Source: a bacterium
Lineage (GTDB): Bacteria > Pseudomonadota > Alphaproteobacteria > Acetobacterales > Acetobacteraceae
Reading direction: 5' to 3'
DNA: 64,000 nucleotides
Assembly: GCA_026224825.1 (NCBI GenBank)
Contig: JAMFRO010000105.1
Location: 1 to 64,000, forward strand
The position numbers and the translations under genes were made by a program. This document shows, piece by piece, positions 1 through 64,000 of the stretch (within the stretch, counting starts at the first letter, position 1; each line of letters opens with the position of its first letter). The notes below the pieces were generated by a model. The model was given only the letters and a program-made list of their open reading frames with translations. It ran no database searches and was not told where the DNA came from.

Positions 1-94
1 CACCGATAAGCCCACCAAGGTTGGCTTCCGCGTGTTGGACGGTGGCCGCAAAGTGCGTGTTGCTCGTAAGAGCGGCAACGCCATTGACGGCTGA
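1..94 (+). CDS. rplX: 50S ribosomal protein L24, C-terminal fragment (truncated by window start)
   Basis: Frame 2 reads [30 protein letters not shown], a typical L24 C-terminus, directly upstream of rplE. Confidence 0.85.
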
Positions 95-104
95 GGAGGC
101 TGAC

Positions 105-665
105 ATGAGCGAAGTTAAAGACCTGCCACGGCTGCAAAAGTACTACCGTGAGGTGGTGCGTGAGCAGATGCTGAAGGAATTCGGGTATAAGAACCCGTTC
201 GAAGTGCCGACGCTGGATAAGATCGTCATCAACATGGGCGTGGGCGAAGCCGCCGCCGACCAGAAGAAGCTTGATGCCGCTGTTGCCGAGCTGACGCTGA
301 TTGCAGGCCAGAAGCCGGTGAAGACGATTGCGAAGAAGGCGATTGCCGGCTTCAAAATCCGCGCCGGTCTGCCGATCGGCTGTAAGGTAACGCTGCGCCG
401 GGCCAAGATGTACGAGTTCCTGGACCGCCTGGTCACCATCGCGCTGCCGCGCGTGCGTGACTTCCGTGGGATCCCCAGCAACAAGGGCTTCGACGGGCGC
501 GGCAATTTTGCCATGGGCCTCAAGGAACAGATTATTTTCCCTGAGATCGTCTATGACAAGGTCGATGCGATCCGCGGCATGGACATCATCTTCGTAACCA
601 GTGCGAAGACCGATGCCGAAGCCAAGGCACTGCTTAAGGGCTTCAATCTGCCGTTTGCTAAATAA
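105..665 (+). CDS. rplE: 50S ribosomal protein L5
   Basis: [49 protein letters not shown]...; ATG at 105 after GAGGAGG-like SD; the ORF-track start at 21 is an extension. Confidence 0.97.
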
Positions 666-729
666 GCGCGGCGAAATTTTTTTGGAAAACGGCCAGTTAG
701 GACTGGCAGGTTCCGGAGGGTAACAGAAG

Positions 730-1035
730 ATGGCTAAGACATCGCAGGTCAACCGAAACCGCAAGCGCGAGCGCCTGGCGGCCCGTGACAAGGGCAAGCG
801 CGGAACGCTGAAAGCGACGATCATGGATCGCACGCTGCCGGTGGAAGACCGTTTTGAGGCGAGCCTGAAGCTCGCGCAACTGCCGCGCAATGGCGCCAAG
901 GTGCGTGTGCGTCTGCGCTGCGAGCTGACCGGGCGTGCCCGCGGCAATTATCGCAAGTTCAAACTCTGCCGTATCGCGTTCCGCGATCTGGCCAGCTCCG
1001 GGCAGCTCCCCGGTGTTGCCAAGGCTAGCTGGTAA
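730..1035 (+). CDS. rpsN: 30S ribosomal protein S14
   Basis: [24 protein letters not shown]... ending LPGVAKASW. Confidence 0.96.
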
Positions 1036-1052
1036 GGAAAGGGCAAACCAAA

Positions 1053-1451
1053 ATGTCGATGTCCGATCCGTTGGGTGATATGCTCACCCGCATCCGTAAT
1101 GCTCAGCACGCACGTTTGACCGTGTGTGTGGCCCCGGCCTCCAATCTGCGCGCCAACGTGCTCGACGTGCTGAAGCGCGAGGGTTTCATTCGTGGTTTCA
1201 CGCGTGAAGAGCTGCGCCCGGGTATTTCTCAGCTCCGCATCGAGCTGAAGTACAACGAAGGTCAGCCGGTGATCAAAGAGATCAGCCGCGTGTCCCGTCC
1301 GGGCCGCCGCGTCTACTCCAAGATCAAGGAGCTGCCGCGTGTGTATTCTGGTCTGGGCGTTTCCATCCTCTCCACGCCGCGTGGCGTGATGAGCGATGTT
1401 GAAGCCCGCGCTGCCAATGTTGGCGGCGAAGTTCTCTGCCGCGTCTTCTAA
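1053..1451 (+). CDS. rpsH: 30S ribosomal protein S8
   Basis: [20 protein letters not shown]...GGEVLCRVF. Confidence 0.97.
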
Positions 1452-1463
1452 GGGAGAGATACA

Positions 1464-1997
1464 ATGTCACGCGTAGGCAAATATCCCGTTGAAATTCCCG
1501 CTGGTGTCACCGTGGCACTGGCTGGGACCATTCTCACCGCCAAGGGCAAGCTCGGTGAGCTGTCCCTGGCACTGACCGATAAGGTCGAGACCACGATTGA
1601 AGGCAATAAGGTTTCGGTTGCACCGAAGACCAAGGAAAGCGCTTCCCGCATGATGTGGGGCACGACGCGCGCCAATATCGCCAATTTGGTGAAGGGCGTT
1701 TCCGTCGGTTATGCGAAGACCCTGGAGATCACCGGCACGGGTTACCGCGCCGCGGTGCAAGGGTCTAACCTGGTCGTCAATCTGGGCTTCTCGCATGACG
1801 TGGTCTATCCGATCCCGGCCGGGATCAAGGTGAGCTGTGAAAAGCCGACCTTGATCAAGGTTGAGGGTGTCGATAAGCGTCAGGTTGGCCAGGTTTGCGC
1901 CGAGCTGCGCAGCTATCGTCCGCCTGAGCCGTATAAGGGCAAGGGTGTCAAGTTCGAAGGCGAAGCGATCCGCCGGAAAGAGGGTAAGAAGAAGTAA
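1464..1997 (+). CDS. rplF: 50S ribosomal protein L6
   Basis: [17 protein letters not shown]...[21 protein letters not shown]. Confidence 0.97.
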
Positions 1998-2356
1998 TGT
2001 CAAATCTTACATTGCAGGCGCGCCGCCGGGAGCGTCTTCGCTATCAGCTTCGGCAGAAATCTTCTGGCCGTCCGCGTTTGTCCGTGTTCCGCTCGGGCAA
2101 GCACATTTACGCGCAGATCATCGACGACGCGCAGGGTGTAACGCTTGCGGCGGCTTCGTCGCTCGACAAGGAGCTGCGCGCAGCCCTGAAGACCGGCGCC
2201 GATAAGGATGCCGCGTCTGCTGTTGGCAAGTTGATTGCCGAGCGCTCGAAAGTTGCCGGCGTTATCGCCGTGGTGTTCGATCGTGGTTCTTATCTCTATC
2301 ATGGCCGGGTCAAAGCCCTGGCTGAGGCGGCCCGCGAGGGCGGCCTCGACTTCTAG
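1997..2356 (+). CDS. rplR: 50S ribosomal protein L18
   Basis: [20 protein letters not shown]...[26 protein letters not shown]. Confidence 0.97.
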
Positions 2357-2367
2357 GAGCATTCCAT

Positions 2368-2967
2368 ATGGCACGTGAAGCACGCGAAGGCGGCTCGGGC
2401 GGCAGGGACCGGAATCGCGATCACAATCGCGACCGCAATGACGGTGGCGATGAGTTCGTCGACAAGCTGGTAACGATCAACCGCGTTGCCAAAGTGGTGA
2501 AGGGCGGCCGCCGGTTCGCTTTTGCTGCTCTGGTGGTGGTGGGCGACCAGAAGGGCCGCGTTGGCTACGGTGCGGGCAAGGCCCGTGAAGTGCCGGAAGC
2601 GATCCGCAAGGCGACCGAGCGGGCGAAGAAGACGCTGATTCGCGTGCCGATGAAGGAAGGCCGTACGCTGCACCACGATATTCGTGGTACGTTCGGCGCT
2701 GGTGAAGTGGTGATCCGCTCGGCCCCGGCCGGTACGGGCATTATTGCCGGCGGCCCCTTGCGCGCTGTGTTTGAGACGCTGGGGATTGGCGATGTGGTGG
2801 CGAAGTCGCTGGGCAGCCGTAACCCGCATAACATGGTGAAAGCCGCGTTTGCAGCGTTGCAGAATGTGACCAGCCCGCGTCAGGTGGCTACCCGCCGCGG
2901 CAAGAAAGTGGCTGATCTTTATGGTTCTGCTGACAAGCAGGCGCCGGTGGAGGTGAGCGATGTCTGA
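2368..2967 (+). CDS. rpsE: 30S ribosomal protein S5 with Arg/Asp/Asn-rich N-terminal extension
   Basis: [40 protein letters not shown]... Confidence 0.97.
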
Positions 2968-3148
2968 TAAGAAAATTCGGGTAACGCAGATCGCTTCCGG
3001 TAACGGGCGCAAGCCCGGCCAGCAGGCGACGCTGATCGGTCTGGGTCTGAACAAGATCAGCAAGACCATTGAATTGACGGCGACCCCGGAAGTTTTGGGT
3101 GCAGTCCGTAAGGTGGCACATCTGCTGAAGGTCGAGGATCTGGCGTAA
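2960..3148 (+). CDS. rpmD: 50S ribosomal protein L30
   Basis: [31 protein letters not shown]...[11 protein letters not shown]. Confidence 0.95.
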
Positions 3149-3175
3149 GCTGGGTCTTTGTTAAGGATTTTAACG

Positions 3176-3661
3176 ATGAAATTGAATGAAATTCGCGACA
3201 ATCCCGGCGCTCGGCTTAAGTCCAAGCGGTTGGGTCGCGGCATTGGTTCCGGCAAGGGTAAGACCTCCGGTAAGGGTGTGAAGGGGCAGAAGGCTCGTGA
3301 GGGCGTGTCTCTGAACGGCTTCGAAGGTGGGCAGTTGCCGATCTATCGCCGTTTGCCGAAGCGTGGCTTTACCAATGTGAACCGCAAGGAATACGCGCCG
3401 CTTAACCTCGGCGTGCTTGCTGCGGCGATCCAGGACGGTAAGCTCGATGCCAGCCAGCCGATCACCGAGGCCTTGCTGGCCGCGGCTGGCGTGGTGCGTG
3501 TGAACAAGGTGGACGGTGTGCGTCTGCTGGCCAAGGGCAGCATCGCGCAGGCTGTCACCATCGAAGTCTCCGGTGCTTCCGCTGCTGCGGTTGCCGCCAT
3601 TGAGCAGGCTGGTGGAAAAGTGACGACTTTGGTTGCCAAGGCTGAAGCTGCCGCTGCCTAA
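3176..3661 (+). CDS. rplO: 50S ribosomal protein L15
   Basis: [41 protein letters not shown]... Confidence 0.96.
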
Positions 3662-3703
3662 GGGCTTGCCTCTGCCGGGGAAAACCCGGCAAATAGCGCT
3701 ATG

Positions 3704-3749
3704 AAACGGCGCTTGCCAGTCGCGCATCGCACGGGCAAGCGCCGTTTTT
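3704..3749 (+). terminator. Intrinsic terminator-like hairpin between rplO and secY
   Basis: AAACGGCGCTTGCC ... GGCAAGCGCCGTTT, a perfect 14-bp stem followed by a T-run. Confidence 0.75.
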
Positions 3750-3770
3750 GTTGAAATTTAAGGATAATGC

Positions 3771-5105
3771 ATGGCTTCCGCTGCAGAACAGATGGCCGCG
3801 AACATGAACCTTGGGGCGTTCGGCAAGGCCACGGATCTCAAGAAACGCATCTGGTTTACCTTGGGCGCTCTGATTGTGTTCCGTCTCGGCACGTATATTC
3901 CGGTGCCCGGCGTTGATGCGACCGTGATGGCGCATCTGATGACGCAGAACGGCAGCGGGCTGCTCGGCATGTTCAACATGTTTACGGGTGGCGCGCTTGG
4001 GCGGATGACGATCTTTGCGCTCAACATCCTGCCCTATATCAGTGCCAGCATCATCATTCAGTTGATGACCTCGACCATCCCGGCGCTCGAGACGCTGAAG
4101 AAGGAAGGCGACTCGGGGCGGCAGCGGATTACCCAATATACGCGCTACCTCACCGTGGTCATCGCCACGGCCCAGGCCTATGGCATTGCCATCAGCCTGG
4201 AGCATGTGAAGACGCCCCTCGGGGCGGCAGTGATCGATCCCGGTATTTTCTTTGTCTTTACCGCAGTCGTCACTTTGGTGGGCGGCACGATTTTTGTGAT
4301 GTGGCTGGGTGAGCAGATCACCTCACGCGGCATCGGCACCGGCTCCAGCCTGCTGATCTTTACCGGCATTGTCGCCAATATGCCCGTCGCTATCGCCAAT
4401 ATTCTGGAGCTGGGCTCGACCGGCGCGCTCTCGACCCTTTTTATCATCATGTTTTTCATCGTCGGCTTTGCCGTCATCGGCTTCGTCGTGTTCATGGAGC
4501 GGGCGCAGCGGCGTATCCTCATCCAGCATCCCAAGCGGCAGATGGGCCAGAAAGTGTTTGGCGGGGAGAGCAATTACATGCCGCTCAAGGTGAACACCTC
4601 GGGTGTGATGCCGCCGATTTTCGCCAGCTCGCTGCTGGTGATCCCGGCCTCCTTCGGTCTCGCCAATATAGGGCCGGCCTGGCTGCAGCAGGGCATCCAT
4701 ATGCTGTCGCGCGGCCAGCCGCTTTATATGCTGGTGTTCGCCGGCTTGATCCTGGCGTTCTCCTTCGTCTGGGCGGCCATCGCGTTCAACCCGGAAGAGA
4801 CGGCTGAGAATTTGAAGAAAAACGGCGCGTTCATTCCCGGCATCAAGCCTGGTAGCAACACGGCCAAGTATTTTGACACGGTCTTGACCCGCCTGACCGC
4901 TATAGGCGCGATCTATCTGGTCATCGTCTGTCTGTTGCCGGATTTCGCCATGAGCAAATACAGCCTGCCGTTTTATTTTGGCGGCACGTCTCTCTTGATC
5001 ATGGTGTCGGTAACAATGGATACTATGACGCAGGTCCAGTCGCATCTGCTGGCGCATCAATACCAGGGCCTGCTACGCAAGCCCCGGGGCAAGAATCGGA
5101 AATAA
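3771..5105 (+). CDS. secY: Preprotein translocase subunit SecY
   Basis: 10-TM SecY sequence; [22 protein letters not shown]... [16 protein letters not shown]. Confidence 0.97.
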
Positions 5106-5115
5106 GGAGAGGGAC

Positions 5116-5787
5116 GTGGAGCTAATCCTGCTGGGGCCGCCGGGGGCGGGTAAGGGGACGCAATCGAAGCTGCTGGAGACACGTTATGGTGTCACGCAGA
5201 TCTCGACAGGCGACATGCTGCGTGCCGAGGTGAAGGCCGGCAGCCCGATTGGGCTGGAGGCCAAGAGCGTGATGGATGCCGGAGGGCTGGTGTCCGACGA
5301 TATTCTGGTCCGCATGATCGGTGACCGGATTCACCGGCCGGATTGCGCCAAAGGGTTCATTCTCGATGGCTTCCCGCGTACCGTGCCGCAGGCCGAGGCG
5401 CTGGATAAGATGCTGCATAGCACGGCGGTCGATCTGGACGCCGTGATCGAGCTGAAGGTGGATGAGGCCGTGCTGGTCGAGCGGATCAGCGGGAGGTTTA
5501 CTTGTTCCAAATGCGGCACGGGCTATCACGATAAGTTTAAGCTGCCGAAGAAAGAGGGCGTATGCGATGCCTGCGGCAGTACGGAATTCACCCGCCGCCC
5601 GGACGACAAGGCCGAGACCGTGCATGCGAGACTCGAGGCCTATAATGCCCAGACGGCGCCGATTCTGCCCTATTACAAGGCGCAGGGCCGGTTGTACGCC
5701 GTGGATGGCATGGCCGAGATGGATGAAGTAGAAGCGCAGATCGAAGCCGTTCTGCGTAAAATCGGCGTTCCGCCTGCCGGAGTTTGA
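5116..5787 (+). CDS. adk: Adenylate kinase with Cys4-type LID domain (GTG start)
   Basis: [47 protein letters not shown]...CDACG. Confidence 0.96.
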
Positions 5788-5827
5788 TGTTACATTTGAG
5801 CGATCACGAAAAATTGATCGTTCGTCA

Positions 5828-5855
5828 TTGACTCTGAGTTGGCGGGCGCTATAAC
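5828..5855 (+). promoter_or_regulatory. Putative sigma70-type promoter upstream of rpsM
   Basis: TTGACT - 16 nt - TATAAC in the adk-rpsM intergenic region. Confidence 0.55.
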
Positions 5856-5917
5856 CCGCTTTCGCGGCGCTCCCGAGGTGGGGCGCCGCAACTTGTTATG
5901 ACCTCAGGAGATACCTC

Positions 5918-6295
5918 GTGGCGCGTATTGCCGGCGTAAACATTCCCACGAACAAGCGTGTCGTGATCAGCCTTCGTTACATTTATGGCATCGGCCCCGT
6001 GAAGGCGCAGCAAATCTGCACCGCTCTCGGTATTCCGGACGAGCGCCGTGTAAACCAGCTGTCCGACGATGAAATTCTGCGTCTCCGTGAGACCATCGAC
6101 AAGGATTACCGCGTCGAGGGCGATCTGCGCCGTGAAGTTGCGATGAACATCAAGCGCTTGATTGATCTCGGCTGCTATCGCGGCCTGCGCCATCGTAAGG
6201 GCCTCCCGGTCCGCGGTCAGCGCACCCACACCAATGCCCGTACCCGTAAGGGTAAGGCCGTGGCGATTGCCGGCAAGAAGAAAGTTACCCGCTAA
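5918..6295 (+). CDS. rpsM: 30S ribosomal protein S13 (GTG start)
   Basis: [26 protein letters not shown]...[23 protein letters not shown]. Confidence 0.97.
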
Positions 6296-6335
6296 GCGCT
6301 CTTAGCACCCCGCTTTTAGTTACAGGATCAAAGAT

Positions 6336-6725
6336 ATGGCGAAGCCCGCCTCTCGTCCCCGCAAGAAAGAACGCAAGAACATCATCTCTGGTGTTGCGCA
6401 TGTTCTCGCCAGCTTCAACAACACCATGGTCAACATCACCGATGCCCAGGGCAATACCATTGCCTGGTCCACCGCTGGTAGCCAGGGTTTCAAAGGCAGC
6501 CGCAAATCCACCCCGTATGCCGCCCAGGTGGCTGCTGAGGATGCCGGCCGCAAGGCCCGCGAGCATGGTATGGAAATGCTGGAGATCGAGGTCAGCGGGC
6601 CTGGTTCGGGACGTGAGAGCGCCCTGCGCGCGCTGCAGGCTGTTGGCTTTCAGATATCCGCGATTCGCGACCTGACGCCGATCCCGCATAATGGTTGCCG
6701 CCCGCGCAAGCGCCGCCGCGTCTAA
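6336..6725 (+). CDS. rpsK: 30S ribosomal protein S11
   Basis: [26 protein letters not shown]...[15 protein letters not shown]. Confidence 0.97.
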
Positions 6726-6784
6726 AGCCGGAATGCGATTTAGTTGAGGCCCTGGCAGTCTTGAGCTGCCGGCCGGAGGGGTGA

Positions 6785-7822
6785 ATGTTGAAAGAATCGA
6801 ATTTGTCTTTGCAACGCAACTGGCAGAATCTGATCAAGCCGGAGCAGCTCGATATCGAGTTTGGTTCCGATGCTGGCCGCGTGGCCACGATTATTGCTGA
6901 GCCGCTGGAGCGCGGCTTTGGCATGACGCTGGGGAACTCCCTGCGCCGTATCCTGCTGTCCTCTCTGCAGGGGGCTGCCGTTACAGCCCTGCGCATTGAT
7001 GGCGTTTTGCACGAATTCTCCACGATTGCCGGCGTCCGCGAGGACGTGACCGACATCGTGTTGAACATCAAGCAACTGGCCGTGCGGATGCATGGCGAGG
7101 GGCCGAAGCGCATGGTGCTGACCGCGACCGGGCCTGGTGAGGTGAAAGCCTCGCAGATTCAGGCTGGCCACGATATCGAGATCATGAACCCGGACCTCGT
7201 GCTTTGCACGCTGGACGATGGTGCGACTTTGGGTGTGGAATTCACCGTTGGCTCCGGCCGCGGCTATGAAGCTGCCTCCGCGAACCGTCCGGAAGATGCG
7301 CCGATCGGGTTGATCCCGATTGATGCGATCTACTCGCCGGTGCGCCGCGTGTCCTACAAGGTCGAGAAGACCCGCGTTGGCCAGGTGACGGATTACGACA
7401 AGCTGATCCTGGAAGTGGAAACCAACGGGGCGGTGACGCCTGAGGATGCGGTGGCTCTGGCCGCGCGCATCATGCAGGACCAGCTCGGCATGTTCGTGAA
7501 CTTCGAGGAGCCGCAGCGTCTGCGCGCCGAGGAGCCGCGGATCGAGCTGCCGTTCAACCCGAATCTGCTGCGCAAGGTGGACGAGCTCGAGCTCTCCGTG
7601 CGCTCCGCCAACTGCCTGAAGAACGACAATATCGTGTATATTGGCGATCTGGTGCAGAAGAGCGAGCAGGAAATGCTGCGTACGCCGAATTTCGGCCGTA
7701 AGTCTTTGAACGAAATCAAGGAAGTGTTGACCGCCATGGGGCTCTCCCTTGGCATGACCGTGACCGACTGGCCGCCCGAGAATATCGAGGAATTGGCCAA
7801 GCGTTCCGACCAACCCTTCTAA
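6785..7822 (+). CDS. rpoA: DNA-directed RNA polymerase subunit alpha
   Basis: [43 protein letters not shown]...; alpha-[21 protein letters not shown]. Confidence 0.98.
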
Positions 7823-7846
7823 AGTCTTAAAGGGAAGTTTTTTACC

Positions 7847-8266
7847 ATGCGTCACGGTCTTAGCGGTCGTAAACTCAGCGTCACCTCGTCTCATCGCTTG
7901 GCGATGTTCCGCAATATGGCGGTCGCCCTCATAAAGCATGAGCAGATCACCACAACTCTGCCCAAGGCCAAGGAATTGCGCCCGGTGGCAGAGAAGCTGA
8001 TCACGCTTGGCAAGCGCGGCGATCTGCATGCCAAGCGCCAGGCGTTCAACCAGCTGCGCGACGAGACCATCGTTGCCAAATTGTTTGATGCTCTGGCAAC
8101 GCGCTACAAGACGCGCGCTGGCGGTTATACCCGCGTGCTGAAGGCCGGCATGCGCCATGGCGATGCTGCCGATATGGCCGTGATCGAGCTGATCGACCGC
8201 GATGTGTCGGCCAAGGGCCAGGACAGCGGCCCGCGCCCGGAAGTGGCGGCTGAAGACGAGGAATAA
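7847..8266 (+). CDS. rplQ: 50S ribosomal protein L17
   Basis: [45 protein letters not shown]. Confidence 0.97.
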
Positions 8267-8470
8267 GAAAGGCGAGGGGCTTCGCCCCCTCGACCCCGCT
8301 GGGGCCTGTGGCCCCAGACCCCCGATAGTTTAAGATATAAAAAGAGGCCTGCCACTGAGGTGTTCAAACACCCCGGAGGCAGGCCTCTTTTTATATCTTT
8401 TAAAAAACTAATGGGGTCTGGGCCTCAGGCCCAGTGGGGTCGAGGGGGCGAAGCCCCTCGCCTTTCTTAT
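8263..8470. repeat. Long near-perfect inverted repeat (bidirectional terminator-like) between convergent rplQ and small ORF; arms include both stop codons
   Basis: Left arm ATAAGAAAGGCGAGGGGCTTCGCCCCCTCGACCCC...; right arm is its reverse complement GGGGTCGAGGGGGCGAAGCCCCTCGCCTTTCTTAT; central perfect 21-bp stem AGATATAAAAAGAGGCCTGCC (8333-8353 / 8378-8398). Confidence 0.95.
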
Positions 8471-8667
8471 ATCGGCTTATGCGCCTTATCGAGCAGCCGG
8501 CTCAGCAGGCCCGGCTTTTTGGCGGGCTTGGGTGCGGCCAGTTTGACGGCGGCGGCTTCGGTTTGGGCTTTGTGTTTCAGCCATTCGTCGAGGGATTTGC
8601 CGGCTTTGCGGGCGCGTTCCTGTTCGTAGGCGAGTTGGCCTTTGCTGAGTGGTTTGGTGGTGGTCAT
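8467..8667 (-). CDS. Small hypothetical protein (66 aa, basic, Lys/Ala-rich)
   Basis: MTTTKPLSKGQLAYEQERARKAGKSLDEWLKHKAQ...; intact ORF placed between two annotated blocks. Confidence 0.7.
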   Translation of the reverse strand: MTTTKPLSKGQLAYEQERARKAGKSLDEWLKHKAQTEAAAVKLAAPKPAKKPGLLSRLLDKAHKPI

Positions 8668-8714
8668 AAGGCTCTCCAGATTTTAACTCAAACTCGCAGA
8701 ACTGGGCTTAAGTT

Positions 8715-9476
8715 TCAAGCGTCGCGCTTGCGCAGCAGCACGCGTTCCAGCAGGCCGAGGGCGGCGTAGATGACGATCCCGCTGACGCCGAGCAGCACCA
8801 ATGCGGCGAACATGCGTGGGATTTCCAGCCGGTAGCTGGCCTCGATGATACGGTAGGCCAGGCCTGAGGCGAAGCCGCCGGAGCCGGCGACAAATTCAGC
8901 CACCACGGCGCCGACCAGTGCCAGCGTGCCGGAGATGCGCAGGCCGGTGAGGAAATTCGGTAGGGCCGAGGGCAGGCTGAGGAGGAACAAAACCTGCCAG
9001 CGTGAGGCGCCGTTGAGACGGAACAGATCCTGCAGATCCTGCGGCGTGGCGGCTAGGCCGGCGGCGGTGTTGGAGAGGATGGGGAAGAAGGCGATGATGG
9101 AGGCGCAGACGACGAGGGCGATGAAGGGCTGCGATACCCAGAGGATGATGAGCGGGGCGATGGCGACGATGGGCGTGACCTGCAGCATGACGGCCCAGGG
9201 CTGTACGGCGGCGCGGAAGAGCGGGCTTGCGGCCATGGCAACGGCCAGGGCCACGCCGACGGCGGTTGCCACGAGCAAGGCGGCAAAGGTGACCGTGAGG
9301 GTGGAGAGCAGGGCCGGGTTGAGGACGGCGTAGTCGGTGAGATAGGCGCGGGCGATGTCGATTGGTCCTGGCACGACGTAGAATGGCACGTGCAGGGCTG
9401 AGACGGCGCCTTGCCAGGCGGATAGGGCGATGATTCCGAAGGCGATGGGGGCGAGACGTTCGAGCCATTTATTCAT
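8715..9476 (-). CDS. ABC transporter permease (NitT/TauT/SsuC type)
   Basis: Multiple TM segments, EAA-like motif region (RISGTLALVGAVVAEFVAGSGG); operonic with ATPase and SBP. Confidence 0.9.
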   Translation of the reverse strand: MNKWLERLAPIAFGIIALSAWQGAVSALHVPFYVVPGPIDIARAYLTDYAVLNPALLSTLTVTFAALLVATAVGVALAVAMAASPLFRAAVQPWAVMLQVTPIVAIAPLIILWVSQPFIALVVCASIIAFFPILSNTAAGLAATPQDLQDLFRLNGASRWQVLFLLSLPSALPNFLTGLRISGTLALVGAVVAEFVAGSGGFASGLAYRIIEASYRLEIPRMFAALVLLGVSGIVIYAALGLLERVLLRKRDA

Positions 9477-10212
9477 GCGGCATGATCTCGTGCAATGTGC
9501 GGGTTATATCCGTCACCAGGCTGGTATAGGCCGGGCTGGTGCGGCGTTCCTCGCCATCGGGGAGGGTGGTGCGGATATCGGCGGCAATTCGGCCGGGGCG
9601 GGGCGACATTACGATGATGCGGCTGGCGAGATAGGCGGCCTCATAGATGGAATGGGTGACGAAGATGATGGTCTTGCCGCTGCGCCGCCAGAGCGTGTGC
9701 AGGTCATCCTGCAGGCGGTGGCGGGTGAATTCATCCAGTGCGGCGAAAGGCTCATCCATGAGCAGCAATATGGGCTCGGAGATGAGGGCGCGGGCGATGG
9801 AGACGCGCATGCGCATGCCTCCGGAGAGCGCTTTGGGGCGGGCCTTGGCGAAGTCGGCCAGTCCGACTTGCGCCAGTATGGCGTCGATCTTTGGCTGGGC
9901 CTCGGTTTTGCGTATGCCGCGCAGGCGTAGGGGCAGGTAGATGTTATCCGCGGCGTTGAGCCAGGGCATCAAGGTCGCGTCCTGGAAGACGAAGCCGATC
10001 TCGCCAGGTTCGGGTTTTTGGCTGTTCTCCCAGGCGATTTCACCGCTGCTTGGTGTCTCCAGCCCTGCAAGCAGGCGCAGCAAGGTGGATTTGCCGCAGC
10101 CTGAAGGCCCGAGCAAAGCGACAAACTCGCCTGGGGCGATGTCAGCCGTGATGTTCTCCAGGGCTTTCGTGCCGCTGGCGTAGGTCTTGGAGGCGGCGCG
10201 GAGCGAAAACAT
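9469..10212 (-). CDS. ABC transporter ATP-binding protein (nitrate/sulfonate/HMP family)
   Basis: Walker A GPSGCGKST, signature LSGGMRMRVSIARAL, Walker B ILLLMDEPFAALD; the real start is the internal Met (MFSLRAASKTYASG) at 10212. Confidence 0.93.
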   Translation of the reverse strand: MFSLRAASKTYASGTKALENITADIAPGEFVALLGPSGCGKSTLLRLLAGLETPSSGEIAWENSQKPEPGEIGFVFQDATLMPWLNAADNIYLPLRLRGIRKTEAQPKIDAILAQVGLADFAKARPKALSGGMRMRVSIARALISEPILLLMDEPFAALDEFTRHRLQDDLHTLWRRSGKTIIFVTHSIYEAAYLASRIIVMSPRPGRIAADIRTTLPDGEERRTSPAYTSLVTDITRTLHEIMPHE

Positions 10213-11204
10213 TATTTGGGCATGCCGAATCCGTGGTCGACGAATTGCAGCGTATAGCCGGATTTGTAGTTCAGCGATGTATCGTAGAGCCCGGCCGCGG
10301 CCATCTGGTCGAAGAAGGCTTTCCAGCGCGCATCGGTCATGGCGTAGATGCCGAGCGTTTTGGCGTCGCCCGAATCGACGATGCCACGCTGTTTTATTTG
10401 GTCGTAGCCGTATTTCAGCAGGCCGGATGTCATATCCGGGTTGGCCTTGTGGATGGCGGCGAAAGCGGGGCTGGGGTCGCCGTAGAGATAAGAGTACCAG
10501 CCTTCGGCGGAGGCCTGGAGAAAGCGCCGGACCAGATCCGGGTTGGTCTGCACGAGCTTGTCGCTGGTGGCGACCAGGCTGGCATAGCCGTCGTACCCGG
10601 CATCGGAGAGCATTAGAACGGTCGGGAATTTGCCGGTCTGCTGCTGGATCAGATAGGGCTCGTCGGTGACATAGGCTTCCTGGACGTCGTTTTGATTGGT
10701 GAAGAAGGGGGCCAGGCTGTAGCCATAGGGGCGGAGCTGGCTGTCTGAATAGCCGTATTTGGTTTTGAGGTAGAGCCACCAACTGGCGCGCGTATCGGAG
10801 CTGACGGCGATGGGCTTGCCCTTCAGCGCCTCGAAGCTGTCATTGCCCTGGCCGGGATGCGAGATCAGCACGTCCGGGTCTTTCTGGAACCCGGCGGCGA
10901 TGGCGACAAAGGGGATGTTCTCCTGGGCGAAGTTGAGGGCCAGGAAGCCGTTCGAGGTAATGTCGAAGGTGAGGCGCCCCGAGATGAGCAATTGTGCCGT
11001 GTTCACCTGCGGTCCGCCCTGCAGGATGGTCACATCGAGCCCGTATTTCTGGTAAATGCCGGTGGCCAGAGCCTGGTAATAGCCGCCATATTCCGGCTCG
11101 GCGACCCAATCCAGCCCGAAGCTGATCTTATCTGCAGCATGGGCGGCAGGGGCAAAGGCGAGGCTGGTGAGTATAAGCGCGATCAGGCGGGCCACATACG
11201 TCAT
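10212..11204 (-). CDS. ABC transporter substrate-binding protein, NMT1/THI5-like
   Basis: Signal peptide MTYVARLIALILTSLAFAPAAHA then DKISFGLDWVAEPEYGGYYQALATGIYQKYGLDVTILQGG. Confidence 0.9.
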   Translation of the reverse strand: MTYVARLIALILTSLAFAPAAHAADKISFGLDWVAEPEYGGYYQALATGIYQKYGLDVTILQGGPQVNTAQLLISGRLTFDITSNGFLALNFAQENIPFVAIAAGFQKDPDVLISHPGQGNDSFEALKGKPIAVSSDTRASWWLYLKTKYGYSDSQLRPYGYSLAPFFTNQNDVQEAYVTDEPYLIQQQTGKFPTVLMLSDAGYDGYASLVATSDKLVQTNPDLVRRFLQASAEGWYSYLYGDPSPAFAAIHKANPDMTSGLLKYGYDQIKQRGIVDSGDAKTLGIYAMTDARWKAFFDQMAAAGLYDTSLNYKSGYTLQFVDHGFGMPK

Positions 11205-11331
11205 TTCGGGTCTCCTGAAGGGGGGCGAGCTATGGGCTTGGCGTGGTGGAAGGCGCATGGGTGGCAAAATTGGGAGCTGGACATGAAGCATCCGCGTAAA
11301 GATTGGTTGGCCGCTAGACTTTGGCATAACC

Positions 11332-11667
11332 ATGGGTGAGCCCAGGATCAAGGCGGGAATCTGGGTCTCGGCGGCAATTCGGCTGGGAAACATTCAGGGC
11401 AAGACTGGGATGGTGGTGCGCAAGGGCGATCAGGATGCTGGCGGGGTTCTGGCGATTCTGCGCGGGCGCGCCGGCAATGTCGTTTTGACCCAGTTCCGGG
11501 AGAATGACGGCAGGCTGGCCTGGATGCGGGGCACGGGGGCGGAGCCGGTGAGTGAGGCCGCCACGGACGAATATGTCGCCAAGCAACTGCGGTACGATCC
11601 GGATTTGTGGGTTATAGAATTCGAGGCGGCGGATTATGTGCCGCCCTTCGAAGCGAGGCTTGCCTAG
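11332..11667 (+). CDS. DUF1491 family protein
   Basis: Small alphaproteobacterial family; IKAGIWVSAAIRLGN...GGVLAILRGRAGNVVLTQ...YVAKQLRYDPDLWVIEFE. Confidence 0.8.
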   Translation: MGEPRIKAGIWVSAAIRLGNIQGKTGMVVRKGDQDAGGVLAILRGRAGNVVLTQFRENDGRLAWMRGTGAEPVSEAATDEYVAKQLRYDPDLWVIEFEAADYVPPFEARLA

Positions 11668-12272
11668 AGCGTTTTGCGCATCGCTTCTGAAAGGGCGGGG
11701 TTCTCCTGTGCCGTACCTTCGATTACCCCGATGCGGTCGGCCATGGATTTGTTCTGGCTGAGTTTGGCTTTGCCTTCGAGCCTGGTGACATGCAGCACCA
11801 GGCCGATGATGCCTTTGAGCTGGGCCGCGATATAGTCGGTTGGGGCATCGCTTACCGACCAGGGTTTTGTCCGCCCGGCCTCGTGGTGTTCGGTCAGGGT
11901 GGTGACGATGGCGAGAAGTGCTGTGGGGTCTTCGATGATTTCCAGAGTGCCGGTGGCGTGTACGGCCTGGTAATTCCAGGTGGGCACGACTTTGCCGGTT
12001 TCCGCTTTGCTGGGGTACCAGGAGGGGCTGACATAGCCGTCGGCCGCAGTGAAAATGGCGAGGGATTCGGAACCGGGCAGGATGTCCCGCCAATGCGTGT
12101 TGGCTTTTGCCACGTGGCCGATAATCCGCTCGGGGGACACGACATGCAGGGGCAAATGGGTGGCGATGAGCCCTGTGGCGGTGGGTGAGATGAGGATGGG
12201 CAGGGATGTGGCGCGCATGATGGCGAGCAGTTCATCGGGCCGGTTCTCGGCAAAGGCTGGCGGTGTGTACAT
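11664..12272 (-). CDS. FMN-binding negative transcriptional regulator, PaiB family
   Basis: MYTPPAFAENRPDELLAIMRATSLPILISPTATGLIATHLPLHV...ARANTHW-like region, VHATGTLEII. Confidence 0.88.
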   Translation of the reverse strand: MYTPPAFAENRPDELLAIMRATSLPILISPTATGLIATHLPLHVVSPERIIGHVAKANTHWRDILPGSESLAIFTAADGYVSPSWYPSKAETGKVVPTWNYQAVHATGTLEIIEDPTALLAIVTTLTEHHEAGRTKPWSVSDAPTDYIAAQLKGIIGLVLHVTRLEGKAKLSQNKSMADRIGVIEGTAQENPALSEAMRKTL

Positions 12273-12312
12273 TTTTTACCCCCAAATCAGGCCGGACGGT
12301 CTTGCCCGTGGT

Positions 12313-13089
12313 TCAGCCGGCGGCGCCCGCCATGGCGTGGGCGAATTGATCCGGCGCCAGATAGGCGGCCAGCACCTCTTGCGGTGGGCCATCGGCCCGG
12401 ACGCGGCCGGTGTCCATCCAGATGACGCGGTTGCACCAGCGCAGGATGATATCGGTATTATGCGAGGACAGCACGAGAATTTCCGCGCCCTCGACCACGG
12501 TCTCCAGCCGGTGTTTGGCTTTGTCCATGAAGGAGGCGTCGCCGGCCAGGAGCCACTCATCCATGAGCAGAATTTGTGGTTTGATGGCGGTGGCGAGGCC
12601 GAAGCCGAGGCGGATGATCATGCCGGAGCTGTAGGTGCGCACGGGCAGGTCCAGGAATTGATCGAGCCCGGCGAAGGCGGCGACGTCGGCCTGCAATTGC
12701 TTGATCTGGGCTTCCGCAAAGCCGCTGAACAGAGCGCGCAGGCGGATGTTCTCATTGCCGGTCAGGTCCATGTTAAGCCCCTGGCTGGCATCCAGCAGGG
12801 CTGTCACGGCGCCATCGATGGTGATGCTGCCGGAGACGGGCTCGTAAATGCCGGCCATGGCCCGCAGCAATGTGGTTTTGCCGGCGCCGTTTGAGCCGAT
12901 GAAGCCGACCCGGTCGCCGCTGTGCAGCGAGAAGGAGACATTGCGCAGGGCTTCGACGGTGAGCCGGTGCTTTTTATCCTCACCCAGGCGGCCGGAGGCG
13001 GCGGCCAAGACCGTCTTTTTCAGGCTGCGGCTTTCCACATGATAAAGCGGGAAGGAGATTGAGATGTTGTCAACGATTAACCGTGCCAT
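12313..13089 (-). CDS. Polysaccharide ABC exporter ATP-binding protein (Wzt/KpsT-like)
   Basis: NVSFSLHSGDRVGFIGSNGAGKTTLLRAMAGIYEPVSGSI; YSSGMIIRLGFGLATAI. Confidence 0.9.
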   Translation of the reverse strand: MARLIVDNISISFPLYHVESRSLKKTVLAAASGRLGEDKKHRLTVEALRNVSFSLHSGDRVGFIGSNGAGKTTLLRAMAGIYEPVSGSITIDGAVTALLDASQGLNMDLTGNENIRLRALFSGFAEAQIKQLQADVAAFAGLDQFLDLPVRTYSSGMIIRLGFGLATAIKPQILLMDEWLLAGDASFMDKAKHRLETVVEGAEILVLSSHNTDIILRWCNRVIWMDTGRVRADGPPQEVLAAYLAPDQFAHAMAGAAG

Positions 13090-13092
13090 GGC

Positions 13093-13989
13093 TTAAATCC
13101 AGTACGGAATACGGGGGCGGGCGCGGGTGAATACCAGCCCGGTGATGAGGATCAGCGCCGCGGAATAGCCGAGTGCCATGAGCCAGGTGTGCGACTCGAT
13201 CGGCAGGCCCATCAGCGGGCCGCGCATGATTTCCAGCAGGCTGAAAAACGGGTTCAACTCGATGAGCGCCTTGGCCAGGCCGCGATGCTCCAGCATCACC
13301 GGGTTCCACATGATGGGGGTGAGGTAGAAGGCGATCTGCATGACGCTGCCGATGATGGGCGGGATGTCGCGGAAGCGGGCGCCGAAAACGCCGAGCAGCA
13401 GGCCGACGGCAAAGGCATCGGCGACCCAGAGCATGCAGGCGGGGAGCACGGTGAAGGCCGCGAGGGTGGGTGTTGTATGAAACAGCACGAATACGGCGAG
13501 GATCACGACCAGATTATGCGACAGCACCAATATGTTGCGCATGACGACCCGGGCGGCGTGGAGGGAATGCGGCATTCTTGTGCCGTGGATCAGCCCTTGC
13601 GCCTGGGTGAAGCAGACGGTGCTTTCTGCGGTGATGGTGCTGATGAAACTCCACAAAACCAGTGAGATGGTGAGGAAGGGCAGGTAGTTGCTGATCTGCT
13701 GGTGGAACAGGCGTGAGTAAAGAAAGCCGATGGAGCCGACCATGATGGCGGTGGAGAGGGTCAGCCAGAATGGGCCCAGCAGGGAGCCGCGATACCGCAA
13801 TTTGATGTCGAACAGGCTCAGCGTCCAGACCAGAGGCAAAAGGCGCACGGTCTCGCTGATGTCCGCCGCGGCCAGAGCCATGGCGTTGCGCCAGTCGCGT
13901 GACGCTGAGAGCACAATCGGAGGGGGCGATTGAGGCGGGCAATGAAGAGGGGCGTCTGCCCGGCTTGGCTCCGGCGTAATCACGTTCAT
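13093..13989 (-). CDS. Polysaccharide ABC exporter permease (Wzm/KpsM-like, ABC-2)
   Basis: LFDIKLRYRGSLLGPFWLTLSTAIMVGSIGFLYSRLF; probable start MNVITPEPSR at 13989. Confidence 0.88.
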   Translation of the reverse strand: MNVITPEPSRADAPLHCPPQSPPPIVLSASRDWRNAMALAAADISETVRLLPLVWTLSLFDIKLRYRGSLLGPFWLTLSTAIMVGSIGFLYSRLFHQQISNYLPFLTISLVLWSFISTITAESTVCFTQAQGLIHGTRMPHSLHAARVVMRNILVLSHNLVVILAVFVLFHTTPTLAAFTVLPACMLWVADAFAVGLLLGVFGARFRDIPPIIGSVMQIAFYLTPIMWNPVMLEHRGLAKALIELNPFFSLLEIMRGPLMGLPIESHTWLMALGYSAALILITGLVFTRARPRIPYWI

Positions 13990-14069
13990 GCTCCGGCGAT
14001 AGCGGAAGGGCGGCAAAGCTTCAACCGCAGTGGGAGAATGTGACGGGGAATTATGCAACGCAGCATGGG

Positions 14070-14453
14070 CTAGTTGGGCTGGGATGAGGCGGCGGGGCCG
14101 GCGGTGACCACCACCCGGGCGCCGGGCGCGAGGGCGGGCTGAGTGGACTGCACGCTTGTTTTGATTGAATTGTCGGGCATGTGCATGACGATTTCGGAGG
14201 CGTTGGCGGCCTGAGGCGCGGGCTCACCGAGGATGGACATGATTTGCTGTAAGGAGCCGGTGGGATCCTGGGACGAGCTCTCCGGGCGTATCGCCGCGAT
14301 GGTGGCGGAATAGAGCGGTGCTGCCTGGGGCGGTGGTGGGGCGACTGCGAGCTGCGGTTTTGGGGCGGCGGCGCAGCCCATGAGGGGGAGCAGCAGGCAA
14401 AGCCATAAGGCCGGGCTGGCGGGGCGGCGGTGTTCAGGCGGTATTCTGGACAT
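14070..14453 (-). CDS. Putative lipoprotein, hypothetical
   Basis: Lipobox-like LLLPLMGCAAAPKPQ near the N-terminus; start ambiguous (14468/14453). Confidence 0.55.
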   Translation of the reverse strand: MSRIPPEHRRPASPALWLCLLLPLMGCAAAPKPQLAVAPPPPQAAPLYSATIAAIRPESSSQDPTGSLQQIMSILGEPAPQAANASEIVMHMPDNSIKTSVQSTQPALAPGARVVVTAGPAASSQPN

Positions 14454-14662
14454 GCTGGATGTTAACATGCCGGTAAGGAAGGGGGAACATTGCAGAAGCT
14501 AGGTTTTTCTTGCCCGATCTTTCTTTGTAGTTTAGGAGGTTACGGCGCCTTGTTTAAGCCATCTTTTAGCTGATTGTGTTAAGTGTGGCATTCGCAACGC
14601 TGGAGGCTTCATTCGTGGTCGATATTGCCGGGTCACTTGGCTATGCATTGAAATCCGCTCCC

Positions 14663-15928
14663 ATGCGGTTGGGCGTGCGGCTTTCCATGGGTTGTGCCGG
14701 TCTGGCGTTGCTGGCTGGATGTTCATCCGGCGGTGGCGCGGGGCAGGCCCCTACCGTGGGTTATTATGAATCGCATGCGCACCATAATTATACGCCGCCG
14801 GGCCCGCCCAGCGATCCGTGGGGGCCGTATATCAATGAGGCTTCGGCGCGGTTCGATGTGCCGGCACAGTGGATTCGCCAGGTGATGCGGGTGGAATCCG
14901 GCGGGCATGAATATATCGGTGGGCAACTGACGGTGTCCTCCGCCGGGGCGATGGGGCTGATGCAGCTTGAGCCGGGGACGTATAGCGAGATGGCGTCCCA
15001 GTATGGGCTGGGTTCGGATGCGTTCAATCCGTATGATAATATCATGGCTGGTACTGCCTATATTCATGCGATGTACCAGGTCTATGGCTCGCCGGGGTTT
15101 CTGGCGGCCTATGACGCCGGGCCGGGCCGGCTTAGCTCCTATATGAATGGCTATACTCATTCTCTGCCTGACGAGACGGTGAATTACGTGGCGATGATCG
15201 CGCCGCATATCCAAGGCTATTACCCGGCGCATCGCTCGGAAGCTGATGAGATGGCGCTGAATACGATGCCGATGAACCGGTCGGGCGGGCTTTTGCCGCC
15301 AGGGTTTGTGCCGGATAGCCCGACTCCGGCGGAACTCGCGGCACCTGGTCCGGATGTGCAGTTGGCTTCGATTGCGCCGCCGGAAGCTGTGTCGGCACCC
15401 GTACCGGTACAGCAACAGCCGGTTTATGCCAGCTCGGCGCTCATGGCGCAGGATTCCTTGCCTCCACCGCCCCCGCTGCCGCAGGTTTCGGCGCCGCCGG
15501 CCATGGTGCAGACCGCTTTGGTGATGCCGCAGGCCTTGCCCCCGCCGCCACCACGGATGGCGACGCCTGAGCGGCATAGTTTTTCTGTCATTCCGGCCGC
15601 CATGGCCGATACGCTCCCGCCGCCCCCGCCGCGGCCAACCCTGCCGTCATACGTGATGCAGACGCCGCATCACGCAGGCTGGGCCATTCAGGTTGGGGCT
15701 TACGATACGTCCTCACACGCGCAGGCGGCTTTGGGGATTGCCGAGCTTTCAGCGGTGCAGATGCTGATGGGCGGGCATCCGATGGTGGTGTCCGTGCATG
15801 CCGAGGGGCATGTAAAATACCGGGCGCGTTTTGTCGGGCTGATGCGCGATGAAGCGTTGAACGCCTGCAGCCGCCTGTCCGGCGGCCCGACCGGCTGCAC
15901 CGTCCTCTCGCCCGACGAACAGTCCTAA
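14663..15928 (+). CDS. Lytic transglycosylase (SLT) lipoprotein with proline-rich linker and C-terminal SPOR-like domain
   Basis: Lipobox LALLAGCSSGG; SLT motif VESGGHEYI...SSAGAMGLMQLEPGT; PPPPP linkers; C-term HAGWAIQVGAYDTSSHAQAAL. Confidence 0.88.
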   Translation: MRLGVRLSMGCAGLALLAGCSSGGGAGQAPTVGYYESHAHHNYTPPGPPSDPWGPYINEASARFDVPAQWIRQVMRVESGGHEYIGGQLTVSSAGAMGLMQLEPGTYSEMASQYGLGSDAFNPYDNIMAGTAYIHAMYQVYGSPGFLAAYDAGPGRLSSYMNGYTHSLPDETVNYVAMIAPHIQGYYPAHRSEADEMALNTMPMNRSGGLLPPGFVPDSPTPAELAAPGPDVQLASIAPPEAVSAPVPVQQQPVYASSALMAQDSLPPPPPLPQVSAPPAMVQTALVMPQALPPPPPRMATPERHSFSVIPAAMADTLPPPPPRPTLPSYVMQTPHHAGWAIQVGAYDTSSHAQAALGIAELSAVQMLMGGHPMVVSVHAEGHVKYRARFVGLMRDEALNACSRLSGGPTGCTVLSPDEQS

Positions 15929-16193
15929 CGGGCTGTTTCTGAGGGCGGGGCGTTTCTACGGAAAAGGCCAGGGGCTCCGCCCCTGGACCCCGCTGGGGCC
16001 TGAGGCCCCAGACCCCCACTACTTCGGGTCTTGGAAAGGGATGCCCTGCACGGGCTGTCCAACTACGTGATCTCGAGGGCATCCCTTTCCAAGACCCGGG
16101 TGGGATCCAAGGGCCCTTCGGCCCTTGGCGGGTCCAGGGCAGAGCCCTGGCCTTTTCCGTAGAAACGCCCCGCCCTCAGAAACAGCCCGTTAG
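15925..16193. repeat. Long inverted repeat (bidirectional terminator-like) between convergent transglycosylase and aroKB; arms include both stop codons
   Basis: 48-nt perfect outer arm TAACGGGCTGTTTCTGAGGGCGGGGCGTTTCTACGGAAAAGGCCAGGG with its reverse complement ending at 16192; central 21-bp perfect stem GGGTCTTGGAAAGGGATGCCC (16026-16046 / 16077-16097). Confidence 0.95.
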
Positions 16194-17830
16194 ACGGCGC
16201 CGTTGGCGAGGAGGGTGGTGCGGACGGCGTCTTCGGGGACGTCGCTGCAGGTGAAGGCGCGGCCGATGCCTTTGGTGAGGACGAAGGTTAGTTTGCCGGC
16301 GCGCATTTTTTTGTCTTGCTTCATGTGGGCCAGCAGTTTTTCGGCTGGCAGGTCGGCGATGCGTGGGGGGAGGCCGGTTTGGGCGATGTGCGCGGCGACG
16401 CGGCTGATGTCCTCCTGCGGGCATAGGCCGAGCTGCGCTGAGAGGTGGGTGGCCAGGACCAGGCCGGTGGCGACGGCTTCGCCGTGCAGCAGGGCGCTGC
16501 CATAGCCTGTTTCGGCTTCCAGGGCATGAGCAAAAGTGTGGCCGAGGTTGAGCAGGGCGCGGCCGTCGCTGGGTTTGGTTTCGCGCTCGTCTCCGGCGAC
16601 GATCGTGGCTTTGAAGCGTACGGTGCGGGCGACGGCTTCTGCCAGGAGGGCGTCGTCGCCATTGAGCATGGCGGTGGCGTGGGTCTCGCACCATTCGTAG
16701 AAGGGGGCGTCGCCAATGAGGGCGGATTTGACGATTTCGGCGTAGCCGTTGCGCTTTTGGCGGGGGGGGAGGGTATTCAGGGTAGCTGTGTCGGCGAGGA
16801 CCAGCAGGGGCTGGTGGAAGGCGCCGATGAGGTTTTTGCCGCGGGTGGCGTTGACGCCGGTTTTGCCGCCGACGCTGGAATCGACCTGGGACAGCAGGGT
16901 GGTGGGGATTTGAATGAAGGGCAGGCCGCGTAATGTGGCGGCGGCGGTGAAGCCGGCCAGATCGCCGATGACGCCGCCGCCGAGGGCGATGATGGTGGTG
17001 TGCCGGTCTACCCTCTGCTCCAGCAGGGATTCGACCAGGTGTTGCCAGGTTTGCAGGGTTTTGGAGGTCTCGCCGGGGGGTACGGTGAGCACGGTATGGG
17101 CGATGCCGGTTTCGGTCAGGCTATGTTGAAGTGTGGGCAGATGCAGCCCGGCCACGGTTTCATCCGTGATGATGACGCAGCGTGGTTGCGGCAGGACGGG
17201 GGCGAGCAATGCGCCGGCGCGGTGCAGCAGGTTGGCGGCGATGAGCACCTCGTAGCTGTTCTGCGAGAGCTCTACCGGTACCCGGTGTGGGGGCTGATAG
17301 CCGGAAATTGCGTTGATGACGTTGGTGGTGGTCACGTGTGGGGGATCCTCTGAGCCGTCGACGATGATGTCGGCCTGGGCATAGATGGGGCTGCGCTCGG
17401 CGGAAAGCCGGGCCAGGGTTTCGGCCTGATTGCCGGAATTGAGCAAGGGGCGGTGGGTGCGGCCTTGCACGCGTTGGAGCAGGACCGGTAGCGGGCAGCG
17501 CAGCCAGATGGAGGTGGCGCGTTCGCGGATGGTGTGGCGTGTTTCGGGGTCCATGAAGGCGCCGCCGCCGGGGGCGAGGACGATGCGGCCATTGGCGAGC
17601 AGGCGCTGGATGACGCGTTTTTCGCCGGCGCGGAAATAGGCCTCGCCATGGGTACGGAAAATCTCGGCGATGGTCATGCCGGCGGCGCGTTCTATTTCCT
17701 GATCGGCATCGAAGAACGGCAGGCCCAGTTGGGTGGCCAGCCGTTTGCCGATGGCCGTTTTTCCGGCGCCCATGAGCCCGACCAGCACGATGCTGCGTTC
17801 ATTGGGGTTAAGAACTTCGCTTACGCTCAT
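16190..17830 (-). CDS. aroKB: Bifunctional shikimate kinase / 3-dehydroquinate synthase (AroK-AroB fusion)
   Basis: N-term SIVLVGLMGAGKTAIGKRLATQLGLPFFDADQEIE (AroK); C-term ALGGGVIGDLAGFTAAATLRGLPFIQIPTTLLSQVDSSVGGKTGVN (AroB), one 546-aa ORF. Confidence 0.96.
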   Translation of the reverse strand: MSVSEVLNPNERSIVLVGLMGAGKTAIGKRLATQLGLPFFDADQEIERAAGMTIAEIFRTHGEAYFRAGEKRVIQRLLANGRIVLAPGGGAFMDPETRHTIRERATSIWLRCPLPVLLQRVQGRTHRPLLNSGNQAETLARLSAERSPIYAQADIIVDGSEDPPHVTTTNVINAISGYQPPHRVPVELSQNSYEVLIAANLLHRAGALLAPVLPQPRCVIITDETVAGLHLPTLQHSLTETGIAHTVLTVPPGETSKTLQTWQHLVESLLEQRVDRHTTIIALGGGVIGDLAGFTAAATLRGLPFIQIPTTLLSQVDSSVGGKTGVNATRGKNLIGAFHQPLLVLADTATLNTLPPRQKRNGYAEIVKSALIGDAPFYEWCETHATAMLNGDDALLAEAVARTVRFKATIVAGDERETKPSDGRALLNLGHTFAHALEAETGYGSALLHGEAVATGLVLATHLSAQLGLCPQEDISRVAAHIAQTGLPPRIADLPAEKLLAHMKQDKKMRAGKLTFVLTKGIGRAFTCSDVPEDAVRTTLLANGAV

Positions 17831-17905
17831 GGGAGGTTTAGAACTTCGCTTGCGCTCATAGGGGGTTAAGAACTTCGCTTGCGCTCATAGGGGGGGTAAG
17901 AATTT
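17808..17905. repeat. Tandem ~29-bp repeat (3 full copies plus a partial one) covering the aroKB start codon
   Basis: Minus-strand copies of ATGAGCG(C/T)AAGCGAAGTTCT(T/A)AACC(C/T)C start at 17888, 17859 and 17830 (spacing 29, 29). Confidence 0.95.
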
Positions 17906-17949
17906 CGCTGTTGATAGGCATCGTCCGAACCGCATATCACATTGGGTGT

Positions 17950-18840
17950 ATGACGATAGATGGCCAGGCGGAAGCATTTTTGGAGATGCTGGTGGCGGAG
18001 CGGGGGGCAGCGGGGAATACCGTGGCCGCCTACCGGGCTGATTTGGAGGATTTCGAGGCGTTTCTGGGGAAGCGCACCACGCTGCAGAAAGCGGAGAGCG
18101 CCTCGGTATCGGCTTATATGGCCAGCCTTAAGGATGTGGGGATGTCGGCCCGGACGCAGGCCAGGCGATTGTCGGCTTTGCGGCAGTTTTATCTTTTTCT
18201 GCTGCGGGAGGGGCGGCGGGCGGATAATCCGGCGGCGGAGCAGGTGATGCCGAAGCTGGCGAAAGCTTTGCCGAAGTATTTGAGTGAGTCGGAGATTGGG
18301 GCTCTTATGCAGGCGGCCAGGGAGATGGCGGGGGTGCCGGGGCTTAAAGTGGTGGCGGGGCTGGAGATTCTCTATTCCACCGGTTTGCGGGTTTCCGAAC
18401 TGCTAGCGCTGCCGGCGCAGGCTTTATCGACCGATGCGAGCGTGCTGATGGTGAAGGGTAAGGGCGGGAAAGAGCGGATGATCCCGTTATCCGACACGGC
18501 GAAGGCGGCGGCGCGGCAATTGCGGGAGGCGGTGGCGAAGGTTAAGCGTCCCGTGCGTTATCTGTTTCCTGGCCGTGATGTGCGTCAGGCCATGACGCGG
18601 CAGGGGTTTGCCTTGTTGCTGAAACAGGTGGCGATGCAGGCGGGTGTTGATCCGGCCCGGCTCTCGCCGCATGTGCTGCGGCATTCATTTGCATCGCATA
18701 TGCTGGCGCATGGGGCGGATCTGCGGAGCCTGCAGACCCTGCTGGGGCATGCCGACATCACCACGACTGAGATTTATACGCATGTCCTGGCGGAGCGGCT
18801 GGAGAAACTGGTGCGGGGGCATCACCCGCTTGCAAAGTGA
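17950..18840 (+). CDS. xerD: Site-specific tyrosine recombinase XerD
   Basis: Catalytic STGLRVSELLAL, HVLRHSFASHMLAHGADLRSLQTLLGHADITTTEIYTHV. Confidence 0.93.
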   Translation: MTIDGQAEAFLEMLVAERGAAGNTVAAYRADLEDFEAFLGKRTTLQKAESASVSAYMASLKDVGMSARTQARRLSALRQFYLFLLREGRRADNPAAEQVMPKLAKALPKYLSESEIGALMQAAREMAGVPGLKVVAGLEILYSTGLRVSELLALPAQALSTDASVLMVKGKGGKERMIPLSDTAKAAARQLREAVAKVKRPVRYLFPGRDVRQAMTRQGFALLLKQVAMQAGVDPARLSPHVLRHSFASHMLAHGADLRSLQTLLGHADITTTEIYTHVLAERLEKLVRGHHPLAK

Positions 18841-19837
18841 GTTGGGGCGAGATGCGGCCGAATAGCTCCAGCCGGAGGCGCTCAAACCATGAGCCGCGCT
18901 GGTATGTCTCGTTGCGCCGGATGTAGAGTCGCATGGTTTTGGACATGCGGCGGCGCGCGGGCGGATCGGTGTTGTAGGCGGCTTGTACGCCTGACCAGGC
19001 CGCGCCCAGGCAGCCGGAGCGTGTGGCTTTCAGCAGATACGCCAGTATGCGCGGGGTGAGTGCTGACCACGATGCGCCCCATTTGCGGCCGATGATGAGC
19101 CGGTTGCGTACGAAATAGTACATGCGCTGGCTGCTCCAGGCCACACGCGCCTCGGGCGATATTTTATGGATGACGCTTAAAGAGCCGGCATAGGTGATGC
19201 GCCAGTTCAGGGCGATGGCTTTCAGGCAGAAATCATATTCTTCCCAGGTGAAGAAGAGGCTGGGATCATACCCGCCGGCGGCAGTCCAGGCGGAACGCCT
19301 TATGGCGTGGCCGGCACCGACGAATGTTGTTGTATCAAAACTTTCCTTGAAGCGTGGCAGCATCGCTTTGGGGTAGCCCCAACTGGTGAGGTCCGGCTGT
19401 TTGCCGTCGGCGGCCAGAATGTTGAAGCCGATGGCCGCGACATCGGGTGAGAGGCGGAACAGGCGCACGGCCTTGGCGACGATCCATGGGGTTGCGAAGA
19501 CGGCGTCGTTATCGAGGGCGATGATGAATTGCGCATGGCCGAGTGCTGCGGCAGCGGCCCGGCCTCCGGGGACGCCGAGATTGCTGCCTGCTTCGTACAA
19601 GGCGAAATTGGAACGCTGTGCGAATTGCCTGCGTAGTTGCCGCAACATTTCAGGGGCGGACCCTTGGTCCAGCACGGTGATGTGAAAAATACCGCCGCGC
19701 TGGGCGAGGGCGGAGTTTATTGCCTCGATCGTATCGTCCTGCCGGTTGAGCGAGAGGATGATGATGTCGGCATCATAGGCGTCGAGTGGCGGAAGGGCGC
19801 CGGCGGTCCGGCGTAGTGTTGCCTCCTTACCAGGCAT
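18758..19837 (-). CDS. Glycosyltransferase family 2
   Basis: DIIILSLNRQDDTIEAINSAL...LDNDAVFATPW...FFTWEEYDFCLKA. Confidence 0.9.
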   Translation of the reverse strand: MPGKEATLRRTAGALPPLDAYDADIIILSLNRQDDTIEAINSALAQRGGIFHITVLDQGSAPEMLRQLRRQFAQRSNFALYEAGSNLGVPGGRAAAAALGHAQFIIALDNDAVFATPWIVAKAVRLFRLSPDVAAIGFNILAADGKQPDLTSWGYPKAMLPRFKESFDTTTFVGAGHAIRRSAWTAAGGYDPSLFFTWEEYDFCLKAIALNWRITYAGSLSVIHKISPEARVAWSSQRMYYFVRNRLIIGRKWGASWSALTPRILAYLLKATRSGCLGAAWSGVQAAYNTDPPARRRMSKTMRLYIRRNETYQRGSWFERLRLELFGRISPQLTLQAGDAPAPVSPAAPPGHAYKSQSW

Positions 19838-21299
19838 TGGTTTGCAGCAGAATGGCTGGGATGGTTTGTATGAGAATGGAAAGATCGAGCCAGACTGACC
19901 AGGATTGGATATATTCCAGATCGCTGGCGAGCCGCTGCTCCAGGTTTTTCAGCATGGGCGTTGCCCCGCGCAGGCCGCGAATTTGTGCGAGGCCGGTTAT
20001 GCCGGGTTTTACGCGGTGCCGGATTTGATAGAGCTGGAGCGCATTCTCGAAGCTCATGCCTTCAACTTTTGTCTCCGGGGCGTGCGGACGCGGGCCGACC
20101 AGGGACATGTCGCCGCGCAGGACATTGAGGAGCTGGGGCAGTTCATCGAGAGAGCTGCGCCGGAGCAGGTGGCCAATGCCGGTGATGTGCGGGTCTCCGC
20201 GTGCGGCCTGGGAGAATGACCTGTCAGGGTCATGAAGCATGGAGCGGAATTTCAGCACTTCGAACTGATGGCCATGCGCGCCGGTGCGTAGCTGGCGGAA
20301 GAATACGGGGCCGGGGCTGCTGATGCGGATCAGCAGCGCGCAGAGCAGCATCGGCAATGCCGCGAGGGCCAAAAGCAGGCTGGCGGCGGTGATGTCGAAA
20401 ACGCGTTTAAAAAAATTATGCGAGTTCAGGAACTCATCCGTGACGATGGGAATGAGCCGGCATCCGCCGGATTTTTCCCGCAGCACGTCCGGGAGGCTGG
20501 AGGCGACATCGAAGGCCAGCCAGATACGTGCGGGGTAGGATAGAATTTCTTCCCATAAGGCCTGGTTCAGATCGGCTTTTCCGCCATCGAGAGCGGGGTG
20601 ATAGATGAAGATGACATCTCTGATCCGGCTGTTACGTAATTTGGCGCGCAGCGCTGCGAGGTCTGGCAGCACTGGCCATTCATGCTGGAGGGCCGCCTCC
20701 GGCGGATGGGCAAGGTAGAGAACGCCTTCGATCTGGTCCGGCAGGTTTTTGCTGGTGAGGGCTTTGCGCAGATCCTGCGGCGGGGAATCGTAGCACACGA
20801 CGAGTGGGCCTGGATCGGCGTGATGGTGGGCAGAGTCAGCGCGGCTGGGCCTGAGCTGGGTGCGCGCGCCGATGAGCAGGAGAGGGGTGGCCAGCAGGTC
20901 GAGTGCGACCCAGTGGCGGGTGAGTATGTTTTGGTGCCCGAGGATGACGGCCAGGGTTAGCATGCCGAGGCTTGTGGCCAGAAAGCAGTTGGCCGTTAGC
21001 CCGTATTGGGCGCGGCGCGGCACCTCGCCTCTGGTGCTGTAACCGCCATGCGATGCGGTAAGAAGGATGCTGCATAAAGACAGGAGCGACCAGAAGCAGA
21101 TATTTTTTGTTAAGCTTTCTGTGCTTTGACAGAGCAGGCTCCCAATAAGCGGGAGAGAAAAAATGGCCAGAAAATCAACCATGCAATGGATGCTCGCATG
21201 GGGGAGTAAAAAGCGTTTTCCGCTGCCGGCAGGTGGCACAGAGAACCAGCCACGAGCCGCGCTGGAAGGCGCGTGGAACTCGACCATTGAATACACCAA
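19827..21299 (-). CDS. Bacterial sugar transferase (undecaprenyl-phosphate glycosyl-1-phosphate transferase type)
   Basis: KRVFDITAASLLLALAALPMLLCALLIRISSPGPVFFRQLRTGAHGHQFEVLKFRSM...RRSSLDELPQLLNVLRGDMSLVGPRP; N-term start uncertain. Confidence 0.9.
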   Translation of the reverse strand: MVYSMVEFHAPSSAARGWFSVPPAGSGKRFLLPHASIHCMVDFLAIFSLPLIGSLLCQSTESLTKNICFWSLLSLCSILLTASHGGYSTRGEVPRRAQYGLTANCFLATSLGMLTLAVILGHQNILTRHWVALDLLATPLLLIGARTQLRPSRADSAHHHADPGPLVVCYDSPPQDLRKALTSKNLPDQIEGVLYLAHPPEAALQHEWPVLPDLAALRAKLRNSRIRDVIFIYHPALDGGKADLNQALWEEILSYPARIWLAFDVASSLPDVLREKSGGCRLIPIVTDEFLNSHNFFKRVFDITAASLLLALAALPMLLCALLIRISSPGPVFFRQLRTGAHGHQFEVLKFRSMLHDPDRSFSQAARGDPHITGIGHLLRRSSLDELPQLLNVLRGDMSLVGPRPHAPETKVEGMSFENALQLYQIRHRVKPGITGLAQIRGLRGATPMLKNLEQRLASDLEYIQSWSVWLDLSILIQTIPAILLQTNAW

Positions 21300-21338
21300 T
21301 AAGTTGAATTAACTATAATTAAGTCACTTATGGTTGTA

Positions 21339-21809
21339 TTAACTAAAGACAAAGCGCTTGGAAAGAAAATAATTGAAGCAAAGCCCTGAAATCGAACCAG
21401 CCGCGATTGCAAGCACTGGTTGAGTGTAAAAAATATCGGTTTTTGCGGTGGCGATGAAGTATTTGGAGACTAAAGTGAAGTAAACGCCACGGTTGAAGAC
21501 GAAACCGATGGCATTGGCCGTCATGAACTTGGCCCATTGCACATGCGGGGCCGCGTGTTGGTGGTGGCGGTAGGTCCATAGGCGGTTGACCGCCCAGTTG
21601 GCGGTTGCCGCGACCAGAAAGCCACAGGTGCCCGCGACATACAGGTTGGTGTGGGAGCGCAGCGCGTAGACCGTGCCGGTATCCCAGCAGAAGCCGAGCG
21701 TACCGACGATGCCGAAGCGGATGAAGTTCTCGCTGAGCCCTACACGCGAAAGTAGTGCAACCCCCTTGTCGAGCAGGGTCAGCAGATCGCGCGATGTGGA
21801 ACTGGCCAT
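21339..21809 (-). CDS. GtrA family membrane protein
   Basis: FIRFGIVGTLGFCWDTGTVYAL...NWAVNRLWTYRHH...YFLSKRFVFS. Confidence 0.88.
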   Translation of the reverse strand: MASSTSRDLLTLLDKGVALLSRVGLSENFIRFGIVGTLGFCWDTGTVYALRSHTNLYVAGTCGFLVAATANWAVNRLWTYRHHQHAAPHVQWAKFMTANAIGFVFNRGVYFTLVSKYFIATAKTDIFYTQPVLAIAAGSISGLCFNYFLSKRFVFS

Positions 21810-21825
21810 TTAGCTTTGCGTTCCG

Positions 21826-23115
21826 TTAGCTGGCGAACGGGTCCTGAACCAGGATCGTGTCATCCCGCTCAGGGCTGGTCGACAGCAGGGTGACGGGGGC
21901 TTCGACGAGTTCCTCGATGCGTTTGACGTATTTGATGGCGGCGGCGGGCAGTTGGGCCCAGCTTCGGGCGCCGCGGGTGGAGTCGCTCCAGCCTTCCAGC
22001 GTCTCGTAGATGGGGGTGGCGGCGGCCTGGGCTGCCATGCCGGCGGGGAGATGGCGGTAGGTTTGGCCATTGATGTCGTAGCCGGTGCAGATTTTCAGCT
22101 CGGCGAAGCCGTCCAGAACGTCGAGCTTGGTGAGGGCGAGGCCGTTGATGCCGCCGACCTTGACGGCCTGACGGACCATGGCGGCGTCGAACCAGCCGCA
22201 GCGGCGTTTGCGGCCGGTGACGGTACCGAATTCATGGCCGCGCTCACCGAGGAGCTGGCCGGTTTTGTCGTGCAGCTCCGTGGGGAAGGGGCCGGAGCCG
22301 ACCCGGGTGCAATAGGCTTTGGCGATGCCGAGCACGCGGCCCACGGCATCCGGCCCCACGCCGCTGCCGCTGGCGGCGGTGCCGGCCACGGTGTTGGAGG
22401 AGGTGACGAACGGGTAGGTGCCGTGGTCGACATCGAGCATCACGGCCTGCGCGCCTTCGAACAGGATTTTGCTCCCGGCCTGCCGTGCGGCGGCGAGGCG
22501 CTCCCAGACGGGCTCGGCATAGGGCAGCAGTTTGGGGGCGAGTTGCAGCAGGCTTTCGAGGAGGGCGGCTTTCTCGAAGATGGGCGCGCCCAGACCTGCC
22601 AGCAGCGTGTTGTGGTGCAGCAGCAGCTCGTCGAGCTTGGCGGAGAGGGTTTCCGGCTCGGCTAAGTCGCAGACGCGGATGGCGCGGCGGGCCACTTTAT
22701 CTTCGTAAGCCGGGCCGATGCCACGCCCGGTTGTGCCGATCTTGCGGTCGCCACGGGCGGCTTCGCGGGCGCTGTCCAGGGCTGCGTGCAGGGGGAGGAT
22801 GAGTGGGGCGTTATCGGCGATTCGCAGGGTTTCCGGTGAGACCGGCAGGCCTTGGGCGATCACGCGCTCGATTTCGGCAAGTAGCGCGATGGGGTCGATG
22901 ACCACACCATTGCCGATGATGCCGAGCTTGCCGCGCACCAGGCCGGAGGGCAGGAGCGAGAGTTTGTAGGTCTGATTGCCGACGACCAGAGTGTGGCCGG
23001 CATTGTGCCCGCCCTGGAAGCGCACCACGATATCAGCGCGGCTGGCCAGCCAGTCCACAACCTTGCCTTTGCCCTCGTCACCCCATTGTGCGCCGATGAT
23101 CGTTACATTCGTCAT
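21826..23115 (-). CDS. purA: Adenylosuccinate synthetase
   Basis: [45 protein letters not shown]. Confidence 0.98.
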
Positions 23116-23124
23116 AGAAAATCC

Positions 23125-24258
23125 TTAACCAAGCGGGGTGATTGTGCCGTCGAGATGGATATGGCTGCAGCCCAGATGTTGGGCTTCGGTTTTGGCGTCA
23201 GCCAGCGGTGCGAGACCGGCGATTGTGGCGAAGCCTTGCGCACGGTACGCGGCGGCGGCGGCGGCCGGTGTGCCATGCGGCAGATAGAGGCGCTGGCGCA
23301 GTGCCGGGGGCGGGGCCAGCCGGGTGATGGTGTCCGGGTAGAGGGTGATACCGGTTGCTGGTTCGCCGTCGCCGCAGATGTAACGCCCGCCGCGGCCGAG
23401 CTCTGCTTGGCGGCCGGGCGCAAAAACGGTCATGCACACGCCGGTGTGGTATTGGTAGCCGCGGAATTCCACGGGATCGACGGTGAGGGGCAGATCCGGT
23501 CTGGCGCGGCGGATGGCGGCGACGGTGTCGGCCAGCCGCAGGACCTGGGTTTTGGCTTCGCCGGAGAGAGGGATGGCGAGTAAGGCCGGGACGCCGCGTT
23601 CGGCGGGGCCGCTGGCGTTCAGCAATTGCAGCAGGAGGGGCGCCTCACCCAATTCGGCGACGGCGGCGGCGTCCTTGCGGTCCAGCGCATGGGCCAGCAG
23701 GGTTTTGCGCTCGGCCGGGATGCCGCTGAGCAGTTCTGGGACGAGCCGGGGGATGGTGAGATCGACGCTGAGGCTTGTAAGCCCGATGGCGGCGAGGGCC
23801 TCCACGGCGGTGAGGATGATCTCGGCATCGGCTTGTGCGGTGTCGTTGCCGATGAGCTCGATGCCGGCCTGGGCGATTTGACGTTCCGGCTGGAGGTGGG
23901 AGCCACGAATCCGCAGGCATTGGCCGGCATAGGTGAGGCGCAGGGGCCGGGGGCTGTCGGCCAGGCGGGTGGTGGCCAGACGGGCAATTTGCGGGGTGGT
24001 GTCCGCGCGCAGGGCCATCATGCGCTGGCTTTCCGGGTCCATGAGGCGGAAGGCCTGGTCGGTTGTGGCGGCGCCTGAGCCGGAAAACAGGCTGTCCTCG
24101 AACTCCAGCAGCGGCGGGTCCACACGCTCATAGCCGTGGGCCGCGAAGCAATCCATGATTGCCGCGACGGAACGGGCTTCGAGCTCCGCCTCCGGCGGGA
24201 GTACGTCTCGCAGGCCAGAAGGGAGCAAAGCGGGGTGTAGTTGTGGTGTCTCGTTCAT
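23125..24258 (-). CDS. hisZ: ATP phosphoribosyltransferase regulatory subunit
   Basis: ALLPSGLRDVLPPEAELEARSVAAIMDCFAAHGYERVDPPLLEFEDSL; HisRS-like fold next to purA. Confidence 0.9.
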   Translation of the reverse strand: MNETPQLHPALLPSGLRDVLPPEAELEARSVAAIMDCFAAHGYERVDPPLLEFEDSLFSGSGAATTDQAFRLMDPESQRMMALRADTTPQIARLATTRLADSPRPLRLTYAGQCLRIRGSHLQPERQIAQAGIELIGNDTAQADAEIILTAVEALAAIGLTSLSVDLTIPRLVPELLSGIPAERKTLLAHALDRKDAAAVAELGEAPLLLQLLNASGPAERGVPALLAIPLSGEAKTQVLRLADTVAAIRRARPDLPLTVDPVEFRGYQYHTGVCMTVFAPGRQAELGRGGRYICGDGEPATGITLYPDTITRLAPPPALRQRLYLPHGTPAAAAAAYRAQGFATIAGLAPLADAKTEAQHLGCSHIHLDGTITPLG

Positions 24259-24372
24259 GGGAACCGTTAGGGTGGCGCGGCGCTATAGCATTGCTGAGCT
24301 TCAGGTCCAATTGCCCCGGCGCGGTTGTTAAGATATCCCCGATGCAACACAACCTAGACGGGTCCACACTGA

Positions 24373-25809
24373 GTGCTGTTCAATAGCAGGCTGTTCATCC
24401 TGGTGTTCCTGCCGGTGGTATTGGCGGGATTTTTTGGGCTGGCGCGGCTGGGGCGCCGGGCGGCGTTGCAATGGCTGCTGGTGTGCAGCTTGTTCTTTTA
24501 TTCCTGGTGGAAGCCGGAGTTGCTGGTGTTGCTGCTGCTCTCCATGGGCGTGAATTTTTGCCTTGGGCGGAGGATTGCGAGGTCTGGGCGCGGGCTGGTG
24601 TTGGGGCTGGTGTTCAATCTCGGGCTGCTGGGGTTTTTTAAATATGCGGGGTTTTTGGCCTCGTTGTTTGGCGGCAGTCTGCCTTTTGGCGGGATTTATC
24701 TGCCGCTGGGCATAAGTTTTTTTACGTTTCAGCAGATTATGTATCTGGCCGACGTCGCATCGGGCGATATCCAACCGGCACCTTTTCTCGATTATGCCTG
24801 TTTCATCAGCTTTTTTCCGCATCTCATCGCGGGGCCGATTGTTCGGCCGCGGCATATTTTGCCGCAACTGGCGGGGCTGGAGCCATTTGCGGATTGGCGG
24901 GGGCGGCTGGTTTGGGGCGTGGAAATTTTTCTGCTGGGGTTAGCGAAGAAACTGGTGTTGGCGGATGGGCTGGCGCGATTTGCCGATCCTGGATTTGCGG
25001 CGGCGGCGCGGTTGGAGCCGATCAGCCTGATCGAGGCCTGGGTGGCGCTGCTGGCTTATGCGCTGCAGATTTATTTCGATTTTTCCGGGTATTCGGATAT
25101 GGCGATTGGTCTGGCGAAAATGTTCGGGATCGATTTTCCGGTCAATTTTAATAGTCCTTATAAGGCTATCAACATCAGCGATTTCTGGCGCCGGTGGAAT
25201 ATCACCCTCAGCGGGTTTTTGCGGGAGTATTTGTATATTCCGCTGGGTGGGAACCGGCATGGTGAGGCGCGCCGGGTTTTCAATTTGATGGTGACGATGC
25301 TTTTGGGCGGGTTGTGGCATGGGGCGGCTTTGCGTTTTTTGCTCTGGGGTGGGGTGCATGGGGTTTATCTTGTTATCCATGGCTGGAGCGAGCGGTTAAA
25401 ACTGCGGGTGCCGAAAGCGCTGGGTTGGGCGCTGACTTTGTTCTGTGTACTCATGGCGTGGGTGCCGTTTCGCGCGGCGGGGGTTGCGCCGGTGGTGGAT
25501 TTTTACCGTGGGTTGTTCGGCTTTAACGGTGTTGCCATTCCGGAGATTTTGCTCCGGTTGATGCCGTTTCTCGGGCGTGTTGGTCATGCGGTGCCGGTGC
25601 TCCCGTATCTCGGGGATGCCAGGACGATGAGTCTGCCGCAGGCGGTTTTGTTTTTGGGGTTGGGCTGGTTCATTACTCTGGGTCTGCCGCAATTGCATGG
25701 CATGAGTGAGCGGCGGCGCGGCGTGGCTTTGGTGGCGGGTTTTGCGCTGAGCGTGCAGGCGTTGTTTTTTGCGCCGGCCGCGATTCCGTTTTTATATTTT
25801 CAGTTCTGA
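24373..25809 (+). CDS. MBOAT family O-acyltransferase (AlgI-like)
   Basis: MLFNSRLFILVFLPVVLAGFF...SFFPHLIAGPIVRPR...NISDFWRRWNITLSGFLREYLYIPLGGNR...LWHGAALRFLLWGGVHG; GTG start. Confidence 0.94.
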   Translation: MLFNSRLFILVFLPVVLAGFFGLARLGRRAALQWLLVCSLFFYSWWKPELLVLLLLSMGVNFCLGRRIARSGRGLVLGLVFNLGLLGFFKYAGFLASLFGGSLPFGGIYLPLGISFFTFQQIMYLADVASGDIQPAPFLDYACFISFFPHLIAGPIVRPRHILPQLAGLEPFADWRGRLVWGVEIFLLGLAKKLVLADGLARFADPGFAAAARLEPISLIEAWVALLAYALQIYFDFSGYSDMAIGLAKMFGIDFPVNFNSPYKAINISDFWRRWNITLSGFLREYLYIPLGGNRHGEARRVFNLMVTMLLGGLWHGAALRFLLWGGVHGVYLVIHGWSERLKLRVPKALGWALTLFCVLMAWVPFRAAGVAPVVDFYRGLFGFNGVAIPEILLRLMPFLGRVGHAVPVLPYLGDARTMSLPQAVLFLGLGWFITLGLPQLHGMSERRRGVALVAGFALSVQALFFAPAAIPFLYFQF

Positions 25810-25811
25810 CG

Positions 25812-26813
25812 ATGTGGCGCTTGCTCAGATTATGTGGCCTGTCTCTGCTGGTATATTTGGCGGTGTTTTCCATGGTGGTGGACCGGCCGCTGTCGCTTGG
25901 TGTGTTGCGGCTTGAGTTGTTGCAGAAAGCGGCCAGACTGGCGGTGCTGCCTTCGCCAAAATTGGTGATTCTGGCCGGGTCGAATGGGCCGTATTCGCAT
26001 TCATGCGTGGTTTTTTCGGCGATGTTGAACATGCGTTGCGAGAATGCGGGGATTGCGGTTGGTATCGGGCTTGATGATATTTTTGTGCGGTATGAGCCGT
26101 TTTTGCATGTTGGCGATGTTGTTTATATGCCGATGGAGTTGCAGCAATATACGGCGACGGCGCGCGGGTATCAGGCGTCCGTGGATGGCGCGTTTTTGCT
26201 CCGGCGGGATAGGTTTGTGTTGAGGCAATTGCCGTTGCCACGGGTGCTGGGGGCGGGTTTTTGTTGTAGCCTGGCGGATTTTACGGAATCTGTGGTGGAG
26301 ATGCCGTTGGCTGGGTTGGGCGTTATTCAACCGGGTAAAATTCTTGGTGCTGAATATAACGAGCAAGGGGACCGGATTGACAATGAACTTGCCGATCGGG
26401 ATGCGGCGCTATTGGTGCAGCCGGCGCGGGCCGTGCCGGCTGTGCAGGATATTGAATCTGGCTATGGTACCGCGTTAATTGCGGGGTTTGTGGCGCGCGA
26501 ATCACGTAAGGGTGTGATTGTTATTGGCGGCATGCCTGTCGATTATTCTGAGGTCCATGTGCCGGATAGTGTCATATTGGCGATTGCCGGTATTTTTGAG
26601 GCGAATGGTGGTAAATTCACGGTTCTGCCTGATCTAAGTGAATATCCGCGCGCGGATTTCTTCAATGGCGAGGATCATTTGGCGCAGCCCTGCCAATATA
26701 TGCATTCGATATTTATCGCATGGCGTTTGGCGGCACTCCTGCACAAGCAGGCCGTGCTGCCGCCGGTATCGGTTTCGAATCTTGCCGCGGCATGCCCGTC
26801 AGTGGCGGATTAG
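25812..26813 (+). CDS. Hypothetical exported protein paired with MBOAT; possible divergent SGNH/DltD-like acyl-hydrolase/transferase
   Basis: N-terminal TM; GSN block [14 protein letters not shown] and C-terminal [18 protein letters not shown]; 2-nt gap from the MBOAT stop codon. Confidence 0.6.
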
Positions 26814-28687
26814 ACGACGACGGCACTTTGCCGGCTGGCTATGGATGACCAGATTTGTGCTTCGTCCTCGTCGAATAATTCGGTCAGCTTGCGCATCATC
26901 GTGCCGCCGAGCTCTTCGGCATCCACGATGGTGACCGCGCGGCGGTAGTAGCGGGTTACGTCGTGGCCGATGCCGATGGCGATCAGCTCCACGGCGTTGC
27001 GGCTTTCGATGTCGCGGATGACGTCGCGCAGATGCCGTTCGAGGTAATTGCCGGCGTTTACGGAGAGGGTGGAATCATCGACGGGGGCGCCGTCGCTGAT
27101 GACCATGAGGATGCGGCGGTGTTCCGGCCGGGCGAGCAGGCGGCGGTAGGCCCAGAGCAGGGCCTCGCCGTCGATGTTTTCCTTGAGCAGGCCTTCGCGC
27201 AGCATCAGCCCGAGGTTTTTGCGGGCGCGGCGCCAGGGGGCGTCGGCGGATTTGTAGATGATGTGGCGCAGGTCGTTGAGGCGGCCGGGCATGGCGGGCT
27301 TGCCGGCGGCGATCCATTGTTCGCGGCTCTGGCCGCCTTTCCAGGCGCGGGTGGTGAAGCCGAGGACTTCCACTTTTACCGCGCAGCGCTCCAGCGTACG
27401 GGCCAGAATATCACCGCACATGGCGGCGACGGTGATGGGACGGCCGCGCATGGAGCCGGAGTTGTCGATGAGGAGGGTGACGACCGTGTCGCGGAAATCC
27501 GTGTCGAGCTCGCGCTTGTAGGTGAGGGCCAGTAGCGGGTCGATGATGATGCGCGAGAGCCGGGCGGCGTCCAGCATGCCTTCTTCCAGGTCGAACTCCC
27601 AGGCGCGGGTTTGCTGGGCCAGGAGGCGGCGTTGCAGGCGGTTGGCGAGTTTGGCGACGACGGCGTGGAGATGCAGCAACTGCTGGTCCAGTTGCTGGCG
27701 CAGCCGGGTCAGCTCGTCGGCGTCGCAGAGATCTTCGGCGTCGATTTCTTCGTCGAAACTGCGGGTGAAGGCGCGGTAGGCGGTGTGGTCATCGCTGGGC
27801 AGGGTGTTGCGGCGGGGTTGCGGGCCGGAGGGGGCGTCACCCGCATCGGCTGCCATGTCTTCGGAGTCGGATTCGTCCTGCTCATAGTCTTCCGGCGAGG
27901 CGCCCTCGGTCATTTCCGGGGCGGTGGCGAGCATGGGGTTTTCCTGCGTCTCGCTCTGGCTCTCGCCATCCTGGGAATTGTCCTGCTGCGAGGTTTCCTC
28001 GCTACTGTCGTCATCATTCTCCGAATCGTCGCTATCGGCGGGTTCGCTCTCGCCTTCGGCCAGATCGACCGCGGCGAGCAGTTTGCGGGCGGCACGGATG
28101 TAGCGGGATTGGTTGTGGCGGGTGGTGGCGAGTTCGTCGAGCGCGGCTTCGGCGGCCGGGCCCAGCGTGTTGCGCCATAGGTCCAGAATGTGTTTGGCCG
28201 AGTCGGGGACAGCGGATGGGTCCATGCGCTCGCGGGCCAGGAGTGAGAGGGCGGTGCCGAGCGGGAGCTGGTCGCGTTCGGTCATGCGGTCGAGCCCGTT
28301 GCCTTCGCATTCCTCGTTGAGACGGCCACGCAGATTGGCGGTGACGCCGGCCATGTGTTCGGCGCCGACGATGTCTATTCTGCTCCGCTCCAGCGCGTCA
28401 TAGGCCTCGCGCGCCTCGCGGGAGCCGGGCTGGCGGGCGTTGTGCAGAGAATCGTCGTGGTAGCGCAGGCGGAGGGCCATGGCATCCGCGGCGCCGCGGA
28501 GTTTGGCGGTCTCGCTGGCGGGGAGGGCGCGCGAGGGTGAGGGCAGGCGGATGCGCTTGCCGGCGAGTGCGGCGGGGCCCGGTTGATAGGTGATCTGCGT
28601 ATCCGCAACACCCGCCATGGCGCGCAGCGTGTTCGCTGTGGCGCGTTTGAAATCCTCGGCTTTGCCCTGGTCGTTTTTATCGCTCAT
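26810..28687 (-). CDS. cobT: Cobaltochelatase subunit CobT
   Basis: Acidic central region; C-terminal [54 protein letters not shown]. Confidence 0.94.
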
Positions 28688-28693
28688 GGCGCG

Positions 28694-29704
28694 TTAGGCG
28701 GGCTTGCGCAGGCCGGTTGGGATCTCTTCGTTGAAGCAGCGCTGGTAGTATTCTGCCACGGTGTTGCGCTCCGCTTCGTCGCATTTGTTGAGGAAGGTGA
28801 GGCGGAAGGCGAAGCCCACGTCAGTGAAAATACGGGTGTTTTCCGCCCAGGTGATGACCGTGCGCGGCGACATGACGGTGGAGATGTCACCCGCGATGAA
28901 GCCGGCGCGGGTGAGGTCGGCCAGGGCCACCATGCTCTCGGTGCGCTTTTTCCAGACGGGATCGTTGGCGGCCAGACCGAGTTTGGCCAGGACGATGGCG
29001 ACTTCCTGGGCATGCGGCAGGTAGTTCAGCGTGGCCACGATATTCCAGCGGTCCATCTGGCCTTGGTTGATCTGCTGCGTGCCGTGATAGAGGCCGGTGG
29101 TGTCGCCCAGCCCGACGGTGTTGGCGGTGGCGAACAGGCGGAAGGCCGGGTGCGGGCGGATGACGCGGTTCTGGTCGAGCAGGGTCAGTTTGCCCTCGAC
29201 CTCCAGCACGCGCTGGATCACGAACATTACGTCCGGGCGTCCGGCGTCGTATTCGTCGAATACCAGAGCGCAGGGGTGCTGCAGGGCCCAGGGAAGGATG
29301 CCTTCGCGGAATTCCGTGACCTGTTTGCCCTCCTTCAGCACGATGGCGTCTTTGCCGATGAGGTCGATGCGGCTGATGTGGCTGTCCAGATTGACACGGA
29401 TGCAGGGCCAGTTGAGGCGGGCGGCGACCTGTTCGACATGGGTCGATTTGCCGGTGCCGTGATAGCCCTGGATCATCACCCGGCGGTTGAAGGTGAAGCC
29501 GGCGAGAATGGCCAGCGTGGTCTCCTTGTCGAACTGATAGGCCGGGTCGATTTCCGGCACATGTTCGGTGCGGACCGAGAAGGCCGGTACGTCGAGGTCC
29601 GAATCGATGCCGAAGGTCTCGCGGGCCTTTACGGTCTTGTCGGGGAGGTTGATGGCCGAGGTGGGCGGGGTGAGGGGCTCGGCGATCGCGGCGGCGTCAT
29701 TCAT
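28694..29704 (-). CDS. cobS: Cobaltochelatase subunit CobS (AAA+ MoxR-like)
   Basis: [57 protein letters not shown]. Confidence 0.95.
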
Positions 29705-29762
29705 TCAACTCATCCTACTACTTAACGGCTCGTATTTGGTTTGCCATTCTTCCGCGCATTTC

Positions 29763-30344
29763 TCAATCGGCGGGGGCTTGCGGGGCGGTGGCCAGTTTGG
29801 CGCGGAGTGCGGCATAGGCGAGGTTGACGTGCTTCAGCATTTCCTCGGATTGCTTGCTGCCGTTATTCGCATCCGGATGGTGGCGTTTGGCAAGCTCTTT
29901 GTATTTGGCTTTTACCGTAGCGAAGGCTACCGGCCAAGCCAGGCCGAAGATGCCCAGGGCCTCGCGCAATTCCGCTGGTATGTCCTGCTTTGGCGGGGCT
30001 TTTGGGCGTGTGCCGAAGGCGAAGGCGTGCAGCTCTGCTTCGGCGGCTTCGTCCAGCCGGGCCTGTTTGCCTTGCTGTCCTAAAGGCCAGGTTGGGCGTT
30101 GCCAGGACGAGTCGGCACGGATCTCGACCTCGATTTCCTCGGGCGCCATACCCCTGTAATAGTCCCAGCCGGCGTTATAGGCGCGGACGTGGTCCAGGCA
30201 GAACCAGTGAAACTCGCGCAGGCTGGTGCGCGATTTCGGGGCCCGGTATTCGCCGGCATGCTCGCAGCCGGGCGTGTCGCATTGCAGCCCCGGGGCGGCT
30301 GGGTCTGGTGCGAAGGCGCGGGGCTTGCGGCTGGTCGAGATCAT
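29763..30344 (-). CDS. J-domain-containing protein
   Basis: C-terminal ALGIFGLAWPVAFATVKAKYKELAKRHHPDANNGSKQSEEMLKHVNLAYAAL; probable start MISTSRKPRAFAPDP at 30344. Confidence 0.9.
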   Translation of the reverse strand: MISTSRKPRAFAPDPAAPGLQCDTPGCEHAGEYRAPKSRTSLREFHWFCLDHVRAYNAGWDYYRGMAPEEIEVEIRADSSWQRPTWPLGQQGKQARLDEAAEAELHAFAFGTRPKAPPKQDIPAELREALGIFGLAWPVAFATVKAKYKELAKRHHPDANNGSKQSEEMLKHVNLAYAALRAKLATAPQAPAD

Positions 30345-30438
30345 GGTCTTAATGTGCGCGCTTGCCCTGAATAAGCAACATCCAGTGTGCCCATTGGATG
30401 CAATGCGGGCAGAGTTTGCACGCATGTAAGGATCGAAC

Positions 30439-30729
30439 ATGACGACGAGACGGGACCGCATCCAGCAGATCCTTAACGATGCCTTTAAGCCTGAGAGCTT
30501 GGAAATCATCGATGAGAGTGGAAAACATGCGAATCATGCCGGGCGGCAGGGGTTGCCGGCGGGGGAGACGCATTATCGTGTGGCGATGACGGCGGGGTGC
30601 CTGGCCGGGCAGTCGCGGCTGGCGCGCTCGCGGGCCGTGCATGAGGCGCTGGCGGCGGAGTTTTCGTCCGGGCTGCATGCTTTGTCCTTGTCTTTGCGTA
30701 CGCCTGAAGAGGCTGACTCGGCCGCATGA
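30439..30729 (+). CDS. BolA family protein
   Basis: RIQQILNDAFKPESLEIIDESGKHANHAG...SRLARSRAVHEALAAEFSSGLHALSLSLRTPEE. Confidence 0.9.
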   Translation: MTTRRDRIQQILNDAFKPESLEIIDESGKHANHAGRQGLPAGETHYRVAMTAGCLAGQSRLARSRAVHEALAAEFSSGLHALSLSLRTPEEADSAA

Positions 30730-31526
30730 GCGTTTTACGCCCGCATGTCCGGTTGGGGGATATGACGGCTGCGGGCTTTGCCGCGGCTGCCCAGAAATCT
30801 CCTGTTATTCTGCTGCCTTTGGGTAGCCACGAGGACCATGGGCCGCATCAGCCCATGGGCGATTATCTGCTGGCGGATATGGTGGCGGAGCGTATTGCGT
30901 TGCGTGCCACGGCGCAGGGTGTGCCGGCCTTTGTCGCACCGAGTTTGGCTTTTGGTGTGGCGGATTATTTTGGCTCAAGTCCTGGCGGGTTGGCGCTATC
31001 GCCCGAAACTTTCCGGCGTGTGCTGCAGGATGTGCTGGGCGGTCTGCTGCGGCATGGTTTGCGCAAGATCGTCATATTGAATGCTCATGGCGGCAATGTG
31101 CCGGTCATTCACGAGGTGACGCTGGGGCTCAGGCATGGCGAAGGGGTGATGATCCCGTCTTTCTATCTCTGGAAAATCGCCAGGCAGTTGATGGAACGGC
31201 GGATTGGTGTGGCGCATGGGCGGTTTGGCCATGGGGCTGAGCCGCTGCTGGCGTTGAATCTCGCCTTGCGGCCTGATTGCGTTGCGGCGGCGGAGCTGGA
31301 GGTTGAGGCGCAGGCTGCAGTGCTTGGGCTGCCGGTTGCCGGCTTCGGGACGTTGGATTTTCAGGGCCTGGCTGTTGAAGCGCCCACTGAATTTGGCGAG
31401 ACTCCTGGCGCTGCCATCGGCGCGGCCTGGCAGGCGCGTAGCGCGGCGCTGGGTGAAGAGGTTGCCGAGGCGTTGGTTGCGGCGGGCGCTGGTTTTGTGG
31501 CGCATTTTAACGCTGTATCCGGCTGA
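30726..31526 (+). CDS. Creatininase (creatinine amidohydrolase) family protein
   Basis: VILLPLGSHEDHGPHQPMGDYLLAD...NAHGGNVPVI...AHGRFGHGAEPLLAL. Confidence 0.88.
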   Translation: MSVLRPHVRLGDMTAAGFAAAAQKSPVILLPLGSHEDHGPHQPMGDYLLADMVAERIALRATAQGVPAFVAPSLAFGVADYFGSSPGGLALSPETFRRVLQDVLGGLLRHGLRKIVILNAHGGNVPVIHEVTLGLRHGEGVMIPSFYLWKIARQLMERRIGVAHGRFGHGAEPLLALNLALRPDCVAAAELEVEAQAAVLGLPVAGFGTLDFQGLAVEAPTEFGETPGAAIGAAWQARSAALGEEVAEALVAAGAGFVAHFNAVSG

Positions 31527-31544
31527 GATGAAAGCGGCCAGCCG

Positions 31545-32801
31545 ATGAGCGAGGCATTGCAGGCGCTGCCTTTTGCCGGTGTGCTGCTCTCCTTCGCCAT
31601 TCTGCCGGGCATGCTGCCGCGTTTCTGGCACCGGAACCTGATTTTCATCATCTGTGGTTGGGTTGTACTGGGTTTTGTGGTGCAGGTGCTGGCGCATGGA
31701 CCGCAGGCCGCGGTTCAGGCGATATGCGAGATCACGATCGCTGAGTTTCTGCCGTTCATGGTTTTACTCCTGGCGCTGTATGCGCTGGGCGGCGGTATCG
31801 CCATTAGAGGCGGGCCTTGGGGCCGGCCGGCGGGGAATTTGCTCCTGTTGCTGATCGGGACGCTGCTGGCGTCTGTGATGGGCACCATCGGCGCTTCGCT
31901 GCTGCTCATTCATCCACTCCTGGCGGCAAATGCGGGCAGGCGGGAGGTTCGGCATCTGGTGCTGGCGTTCATTATTCTGGTTGGGAATTGTGGCGGGGCG
32001 CTATCGCCTTTGGGTGATCCGCCGTTGTTTGTTGGATTTCTGCATGGTGTGCCGTTCTTCTGGCCGCTTACCCATTTGCTGCTGTCGCTGATTGTTGTGG
32101 CCGTGCCGGTGCTGCTGCTTTGCTACGGGGTGGACGTGTATCTGTTCCGGCGCGATGCGCGGCCGGGCGTCCAAAAATTTGCGATACGTGGGGGGCTGAA
32201 TATCGCGTTGTTGGTCCTGCTGGTGATCGTGATTCCGTTTGAGGGGGTTTGGCATCCGGGGGTGCTGAGGTTAGCCTCGCTCTCGATGCCCGGCGAGCAG
32301 TTTGCCGTGATGCTGTTTGAGATTGCTTGCATCGCTTTGTCGGAATTTTTCACCCCGCGCGCCATACGCAGCCAGAATCGCTTTGCCTGGAGTGCGATGC
32401 GGGAGATCACGATACTGTTTTTCGGTGTTTTTGCCACCATACCGCCGGTGTTTGGGCTGTTGACGCATGCTAATCTTGCCCCGGATCCGCTGACCTGGTT
32501 CTGGGCTTCCGGGATTGCGTCGGCGGTGCTCGATGCGGCGCCGACCTATCTGGTGTTCTTTGAGGCAGCAGGGGCGCATGCCGAGACACTGACCTCAGGT
32601 GCTGCGCAGTTACTGACGGCGATTGCCGCAGGTGCTGTGTATTTCGGACCTGTGACCTATCTGGGCAATGCGCCGAATTTGATGATCCGGGAGATTGCCG
32701 CGCGGCGGGGCGTGAGAATGCCCGGGTTCTTTCAATATGCCGGGGTCATGATTTTGGTCATGACCCCGCTCTATGTGCTGGGGAGCTTTCTGTTCTTTTA
32801 A
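31545..32801 (+). CDS. Sodium:proton antiporter / citrate-transporter-like (NhaD/ArsB superfamily) membrane protein
   Basis: Many TM segments; NCGGALSPLGDPPLFVGFLHGVPFFW; YLGNAPNLMIREIA. Confidence 0.85.
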   Translation: MSEALQALPFAGVLLSFAILPGMLPRFWHRNLIFIICGWVVLGFVVQVLAHGPQAAVQAICEITIAEFLPFMVLLLALYALGGGIAIRGGPWGRPAGNLLLLLIGTLLASVMGTIGASLLLIHPLLAANAGRREVRHLVLAFIILVGNCGGALSPLGDPPLFVGFLHGVPFFWPLTHLLLSLIVVAVPVLLLCYGVDVYLFRRDARPGVQKFAIRGGLNIALLVLLVIVIPFEGVWHPGVLRLASLSMPGEQFAVMLFEIACIALSEFFTPRAIRSQNRFAWSAMREITILFFGVFATIPPVFGLLTHANLAPDPLTWFWASGIASAVLDAAPTYLVFFEAAGAHAETLTSGAAQLLTAIAAGAVYFGPVTYLGNAPNLMIREIAARRGVRMPGFFQYAGVMILVMTPLYVLGSFLFF

Positions 32802-34075
32802 AGGGTCAGTGCGGCTTCCAGAATGTCGAGCCCCTCGTCGAGCTGTTCGTCGGAGATCGTCAGCGGCATCAGCAGGCGCACGGCATTGCCGTAGACGCCG
32901 CAGGACAGCAGGATCAGCCCGTTTTCCCGCGCTTTCACCAGAACGCGCTTGGTGGCGTCCGGGTCGGGCTCGGAGGTGCCGCGGGTTTTGACGATGTCGA
33001 ACGCCACCATGGCGCCGGGGCCGCGGATGTCGGCAATCGGGGCGGTGTCGTTGCGGCGGGAGATGGCTTCCAGCCGGGTTTTCATTTTTGTGCCCAGGTG
33101 ATTGGCGCGGTCGACGAGGTTTTCCTCTTCGATCACATCCAGCACCGCGAGGGCGGCGGCGATGCCGATGGGCGAGCCGGCGTAGGTGCCGCCGAGGCCG
33201 CCGGGTTCGGCCGCGTCCATGATATCCGCGCGGCCGATGATGCCGGAGAGGGGGAAACCGCCGGCGAGGGATTTGGCGATGGTCATGAGGTCGGGTTTGA
33301 CGGTGGAATGCTCGATGGCAAACATCTTGCCGGTGCGGGCAAAGCCGGTTTGGACCTCGTCGATGACCAGCAGAATGCCGTGCTGGTCGCAGATTTTGCG
33401 TAAGCCGAGCAGAAGCTCTTCCGGCGCCTGGAGGAAGCCGCCTTCTCCCTGTACGGGCTCCAGCACGATGGCGGCGGTGCGTTCGGGCTCGATATCGGCG
33501 CGGAACAGCATCTCGATATAGCGCAGGCTCTCTTGCACCGTTACCTCGAAGGTGTGGTGCGGGAAGGGCACGTGGTAGACTTCGGACGGCAGGGGGCCAA
33601 ATTTTTTCTTATAAGGTAGGACCTTGCCGGTCATCGCCATGGTCAGCATGGTGCGGCCGTGATAGCCGCCGGCGAAGGTGATGATGCCGGAGCGGCCAGT
33701 TGCCGCACGGGCCAGTTTCACCGCGTTTTCGAGCGCTTCGGCGCCGGTGGTGAAGAAGATGGTCTTGGCCGGGCCTTCGATGGGTGCCAGCGCATTCAGC
33801 CGCTCGGCCAGTGCGATGTAATTCTCGTAGGGCGTGACCTGGAAGCAGGTATGGGAGAAATGCGAGAGCTGCTCGGCTACGGCTGCCATCACTTTGGGGT
33901 GGCGATGCCCGGTGTTGAGCACGGCGATGCCGCCGGCGAAGTCGATGTATTTTTTGCCTTCGACATCCCATAGCGTCGCGTTTTCCGCATGCGCGGCGAA
34001 AACGGGATGGGCGTTGGAAACGCCGCGTGGGATGGCAGCCTGGCGCCGGGCAAAAAGTTCGCTATTCGTGCTCAT
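32798..34075 (-). CDS. gabT: 4-aminobutyrate aminotransferase
   Basis: Class-III aminotransferase; FAGGIAVLNTGHRHPKV...FTTGAEALENAVKLARAATGRSGIITFAGGYHGRTMLTMAMTGK; LLVIDEVQTGFARTGKMFAIEH. Confidence 0.92.
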   Translation of the reverse strand: MSTNSELFARRQAAIPRGVSNAHPVFAAHAENATLWDVEGKKYIDFAGGIAVLNTGHRHPKVMAAVAEQLSHFSHTCFQVTPYENYIALAERLNALAPIEGPAKTIFFTTGAEALENAVKLARAATGRSGIITFAGGYHGRTMLTMAMTGKVLPYKKKFGPLPSEVYHVPFPHHTFEVTVQESLRYIEMLFRADIEPERTAAIVLEPVQGEGGFLQAPEELLLGLRKICDQHGILLVIDEVQTGFARTGKMFAIEHSTVKPDLMTIAKSLAGGFPLSGIIGRADIMDAAEPGGLGGTYAGSPIGIAAALAVLDVIEEENLVDRANHLGTKMKTRLEAISRRNDTAPIADIRGPGAMVAFDIVKTRGTSEPDPDATKRVLVKARENGLILLSCGVYGNAVRLLMPLTISDEQLDEGLDILEAALTL

Positions 34076-34096
34076 GCGGGGGTCTCCTTTGTAAGG

Positions 34097-34139
34097 TGCG
34101 GACGCATTAACAAGTGAAGATGCGGACGCATTAACAAGT
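34097..34139. repeat. Two direct repeats of TGCGGACGCATTAACAAGT upstream of gabT
   Basis: Identical 19-mers at 34097-34115 and 34121-34139, 24-bp period. Confidence 0.9.
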
Positions 34140-34182
34140 TGGGTGTTGCTGTAAATGTGGTGTGGGAGATGGCTGCCCTGAG

Positions 34183-34887
34183 CTATTGCGGCGGTGGGGC
34201 GCAGAGGTACATGAATTGTGTGCTCACATCGACATCCGTGATGGTTTTGGCACGCCGGGCGATGGCCTCTTTATCAGTGCCCCATTGTTCTTCCTGCCAG
34301 AGCTCGTCGAGGAAGGCGGCATCGCATGCTGCTTGCGGGGTGAGGGTTTTGGCCGTGAGCGCCAGGCCGAGGATCAGGCTGCCCAGGGCCGGGACGATGA
34401 CGCCGAGGGCGGCGATCGTGTGGTCGCTATGGGTGGAGAGGATGTTACGCAATGCCGCGCCGGTGCTGGGCGGCTGGTTGATGGGTATCAGCCCTGCTGT
34501 GCTCAGCAATTGCAGGCTGTGCGTTGTTTCAGCCCATTGCAGCCAGGGATCCCAGATGGCGCTCTGCCGGGTGACGAGATCGTCCGGGGTTTCGGCGCGG
34601 TAGCAGAGCAGATCGTTCATGCCATAGGCGGCGAGTTGGTTGATGATCTCGGTGCGGTGTGGGGCAATGCGCTCCTGCGCCGTGCTGGCCAGGCGGGTGA
34701 ACGGCAGGTTTTCGGGGGAAAAATTCTGCGGTGCGTTGGCCCATTCGTCGGCGATGGCTTCGGCCAAGGGGAGGAAGGAGACGATGAGCGGCTTGCCGCT
34801 TGGCAGTTTGACGGGGCGGCCGTCGAGCTCGACGGCATGCCCATCGCCCTGGGTGATGATGATCGCGGTTTTCCAGAAGCGTTTCAT
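34183..34887 (-). CDS. ATP12-like chaperone family protein
   Basis: KRFWKTAIIITQGDGHAVELDGRPVKLPSGKPLIVSFLPLAEAIADEW...LLCYRAETPDDLVTRQSAIWDPWLQW. Confidence 0.88.
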   Translation of the reverse strand: MKRFWKTAIIITQGDGHAVELDGRPVKLPSGKPLIVSFLPLAEAIADEWANAPQNFSPENLPFTRLASTAQERIAPHRTEIINQLAAYGMNDLLCYRAETPDDLVTRQSAIWDPWLQWAETTHSLQLLSTAGLIPINQPPSTGAALRNILSTHSDHTIAALGVIVPALGSLILGLALTAKTLTPQAACDAAFLDELWQEEQWGTDKEAIARRAKTITDVDVSTQFMYLCAPPPQ

Positions 34888-37391
34888 GGGCTGAGCAGTG
34901 AGTTCAGCAGGTTTTTTGGGGCGTTGCTGTTGGCCGGGACGGCGGAAGTGATGGGGCCGGTTTGAGGAGGTGCGTCGGGGCCGGGCTGGCCAAACCGTGC
35001 GGTAGCGAGGGTGGCGGAGCAGATATCCGGCCGTGCGGGCGGGGCGGTGGCGGGCGCTGGTGCCGGTGCAGCGGCGGGTGGTTGTGGGGTGGCTGCCAGT
35101 TTGGGCTGGGCAAAGCTGCCGCCGAGCTGCAGCGGAGCGCCGTTGGCGGGCTGGAACGTCACATTGTAGCTTTCTTCGCCGAGGTTCAGGCTGCCGGCGC
35201 CTTGCAAGAACAATTGGCTGGAGTCGAGGCCGAAGGTTTTGAGCGTTGCCATGCCTTGGGTAGCGTCGATGAACAGGCCGAAGCAGCGGATGGTGGCGGG
35301 AATGTTTGCGGCAGGCGGCAGGCCGGCGGCGGTTTCGAGCGGGCCGAAGATGCTGGTGAGTTGGCTGGCATCGATCTGGCTGTTGACGGAGGCCAGGCCG
35401 AGCTGGCCGCTGAGGTTTGCCGCTATGGCGTGCGGGGTGTTGCCGGTGCTTGTCGCGGTGAGTTGGAGTTGCAGATTGCCTTGCGCTGTGCCGGCCAGGC
35501 CGAATGTTTTGAGCAATGGGCCGAGGGCCAGGGCGGGGGCTTTGATGGATAAGGCTTCGGCAGCGGTCGTGCTCGATGCGTCCAGGCTGGCGCTGGCGGT
35601 GAGATTGCCGCCGGGGACTTCCCCGGTGAACGGATCGATCGTCAACTTGCTGCCGGCGAGCTGGGCGGTGGCTTGCAGCGCCGTATAGGTTGCGCCGTTC
35701 CAGGTGACGTTATCAGCCGCGAGCTGGATATTGGCATTGCCCCATGAGAGGAAGCTGAGTGGCAGGGCTGTGTCCGGGATGATTGTTGCGCTTGTTGCCG
35801 TCGGCGTTGTTGGGGCCGTGGCGGGTGCTGTTGGCGTGGTCGGTGCGGGGAAGGCGGCCAGCAGCGCGTCCACATTTGCTTGTGTGAAATTGAGGGTGAG
35901 CTGCAGTTTGGGCTGTGGCGTGAGGTTCAGCGTGGCGGCGCCGCCGAAAGCGGCGTTGTCCATGGTGACGATCAGATCGTCCAGCCCGGCGGCGTTGTAC
36001 AAGCCTTCTCCGCCGGGATCGATCAGGCTGGTTTGCAGGGCAATGTGTTTCCAGGCGGGGAGCGGCGTGCCGGCGGCGGCGGACAGGGCTGACAGATCTG
36101 GGATGTTGGCGGTCATGGCCAAAGCGGTTCCCGATAATGTCTGTGGTGTGGAGATGGCCCCGGTGATCGAGGCGGTGGCGTTGCCGAGTTGGGCCGTGAG
36201 GGAGATGGGGAAGCTGCCGGATACGGCCGTGCCCGTGGGCAACAAGGCGGGGTTGAGCAGGGTCTGCAGGGCGCCAAACTGGCCTTGCATGCTGAAGTTG
36301 TCGCTACCTGATGTGCCGCTTGCGGTGACCGCAAGCGGCTGATCCAGCCCAGCCATGCTGAGGTTCAGCCCATTCAGGATCAGGCCCGGGCGGAACGCCG
36401 ATAGATCGGATTTTCCGGCGGTGAGGCTTGCGTTGGTGATGGCCGGGAGGGTTGCGTTACGGTCTCTGAGCTGTGCTGAGCCGGTGATGTTTTGAATGGG
36501 GGGGAGGGTCAATCGGCCCGCCAGCCCCGGCGGCAGGGCTTGTCCCAGCGTGTTCAGGTTGGGGATGTTCAGGTTAAGGGCCAGATCGTAGCCGCTGGCA
36601 TCGCGCGGGCGTTTGACCGTGCCGGTGACGCTTAACGTGGCGCCGGCCAAGGTAAGGTCGAGGTTGAGTGGCCAGGGGGCGGTGCCGATGCCGGAGAAAC
36701 GCTCGATGGGGCCGACGATGCCGGTGATGCCGAACGGGGTGGCGCCAATTTCAGCCTGGGCATCAAGATGCAGTGGTGTTGAGAGCGAGTCGGCGGTGCC
36801 GGTGAGTGTGGTGAAATGGATCACCCCGGCGGTTTTGCCGTTATCGGCCTGTATGGTGAAGACGCCGTTTTCGACCTCGACGGCTTCCAGGGCGACTTTG
36901 ATGCGGGAGTCGAGAAACGGCATGGCTCCGGCGGTGGGATGCACGTAAGCGGTTGAAAAATCCCAATTCGCATTGCCGTTTTTCTGCCGCTCCAGGGTCA
37001 GATGCGGGGCGACCAGCACCAGTTTCAATATGTCTACACGGTCGGAAAACAGCGGGAGCAAGGCGATTTCCGCGCGCAGGCCGACGAGCGTGAGAACGTT
37101 GCGGTCAGGGAAGCCGGGTGGGTTGGCGATGGCGATATCGCTGGCCTGGATGGCTGGGGTGAGGGACCAGCGTATTGTGACCGGGCCGTTCAGCGTGACC
37201 GGCCGCCCGGTGATCTGCTCCAGGGCGGCGACCAATGCCGGGGCGTAGCGGTTGGGGTTGAAACTCTGCAGGACGAAGGCGGTGCCCAGCGCTGCGATGA
37301 GCAAAGGGAGTGCTATGACCGCCGCCAAACGCCATAATAGGAATCTGCGGAAGGATGGCTGTGTCCTGGAATCGGCTTTTGGCTGGGTCAT
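34884..37391 (-). CDS. AsmA family protein
   Basis: N-terminal TM then YAPALVAALEQITGRPVTLNGPVTIRWSLTPAIQASDIAIANPPGFPDRNVLTLVGLRAEIALLPL; 835 aa. Confidence 0.88.
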   Translation of the reverse strand: MTQPKADSRTQPSFRRFLLWRLAAVIALPLLIAALGTAFVLQSFNPNRYAPALVAALEQITGRPVTLNGPVTIRWSLTPAIQASDIAIANPPGFPDRNVLTLVGLRAEIALLPLFSDRVDILKLVLVAPHLTLERQKNGNANWDFSTAYVHPTAGAMPFLDSRIKVALEAVEVENGVFTIQADNGKTAGVIHFTTLTGTADSLSTPLHLDAQAEIGATPFGITGIVGPIERFSGIGTAPWPLNLDLTLAGATLSVTGTVKRPRDASGYDLALNLNIPNLNTLGQALPPGLAGRLTLPPIQNITGSAQLRDRNATLPAITNASLTAGKSDLSAFRPGLILNGLNLSMAGLDQPLAVTASGTSGSDNFSMQGQFGALQTLLNPALLPTGTAVSGSFPISLTAQLGNATASITGAISTPQTLSGTALAMTANIPDLSALSAAAGTPLPAWKHIALQTSLIDPGGEGLYNAAGLDDLIVTMDNAAFGGAATLNLTPQPKLQLTLNFTQANVDALLAAFPAPTTPTAPATAPTTPTATSATIIPDTALPLSFLSWGNANIQLAADNVTWNGATYTALQATAQLAGSKLTIDPFTGEVPGGNLTASASLDASSTTAAEALSIKAPALALGPLLKTFGLAGTAQGNLQLQLTATSTGNTPHAIAANLSGQLGLASVNSQIDASQLTSIFGPLETAAGLPPAANIPATIRCFGLFIDATQGMATLKTFGLDSSQLFLQGAGSLNLGEESYNVTFQPANGAPLQLGGSFAQPKLAATPQPPAAAPAPAPATAPPARPDICSATLATARFGQPGPDAPPQTGPITSAVPANSNAPKNLLNSLLSP

Positions 37392-37489
37392 GCGGCTGCC
37401 AAATAATCGGTTTTGACCTGATATACGAGGGGTAAGCTTGTGAAGTCCGGAAAGTCGCGCTAGACGGCGCGGCTTGGGATGGAACTAAA

Positions 37490-37574
37490 GCGGGCGTGGT
37501 GAAACTGGTAGACACGCCAGATTTAGGTTCTGGTGGCGAAAGTCATGGGGGTTCAAGTCCCTCCGCCCGCACCA
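37490..37574 (+). tRNA. tRNA-Leu (anticodon TAG), CCA encoded
   Basis: GCGGGCGTGGTGAAACTGGTAGACACGCCAGATTTAGGTTCTGGTGGCGAAAGTC...GGTTCAAGTCCCTCCGCCCGCACCA; acceptor stem GCGGGCG/CGCCCGC, long variable arm. Confidence 0.95.
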
Positions 37575-37614
37575 TATTTTGTTATGTTGTTGATTTTTGA
37601 GGATATTTTCGTCC

Positions 37615-38937
37615 ATGCAGGTTACAGAAACGCTCTCCTACGGCTTGAAGCGCGGCTTTACGGTCGTGGTTCCCGAACCCGAGCTGGCCGCCAAGCGTGA
37701 GAAGCGTTTGGCTGAGCTGAGCAAGACCATGCAGATACCGGGGTTCCGGCCGGGCAAGGTGCCGCTCTCGATGGTGCGCAAGCGCTATGGCGAAGCCGTG
37801 GCGGCGGAGATTCTGGAGGCGACGGTGAATGACGCCTCCGACCGCCTGCTCTCCGAGCGTAACCTGCGCCCTGCCATGCAGCCGAAGCTGGAGATCACCA
37901 AGCCCGGCCAGGATTCCGATCTGGAGTTCACGGTTGAGATGGAAATCCTTCCCGAAGTGGCGCTGCCGGATATCTCGGACATCACGCTGAGCAAGCCAGT
38001 GGCGGCTGTGACCGAAGAGGCTGTGGCCAAGTCGCTGGCTAATCTCGCCGAGCAGCGCAAATCCTATCAGCCGGTTGAAGAGGCCCGCCCGGCTGTTGCC
38101 GGCGAGCAGTTGAAGGTGGATTTCATTGGCCGCATCGATGGCGTGCCGTTTGATGGCGGTACGGCCTCCGATGTCGATGTGATCGTCGCCGGGCCTGGCT
38201 TTATTCCTGGCTTTACCGAGCAATTGGAAGGTGTTTCCGTCGGCGAGACGCGTACGATTCAGGTGAATTTTCCTGAGGATTACGGCGCCAAGGAGCTGGC
38301 CGGCAGGCAGGCTGAATTCGAGATTACAGTGAAATCTCTGGCGGTTGCCCAGGTTCCGGCGATTGACGATGAGCTGGCGAAGGCCTTGGGGCTGGAGTCG
38401 GTGGACGACCTCAAAACCAAGGTGACCGAGCAGATCACCCGTGAATTTGACCAGTTGAGCCGTGTGAAGCTGAAGCGTGGCCTGTTGGACGCGCTGGCTG
38501 AGCGGGCCCAGTTTGCCGCACCTGTGTCGCTGGTCGACGCCGAGTTTGCGGAAATTTGGCGCCAGGTTGAGGCTGCCAAGGAAGCGGGCCAGGAAGATCC
38601 TGAGGATGCCGCGAAGGAAGAGGCGGTGTTGCGCGCGGATTATCAGGCGATTGCCGACCGCCGCGTGCGGTTGGGGCTGCTGGTGGCCGAGATCGGCCGT
38701 GCCAATGAGGTTCAGGTCACCGACCAGGAGCTGCAGCGGGCGATGTTCAATGAAGCCATGCGCTACGGGCAGCAGGCCATGCAGGTTGTGGAGTTCTTCC
38801 GTAAGAATCCGCAGCAGTTGGAGCGCTTCCGCGGGCCGATTTTCGAGGATAAGGTTGTTGACCTGCTCCTCGGCCAGGTGAAGCAGGAAGAGGTGAGTGT
38901 CACCCCGGATGAGCTGGCGGCTGATTCGGAATCTTAA
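37615..38937 (+). CDS. tig: Trigger factor
   Basis: MQVTETLSYGLKRGFTVVVPEPELAAKREKRLAELSKTMQIPGFRPGKVPLSMVRKRYG. Confidence 0.96.
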   Translation: MQVTETLSYGLKRGFTVVVPEPELAAKREKRLAELSKTMQIPGFRPGKVPLSMVRKRYGEAVAAEILEATVNDASDRLLSERNLRPAMQPKLEITKPGQDSDLEFTVEMEILPEVALPDISDITLSKPVAAVTEEAVAKSLANLAEQRKSYQPVEEARPAVAGEQLKVDFIGRIDGVPFDGGTASDVDVIVAGPGFIPGFTEQLEGVSVGETRTIQVNFPEDYGAKELAGRQAEFEITVKSLAVAQVPAIDDELAKALGLESVDDLKTKVTEQITREFDQLSRVKLKRGLLDALAERAQFAAPVSLVDAEFAEIWRQVEAAKEAGQEDPEDAAKEEAVLRADYQAIADRRVRLGLLVAEIGRANEVQVTDQELQRAMFNEAMRYGQQAMQVVEFFRKNPQQLERFRGPIFEDKVVDLLLGQVKQEEVSVTPDELAADSES

Positions 38938-38997
38938 CGCGGCACTAGACGCGGCCGTATGATCCTCTAACTTGACTGAGTGACGTTCTGTCCCGCT

Positions 38998-39028
38998 CAC
39001 ATCGCGGCCTAAAAATTGGCGCGATGTG
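38998..39028 (+). promoter_or_regulatory. 9-bp inverted repeat in the clpP leader
   Basis: CACATCGCG - 13 nt - CGCGATGTG about 20 nt upstream of the clpP ATG. Confidence 0.5.
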
Positions 39029-39048
39029 ATGCCGGGGGGGACGGTTAT

Positions 39049-39735
39049 ATGAATGGGGATATAGAGACGATGTGGGACCGTGATCCAGTCGAAATTTATA
39101 ACAACAACCTCGTGCCGATGGTTGTCGAGCAGACGGCGCGCGGCGAGCGCTCCTATGATATTTACTCGCGCCTGCTGAAGGAGCGGATCATCTTTCTGAC
39201 CGGTCAGGTTTATGATCAGGTCAGTGCGTTGATCTGCGCACAGTTGCTGTTTCTCGAGAGCGAGAATCCGAACAAGGAAATTTCCTTTTATATCAATAGC
39301 CCCGGCGGCGTTGTGTCGTCCGGCCTCGCGATTTACGACACCATGCAATATATCCGTTCGCCGGTGAGTACGGTGTGCATCGGCCAGGCCGCCTCGATGG
39401 GCAGCCTGCTGCTGTGTGCAGGTGAGAAGGGCAAGCGTTTTGCACTGCCGAATGCGCGGGTGATGGTGCATCAGCCGTCTGGCGGGGCGCAGGGGCAGGC
39501 TACGGACATCGAGATCCAGGCGCGCGAAATTCTGAACCTGCGTAAAAGGTTGAACCAGATTTATGTGGATCATACCGGCCAACCGCTGGAAGCCATTGAA
39601 GCCAAGCTGGAGCGCGATAGCTATATGTCTGCCCAGGAGGCCAAAGAGTTTGGCCTGGTGGACGAGGTGGTGAAGAGCCAGCCGGCCGTGCCGGATGGCA
39701 AGACTGACAAGGCTGAAAGCGGCGAAACCGCTTAA
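39049..39735 (+). CDS. clpP: ATP-dependent Clp protease proteolytic subunit
   Basis: Catalytic region [50 protein letters not shown]. Confidence 0.96.
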
Positions 39736-39763
39736 AACCAGCAGGGCTGTTTCGATGTGATGG

Positions 39764-39798
39764 AACCGCCCTGAATCGGACGATTCGGGGCGGTTTTT
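39764..39798 (+). terminator. Intrinsic terminator after clpP
   Basis: AACCGCCCTGAATCG ga CGATTCGGGGCGGTTTTT. Confidence 0.8.
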
Positions 39799-39960
39799 CG
39801 TCAGTTTTCTGCATGATGATCTCGTGTTTTTCGGCTCTCCTGTGGAGAGACTGAACTAAAGATATGAAAAACAAGAGATTTTTCCGTGACAGCGCGGTGC
39901 TTGTGCGGCCGTGCTGGGCGGATTAGTGTTCTCTCTTATACTGTGCGCTGTGGAGTGGTT

Positions 39961-41220
<1,260 letters not shown>

Positions 41221-41225
41221 GTCGC

Positions 41226-41253
41226 ACAAGCCCCGCTGCGAGGCGGGGCTTGT
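41226..41253 (+). terminator. Hairpin downstream of clpX (possible terminator)
   Basis: ACAAGCCCCGC tgcgag GCGGGGCTTGT; no long T-run. Confidence 0.6.
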
Positions 41254-41352
41254 GCGGGTATATTGTCGTGCCGATATGTCATGTGTGGCCGGATGTCCGG
41301 CACCTTGGGCTGTGCCTCTTAGGGCAGCCGATGAGACTAGAGGGATATTGTG

Positions 41353-43764
41353 ATGTCAGATATTAAGAAATCTGCGGTTCCAGGTGACACGCTGGCGGTT
41401 CTGCCGTTGCGCGATATCGTGGTGTTTCCGCATATGATCGTGCCGTTATTCGTCGGCCGTGAAAAATCCGTGCGAGCGTTGGAGAGCGTGATGAAGGAGG
41501 ATAAGCAGATCCTCCTCGTGGCGCAGAAAAATGCCGCGCAGGATGATCCGGCCGCGGGCGATATCTATTCTGTGGGTACGATTTCGACGATTCTGCAGCT
41601 TCTGAAATTGCCGGATGGCACTGTGAAAGTGCTCGTCGAAGGGCTGCGCCGTGCGAAGATCAGCTCCTTCAAAGAGACGGAGGATTTCTTTGAGGTTTTT
41701 GCAGCACCGATCGAGGATCGGGCGGATGAGGGCAAGGAGGTCGAGGCCCTGGGGCGTACGGTCGTGGCGCAGTTTGAGCAATATATCAAACTGAACAAGA
41801 AGATCGCGCCGGAGGTGTTGGTTTCGGTCAATCAGATCGAGTCGCCCTCCAAGCTTGCTGATACGGTTGCGAGTCATCTCGGCTTGAAAATTTCCGAGCG
41901 GCAGGAGTTGCTGGAGCTGGACAGCACGGCCGAGCGGCTGGAGCGCGTGTTCAACCATATGGAAGCCGAAATTGGCGTGCTGCAGGTCGAGAAGAAGATC
42001 CGCAACCGCGTGAAGCGGCAGATGGAGAAGACCCAGCGCGAATATTATCTGAACGAACAGCTCAAGGCGATTCAGAAAGAGCTTGGCGAGGGCGAGGACG
42101 GTAAGGACGAGACTGCCGAGCTGGAGGCCAAAATCAAGGCGACCAAGCTCTCCAAGGAAGCGATGGAAAAGGCGCTGGCGGAGCTGAAGAAGCTGCGCAG
42201 TATGAGCCCGATGAGTGCCGAAGCCACTGTGGTGCGCAACTATCTGGATTGGATCGTCGGTATCCCCTGGAAGAAGCGCAGCAAGATCAGGAACGATGTG
42301 GTCGAGGCGGAGAAGATTCTCGATTCGGATCATTATGGTCTGGATAAGATCAAGGAACGGATTGTCGAATATCTGGCGGTGCAGGCGCGTAGCCCGAAAT
42401 TGCGTGGGGCGATTCTGTGCCTGGTTGGGCCGCCTGGTGTGGGTAAGACCTCGCTAGGCAAATCCATTGCCAAGGCGACGGGGCGGACTTTCGTGCGCAT
42501 GTCGCTTGGCGGCGTGCGGGACGAAGCCGAGATTCGCGGTCATCGCCGGACCTATATTGGTTCCATGCCCGGAAAAATTATTCAAGGGATGAAGAAGGCC
42601 AAGACTTCGAACCCTCTGTTTCTGCTCGATGAGATCGACAAGCTTGGCGCCGATTGGCGTGGCGATCCGGCCTCTGCTTTGCTGGAGGTTTTGGATCCGG
42701 AGCAGAATAGCACCTTCGCCGATCATTATCTGGAGGTTGATTATGACCTCTCCGATGTGATGTTTGTGACCACGGCCAACAGCCTGCGCATGCCGCAGCC
42801 GTTGCTTGATCGCATGGAGATCATTCGCATTCCCGGTTATACTGAGGATGAGAAGGTTGAGATTGCCAAGCGCCATCTGCTGCCCAAGCAGGAAGAAGCG
42901 CATGGGTTGAAGAAGGATGAGTGGTCGGTCTCGGACGATGCGCTGCATGAGCTGGTGCGTACCTACACGCGCGAAGCCGGTGTGCGTAATCTGGAACGCG
43001 AAATTGCGACGCTGGCCCGTAAATCGGTGAAGGAGATTGTGACCTCTAAAACAAAGAAGGTCGTGATCACCAAGAAGAATCTTGAGAAATTCTCAGGGAT
43101 ACCGAAATTCCGCTTCGGTGAGACTGAGGCTGAGGATATGGTGGGTGTCGTCACCGGCCTGGCCTGGACCGAGGTGGGCGGCGAGATACTGACCATTGAA
43201 AGCGTGCTGCTGCCTGGCAAGGGCAATATCAAAAACACAGGCAAGCTGGGCGATGTGATGCAGGAGAGCGTCCAGGCGGCGTATTCCTACATCCGCTCCC
43301 GCGCGGCGCAGTTCGGTATCAAGCCTCCGTATTTCGACAAGCGGGATATCCATGTGCACGTGCCGGAAGGGGCGACGCCGAAGGATGGTCCATCCGCCGG
43401 TATTGCCATGGCGACCTCGATTGTCAGCGCCATAACAGCCATTCCTGTGCGTAGGGATGTGGCCATGACGGGTGAGATTACCCTGCGTGGCCGTGTGCTG
43501 CCGATTGGCGGCTTGAAGGAAAAGCTGCTTGCGGCGTTGCGTGCGGGAATCACCACCGTTTTCATTCCGAAAGACAATGAAAAGGATCTGGCTGAGATTC
43601 CGGCGAACGTTAAGAAGGGCATAACCATCATCCCCGTGTCCCACGTTGATGAGGTTATTGCGCGGGCGCTGGTACGCAAGCCAGAGCCGATTGACTGGGA
43701 CGACGCGTTGAACGACGTGGCTAAAACGGGTGATGAGGCTGCTGCTGCTTCATTGCCGCATTAG
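41353..43764 (+). CDS. lon: Endopeptidase La (Lon protease)
   Basis: [66 protein letters not shown]. Confidence 0.97.
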
Positions 43765-43771
43765 GGCTGGT

Positions 43772-43801
43772 TTGACGGGGGGCGCGGAACTTCGCTATCT
43801 A
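43772..43801 (+). promoter_or_regulatory. Putative promoter of the HU gene
   Basis: TTGACG - 18 nt - TATCTA in the lon-hup intergenic region. Confidence 0.5.
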
Positions 43802-43875
43802 CGCGCGCGCCACCTCGTGGCTCATCCGCAATTTCTGCGGAATAATTTTTGAATCATAGAACAGGGAGTCTACCC

Positions 43876-44148
43876 GTGAATAAAAATGACTTGATCGCCG
43901 CCGTCGCTGAGGGTGCGGAACTTTCCAAAGCCAAGGCCACGGAAGTTGTGGATGCTGTGTTTACGGCGATTGAAGGCGCGCTGAAGCAGAAGGAAGAAGT
44001 TCGCCTGGTTGGCTTTGGTACCTTTGCAACCGCCCAGCGTGAGGCTTCCAAGGGCCGTAACCCGCGCACCGGTGAAGAGATTGATATCCCGGCGTCCACC
44101 TCTGTCCGCTTCAAGCCGGGCAAGACGCTGAAAGACGCGGTTAACTAA
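43876..44148 (+). CDS. hup: HU family DNA-binding protein (GTG start)
   Basis: MNKNDLIAAVAEGAELSKAKATEVVDAVFTAIEGALKQKEEVRLVGFGTFATAQREASKGRNPRTGEEIDIPASTSVRFKPGKTLKDAVN. Confidence 0.95.
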   Translation: MNKNDLIAAVAEGAELSKAKATEVVDAVFTAIEGALKQKEEVRLVGFGTFATAQREASKGRNPRTGEEIDIPASTSVRFKPGKTLKDAVN

Positions 44149-44155
44149 TGATTTG

Positions 44156-44183
44156 GGGCGGCCATGTGCCGCCCGAAAATTTT
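44156..44183 (+). terminator. Intrinsic terminator-like hairpin after hup
   Basis: GGGCGGC catgt GCCGCCC followed by GAAAATTTTGG. Confidence 0.6.
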
Positions 44184-44196
44184 GGCCGAAAATTTT

Positions 44197-44268
44197 GGGC
44201 GGTTAGCTCAGCGGTAGAGCGTCTCGTTTACACCGAGAGGGCCGGCGGTTCAAACCCGTCACCGCCCA
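44197..44268 (+). tRNA. tRNA-Val (anticodon TAC), CCA not encoded
   Basis: GGGCGGTTAGCTCAGCGGTAGAGCGTCTCGTTTACACCGAGAGGGCCGGCGGTTCAAACCCGTCACCGCCCA; complete cloverleaf by eye. Confidence 0.92.
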
Positions 44269-44381
44269 TACGTCTTTGAGCGTTTTTTCTTTAGACGGTT
44301 TTTTCTTTCGACGGCCAGAATTAGAGGGTGTAACGCGCTTGACGCTTAACGCGCAGCCCATTACACGGCCGCTTACTGAAT

Positions 44382-44458
<77 letters not shown>

Positions 44459-44581
44459 GTAAGGTGCAGTTAAATTCCCCTTGTGGATATGACTTGACCA
44501 ACGTGTGCTGCAATGCGACACGGCTTTAGGTGTTTGTATGGGCTGGCTTGGTCCGGCCCGCACGGTTAAGGAGACGAGCAG

Positions 44582-44947
44582 GTGCAGCCGGTCCTTTCGC
44601 AGTACTTCCCGATCCTTGTCTTTATCGCCATCGCTGCCCTGCTGGGGTTGGCCTTTGTATTTGGCTCCCTTTTTGCGGCCAAGCAAAAGCCTTATGCGGC
44701 AAAACTCTCTGCCTATGAATGCGGGTTTGATGCGTTCGGCGATGCCCGCCGGCGCTTTGACGTGCGCTTCTATCTGGTGGCGATTCTTTTCATAATTTTC
44801 GACGTTGAAGTTGCGTTTTTGTTCCCGTGGGCGGTTAGCCTGTCCCGGATCGGCCATGTTGGGTTTTTCTCCATGCTGGGCTTTCTGGGCGTGTTAACTG
44901 TCGGCTTTGTATACGAGTGGAACAAGGGCGCGCTGGATTGGGAGTAG
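44582..44947 (+). CDS. nuoA: NADH-quinone oxidoreductase subunit A
   Basis: [57 protein letters not shown]. Confidence 0.97.
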
Positions 44948-44951
44948 CCGC

Positions 44952-45515
44952 ATGAGCATGGCGACGGATGATGCGCAGATTGCCTGGAACCAGGGCTATT
45001 TGGCGCCAGGTACCGACCAGGATGCCGTGATCAAGGGGATTACCGGAGAGATCGCGGGGAAGGGGTTTGTTGTCGCCAATCTGGACAAGGTGGTGAACTG
45101 GGCACGTACCGGTAGCCTTTGGCCCATGACCTTTGGCCTGGCGTGCTGTGCGGTGGAGATGATCCATGCCTATATGCCGCGCTACGATCTCGACCGGTTC
45201 GGGATCATCCCCCGGGCCAGCCCGCGCCAGAGCGATGTGATGATTGTGGCGGGGACGCTGACCAATAAGATGGCACCGGCCTTGCGCAAGGTTTACGACC
45301 AGATGCCGGAGCCGCGCTGGGTGATCTCCATGGGCTCTTGCGCGAATGGGGGCGGGTATTATCACTATTCGTATTCCGTGGTGCGCGGCTGCGACCGCAT
45401 CGTGCCTGTGGATGTGTATGTGCCGGGCTGCCCGCCGACGGCGGAAGCGTTGGTGTATGGGATAATGCAGTTGCAGAAAAAAATTCGGCGGACGGGGACT
45501 GTATTGCGTGGCTGA
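44952..45515 (+). CDS. nuoB: NADH-quinone oxidoreductase subunit B
   Basis: [59 protein letters not shown]; start at MSMATDD. Confidence 0.97.
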
Positions 45516-46113
45516 CGAGAACGAGACCTCCGATCTGGAGCTTGAGGCCGTCGCGTCGCTGCCCGGCGTGACGGGCGCGCGGCGTGAGTTGGGAGAGCTG
45601 GTGGTTGATGTTGGGCGCGATGCAGGCCGGGCGTTGCTGAGCCGGCTGCGGGATGAGTTTGCCTTTGCCCAGGTGATGGATATTTGCGGTGTTGATTACC
45701 CGCAGCGCCAGCCGCGGTTTGATGTTGTTTACAATTTGCTGTCCGTCTCGCGTAATCAGCGTCTGCGCGTCATCGTGCAGACGGATGAGGCCACGCCGGT
45801 GCAGTCGGTGTCGACAGTTTGGCCGTGCGCGACCTGGTGGGAGCGTGAGGTCTGGGATTTGTTTGGCGTAAGCTTTGAAGGGCTGGCCGATCATCGCCGG
45901 ATTTTGACGGATTATAATTTTGAGGGCCATCCGCTGCGCAAGGATTTTCCGCTGACGGGCTATGTCGAAGTTCATTACGATGATGAGCGGAAAGAAGTTG
46001 TGTACGATAAGGTGCGGCTGACGCAGGAATTCCGTAATTTCGATTTCCTGTCACCATGGGAAGGCATGACATCCTTGCCAGGTGATGAGAAAGCGCATGG
46101 AGGCGGAAAATGA
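45508..46113 (+). CDS. nuoC: NADH-quinone oxidoreductase subunit C
   Basis: [27 protein letters not shown]...[43 protein letters not shown]. Confidence 0.97.
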
Positions 46114-47312
46114 GTGATGTGGTGGTGCCGCCGGCCAAGACGGTGGAGATTGATAGCCACACCATTAACTTCGGCCCGCAGCATCCATCCGCGCATGGTG
46201 TGCTTCGCCTGATCCTGGAAATGGATGGCGAGGTGATTGAGCGCGCCGATCCGCATATTGGCCTGCTGCACCGTGGTACGGAAAAGCTCATCGAATATAA
46301 GAGCTATTTGCAGGCGCTGCCGTATTTCGACCGGCTGGACTATGTCTCGCCGATGGCCTGTGAGCATGCGTTCGCGCTGGCGACCGAGAAGCTGCTGGGG
46401 ATTACTGTGCCGGAGCGCGCGCAATGGATTCGCGTGTTGTTTGCGGAGCTGACGCGGGTGTTGAATCACCTGCTGGGTATTTCGCATTTCGCGCTTGATT
46501 GCGGTGCTTTGACGCCGGGCCTGTGGGGTTATGAAGAGCGGGAAAAGCTCCTGGAGTTTTACGAGGCAGCATCAGGTGCGCGCTTCCATGCCAATTATTT
46601 CCGCCCCGGTGGTGTTGCCAAGGACCTGCCCGCGGGGTTGACGGATAGGATTGCGGCTTGGGCTGAAGAGTTCCCGAAATTCATTGCGGATCTTGAGCGG
46701 CTTTTGAATAACAACCGGATTTGGAAGCAGCGTGTTGTTGATATTGGTGTGATCTCTGCTGAAGATGCGCTGGCATGGGGTTTTTCTGGTCCCAGCCTAC
46801 GTGCATCCGGCGTGGCGTGGGATCTGCGCCGCGCGCAGCCTTACGATAAATATGCCGAGGTTGAGTTTGAGGTGGCTGTTGGCAGGCATGGCGATTGCTA
46901 TGACCGCTACCTCGTGCGCATGGCGGAGATGCGTGAGAGCGTGAAAATCGTCAAGCAGTGCCTGGCGAAAATGAAACCTGGGCCGGTCAAGGTGCAGGAC
47001 CGCAAGTTTACGCCGCCGACGCGGGCTGAGATGAAGCATTCGATGGAAGCGTTGATCCATCACTTCAAGCTTTACACCGAGGGCTATCATGTGCCCGCGG
47101 GGGCAACCTATACGGCGGTTGAAGCGCCGAAGGGTGAGTTTGCGGTCTATCTGATTTCGGACGGGACGAACCGGCCGTATCGCTGCAAAATCCGGGCGAC
47201 CGGTTTTTCGCATCTGCAAGCGACGGATAAATTGTGCAAGGGGCATATGCTGGCAGATATGGTGGCGATTCTTGGGTCCTTGGACATTGTGTTTGGCGAG
47301 ATTGACCGGTGA
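46110..47312 (+). CDS. nuoD: NADH-quinone oxidoreductase subunit D
   Basis: [47 protein letters not shown]. Confidence 0.98.
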
Positions 47313-47932
47313 ATAGACAGGTGGAACCTCAGCATTTCGAATTTGATGCGGCTGCCGAGGCGGAAGTGGCCAAGGCGATTGCGCTGTACCCGCCGGGCAA
47401 GCAGATGAGTGCGGTGAAGACGTTGCTGGATATCGCACAGCGGCAGATGGGCCGGGAAACTGGGTCGGCTTGGGTGCCGCGGGTGGCGATGGATGTGGTG
47501 GCGAAGCGCCTTGGCGTTGCGCCGATCCGCGTTTACGAGAACGCAACATTCTATACGATGTTCAATGCCCGGCCGATTGGCAAATATCATCTGCAGCTTT
47601 GTACGACGACGCCGTGTTGGCTGCGTGGTTCGGATGATGTTGTGAGTGCCTGTAAGAAGATCAGCGGTATTGCGAATTTTGGACAGACGAGCGCTGATGG
47701 TCTGTTCACTTTGACGGAAGCCGAGTGTTTGGGCGCGTGCGTGAATGCGCCGATTTTGCAGATTAACGATGATTATTACGAAGACGTAAATGGTGAGCGT
47801 GCAGAAGCGTTGCTGAATAAATTGAAGGCGGGTGAGGCTTTACCCCCGCCCGGTTCGACCATCGGGCGCCAAGCTTCCGCGCCGATTACAAACCAAACCA
47901 CACTTCTTCCTGCCACCGGCCCGGCGGAGTAA
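47309..47932 (+). CDS. nuoE: NADH-quinone oxidoreductase subunit E
   Basis: [44 protein letters not shown]...[23 protein letters not shown]. Confidence 0.97.
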
Positions 47933-47934
47933 CC

Positions 47935-49230
47935 ATGCTGAACGATTCAGACAGAATCTATAAAAATCTCTACGGCCAGATGGATTGGCGGCTGGAGGCT
48001 GCGCGTGCGCGCGGCGATTGGGAGGGCACGGCAGAGATTTTGGCGAAGGGCCGGGACGTGATTGTTGAGGAGGTGAAAGCCTCCGGCATGCGCGGCCGCG
48101 GCGGTGCTGGCTTCCCCACGGGTCTGAAGTGGTCGTTCATGCCCAAGCAGAGCGATGGACGGCCGAGCTATCTTGTCGTCAATGCGGATGAGAGCGAGCC
48201 TGGTACCTGCAAGGATCGTGACATTATCCGGCATGAGCCGCATAAGTTGATTGAGGGCTGTTTGATTGCTGGTTTTGCCATGGGTGCAAACACCGGCTTC
48301 ATCTATATTCGTGGCGAATATTATAACGAGGCGCAGCGGCTGCAGGCGGCGATTGATGAAGCCTATGCGGCTGGCCTGCTGGGCAAGAATGCTGCAGGTT
48401 CCGGCTGGGATTTCGACCTCGTGCTGCAGCGTGGCGCCGGCGCTTATATTTGCGGTGAGGAATCCGCGATGCTGGAAAGCCTCGAGGGCAAGAAGGGCAT
48501 GCCGCGGATGAAGCCGCCTTTCCCTGCCGCCATGGGGCTGTATGGCTGCCCGACGACGGTGAATAATGTTGAGACCATTGCGGGTGTGCCGACGATTTTG
48601 CGGCGCGGTGCGGCGTGGTTCTCCGCACTTGGGCGGCCGAAGAATTCGGGCACGAAAATTTTCTGTATTTCGGGTCATGTCAATAATCCTTGCAATGTTG
48701 AGGAAGAGTTGGGCATTCCACTGAAAGAGCTGATCGATAAACATGCCGGTGGTGTGCGCGGCGGCTGGGATAATCTGCAGGCGATCATTCCCGGTGGCGC
48801 TTCCTCGCCAATCCTGAACAAGGAAATGGCCGAGGCGCAGTTGATGGATTTTGATTCGCTCGCCGCGGTAAAGAGCATGCTGGGCTCTGGTGCCATCATT
48901 GTCTTGGACAAATCCGCTGATGTGGTGAAGGCGATCTGGCGTCTGTCCAAATTCTTCAAGCATGAGAGCTGCGGCCAATGCACGCCGTGCCGCGAGGGCA
49001 CGGGCTGGATGATGCGGATGATGGATCGCGTTGTGCAGAACAAGGCGAGCATGGCTGATCTTGGGTTGCTGGAGCAGGTGACGACGCAGGTTGCAGGGCA
49101 TACGATTTGCGCCTTCGGGGAGGCGGCCTCCTGGCCGATTCAGGGCATGATGCGTGCCTTCCGCCCCATGGTTGAACAGCGTACAATCGATTATCAGCCG
49201 CCCCCGGCAATACCGCAGGCGGCGGAGTAG
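47935..49230 (+). CDS. nuoF: NADH-quinone oxidoreductase subunit F
   Basis: [22 protein letters not shown]...[40 protein letters not shown]. Confidence 0.98.
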
Positions 49231-49233
49231 GTC

Positions 49234-51288
49234 ATGGCAAAAGTCACTGTTGACGGCATTGAAGTTGAGGTTGCCAACGGCTCTACCGTGCTGCAGGCGG
49301 CTGAGGCCGCCGGTGTGGAAATTCCCCGTTTCTGCTACCATGAACGGCTTTCCGTGGCTGGCAATTGCCGCATGTGCCTGGTGGAAATTGAGAAGATGCC
49401 GCCGCGCCCGCAGGCTTCCTGCGCGCTGCCGGTGGCGGATGGCATGGTTGTGCATACCGATACGGAAATGGTGCGTAAGGCACGCCGGGGGGTGATGGAG
49501 TTTCTGCTTATCAACCACCCGCTCGACTGCCCGATTTGCGACCAGGGCGGTGAGTGCGATTTGCAGGATGAGGCGGTCAGCTATGGCCGGGATCATTCGC
49601 GTTATGATGAAGGCAAGCGTGCCGTGGCGCAGCCCGATTGGGGGCCGCTGGTTAAGACGACGATGACGCGCTGCATCCATTGCACGCGCTGCGTCCGTTT
49701 TACGTCGGAAGTGGCGGGTGTGCCGGAGCTGGGGGCGACCTCGCGCGGCGAAACGACGGAAATCGGCACTTATGTGCAGAAGGCGCTTAGTTCCGAACTT
49801 TCCGGCAATATTATTGATCTTTGCCCGGTGGGGGCGCTGACCTCCAAGCCTTATGCGTTTACGGCGCGGCCGTGGGAGCTGCGTAAGACCGATAGCGTGG
49901 ATGTGCTGGATGCCGTGGGCGCGAATATTCGCGTGGATGCGCGTGGCGCAGAAGTGTTGCGGATTTTGCCGCGCATGAATGATGATGTGAATGAGGAATG
50001 GCTTGGTGATAAATCGCGGTTTGCGGTTGATGGGTTGAAGCGTCGCCGTTTGGACCGGCCCTGGCTGCGCGAGAATGGCAAATTGCGTGCGGCGAGCTGG
50101 GAAGAAGCGTTTGCGGCGATTGCCGGGCGGGTGAAGGCGGTGGCCCCCGACAGGCTGGGTGCCATTGCCGGCGACCAATGCGATGTTGAGAGTTTGTTGG
50201 CGTTGAAAGGGTTTTTCACGGCGCTTGGCTCGGAGAATCTGGATTGTCGGCAGGATGGCGCGGTTTTCGATGCTTCTCGCCGTAGTTTTTATCTATTCAA
50301 CACGACCATCGCCGGGATTGAAGACGCCGATGCGCTGCTGATCATCGGCAGCAATCCGCGCCATGAGGCGCCGGTTTTGAATGCACGGATACGTAAGCGC
50401 TGGCTGGCGGGCGGGTTTACGGCTGGGGTGATTGGGGCGGAGCATGATCTGACCTATCCGGCCGCGCAGGTTGGTTTTGGGCCGGATGCGATTGCGGCTT
50501 TGCTAGATGGTAAGCATCCGTTTGCTGAAACCCTAAGCGCGGCCAAGACGCCTATGATTATTCTCGGTGCTGGCGTTCTGGCGCGCCCCGATGGTGCTGC
50601 CATTCATGCGGCGGCATGGCAGTTGGCGCTGAAATATAACATGCTGAATGCGGAATGGCATGGGTTTAACCTTTTGCACCATGCCGCGGCGCGGGCAGGG
50701 GCGTTGGATGTCGGCTTCCTGCCGGGTGCGAACGGCAAGACGACCGCGCAGATGTTGAATGATGGTGTGGATGTGCTGTGGCTACAGGGGGCTGATGAGC
50801 TCGATGTCGCTGCAATCGGCGCTAAGACTTTTGTGATCTATCAGGGGCATCATGGGGATGCCGGGGCGGCGCGGGCGGATGTGATCCTGCCGGGTGCGGC
50901 TTATACGGAAAAAGACGGCACCTATGTGAATACGGAAGGCCGTGTGCAGTCGGGTTTTATGGCCGTAAAGGCGCCTGGCGATGCGCGTGAGGATTGGCGG
51001 ATTATCCGGGCCCTCAGCGCTTATCTGGGCCATGCACTGCCCTATGACACGCTGCAGGAGCTGCGCGCGCATTTGGCGGCCAATTATCCTGTGTTCGCGG
51101 CGGATTTCCACAGGTTTGCGGGCACTGATACGGTGGCGCCGGCTGGGGATGCTGCGGCGATCAGCAGCGCGGCGTTTGTGCCGGTGTTCGAGAATTACTA
51201 CCAGACGGACGCCGTCAGCCGCGCCAGCCCCACCATGGCGGCCTGTGTGGCGGCGCATGCGCCGGCTGTGGCGGAGGCCGCGGAATGA
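49234..51288 (+). CDS. nuoG: NADH-quinone oxidoreductase subunit G
   Basis: [27 protein letters not shown]...[19 protein letters not shown]...[13 protein letters not shown]. Confidence 0.97.
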
Positions 51289-52298
51289 GCGGGTTTTTCC
51301 AAACTGATCTGGGGATCGTGATCCTCACTTTGGCGGAGTCGTTGGCGCTGATTGTGCCGCTGCTCATCGGTGTTGCTTATCTGACCTTGTTCGAACGCAA
51401 GGTGATGGGCGCCATGCAACTGCGCAAGGGGCCCAATATTGTTGGCCCGTTCGGGCTTTGGCAGCCCTTTGCCGATGCGCTGAAGATGTTGTTCAAGGAG
51501 ACGATCATTCCGACTGGTTCGGATCGGTTACTCTTTATGATTGCGCCGATGATCACTTTTGGTCTGGCCGTGGTGGCCTGGGCGGTGATCCCGGTGAACA
51601 ACCATTGGGCGATTGCCGATATCAATGTCGGCATTCTGTACCTTTTCGCGATTTCCTCGCTCGGCGTGTATGGCATCATCATCGCCGGCTGGGCGAGCAA
51701 TTCCAAATACGCCTTCCTCGGCGCGCTGCGCAGTGCGGCGCAGATGGTGTCCTATGAAGTTTCGATGGGCTTTATCATTGTCACGGTGCTGGTTTGTGTC
51801 GGCAGTCTGAACCTTAATGATATTGTAATGGCGCAGCGCCATGTCTGGTTCGCCATCCCGCTGTTTCCGCTGTTCATCATCTTCTTTATCTCAGGGCTGG
51901 CAGAGACCAACCGCGCGCCGTTCGATTTGGCGGAAGGTGAGTCGGAGATCGTCGCGGGCTTCTTCGTTGAATATAGCGCCATGTCCTTCGCGCTGTTCTT
52001 CTTGGGTGAATACGCGAATATGATCTTGATCAGCGCCATGACGACGACGCTGTTTCTGGGCGGCTGGTTGCCACTGTTCCATTGTGCCCCGTTTACGTGG
52101 CTTCCAGGTCCCTTCTGGTTCCTGGGCAAGGTTCTGTTCTGCCTGTTTGTCTTCGTATGGGTGCGCGCAACGCTGCCCCGCTTGCGCTACGACCAGCTCA
52201 TGGCTTTGGGCTGGAAAGTGTTTTTGCCGATTACCCTGGTCTATCTCGTGGCCGTGGCCGGCGTGTTGGAATATTTAGGGTGGCTGCCCAATGCATGA
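51285..52298 (+). CDS. nuoH: NADH-quinone oxidoreductase subunit H
   Basis: [46 protein letters not shown]. Confidence 0.97.
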
Positions 52299-52307
52299 GG
52301 TTGCACA

Positions 52308-52796
52308 ATGAATCGTTTGGGCCGGATGGCATGGGGGCTGGTGCTCTGGGAAATTCTCAGTGGCATGGCTTTGACCTTGAAGACGTTCTTCGGGCCCAAG
52401 GCCACCATCAACTATCCTTATGAGAAGAACCCGACGAGCGCGCGCTTCAAAGGCGAGCATGCGTTGCGGCGGTACCCGAATGGCGAAGAGCGCTGCATTG
52501 CGTGCAAGCTCTGCGAGGCCGTGTGCCCGGCTCAGGCCATCACCATCGAGGCTGAGCCCCGTGACGATGGCTCGCGCCGCACGACGCGCTATGACATCGA
52601 CATGACCAAATGCATCTATTGTGGGTTGTGCGAAGAGGCCTGCCCGGTGGATGCGATTGTCGAGGGCCCGAATTTTGAATTCGCGACGGAAACGCGCGAA
52701 GAGTTGCTGTACGACAAGGCCAAGCTGCTTGATAACGGCGACCGGTGGGAACCGGAGCTGGCCAAGCGGCTGGAACTCGATGCCCCTTACCGGTAA
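52308..52796 (+). CDS. nuoI: NADH-quinone oxidoreductase subunit I
   Basis: [25 protein letters not shown]...[42 protein letters not shown]. Confidence 0.98.
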
Positions 52797-52805
52797 ACGC
52801 CAGAA

Positions 52806-53435
52806 ATGATCGCCAACCTCGCCTTTGACTTTTTTTCGCTGATCCTGCTGACCTCGGCCGTGATGGTCGTGACCAGCCGCAACCCCGTGCATGCGGTGTT
52901 GTTTCTGATCCTGGCCTTCATCAATGCCGCCGTTCTGTTTCTGTTGGCGGGGGCGGAGTTTCTCGCGTTTATTCTGGCCATTGTCTATGTCGGCGCGGTC
53001 GCGGTGCTGTTCCTGTTTGTGGTGATGATGCTGGATGTGGATTTTGCGGCCTGGCGCGAAGGGTTTCAGCGCTATGCCCCAATTGGCGCGCTGGTGGCAC
53101 TCGTATTGTTCGTGGAACTGGCCGTGGTTGTCGCGGGCTGGACCATTGCGCCCGCCGCACCGGCGGCGCGGATGTTTCCGACGCCGGACAATGTTACAAA
53201 CACTGTGGCGCTTGGCAGCCTGATTTATACAAGCTATCTGCCGCTGTTTCAGTTGTCGGGCATCATCCTGCTGGTGGCCATGATCGGCGCGATTGTGTTG
53301 ACGCATCGGGACCGTAAGCGGGCGAAGACGCAGAATCTTTCCGCGCAGCATGCGCGTAGGCCTGAGGATACGCTGGTGATGGTGTCGGCCAAATTGAATG
53401 AAGGTGCGACGTTGCCAGAGAAGGAGATTCTGTGA
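52806..53435 (+). CDS. nuoJ: NADH-quinone oxidoreductase subunit J
   Basis: [52 protein letters not shown]. Confidence 0.96.
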
Positions 53436-53743
53436 TGCTGGTTCCTCTGTCACATTATCTGGTTGTTGCTGGGCTGCTGCTGGTGATCGGTATCTTCGGG
53501 ATATTCATGAACCGCAAGAATATCATCGTTATCCTGATGTCGATCGAGTTGATCCTGCTGGCGGCGAATTTGAATTTCGTGGCGTTTTCGGGCGCCTTGC
53601 ACGATATGGTCGGGCAGGTGTTCACCATGTTCGTGCTGACCGTGGCAGCCGCTGAATCGGCCATTGGTCTGGCCATTCTCGTTATCTATTTCCGCAATCG
53701 TGGCTCGATCGAGGTCGAGGACGTGACGTTGATGAAGGGTTGA
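53432..53743 (+). CDS. nuoK: NADH-quinone oxidoreductase subunit K
   Basis: [27 protein letters not shown]...[36 protein letters not shown]. Confidence 0.97.
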
Positions 53744-53744
53744 T

Positions 53745-55667
53745 ATGCTCACGCTAATCGCCGTCTTTGCCCCGCTGCTCGGTGCCGTTCTGGCCGGGGT
53801 GGCGCGTCCGTTCATAGGCAAGCATCTTGCTGTTGGGGCCAGTGTTTTATCGCTGGTGGTGTCCGCCGTGGCTGGCGTGGGTACGCTTGCGGCCGGGTTG
53901 CAGCATGGCATTGCCGCACCTGTGCATATTACGACATGGGTTTCCGTTGGGAATTTTACGGCTGATTGGTCGCTGCGCCAGGATATGCTGAGCCTGACCA
54001 TGGTGGCGATGGTGAGCGTGGTGTCCATGCTCATCCATGTCTATTCCGTGGGCTATATGGCGCATGACAAGACGATGCCGCGGTTTTTTGCCTATATGTC
54101 GCTGTTCACCTTTGCCATGCTCATGCTGGTTACGGCGAATAATCTGCTGCAGTTGTTTTTTGGCTGGGAGGGCGTCGGGCTCGTCTCCTATTTGCTGATT
54201 GGTTATTGGTATGAGAAGCCATCAGCCAATGCCGCGGCGATAAAAGCGTTCATCGTGAACCGGGTTGGCGATGTCGGCTTCGCGGTTGGTATCGCGCTCA
54301 CTTATTATGTGTTTGGCACCATCTCTTTCGATGGGATTTTTGGCGCGGCTGCGTCACATGCGGGGGATGGCTATCGCTTGTTCGGCACGAATTTCCCGGT
54401 GCTGGAGGTCGTCGCAATCCTGCTGTTCATCGGTGCCATGGGTAAGTCCGCGCAGATTTTTCTGCACACCTGGCTGGCGGATGCGATGGAAGGTCCGACG
54501 CCGATTTCCGCTCTGATCCATGCTGCTACGATGGTTGCCGCCGGGGTGTTCATGATCGTGCGTATGTCGCCGGTGATCGATCAGGCGCCGGTGGCGATGC
54601 AGTTCATCACGATCATCGGGGCAAGTACGGCTTTGTTTGCCGGCACCATTGGCTGCGTGCAGAACGACATCAAGCGCATCATCGCCTACTCCACCTGTTC
54701 GCAGTTGGGCTATATGTTCCTGGCGGCTGGCGTCGGCGCCTATCCGGTGGCGATGTTCCATCTCATCGACCATGCCTTCTTCAAGGCGCTGCTGTTTTTG
54801 GCGGCGGGCTCAGTGATCCATGCAATGTCCGATGAGCAGGACATCAGGCTGATGGGCGGCATTGCCCGGAAATTGCCGGTGACCTGGCTGATGATGTTGT
54901 TCGGCGCGCTGGCACTGGCCGGTATCTGGCCTTTCGCCGGCTATTACTCAAAAGATGCGATTTTGGACGCCGCTTATGCGGTCAATTCGCCGGTTGGCTA
55001 TTATGGCTGGGCCTGTGGTGTGATCACGGCGGGGCTGACGGCCTTTTACATCTTCCGGCTTTTCATTCTCACTTTCCACGGTACGTCGCGCGCGCCCAAG
55101 CATGTGCTGGAACATGTGCATGAAAGCCCGCTGGTGATGCTGGCGCCGCTGGTGGTGTTGGCATTCGGGGCTCTGGGTAGCGGCTATATTCTGCATACGG
55201 ATTTCATAGGCACGAATTTTGCCGGCTTCTGGGGCGCCAGTATTCAGGATCCGGCCAGTTCGCCGATGCTGCGGCTTGAGTCCGATCCGGCCTGGGTGGC
55301 GATCGCGCCGTTGGCGATGGGGATACTGGGTATTGCCGTGGCGATATTGTTCTATGTGCTGGTGCCGGCACTGCCGGGGGCACTTTCGCAGCGTTTTGGC
55401 GGGGTGTACCGCTTCCTGCTCAACAAATGGTATTTCGATGAGGTCTATGACGCGCTGCTGGTACGCCCTGCTTTGCGCCTGGCCAAATTCGCTTGGCATT
55501 CCGGTGACGAGCAGTTCATCGATGGGATTCCGAGCTTGCTAACCACGCTGACGTCGGATGCCTCAACGCAGACGGTGAAGCTGCAAACCGGCTCTATCGC
55601 GCTTTATGCCTTTGTGATGCTGATCGGCCTGCTCGGCTTCCTCAGCCTCTTTCTCTGGGTGAGATAG
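53745..55667 (+). CDS. nuoL: NADH-quinone oxidoreductase subunit L
   Basis: NLLQLFFGWEGVGLVSYLLIGYWYEKPSANAAAIKAFIVNRVGDVGFAVGI; HTWLADAMEGPTPISALIHAATMVAAGVF. Confidence 0.97.
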   Translation: MLTLIAVFAPLLGAVLAGVARPFIGKHLAVGASVLSLVVSAVAGVGTLAAGLQHGIAAPVHITTWVSVGNFTADWSLRQDMLSLTMVAMVSVVSMLIHVYSVGYMAHDKTMPRFFAYMSLFTFAMLMLVTANNLLQLFFGWEGVGLVSYLLIGYWYEKPSANAAAIKAFIVNRVGDVGFAVGIALTYYVFGTISFDGIFGAAASHAGDGYRLFGTNFPVLEVVAILLFIGAMGKSAQIFLHTWLADAMEGPTPISALIHAATMVAAGVFMIVRMSPVIDQAPVAMQFITIIGASTALFAGTIGCVQNDIKRIIAYSTCSQLGYMFLAAGVGAYPVAMFHLIDHAFFKALLFLAAGSVIHAMSDEQDIRLMGGIARKLPVTWLMMLFGALALAGIWPFAGYYSKDAILDAAYAVNSPVGYYGWACGVITAGLTAFYIFRLFILTFHGTSRAPKHVLEHVHESPLVMLAPLVVLAFGALGSGYILHTDFIGTNFAGFWGASIQDPASSPMLRLESDPAWVAIAPLAMGILGIAVAILFYVLVPALPGALSQRFGGVYRFLLNKWYFDEVYDALLVRPALRLAKFAWHSGDEQFIDGIPSLLTTLTSDASTQTVKLQTGSIALYAFVMLIGLLGFLSLFLWVR

Positions 55668-55670
55668 ACC

Positions 55671-57191
55671 ATGACTCAATTCGGTTTTCCCATCCTCTCG
55701 GTCATTACCTTCCTGCCGCTTGTGGGCGTGTTTCTGCTCGCCACGCTGCAGGGGGAGGATGCACAGATTGCCGGCCGGGCGCGGTTGATCGCTTTGGTCA
55801 CCAGCCTTATCGTGCTGGCGCTTGGTTTGTATCTCTGGTCGGCTTTCAATCCGGCTTTGCCTGGCTATCAGTTTGTGGAGACGGCGCCCTGGCTGGCCGG
55901 GCTGAATATCGCCTATCGCATGGGTGTGGATGGCATCAGCCTGTTCCTGATTCTGCTGACATTATTCCTCACGCCGATTGCCATTCTTGCCAGCGCTTCC
56001 ATCACAAAGCGGGTGCGCGGGTTTTTCTCCGCATTACTGCTGCTGGAAACGATGACGGTTGGCATGTTCGCTGCGGCGGATTTTGTTCTCTTCTATATCT
56101 TCTTCGAAGCCGTTCTGTTGCCGATGTATCTCATTATCGGTGTCTGGGGCGGTGAGCGGCGGATCTATGCGGCGATCAAATTCTTTGTCTTCACCCTTGC
56201 CGGCTCGCTGTGCATGCTGCTGGCGCTGGTGTGGATGTGGCGCAATGCCGGCAGCACGGACATCGTGACGCTGACGCACACGCCGATCCCGGGCAATGTT
56301 CAGGATTGGCTCTTTCTTGCTTTTCTGGCGTCGTTCGGCGTGAAAGCGGCGGTCTGGCCGCTGCACACCTGGTTGCCGGATGCTTATGGCGAGGCGCCGA
56401 TTCCGGGGACGATCATGCTGGCTGCGGTGCTCTCCAAAATGGGCGCCTATGGTTTCTTGCGTTTTGCTGTGCCGATGCTGCCCAATGCCGCCGCGACATT
56501 TGAACCGGTGATGTTCACGCTGGGTGTGGTGGCGGTCATCTACGTCTCCTTCGTGGCCTTGGCGCAGACGGATATGAAGCGGCTGATCGCCTATTCTTCT
56601 GTCGCGCATATGGGCATCATCATCATCGGTATCTTCACCTTCACGGTGGAAGGGATTGAGGGCGCGCTGTTCCAGATGCTCTCGCATGGCATTGTCATCG
56701 CCGGACTGTTTGTCTGTGCCGGTGTGCTGTTGTCGCGCGGGGAGGGGCTGGTTTTGTCCCGGCTCGGCGGGTTGGCGGCCAGAATGCCGGCCTTTGCGGC
56801 ATTGCTGATGGTGTTCTCATTGGCCAATCTCGGTATGCCCGGCACCTCCGGATTCATTGGCGAGATTCTGGTGATTGTCGGCGCGTTGAAGGTGAACTTC
56901 TGGGTCTCCCTGCTGGCTGCCACAGGCATGGTGCTGGGTGCTGCTTATATGCTGGTGCTGCTGCGCGCTGTGCTGTTTGATAAATTCACCCGCCCGGAAC
57001 TGGCCAATTTGCCGGATTTGAAGGCGGGGGAATATGCCATGCTGCTGCCGCTGGCGGCACTTGTGCTGTGGCTAGGCATTTACCCCAGCAATTTCACCCA
57101 TGTTTTTGATGCGCCGGTTGCCGCTCTCGTGCAGGCGCATACGGCCTCCCTCATGCCTCACACGGCGCTGGCCATGGTGACCACAAAATGA
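55671..57191 (+). CDS. nuoM: NADH-quinone oxidoreductase subunit M
   Basis: MGVDGISLFLILLTLFLTPI...FEAVLLPMYLIIGVWGG...VKAAVWPLHTWLPDAYGEAP. Confidence 0.97.
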   Translation: MTQFGFPILSVITFLPLVGVFLLATLQGEDAQIAGRARLIALVTSLIVLALGLYLWSAFNPALPGYQFVETAPWLAGLNIAYRMGVDGISLFLILLTLFLTPIAILASASITKRVRGFFSALLLLETMTVGMFAAADFVLFYIFFEAVLLPMYLIIGVWGGERRIYAAIKFFVFTLAGSLCMLLALVWMWRNAGSTDIVTLTHTPIPGNVQDWLFLAFLASFGVKAAVWPLHTWLPDAYGEAPIPGTIMLAAVLSKMGAYGFLRFAVPMLPNAAATFEPVMFTLGVVAVIYVSFVALAQTDMKRLIAYSSVAHMGIIIIGIFTFTVEGIEGALFQMLSHGIVIAGLFVCAGVLLSRGEGLVLSRLGGLAARMPAFAALLMVFSLANLGMPGTSGFIGEILVIVGALKVNFWVSLLAATGMVLGAAYMLVLLRAVLFDKFTRPELANLPDLKAGEYAMLLPLAALVLWLGIYPSNFTHVFDAPVAALVQAHTASLMPHTALAMVTTK

Positions 57192-58606
57192 CTTTTGCTA
57201 CGCCCCTCCTCCCTGCGCTGCTGCTTGGCATTGGCGGCATGGTGCTGCTGCTTGCTGGCGTGCTTACGAAGCGCGATCGTTTTACATTCTGCAGCCTGGC
57301 TGCGGTGGCTTTACTGATTCTGGCGGCGATTGCCTCGGCTGTGGCGCCGGATGCGGTGTTGTTTAACGGGTTGCTGAAGACCAGCCTGTTTACGCGTTTT
57401 GCCGATACGCTGGTCTATCTCGGTGCCGCGATGGCCCTGATTTTGTCGCTCGATTATAACCGGCGCGAGAATATCGCTCGTTTCGAGTATCCGATCCTCG
57501 TGCTCTTTGCCGTGCTCGGCATGATCGTGATGATCTCGGCCAATGATTTGATGTCACTGTATATCGGTTTCGAGCTGCAATCTTTGGCGCTGTATATTAC
57601 GGCCGCCATAGCGCGTGATTCCCTACGTTCCACCGAGGCCGGGCTAAAATATTTTGTGCTCGGTGCGTTGGCGTCCGGCTTGCTGATATACGGCATTTCC
57701 CTGGTGTATGGGTTTGCCGGGACGACCAATTTTACGTCTCTCGCCAGCATCCTTACCGGTGGTGCGGGCTATGGCACGGTTATCGGCATCGTGTTCGTGC
57801 TCGTCGGCCTTGCCTTCAAAATATCCGCGGCCCCGTTCCATATGTGGACGCCGGATGTTTATGAGGGGGCCCCTACGCCGGTGACGGCTTTGTTTGGTAC
57901 CGCCCCTAAAGCAGCCGCCATGGCGTTGTTTCTCTCCGTCATGCTGGGGCCGTTCGGGCATCTCGTCGCGCAATGGCAGAGCATCATCGAGATTTTATCC
58001 GCCATCTCCATGGCGCTCGGGGCGTTGGCGGCTATTGGCCAGACCAACATCAAGCGGCTGATGGCGTATTCCTCGATTGGCCATATGGGCTACGCGCTCA
58101 TGGGCTTGGCAGCGGGCACCGAGGCCGGGCTGCAAGCCACGTTGGTTTATATCGCAGTTTATGTCGTCATGTCCTTTGCCGCTTTTGCCTGCATTATTGC
58201 CATGCGGCGCCAAGGCCAGGCGGTGGAGAAGATTTCGGACCTGGCTGGTCTGGCGAGCCAGCGGCCGGGCCTGGCTTTGGCTTTTGCGATCATCATGTGG
58301 GCCATGGCCGGTATTCCGCCGCTGTCCGGTTTCTTCGGCAAATTTTACGTATTTGCCGCGGCGTTGAATGCGGGGCTCATGCCGCTGGTGATTATTGGTG
58401 TGATCTCCAGCATCATCGGCGCGTTCTATTATCTGCGCGTCATCAAGGTGATGTATTTCGACAACGGCACGCCTGATTTCGACGCAACACCGGCCGGTGT
58501 CCGCTTCGTCATGTCCGTGGGCACGATTGCAACAGCTTTGTTTGTTCTCCTGCCCGGCCCGCTGGTTGTCGCGGCTGATGCCGCTGCCCGGGCTTTGATG
58601 GGTTGA
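57188..58606 (+). CDS. nuoN: NADH-quinone oxidoreductase subunit N
   Basis: FELQSLALYITAAIARDSLRSTEAGLKYFVLGALASGLLIYGISLVYG; AAPFHMWTPDVYEGAPTPVTALFG. Confidence 0.97.
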   Translation: MTFATPLLPALLLGIGGMVLLLAGVLTKRDRFTFCSLAAVALLILAAIASAVAPDAVLFNGLLKTSLFTRFADTLVYLGAAMALILSLDYNRRENIARFEYPILVLFAVLGMIVMISANDLMSLYIGFELQSLALYITAAIARDSLRSTEAGLKYFVLGALASGLLIYGISLVYGFAGTTNFTSLASILTGGAGYGTVIGIVFVLVGLAFKISAAPFHMWTPDVYEGAPTPVTALFGTAPKAAAMALFLSVMLGPFGHLVAQWQSIIEILSAISMALGALAAIGQTNIKRLMAYSSIGHMGYALMGLAAGTEAGLQATLVYIAVYVVMSFAAFACIIAMRRQGQAVEKISDLAGLASQRPGLALAFAIIMWAMAGIPPLSGFFGKFYVFAAALNAGLMPLVIIGVISSIIGAFYYLRVIKVMYFDNGTPDFDATPAGVRFVMSVGTIATALFVLLPGPLVVAADAAARALMG

Positions 58607-59316
58607 CGGGCTGGCGCCTCGAGGTTTTCGAAGAACTGGCGTCGACCTCGACATTATGTGCTGAGCGGGCGCGCGCTGGTGAGGCTGGTGGTTTGGCTGT
58701 GCTGGCGCTGCGGCAGAGTGCTGGGCGGGGCTCCCGCGGGCGCGTGTGGCAAGCGCCGGAGGGCAATCTCAATCTTTCCGTATTGCTGCGCCCCGGGCGC
58801 CCCGCGGCCGAGGCCGGCATGTTCGCGCTTTTGGCCGGCGTTGCGGTGGCGGAAGCGCTGGAAAGCATCACATCCCTCGCTGTCACGTTGAAATGGCCGA
58901 ATGATATTCTGTTTAGGCAGGCCAAGCTTGGCGGTATCCTGATCGACGCCGTGCCCTCCGGTTTGGGGCTCGACTGGCTGGTCATCGGTATTGGCATCAA
59001 TCTGCGTGAGGCGCCCAGGATCGAGGGCAGGCGTACGACCGCTCTGGGCGAGCATGGTGTTGAATTACCCCCCCAGACAGTGGCCAATGCCGTGCTGGAG
59101 CGGCTGGAGCATTGGCAGGATGCGCCCGCAGCGGCGATTATGCAGGTCTGGCTGGCGCGTGCCCATGGTATTGGCACGCCGATTGAGGTTCTGGCCGGCG
59201 GAAAACTTTTGCAGGGCAGCTTCGCGGGGCTAACGCCCGCAGGTGAATTGCTGTTGCGGAGTGAAGATCGTATCGAGGCGATCAGCACCGGGGAAGTATT
59301 GCTCGGTCCACCATGA
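58603..59316 (+). CDS. birA: Biotin-[acetyl-CoA-carboxylase] ligase (no HTH domain, TTG start)
   Basis: [29 protein letters not shown]...[22 protein letters not shown]...[10 protein letters not shown]. Confidence 0.9.
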
Positions 59317-60137
59317 GGGGCAAAAGCATGCTTTTGGTCATTGATGCCGGCAATACCAACATCGTCTTCGCGGTCCATGATGGCGTGGAATGGCGAGGTA
59401 CGTGGCGTCTGGCGACATCGGCGCAGCGGACCTCCGACGAATACGGGGTCTGGCTTGAGGCGTTGCTGACACGCACCGGGATTTCCCCGCATGATGTAGA
59501 GCGGGCGGTCATCGGTACGGTGGTGCCGGCGGCCCTGTATCATCTGCGTCGGCTTTGCCGCGAATGGTTCAGCGTGGAGCCGCTGGTGGCCCGTGCCTCC
59601 CTGAAGTGGGGGTTCGCCATTAAGACGGACAATCCAGACGAGGTGGGTGCCGACCGCTTGCTGAATGCGCTGGCGGCGCACCGGCAATATAAAGGTCCGC
59701 TCGTGGTGGTGGATTTCGGCACGGCGACGACCTTCGACGTTGTTGACGAGGATGGTTCCTATATCGGTGGTGCCATTTCCCCCGGCATCAATCTCTCAAT
59801 CGAGGCGCTGCACCAGGCCGCGGCCAGGCTGCCGCGGATTGGCATCAGCCGTCCTCAATCGGTCATCGGCAGGGGCACTGTGTCCGCCATGCAGTCCGGT
59901 ACGTATTGGGGCTATGTGGGGCTCATCGAGGGGCTGCTGACCCGGATTGCCGCCGAATTCGGCAAGCCGCTGAAAGCGATTGCCACGGGCGGCCTTGCCC
60001 CCTTGTTTGCTGAAGGCACGGCGAAATTCATGGCCATTGATGCGGATTTGACGCTCGATGGTTTGCGTTTGCTGTCGTTGCTTAACCCAGCACCAGTTTT
60101 GCCGCGCGATCGTGCGCGGCTTATCGAGAATGAATAA
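59313..60137 (+). CDS. coaX: Type III pantothenate kinase
   Basis: [19 protein letters not shown]...[53 protein letters not shown]. Confidence 0.95.
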
Positions 60138-60158
60138 ACAAATGGTTCAGGAGAAGTA

Positions 60159-61844
60159 ATGGCAAAATCCACCGGTAAGACAGTGGTTTCGGTGCAGGAT
60201 GATGCCGGGCAGGGGTTCATTTTCGTGCCGCTCGGCGGCACGGGCGAGATCGGGATGAATTTCAACCTTTATGGCTGCGATGGTGCCTGGCTGGCGGTTG
60301 ACTGCGGGATCGGCTTCTCCGGCCCTGATACGCCGGAGACGGAGATTTTGCTCCCCGATCCGGCCTTTATCGCCGAGCAGCGCGATGCCTTGCTGGGGAT
60401 CGTCGTCACCCATGTGCATGAGGATCATATCGGCGGTATTGCCCGGCTCTGGCCGCAATTGCGCTGTCCGGTTTATGCCACGCCCTTCGCTGCGGCGGTC
60501 ATTCGCCGCAAGCTGAATGAGGCCGGGCTGACGCGCGAAGTGAAAATCCACATCATCCAACCGGGCGGACGCTTTGTGCTGGGGCCGTTCCAGCTTCGCT
60601 ATCTGGCGATGACGCATTCCACGCCGGAGGCGCAGGCGCTGGCGCTGACAACACGTTACGGTACCGTGTTGCATACCGGGGATTGGAAATTTGACCCCTC
60701 GCCGGTTGTGGGCGGGCTCTCCGATGAGGCTGGGTTGAAGGAATTGGGCGATGCCGGTGTGCTGGCCATTGTCTCTGATTCCACCAATGCGACGGTTGAG
60801 GGGCATTCCGGCTCAGAGCTGGAGGTGAAGAAGAGCCTCGAAGCGCTCATCATGGATCTGCCCGGCCGCGTGGCGGTGACGTGTTTTGCCAGCAATATCG
60901 CGCGTGTTGCCTCTGTTATCGATGCCGGGGTGGCGGCAGGGCGCCATGTGGCGCTTATCGGCCGCAGCCTGGGCAATTACATTGCGGCCGCCCAGGAGTC
61001 TGGATATCTGCTGGATGTGCCGGATTTTATTCCCGAGAAGGCTATTGGCAGTATTCCGGATGATAATCTGCTGCTGGTGGTGACCGGCAGCCAGGGTGAG
61101 CCGCGTGCTGCCTTGGCGCGCATCGCGGCGGATACGCATCCTCATGCCGTGCTGGGCGAGGGCGATACGGTGATCTTCTCCTCGCGCGTGATTCCTGGAA
61201 ATGAGCGGGCGATCGCCACGGTGCGCGATGGGTTGGCCAGGCGCGGGGTAAACGTCATTACTGATGATGATGAATTCACCCATGTCTCGGGTCATCCGGC
61301 GCGCGATGAGCTGCGTAAATTATATAAGCTGGTCCGGCCGCAATATGTGATCCCGACGCATGGTACCTGGCGCCATCTTTCCACCCATGCCGCTTTGGCT
61401 GAGGAGGAAGGTATACCGACAGTGCTGCTGGAGAACGGCGACGTATTGCAGTTTGCGCCGGGCCGGCCCGAAATTGTCGATACCGTGCCCACGGGGCGGC
61501 TGGCGGTGGACGGGGAACGGATCGTGCCGCTGAAGGGCGGTATCATGGCCAACCGGCGCCGGATGCTGTTCAACGGCGCTGTGATTGGCAGTTTTGCCAT
61601 GGACGGTTCTGGCAAACTGCTGGGGCTGCCGAAAATCTCAGCGCCGGGGCTGCTCGATGAGGTGGAAGCCGACCTTCGGCAAGAGGTGGAAACGGAGTTC
61701 CGGGAGATTCTCATTAAGCTCCGCGCCGAGCTGCGCCGTGACGACTCCGCGTTTATCAATGCGGCCAAAGCCGGGTTGCGGAAAATTATTGGCAAGCATT
61801 TTGGCAAACGGCCCCTGGTAGAGGTGCATGCCATTCAAGTTTGA
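60159..61844 (+). CDS. rnj: Ribonuclease J
   Basis: FVPLGGTGEIGMNFNLYG...VVTHVHEDHIGGIARLWPQL; HGTWRHLSTHAALAEEEGIPTVLLENGDV. Confidence 0.94.
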   Translation: MAKSTGKTVVSVQDDAGQGFIFVPLGGTGEIGMNFNLYGCDGAWLAVDCGIGFSGPDTPETEILLPDPAFIAEQRDALLGIVVTHVHEDHIGGIARLWPQLRCPVYATPFAAAVIRRKLNEAGLTREVKIHIIQPGGRFVLGPFQLRYLAMTHSTPEAQALALTTRYGTVLHTGDWKFDPSPVVGGLSDEAGLKELGDAGVLAIVSDSTNATVEGHSGSELEVKKSLEALIMDLPGRVAVTCFASNIARVASVIDAGVAAGRHVALIGRSLGNYIAAAQESGYLLDVPDFIPEKAIGSIPDDNLLLVVTGSQGEPRAALARIAADTHPHAVLGEGDTVIFSSRVIPGNERAIATVRDGLARRGVNVITDDDEFTHVSGHPARDELRKLYKLVRPQYVIPTHGTWRHLSTHAALAEEEGIPTVLLENGDVLQFAPGRPEIVDTVPTGRLAVDGERIVPLKGGIMANRRRMLFNGAVIGSFAMDGSGKLLGLPKISAPGLLDEVEADLRQEVETEFREILIKLRAELRRDDSAFINAAKAGLRKIIGKHFGKRPLVEVHAIQV

Positions 61845-62042
61845 ACAAAAAATAGAAATTTATGGGTGATCAATAGTGCTGCTTGACCAAAAAAAGATCA
61901 GAGAATGTTTTTTTGGCTAAAATATGCGCGAAATCGAACCTGTTTTTTCTGGACGCCTATGATTTGTGCGGTGCATGATAAGCCCAGGATGGGGTTTGGT
62001 TCTTCATCCTGCCGTGTGACTGGCGTTTCCTCCCTGAACTTG

Positions 62043-62078
62043 GCCCGCCGCCCGATTAGGGCTGGCGGGCTTCTTTCT
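62043..62078 (+). terminator. Terminator-like hairpin between rnj and the acyltransferase
   Basis: GCCCGCC-GCCC-gatta-GGGC-t-GGCGGGC followed by TTCTTTCT. Confidence 0.65.
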
Positions 62079-62101
62079 ATTTGTTTAGGACGAAGCTGCC
62101 C

Positions 62102-63250
62102 ATGAGCACGAAGTTGAGCACGAAGCAGGAATTAACCGATCTGACCATCTGCCGCGCTGTGTTCGCGCTTTGGGTCTTCACCTACCACGTTGATTTGTAT
62201 ATTAATTTTTCCCGCTTCCTGGGGCCTGCGGCGGATTTGATCCGGCATGGCTATCTTGGCGTGGATGGGTTTTTCATCCTGTCCGGCCTCATTCTGGCCC
62301 GGGTGCATGCTGACCTGACCGGCGATACTCAGCGTTACTGGATCAATGGGCGGCCTTCGTCATTTCAACGGCCCACGGTAGGAATGATGATGCGGTTCTG
62401 GGGTAAGCGGCTGGCGCGCGTCTATCCGGTTCATCTCGCCACCATCCTTATACTCGCAGCCCTGGCGGGATTTGGCGTCTTGCTTGGTTGGCAGCCTCAC
62501 GATCCTAGCCGGTTTGGAGTCTCATCGCTGATACAAAATCTTCTGCTTGTGCAGGGGTGGGGGGGCAGTACGCATGGGGCCTGGAATTACCCGTCCTGGT
62601 CGGTCAGTACGGAATGGGCAGGCTACCTTATTTTTCCGATCCTATGGTATTCGCTGTCCTACTGCAGTGCGATTGTCGCCGCGCAAACCATGGTGGTGGG
62701 CTTTGCTTGGGTGGGCTTGGTCTTCGCCGCAAATGGCTACAACCTCAATTTGACCTTCGCCCACGGCCTGTACCGGTTTTTCCCTGAGTTTATTATCGGC
62801 ATGGGGATTGCCCGTGTTGTGCATTTTGTGGCGGATTTTGATGCGGTGCGCAGGGCAAGCCGGATAACAGGTTTTGTTGTCACAATATCCGCGGCAGCCA
62901 TCGGGATCGATCTGGCGGCGGTTCTCGGGATCTGGCTCATATTGGGGGCGTTTTTGATGCAGGCGGATGCAGAGCAGCCCGCTTTGCTCGGACGGCGCAC
63001 GGCATTGAATTGGCTAGGCCGGCGTTCATATGCATTTTATATGAGTTTTGCGATCGCCGAATTGCTGATGTCCCAATATTTCCAGCACAGTGGTTGGACG
63101 CCACGGAGTCATGCGTTGCTTTTTGCGGCAGGCATGCTGGCGATAACTCTGGCGCTGGCGGTTTCCCTTTACGCGGTGGTAGAAACGCCGTGCCGGCGTA
63201 TGGCGGATCGCTGGCTGGCACTCCCGGCCGATGCGCTGCCCGCCGAATAA
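62102..63250 (+). CDS. Acyltransferase family 3 (OafA/YrhL-like) membrane protein
   Basis: [23 protein letters not shown]...[26 protein letters not shown]; likely start [13 protein letters not shown] at 62102 (ORF open from 62081). Confidence 0.9.
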
Positions 63251-63278
63251 CACTGGCACTTATCTCAAAAGGTTAAAA

Positions 63279-64000
63279 ATGCGACTGTCCCAAAGCCTGA
63301 TCCCGACCCTCAAGGAGACGCCGTCGGACGCCCAGATTGCCTCGCACCGGCTGATGCTGCGGGCGGGTATGATCCGTCAGATGGCATCGGGCATCTACGC
63401 CTGGCTGCCTACGGGTCTTCGTGTGTTGAGCAAGATCGCGCAGATTGTCCGCGAGGAGCAGGATGCCGCCGGGGCGCAGGAAATGCTGATGCCGACGATC
63501 CAGAGTGCGGATCTCTGGCGCGAGAGCGGGCGCTATGATGCCTATGGCAAGGAGATGCTGCGTATCACCGACCGGCATGAGCGTGAGCTGCTGTATGGGC
63601 CGACGAATGAGGAGATGATCACCGCACTCGTGCGGGATTCGATCAAGAGCTACCGCGATCTGCCGCAACTTCCCTATCATATCCAGTGGAAATTCCGTGA
63701 CGAGGTGCGGCCGCGTTTTGGCGTGCTGCGCGGGCGCGAATTTCTGATGAAGGATGCGTACAGCTTCGATGTTGATTATGCGGGTGCGCTGGTTGCCTAT
63801 AAAAAAATGATGCTGGCCTATATGCGGACGTTCCAGCGCATCGGCATCACGGCGATTCCGATGCGTGCGGATACGGGGCAGATCGGTGGTGATCTGTCGC
63901 ATGAGTTTCATGTGCTGGCGCCCACGGGTGAGAGCGGCGTGTTCTATGACGCAGCGTTCGAAACCGGGGATGCGCTGGTAGAGACGGATATCGAAAAATT
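63279..64000 (+). CDS. proS: Prolyl-tRNA synthetase, N-terminal part (truncated by window end)
   Basis: [80 protein letters not shown]; read directly from sequence, absent from the ORF track because it has no stop in the window. Confidence 0.95.

Follow-up and report, generated by a model that had tools for sequence, protein, structure and literature searches.

Locus-specific arms around a dispersed palindromic core in Acidocella: a putative compound bidirectional terminator probably kept symmetric by template switching

Results

A long palindrome between two convergent genes

The window, i.e. the whole 64-kb stretch of DNA that was analysed, belongs to the draft genome of an acid-loving Acidocella (G000; 4.27 Mb, 108 contigs, 94% complete). 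A gene for a lytic transglycosylase and the aroKB fusion gene converge here on a 269-nt palindrome, which is composed of the following parts.

8263–8470, unstranded: second compound palindrome of like architecture, flanked by rplQ and a short convergent gene
14576–15928, forward strand: lytic transglycosylase (SLT)/SPOR-type gene, convergent neighbour
15925–15973, unstranded: left outer arm, 49 nt, containing the SLT stop TAA (15926–15928); perfect reverse complement of 16145–16193
15925–15941, mirrored at 16177–16193, unstranded: locus-specific outermost part CTAACGGGCTGTTTCTG, delimited by genome-wide match search and orthologues
15942–15960, mirrored at 16158–16176, unstranded: semi-conserved inner arm AGGGCGGGGCGTTTCTACG, similar in many, not all, copies
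15961–16157, forward strand: core repeat of about 197 nt, dispersed in G000 and its sister species G014
15968–15986, reverse strand: intrinsic-terminator-like hairpin CCAGGGGCGGAGCCCCTGG followed by CCTTTTCC, which would serve aroKB
15993–16011, unstranded: left half, sub-hairpin CTGGGGCCTGAGGCCCCAG
16025–16047, unstranded: 5' arm of the inner stem (3' arm 16076–16098), with pairing followed across 30 copies
16048–16075, unstranded: central loop; in copies L028, L031, L034 and L083 it is inverted with respect to the shell
16107–16128, unstranded: right half, sub-hairpin CCAAGGGCCCTTCGGCCCTTGG
16134–16150, forward strand: intrinsic-terminator-like hairpin CCAGGGCAGAGCCCTGG followed by CCTTTTCC, which would serve the SLT gene
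16145–16193, unstranded: right outer arm, containing the aroKB stop (16190–16192)
16190–17830, reverse strand: aroKB (shikimate kinase/3-dehydroquinate synthase fusion), convergent neighbour

The two outer arms are 100% complementary over 49 nt, one more than an earlier note on this DNA had counted. As that note had described, each arm begins one C ahead of the TAA stop of its gene, and on either side the very next base breaks the symmetry. The inner stem proved to be 23 bp long (the note gave 21), and the sub-hairpins CCAGGGGCTCCGCCCCTGG and CTGGGGCCTGAGGCCCCAG reported within the arms are present. Folding of the 269 nt with five flanking bases per side yielded −234 kcal/mol for the forward and −236 kcal/mol for the reverse strand; none of 200 dinucleotide shuffles folds as well (z about −20), and the palindrome is far beyond chance.

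Hairpins resembling intrinsic terminators occupy mirror positions, one per strand (two found versus 0.4 expected in shuffles). Each is followed by CCTTTTCC, a tail with a modest T-run, so that both strands carry the hairpin-plus-T-run arrangement of a bidirectional intrinsic terminator. Such a position just past both stops of convergent genes is found at the focal locus and at most complete copies of the core. A two-way terminator is a plausible role for the focal palindrome, and it would be the most economical one.

The core is a dispersed repeat

When the genome was searched with the arm and core sequences, as the earlier note had proposed, the core turned out to be shared by many loci and the outer arms to be particular to the locus. 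By BLAST, 40 distinct places in G000 match the core at 77–100% identity. Many of these matches lie where the assembly broke and a contig ends, and since one such locus may be counted as two contig ends, we estimate that the core recurs at roughly 30–40 loci, mostly between convergent genes (gene context was taken from ORFs and orthologues). A pattern for the half-stem matched 79 times versus 0 for the reversed-pattern control. The sister species G014 has about 27 core matches, and the other genomes of the genus hold only short GC-rich modules of the core. Judged by aroKB, the nearest named relatives are Acidocella MAGs.

No full-length match turned up in plasmid and phage collections, where the only match was a piece of 55 nt, in a Rhodovastum plasmid. 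Rfam gave no match at gathering score; most of the sub-threshold hits were to miRNA precursors, a usual outcome for long hairpins. Likewise, in the literature on Acidocella palindromic repeats and on template switching of bacterial terminators we found no description of this repeat family.

Across 30 copies, 661 of 683 cells of the inner stem are paired, and 17 of its 23 pairs are represented by two or more Watson–Crick types. This covariation alone is no proof of copying, because selection on RNA pairing also yields compensatory changes, as is known for the stems of intrinsic terminators (PMC5381666). In four copies (L028, L031, L034 and L083) the central loop is inverted relative to the shell. 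The core loops are thus seen in both orientations, as expected for the spacer of a template-switch product.

Assembly artefact was rejected as a general explanation: the focal copy lies well inside its contig, not at a contig end, and mismatched arm pairs are common to two species. At the starts of contigs C42 and C39 of G000, two core copies (L003 and L006, respectively) are preceded by identical first ~57 bases. Since only the arm of C39 fits, the start of C42 is probably a chimeric extension. A palindrome of about 28 nt, GTCGTGCGCAGCACGCCTCCGGCGTGAC, is lodged in core hairpins of L024, L026, L072 and L011, with both halves occupied in L024, L026 and L072. Another dispersed motif (pattern CTCCGGTGCTCACGTAC) has about 20 matches in G000 and 9 in G014, and a similar sequence is located at the broken aroKB contig end of G014.

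Outer arms are locus-specific and mirror the stop codons

When each left flank was aligned with the reverse-complemented right flank, locus-specific arms of 0 to about 45 nt appeared outward from the core. Anchors for arm scoring were placed by an automatic procedure, which missed the right position by some bases in a few cases, and the following figures are therefore probably conservative: over positions 22–62 beyond the core, 19 of 30 loci have a left and right arm whose score with each other lies above the 99th percentile of mismatched pairs, and the left arm ranks its own right arm first, or tied, at 21 of 30 copies. The copies that fail to do so (9 of 30) are mostly older ones. Left arms of different loci are mutually unrelated, i.e. 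no single outer arm recurs at many loci; it was such a recurrence that the earlier note had named as speaking against locus-specific growth. The focal CTAACGGGCTGTTTCTG occurs at only two places in the whole genome, which are the two focal arms; the next match has two mismatches. The symmetry extends to the stop codons. According to the ORF table, the distances to the two stops differ by no more than 3 nt at 13 of the 19 convergent loci, with 3.4 expected by permutation (p about 1e-5).

Several arms are inverted copies of neighbouring coding ends

The serA locus (L035) is the most telling in this respect. In G014 and G021, serA is followed by a simple hairpin (CCGTGCCCCGCTTTATAGAGGGGCACGG in G014) and then by a gene in the same orientation. 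G000 lacks the left half of this old hairpin and has the core plus TCTGAACTTGCCAGGTTAGTGGCC in its place. TCTGAACTTGCCAGGTTAGTGGCC is an inverted copy, with few differences, of the serA coding end GGCCACAAACCTGGCATTCTGA; it is followed by GGCTTTATAGAGGGGCA, the other half of the old hairpin, and by the same downstream gene as in the relatives. Since the C-terminus QATNLAF* of SerA is conserved, serA must have been the template. The junction falls at the loop of the ancestral hairpin.

At L002, the end of a GGDEF gene, GTGGCCGTTTCG (encoding VAVS; VAMS in G014), is mirrored past the stop of the convergent gene. At L005, the argJ-side sequence TTGTTTCGGTGG resembles the argJ-side sequence CTGTTTCCGAGG of G014, and the opposite side is its mirror. 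Comparison with outgroups shows for serA, L002 and L005 that one arm was copied, in inverted form, from the ancestral sequence of the locus. Mirrored coding ends are found also at L024, L072, L011 and the G014 locus L081. Where checked (serA, L002, L024), the template arm is coding sequence of the neighbour that is conserved in orthologues. Inverted coding copies of 22–25 nt are seen. The arms are not confined to convergent genes, as the tandem loci relA-acpS, serA and L072 have them, too.

Both arms change in concert between species

The G014 locus L081 and its counterpart in G000, the split locus L014/L003, have a 45-nt arm pair in common. Five positions differ between the species yet agree between the arms. 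Four asymmetries between the arms are kept in both species and, therefore, homogenisation is incomplete at this locus. At yajC, both genes end with TGA in G014 and with TAA in G000, and flanking bases are altered on both sides. At yajC and L024, loci that are occupied in both species, the arms were remodelled after insertion. Concerted changes of this type, as template switching would produce, are seen between the species at yajC, at L081 and in the rplQ inner stem.

The focal arms appear to include an older stem

SLT and aroKB are convergent with short gaps in many relatives. At this place a simple hairpin, GCGGCTTGTCAG/CTGACAAGCCG, is present in G051, and G014 has the arms GAGGCTGTTTCAGAAG/CTTCTGAAACAGCCTC with a different sequence between them, located at the ends of two contigs. 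The focal arms of G000, CTAACGGGCTGTTTCTGA, share with G014 the sequence GGCTGTTTC, which lies within the outermost part; the stem of G051 is similar. Because both relatives have a stem here, and GGCTGTTTC is common to that of G014, the outermost ~17 bp of the focal locus correspond, judging from these orthologues, to an older terminator stem that predates the core. On the left side G014 has an extra AGACTAA that is absent on the right; in G000 the two sides match up to the last base ahead of the stop, which is what homogenisation would give. No focal-locus orthologue shows the states on either side of the copying step, and either arm may have been the template. Two further observations concern this gene pair. 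Past the SLT arm, the end of G014 contig C66 (L121) continues into apparent coding sequence for cytochrome oxidase subunit I, owing to a rearrangement or a misassembly. G021 has two aroKB genes (on C49 and C47), which are 82% and 71% identical to that of the window, and the more distant one adjoins SLT-like sequence on C47.

The only other comparable structure in the window is the palindrome at 8263–8470. Here, too, each arm starts a single base ahead of a stop codon, that of rplQ on one side and that of a convergent gene for 66 amino acids on the other, and the inner stem is unlike the focal one. Among 30 genomes, the compound palindrome is found only in G000 and G014, with arms that start just ahead of the stop; in G014 the contig ends within the right half. 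Nearly all of the other 28 have one short terminator-like hairpin after rplQ. Since 28 of the 30 genomes lack it, the compound form at this locus is derived.

At L028 a core copy sits precisely at the boundary of relA and acpS. In four relatives these two genes overlap by ATGA, and the core copy may affect the translation of acpS. The relatives' overlap carries a weak palindrome (GGCCAAG..CTTGGGC), and the core sits at its centre. Together with SLT-aroKB and serA, there are three loci with core-free orthologues, and they suggest that older palindromes receive the core at their centre.

Discussion

From these comparisons, we propose that the focal palindrome is a compound bidirectional terminator with two layers, a dispersed core and locally built arms that are kept symmetric by template switching. 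We assign a probability of about 0.72 to this reading. The first layer would be the palindromic core of about 197 bp, which carries one terminator-like hairpin per strand and was mostly placed between convergent genes. The second layer, the outer arms, would be made locally at every site. The palindrome would promote template switching during replication, by quasipalindrome correction or snap-back copying, and sequence beside one arm, stop codons and at times coding ends among it, would be copied in reverse onto the opposite flank. Switching between inverted repeats is reported to homogenise their arms and to invert spacers (PMC8604942), and inverted copying is reported to create new stems (PMC8794818). 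Coding constraint on the neighbours would stop the fixation of further arm growth. At SLT-aroKB, the outermost stem would derive from a simple terminator predating the core, the core would have come to lie at its centre, and later homogenisation would have extended the identity of the arms to the base that precedes each stop codon.

The earlier note had offered outward growth by template switching or a modular element as alternatives, and each is partly right. The core is a dispersed module, and the arms are locus-specific and at several loci inverted copies of adjacent coding sequence; the outermost ~17 bp at the focal locus, though, are probably not newly grown. The note's idea that growth is halted by coding constraint does not always hold, as the arms contain about 12–42 nt of coding sequence at serA, L002, L024, L072, L081 and L011.

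An unlikely account would dispense with copying altogether. A mobile palindrome could enter the loop of existing terminator hairpins, so that the arms are simply the old stems and the flanks were never copied. This would explain why relatives have a stem at the same focal place, why the serA junction lies at the loop of an ancestral hairpin, why the core at relA-acpS is centred on the relatives' weak palindrome in the ATGA overlap, and why a smaller palindrome resides within hairpins of L024, L026, L072 and L011. As the sole process, however, insertion is contradicted by the serA locus. There, and at L002, L024, L072, L081 and L011, the arms consist of the neighbour's coding sequence and its inverted copy, and an old terminator stem would hold no conserved coding end; moreover, the arms of yajC and L024, which are occupied in both species, were remodelled after insertion. 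Somewhat more doubtful is a scenario in which the core even spreads without a transposase, where hairpin-primed switching copies it into the centre of other hairpins and extends the arms over gene ends, and the product is kept as a two-way terminator.

That these are ordinary bidirectional terminators, in which independent compensatory mutations under pairing selection maintain the symmetry and the spread of the repeat is incidental, is quite improbable. Intrinsic terminators are documented to undergo compensatory change (PMC5381666), the core has a terminator-like hairpin on each strand, and most copies lie between convergent genes. However, a terminator needs neither a 49-bp outer stem nor mirrored coding ends, inverted coding copies of 22–25 nt are implausible as the result of single compensatory steps, inverted loops are observed, and the tandem loci relA-acpS, serA and L072 carry the same kind of arms. 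Least of all do we expect a classical MITE or IS-derived element that is moved by a transposase acting on terminal inverted repeats. The many dispersed copies with a conserved core, at which the assembly breaks, would fit such an element, but the terminal repeats differ at each locus instead of being constant, and the loci read by eye show no clear target duplication (none clear at L022; TGAT is possible at relA-acpS). Furthermore, a search for Y1/RAYT transposases (PF01797) found none in G000 or the three relatives G014, G021 and G051, which are drafts (G000 94%, G051 85% complete), while control genomes were positive; this search covered the Y1 family, and DDE transposases lie outside it. 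REP elements are short single palindrome units of about 20–40 nt. With a compound core of about 197 nt and no Y1 gene found, the present family does not conform to a REP/RAYT system.

The two-layered terminator that we favour has features in common with several known systems. With quasipalindrome correction and related template-switch mutations (PMC8794818, PMC8604942, PMC7202029) it shares inverted copying from nearby, the perfecting of arms, the inversion of spacers and multi-base changes on both arms; in Acidocella, however, such copying would centre on a dispersed terminator repeat and would have affected dozens of loci within this one genus, with arms that capture stops and coding ends. 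Bidirectional intrinsic terminators (PMC5381666) occupy the same slot between convergent genes, have a terminator-like hairpin per strand and show paired stem changes, whereas the Acidocella element is compound (about 200–270 bp), forms a repeat family and has arms that reach or cross the stops. REP and BIME sequences (PMC2817692, PMC12306157) are likewise dispersed extragenic palindromes of bacterial genomes, but the Acidocella core is a compound of about 200 nt and not REP-sized, the arms are locus-specific and no Y1/RAYT gene was found. In the coding palindromes of nematomorph mitochondria (PMC6649704), too, inverted repeats reach protein-coding sequence, and template switching was proposed for the concerted evolution of the arms. 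Those palindromes lie within mitochondrial genes, while the ones described here are centred on putative intergenic bacterial terminators.

How bacteria acquire and keep long perfect hairpins is an unsettled question. Acidocella offers dozens of independent loci, the states before and after can be read in a sister species, and in some cases a conserved coding end fixes the template arm. Repeats of this type call for caution: assemblies break at them, and they can make RNA covariation look stronger than it is. The mirrored coding ends also suggest that the end of one protein could be rewritten by its convergent neighbour via their common palindrome.
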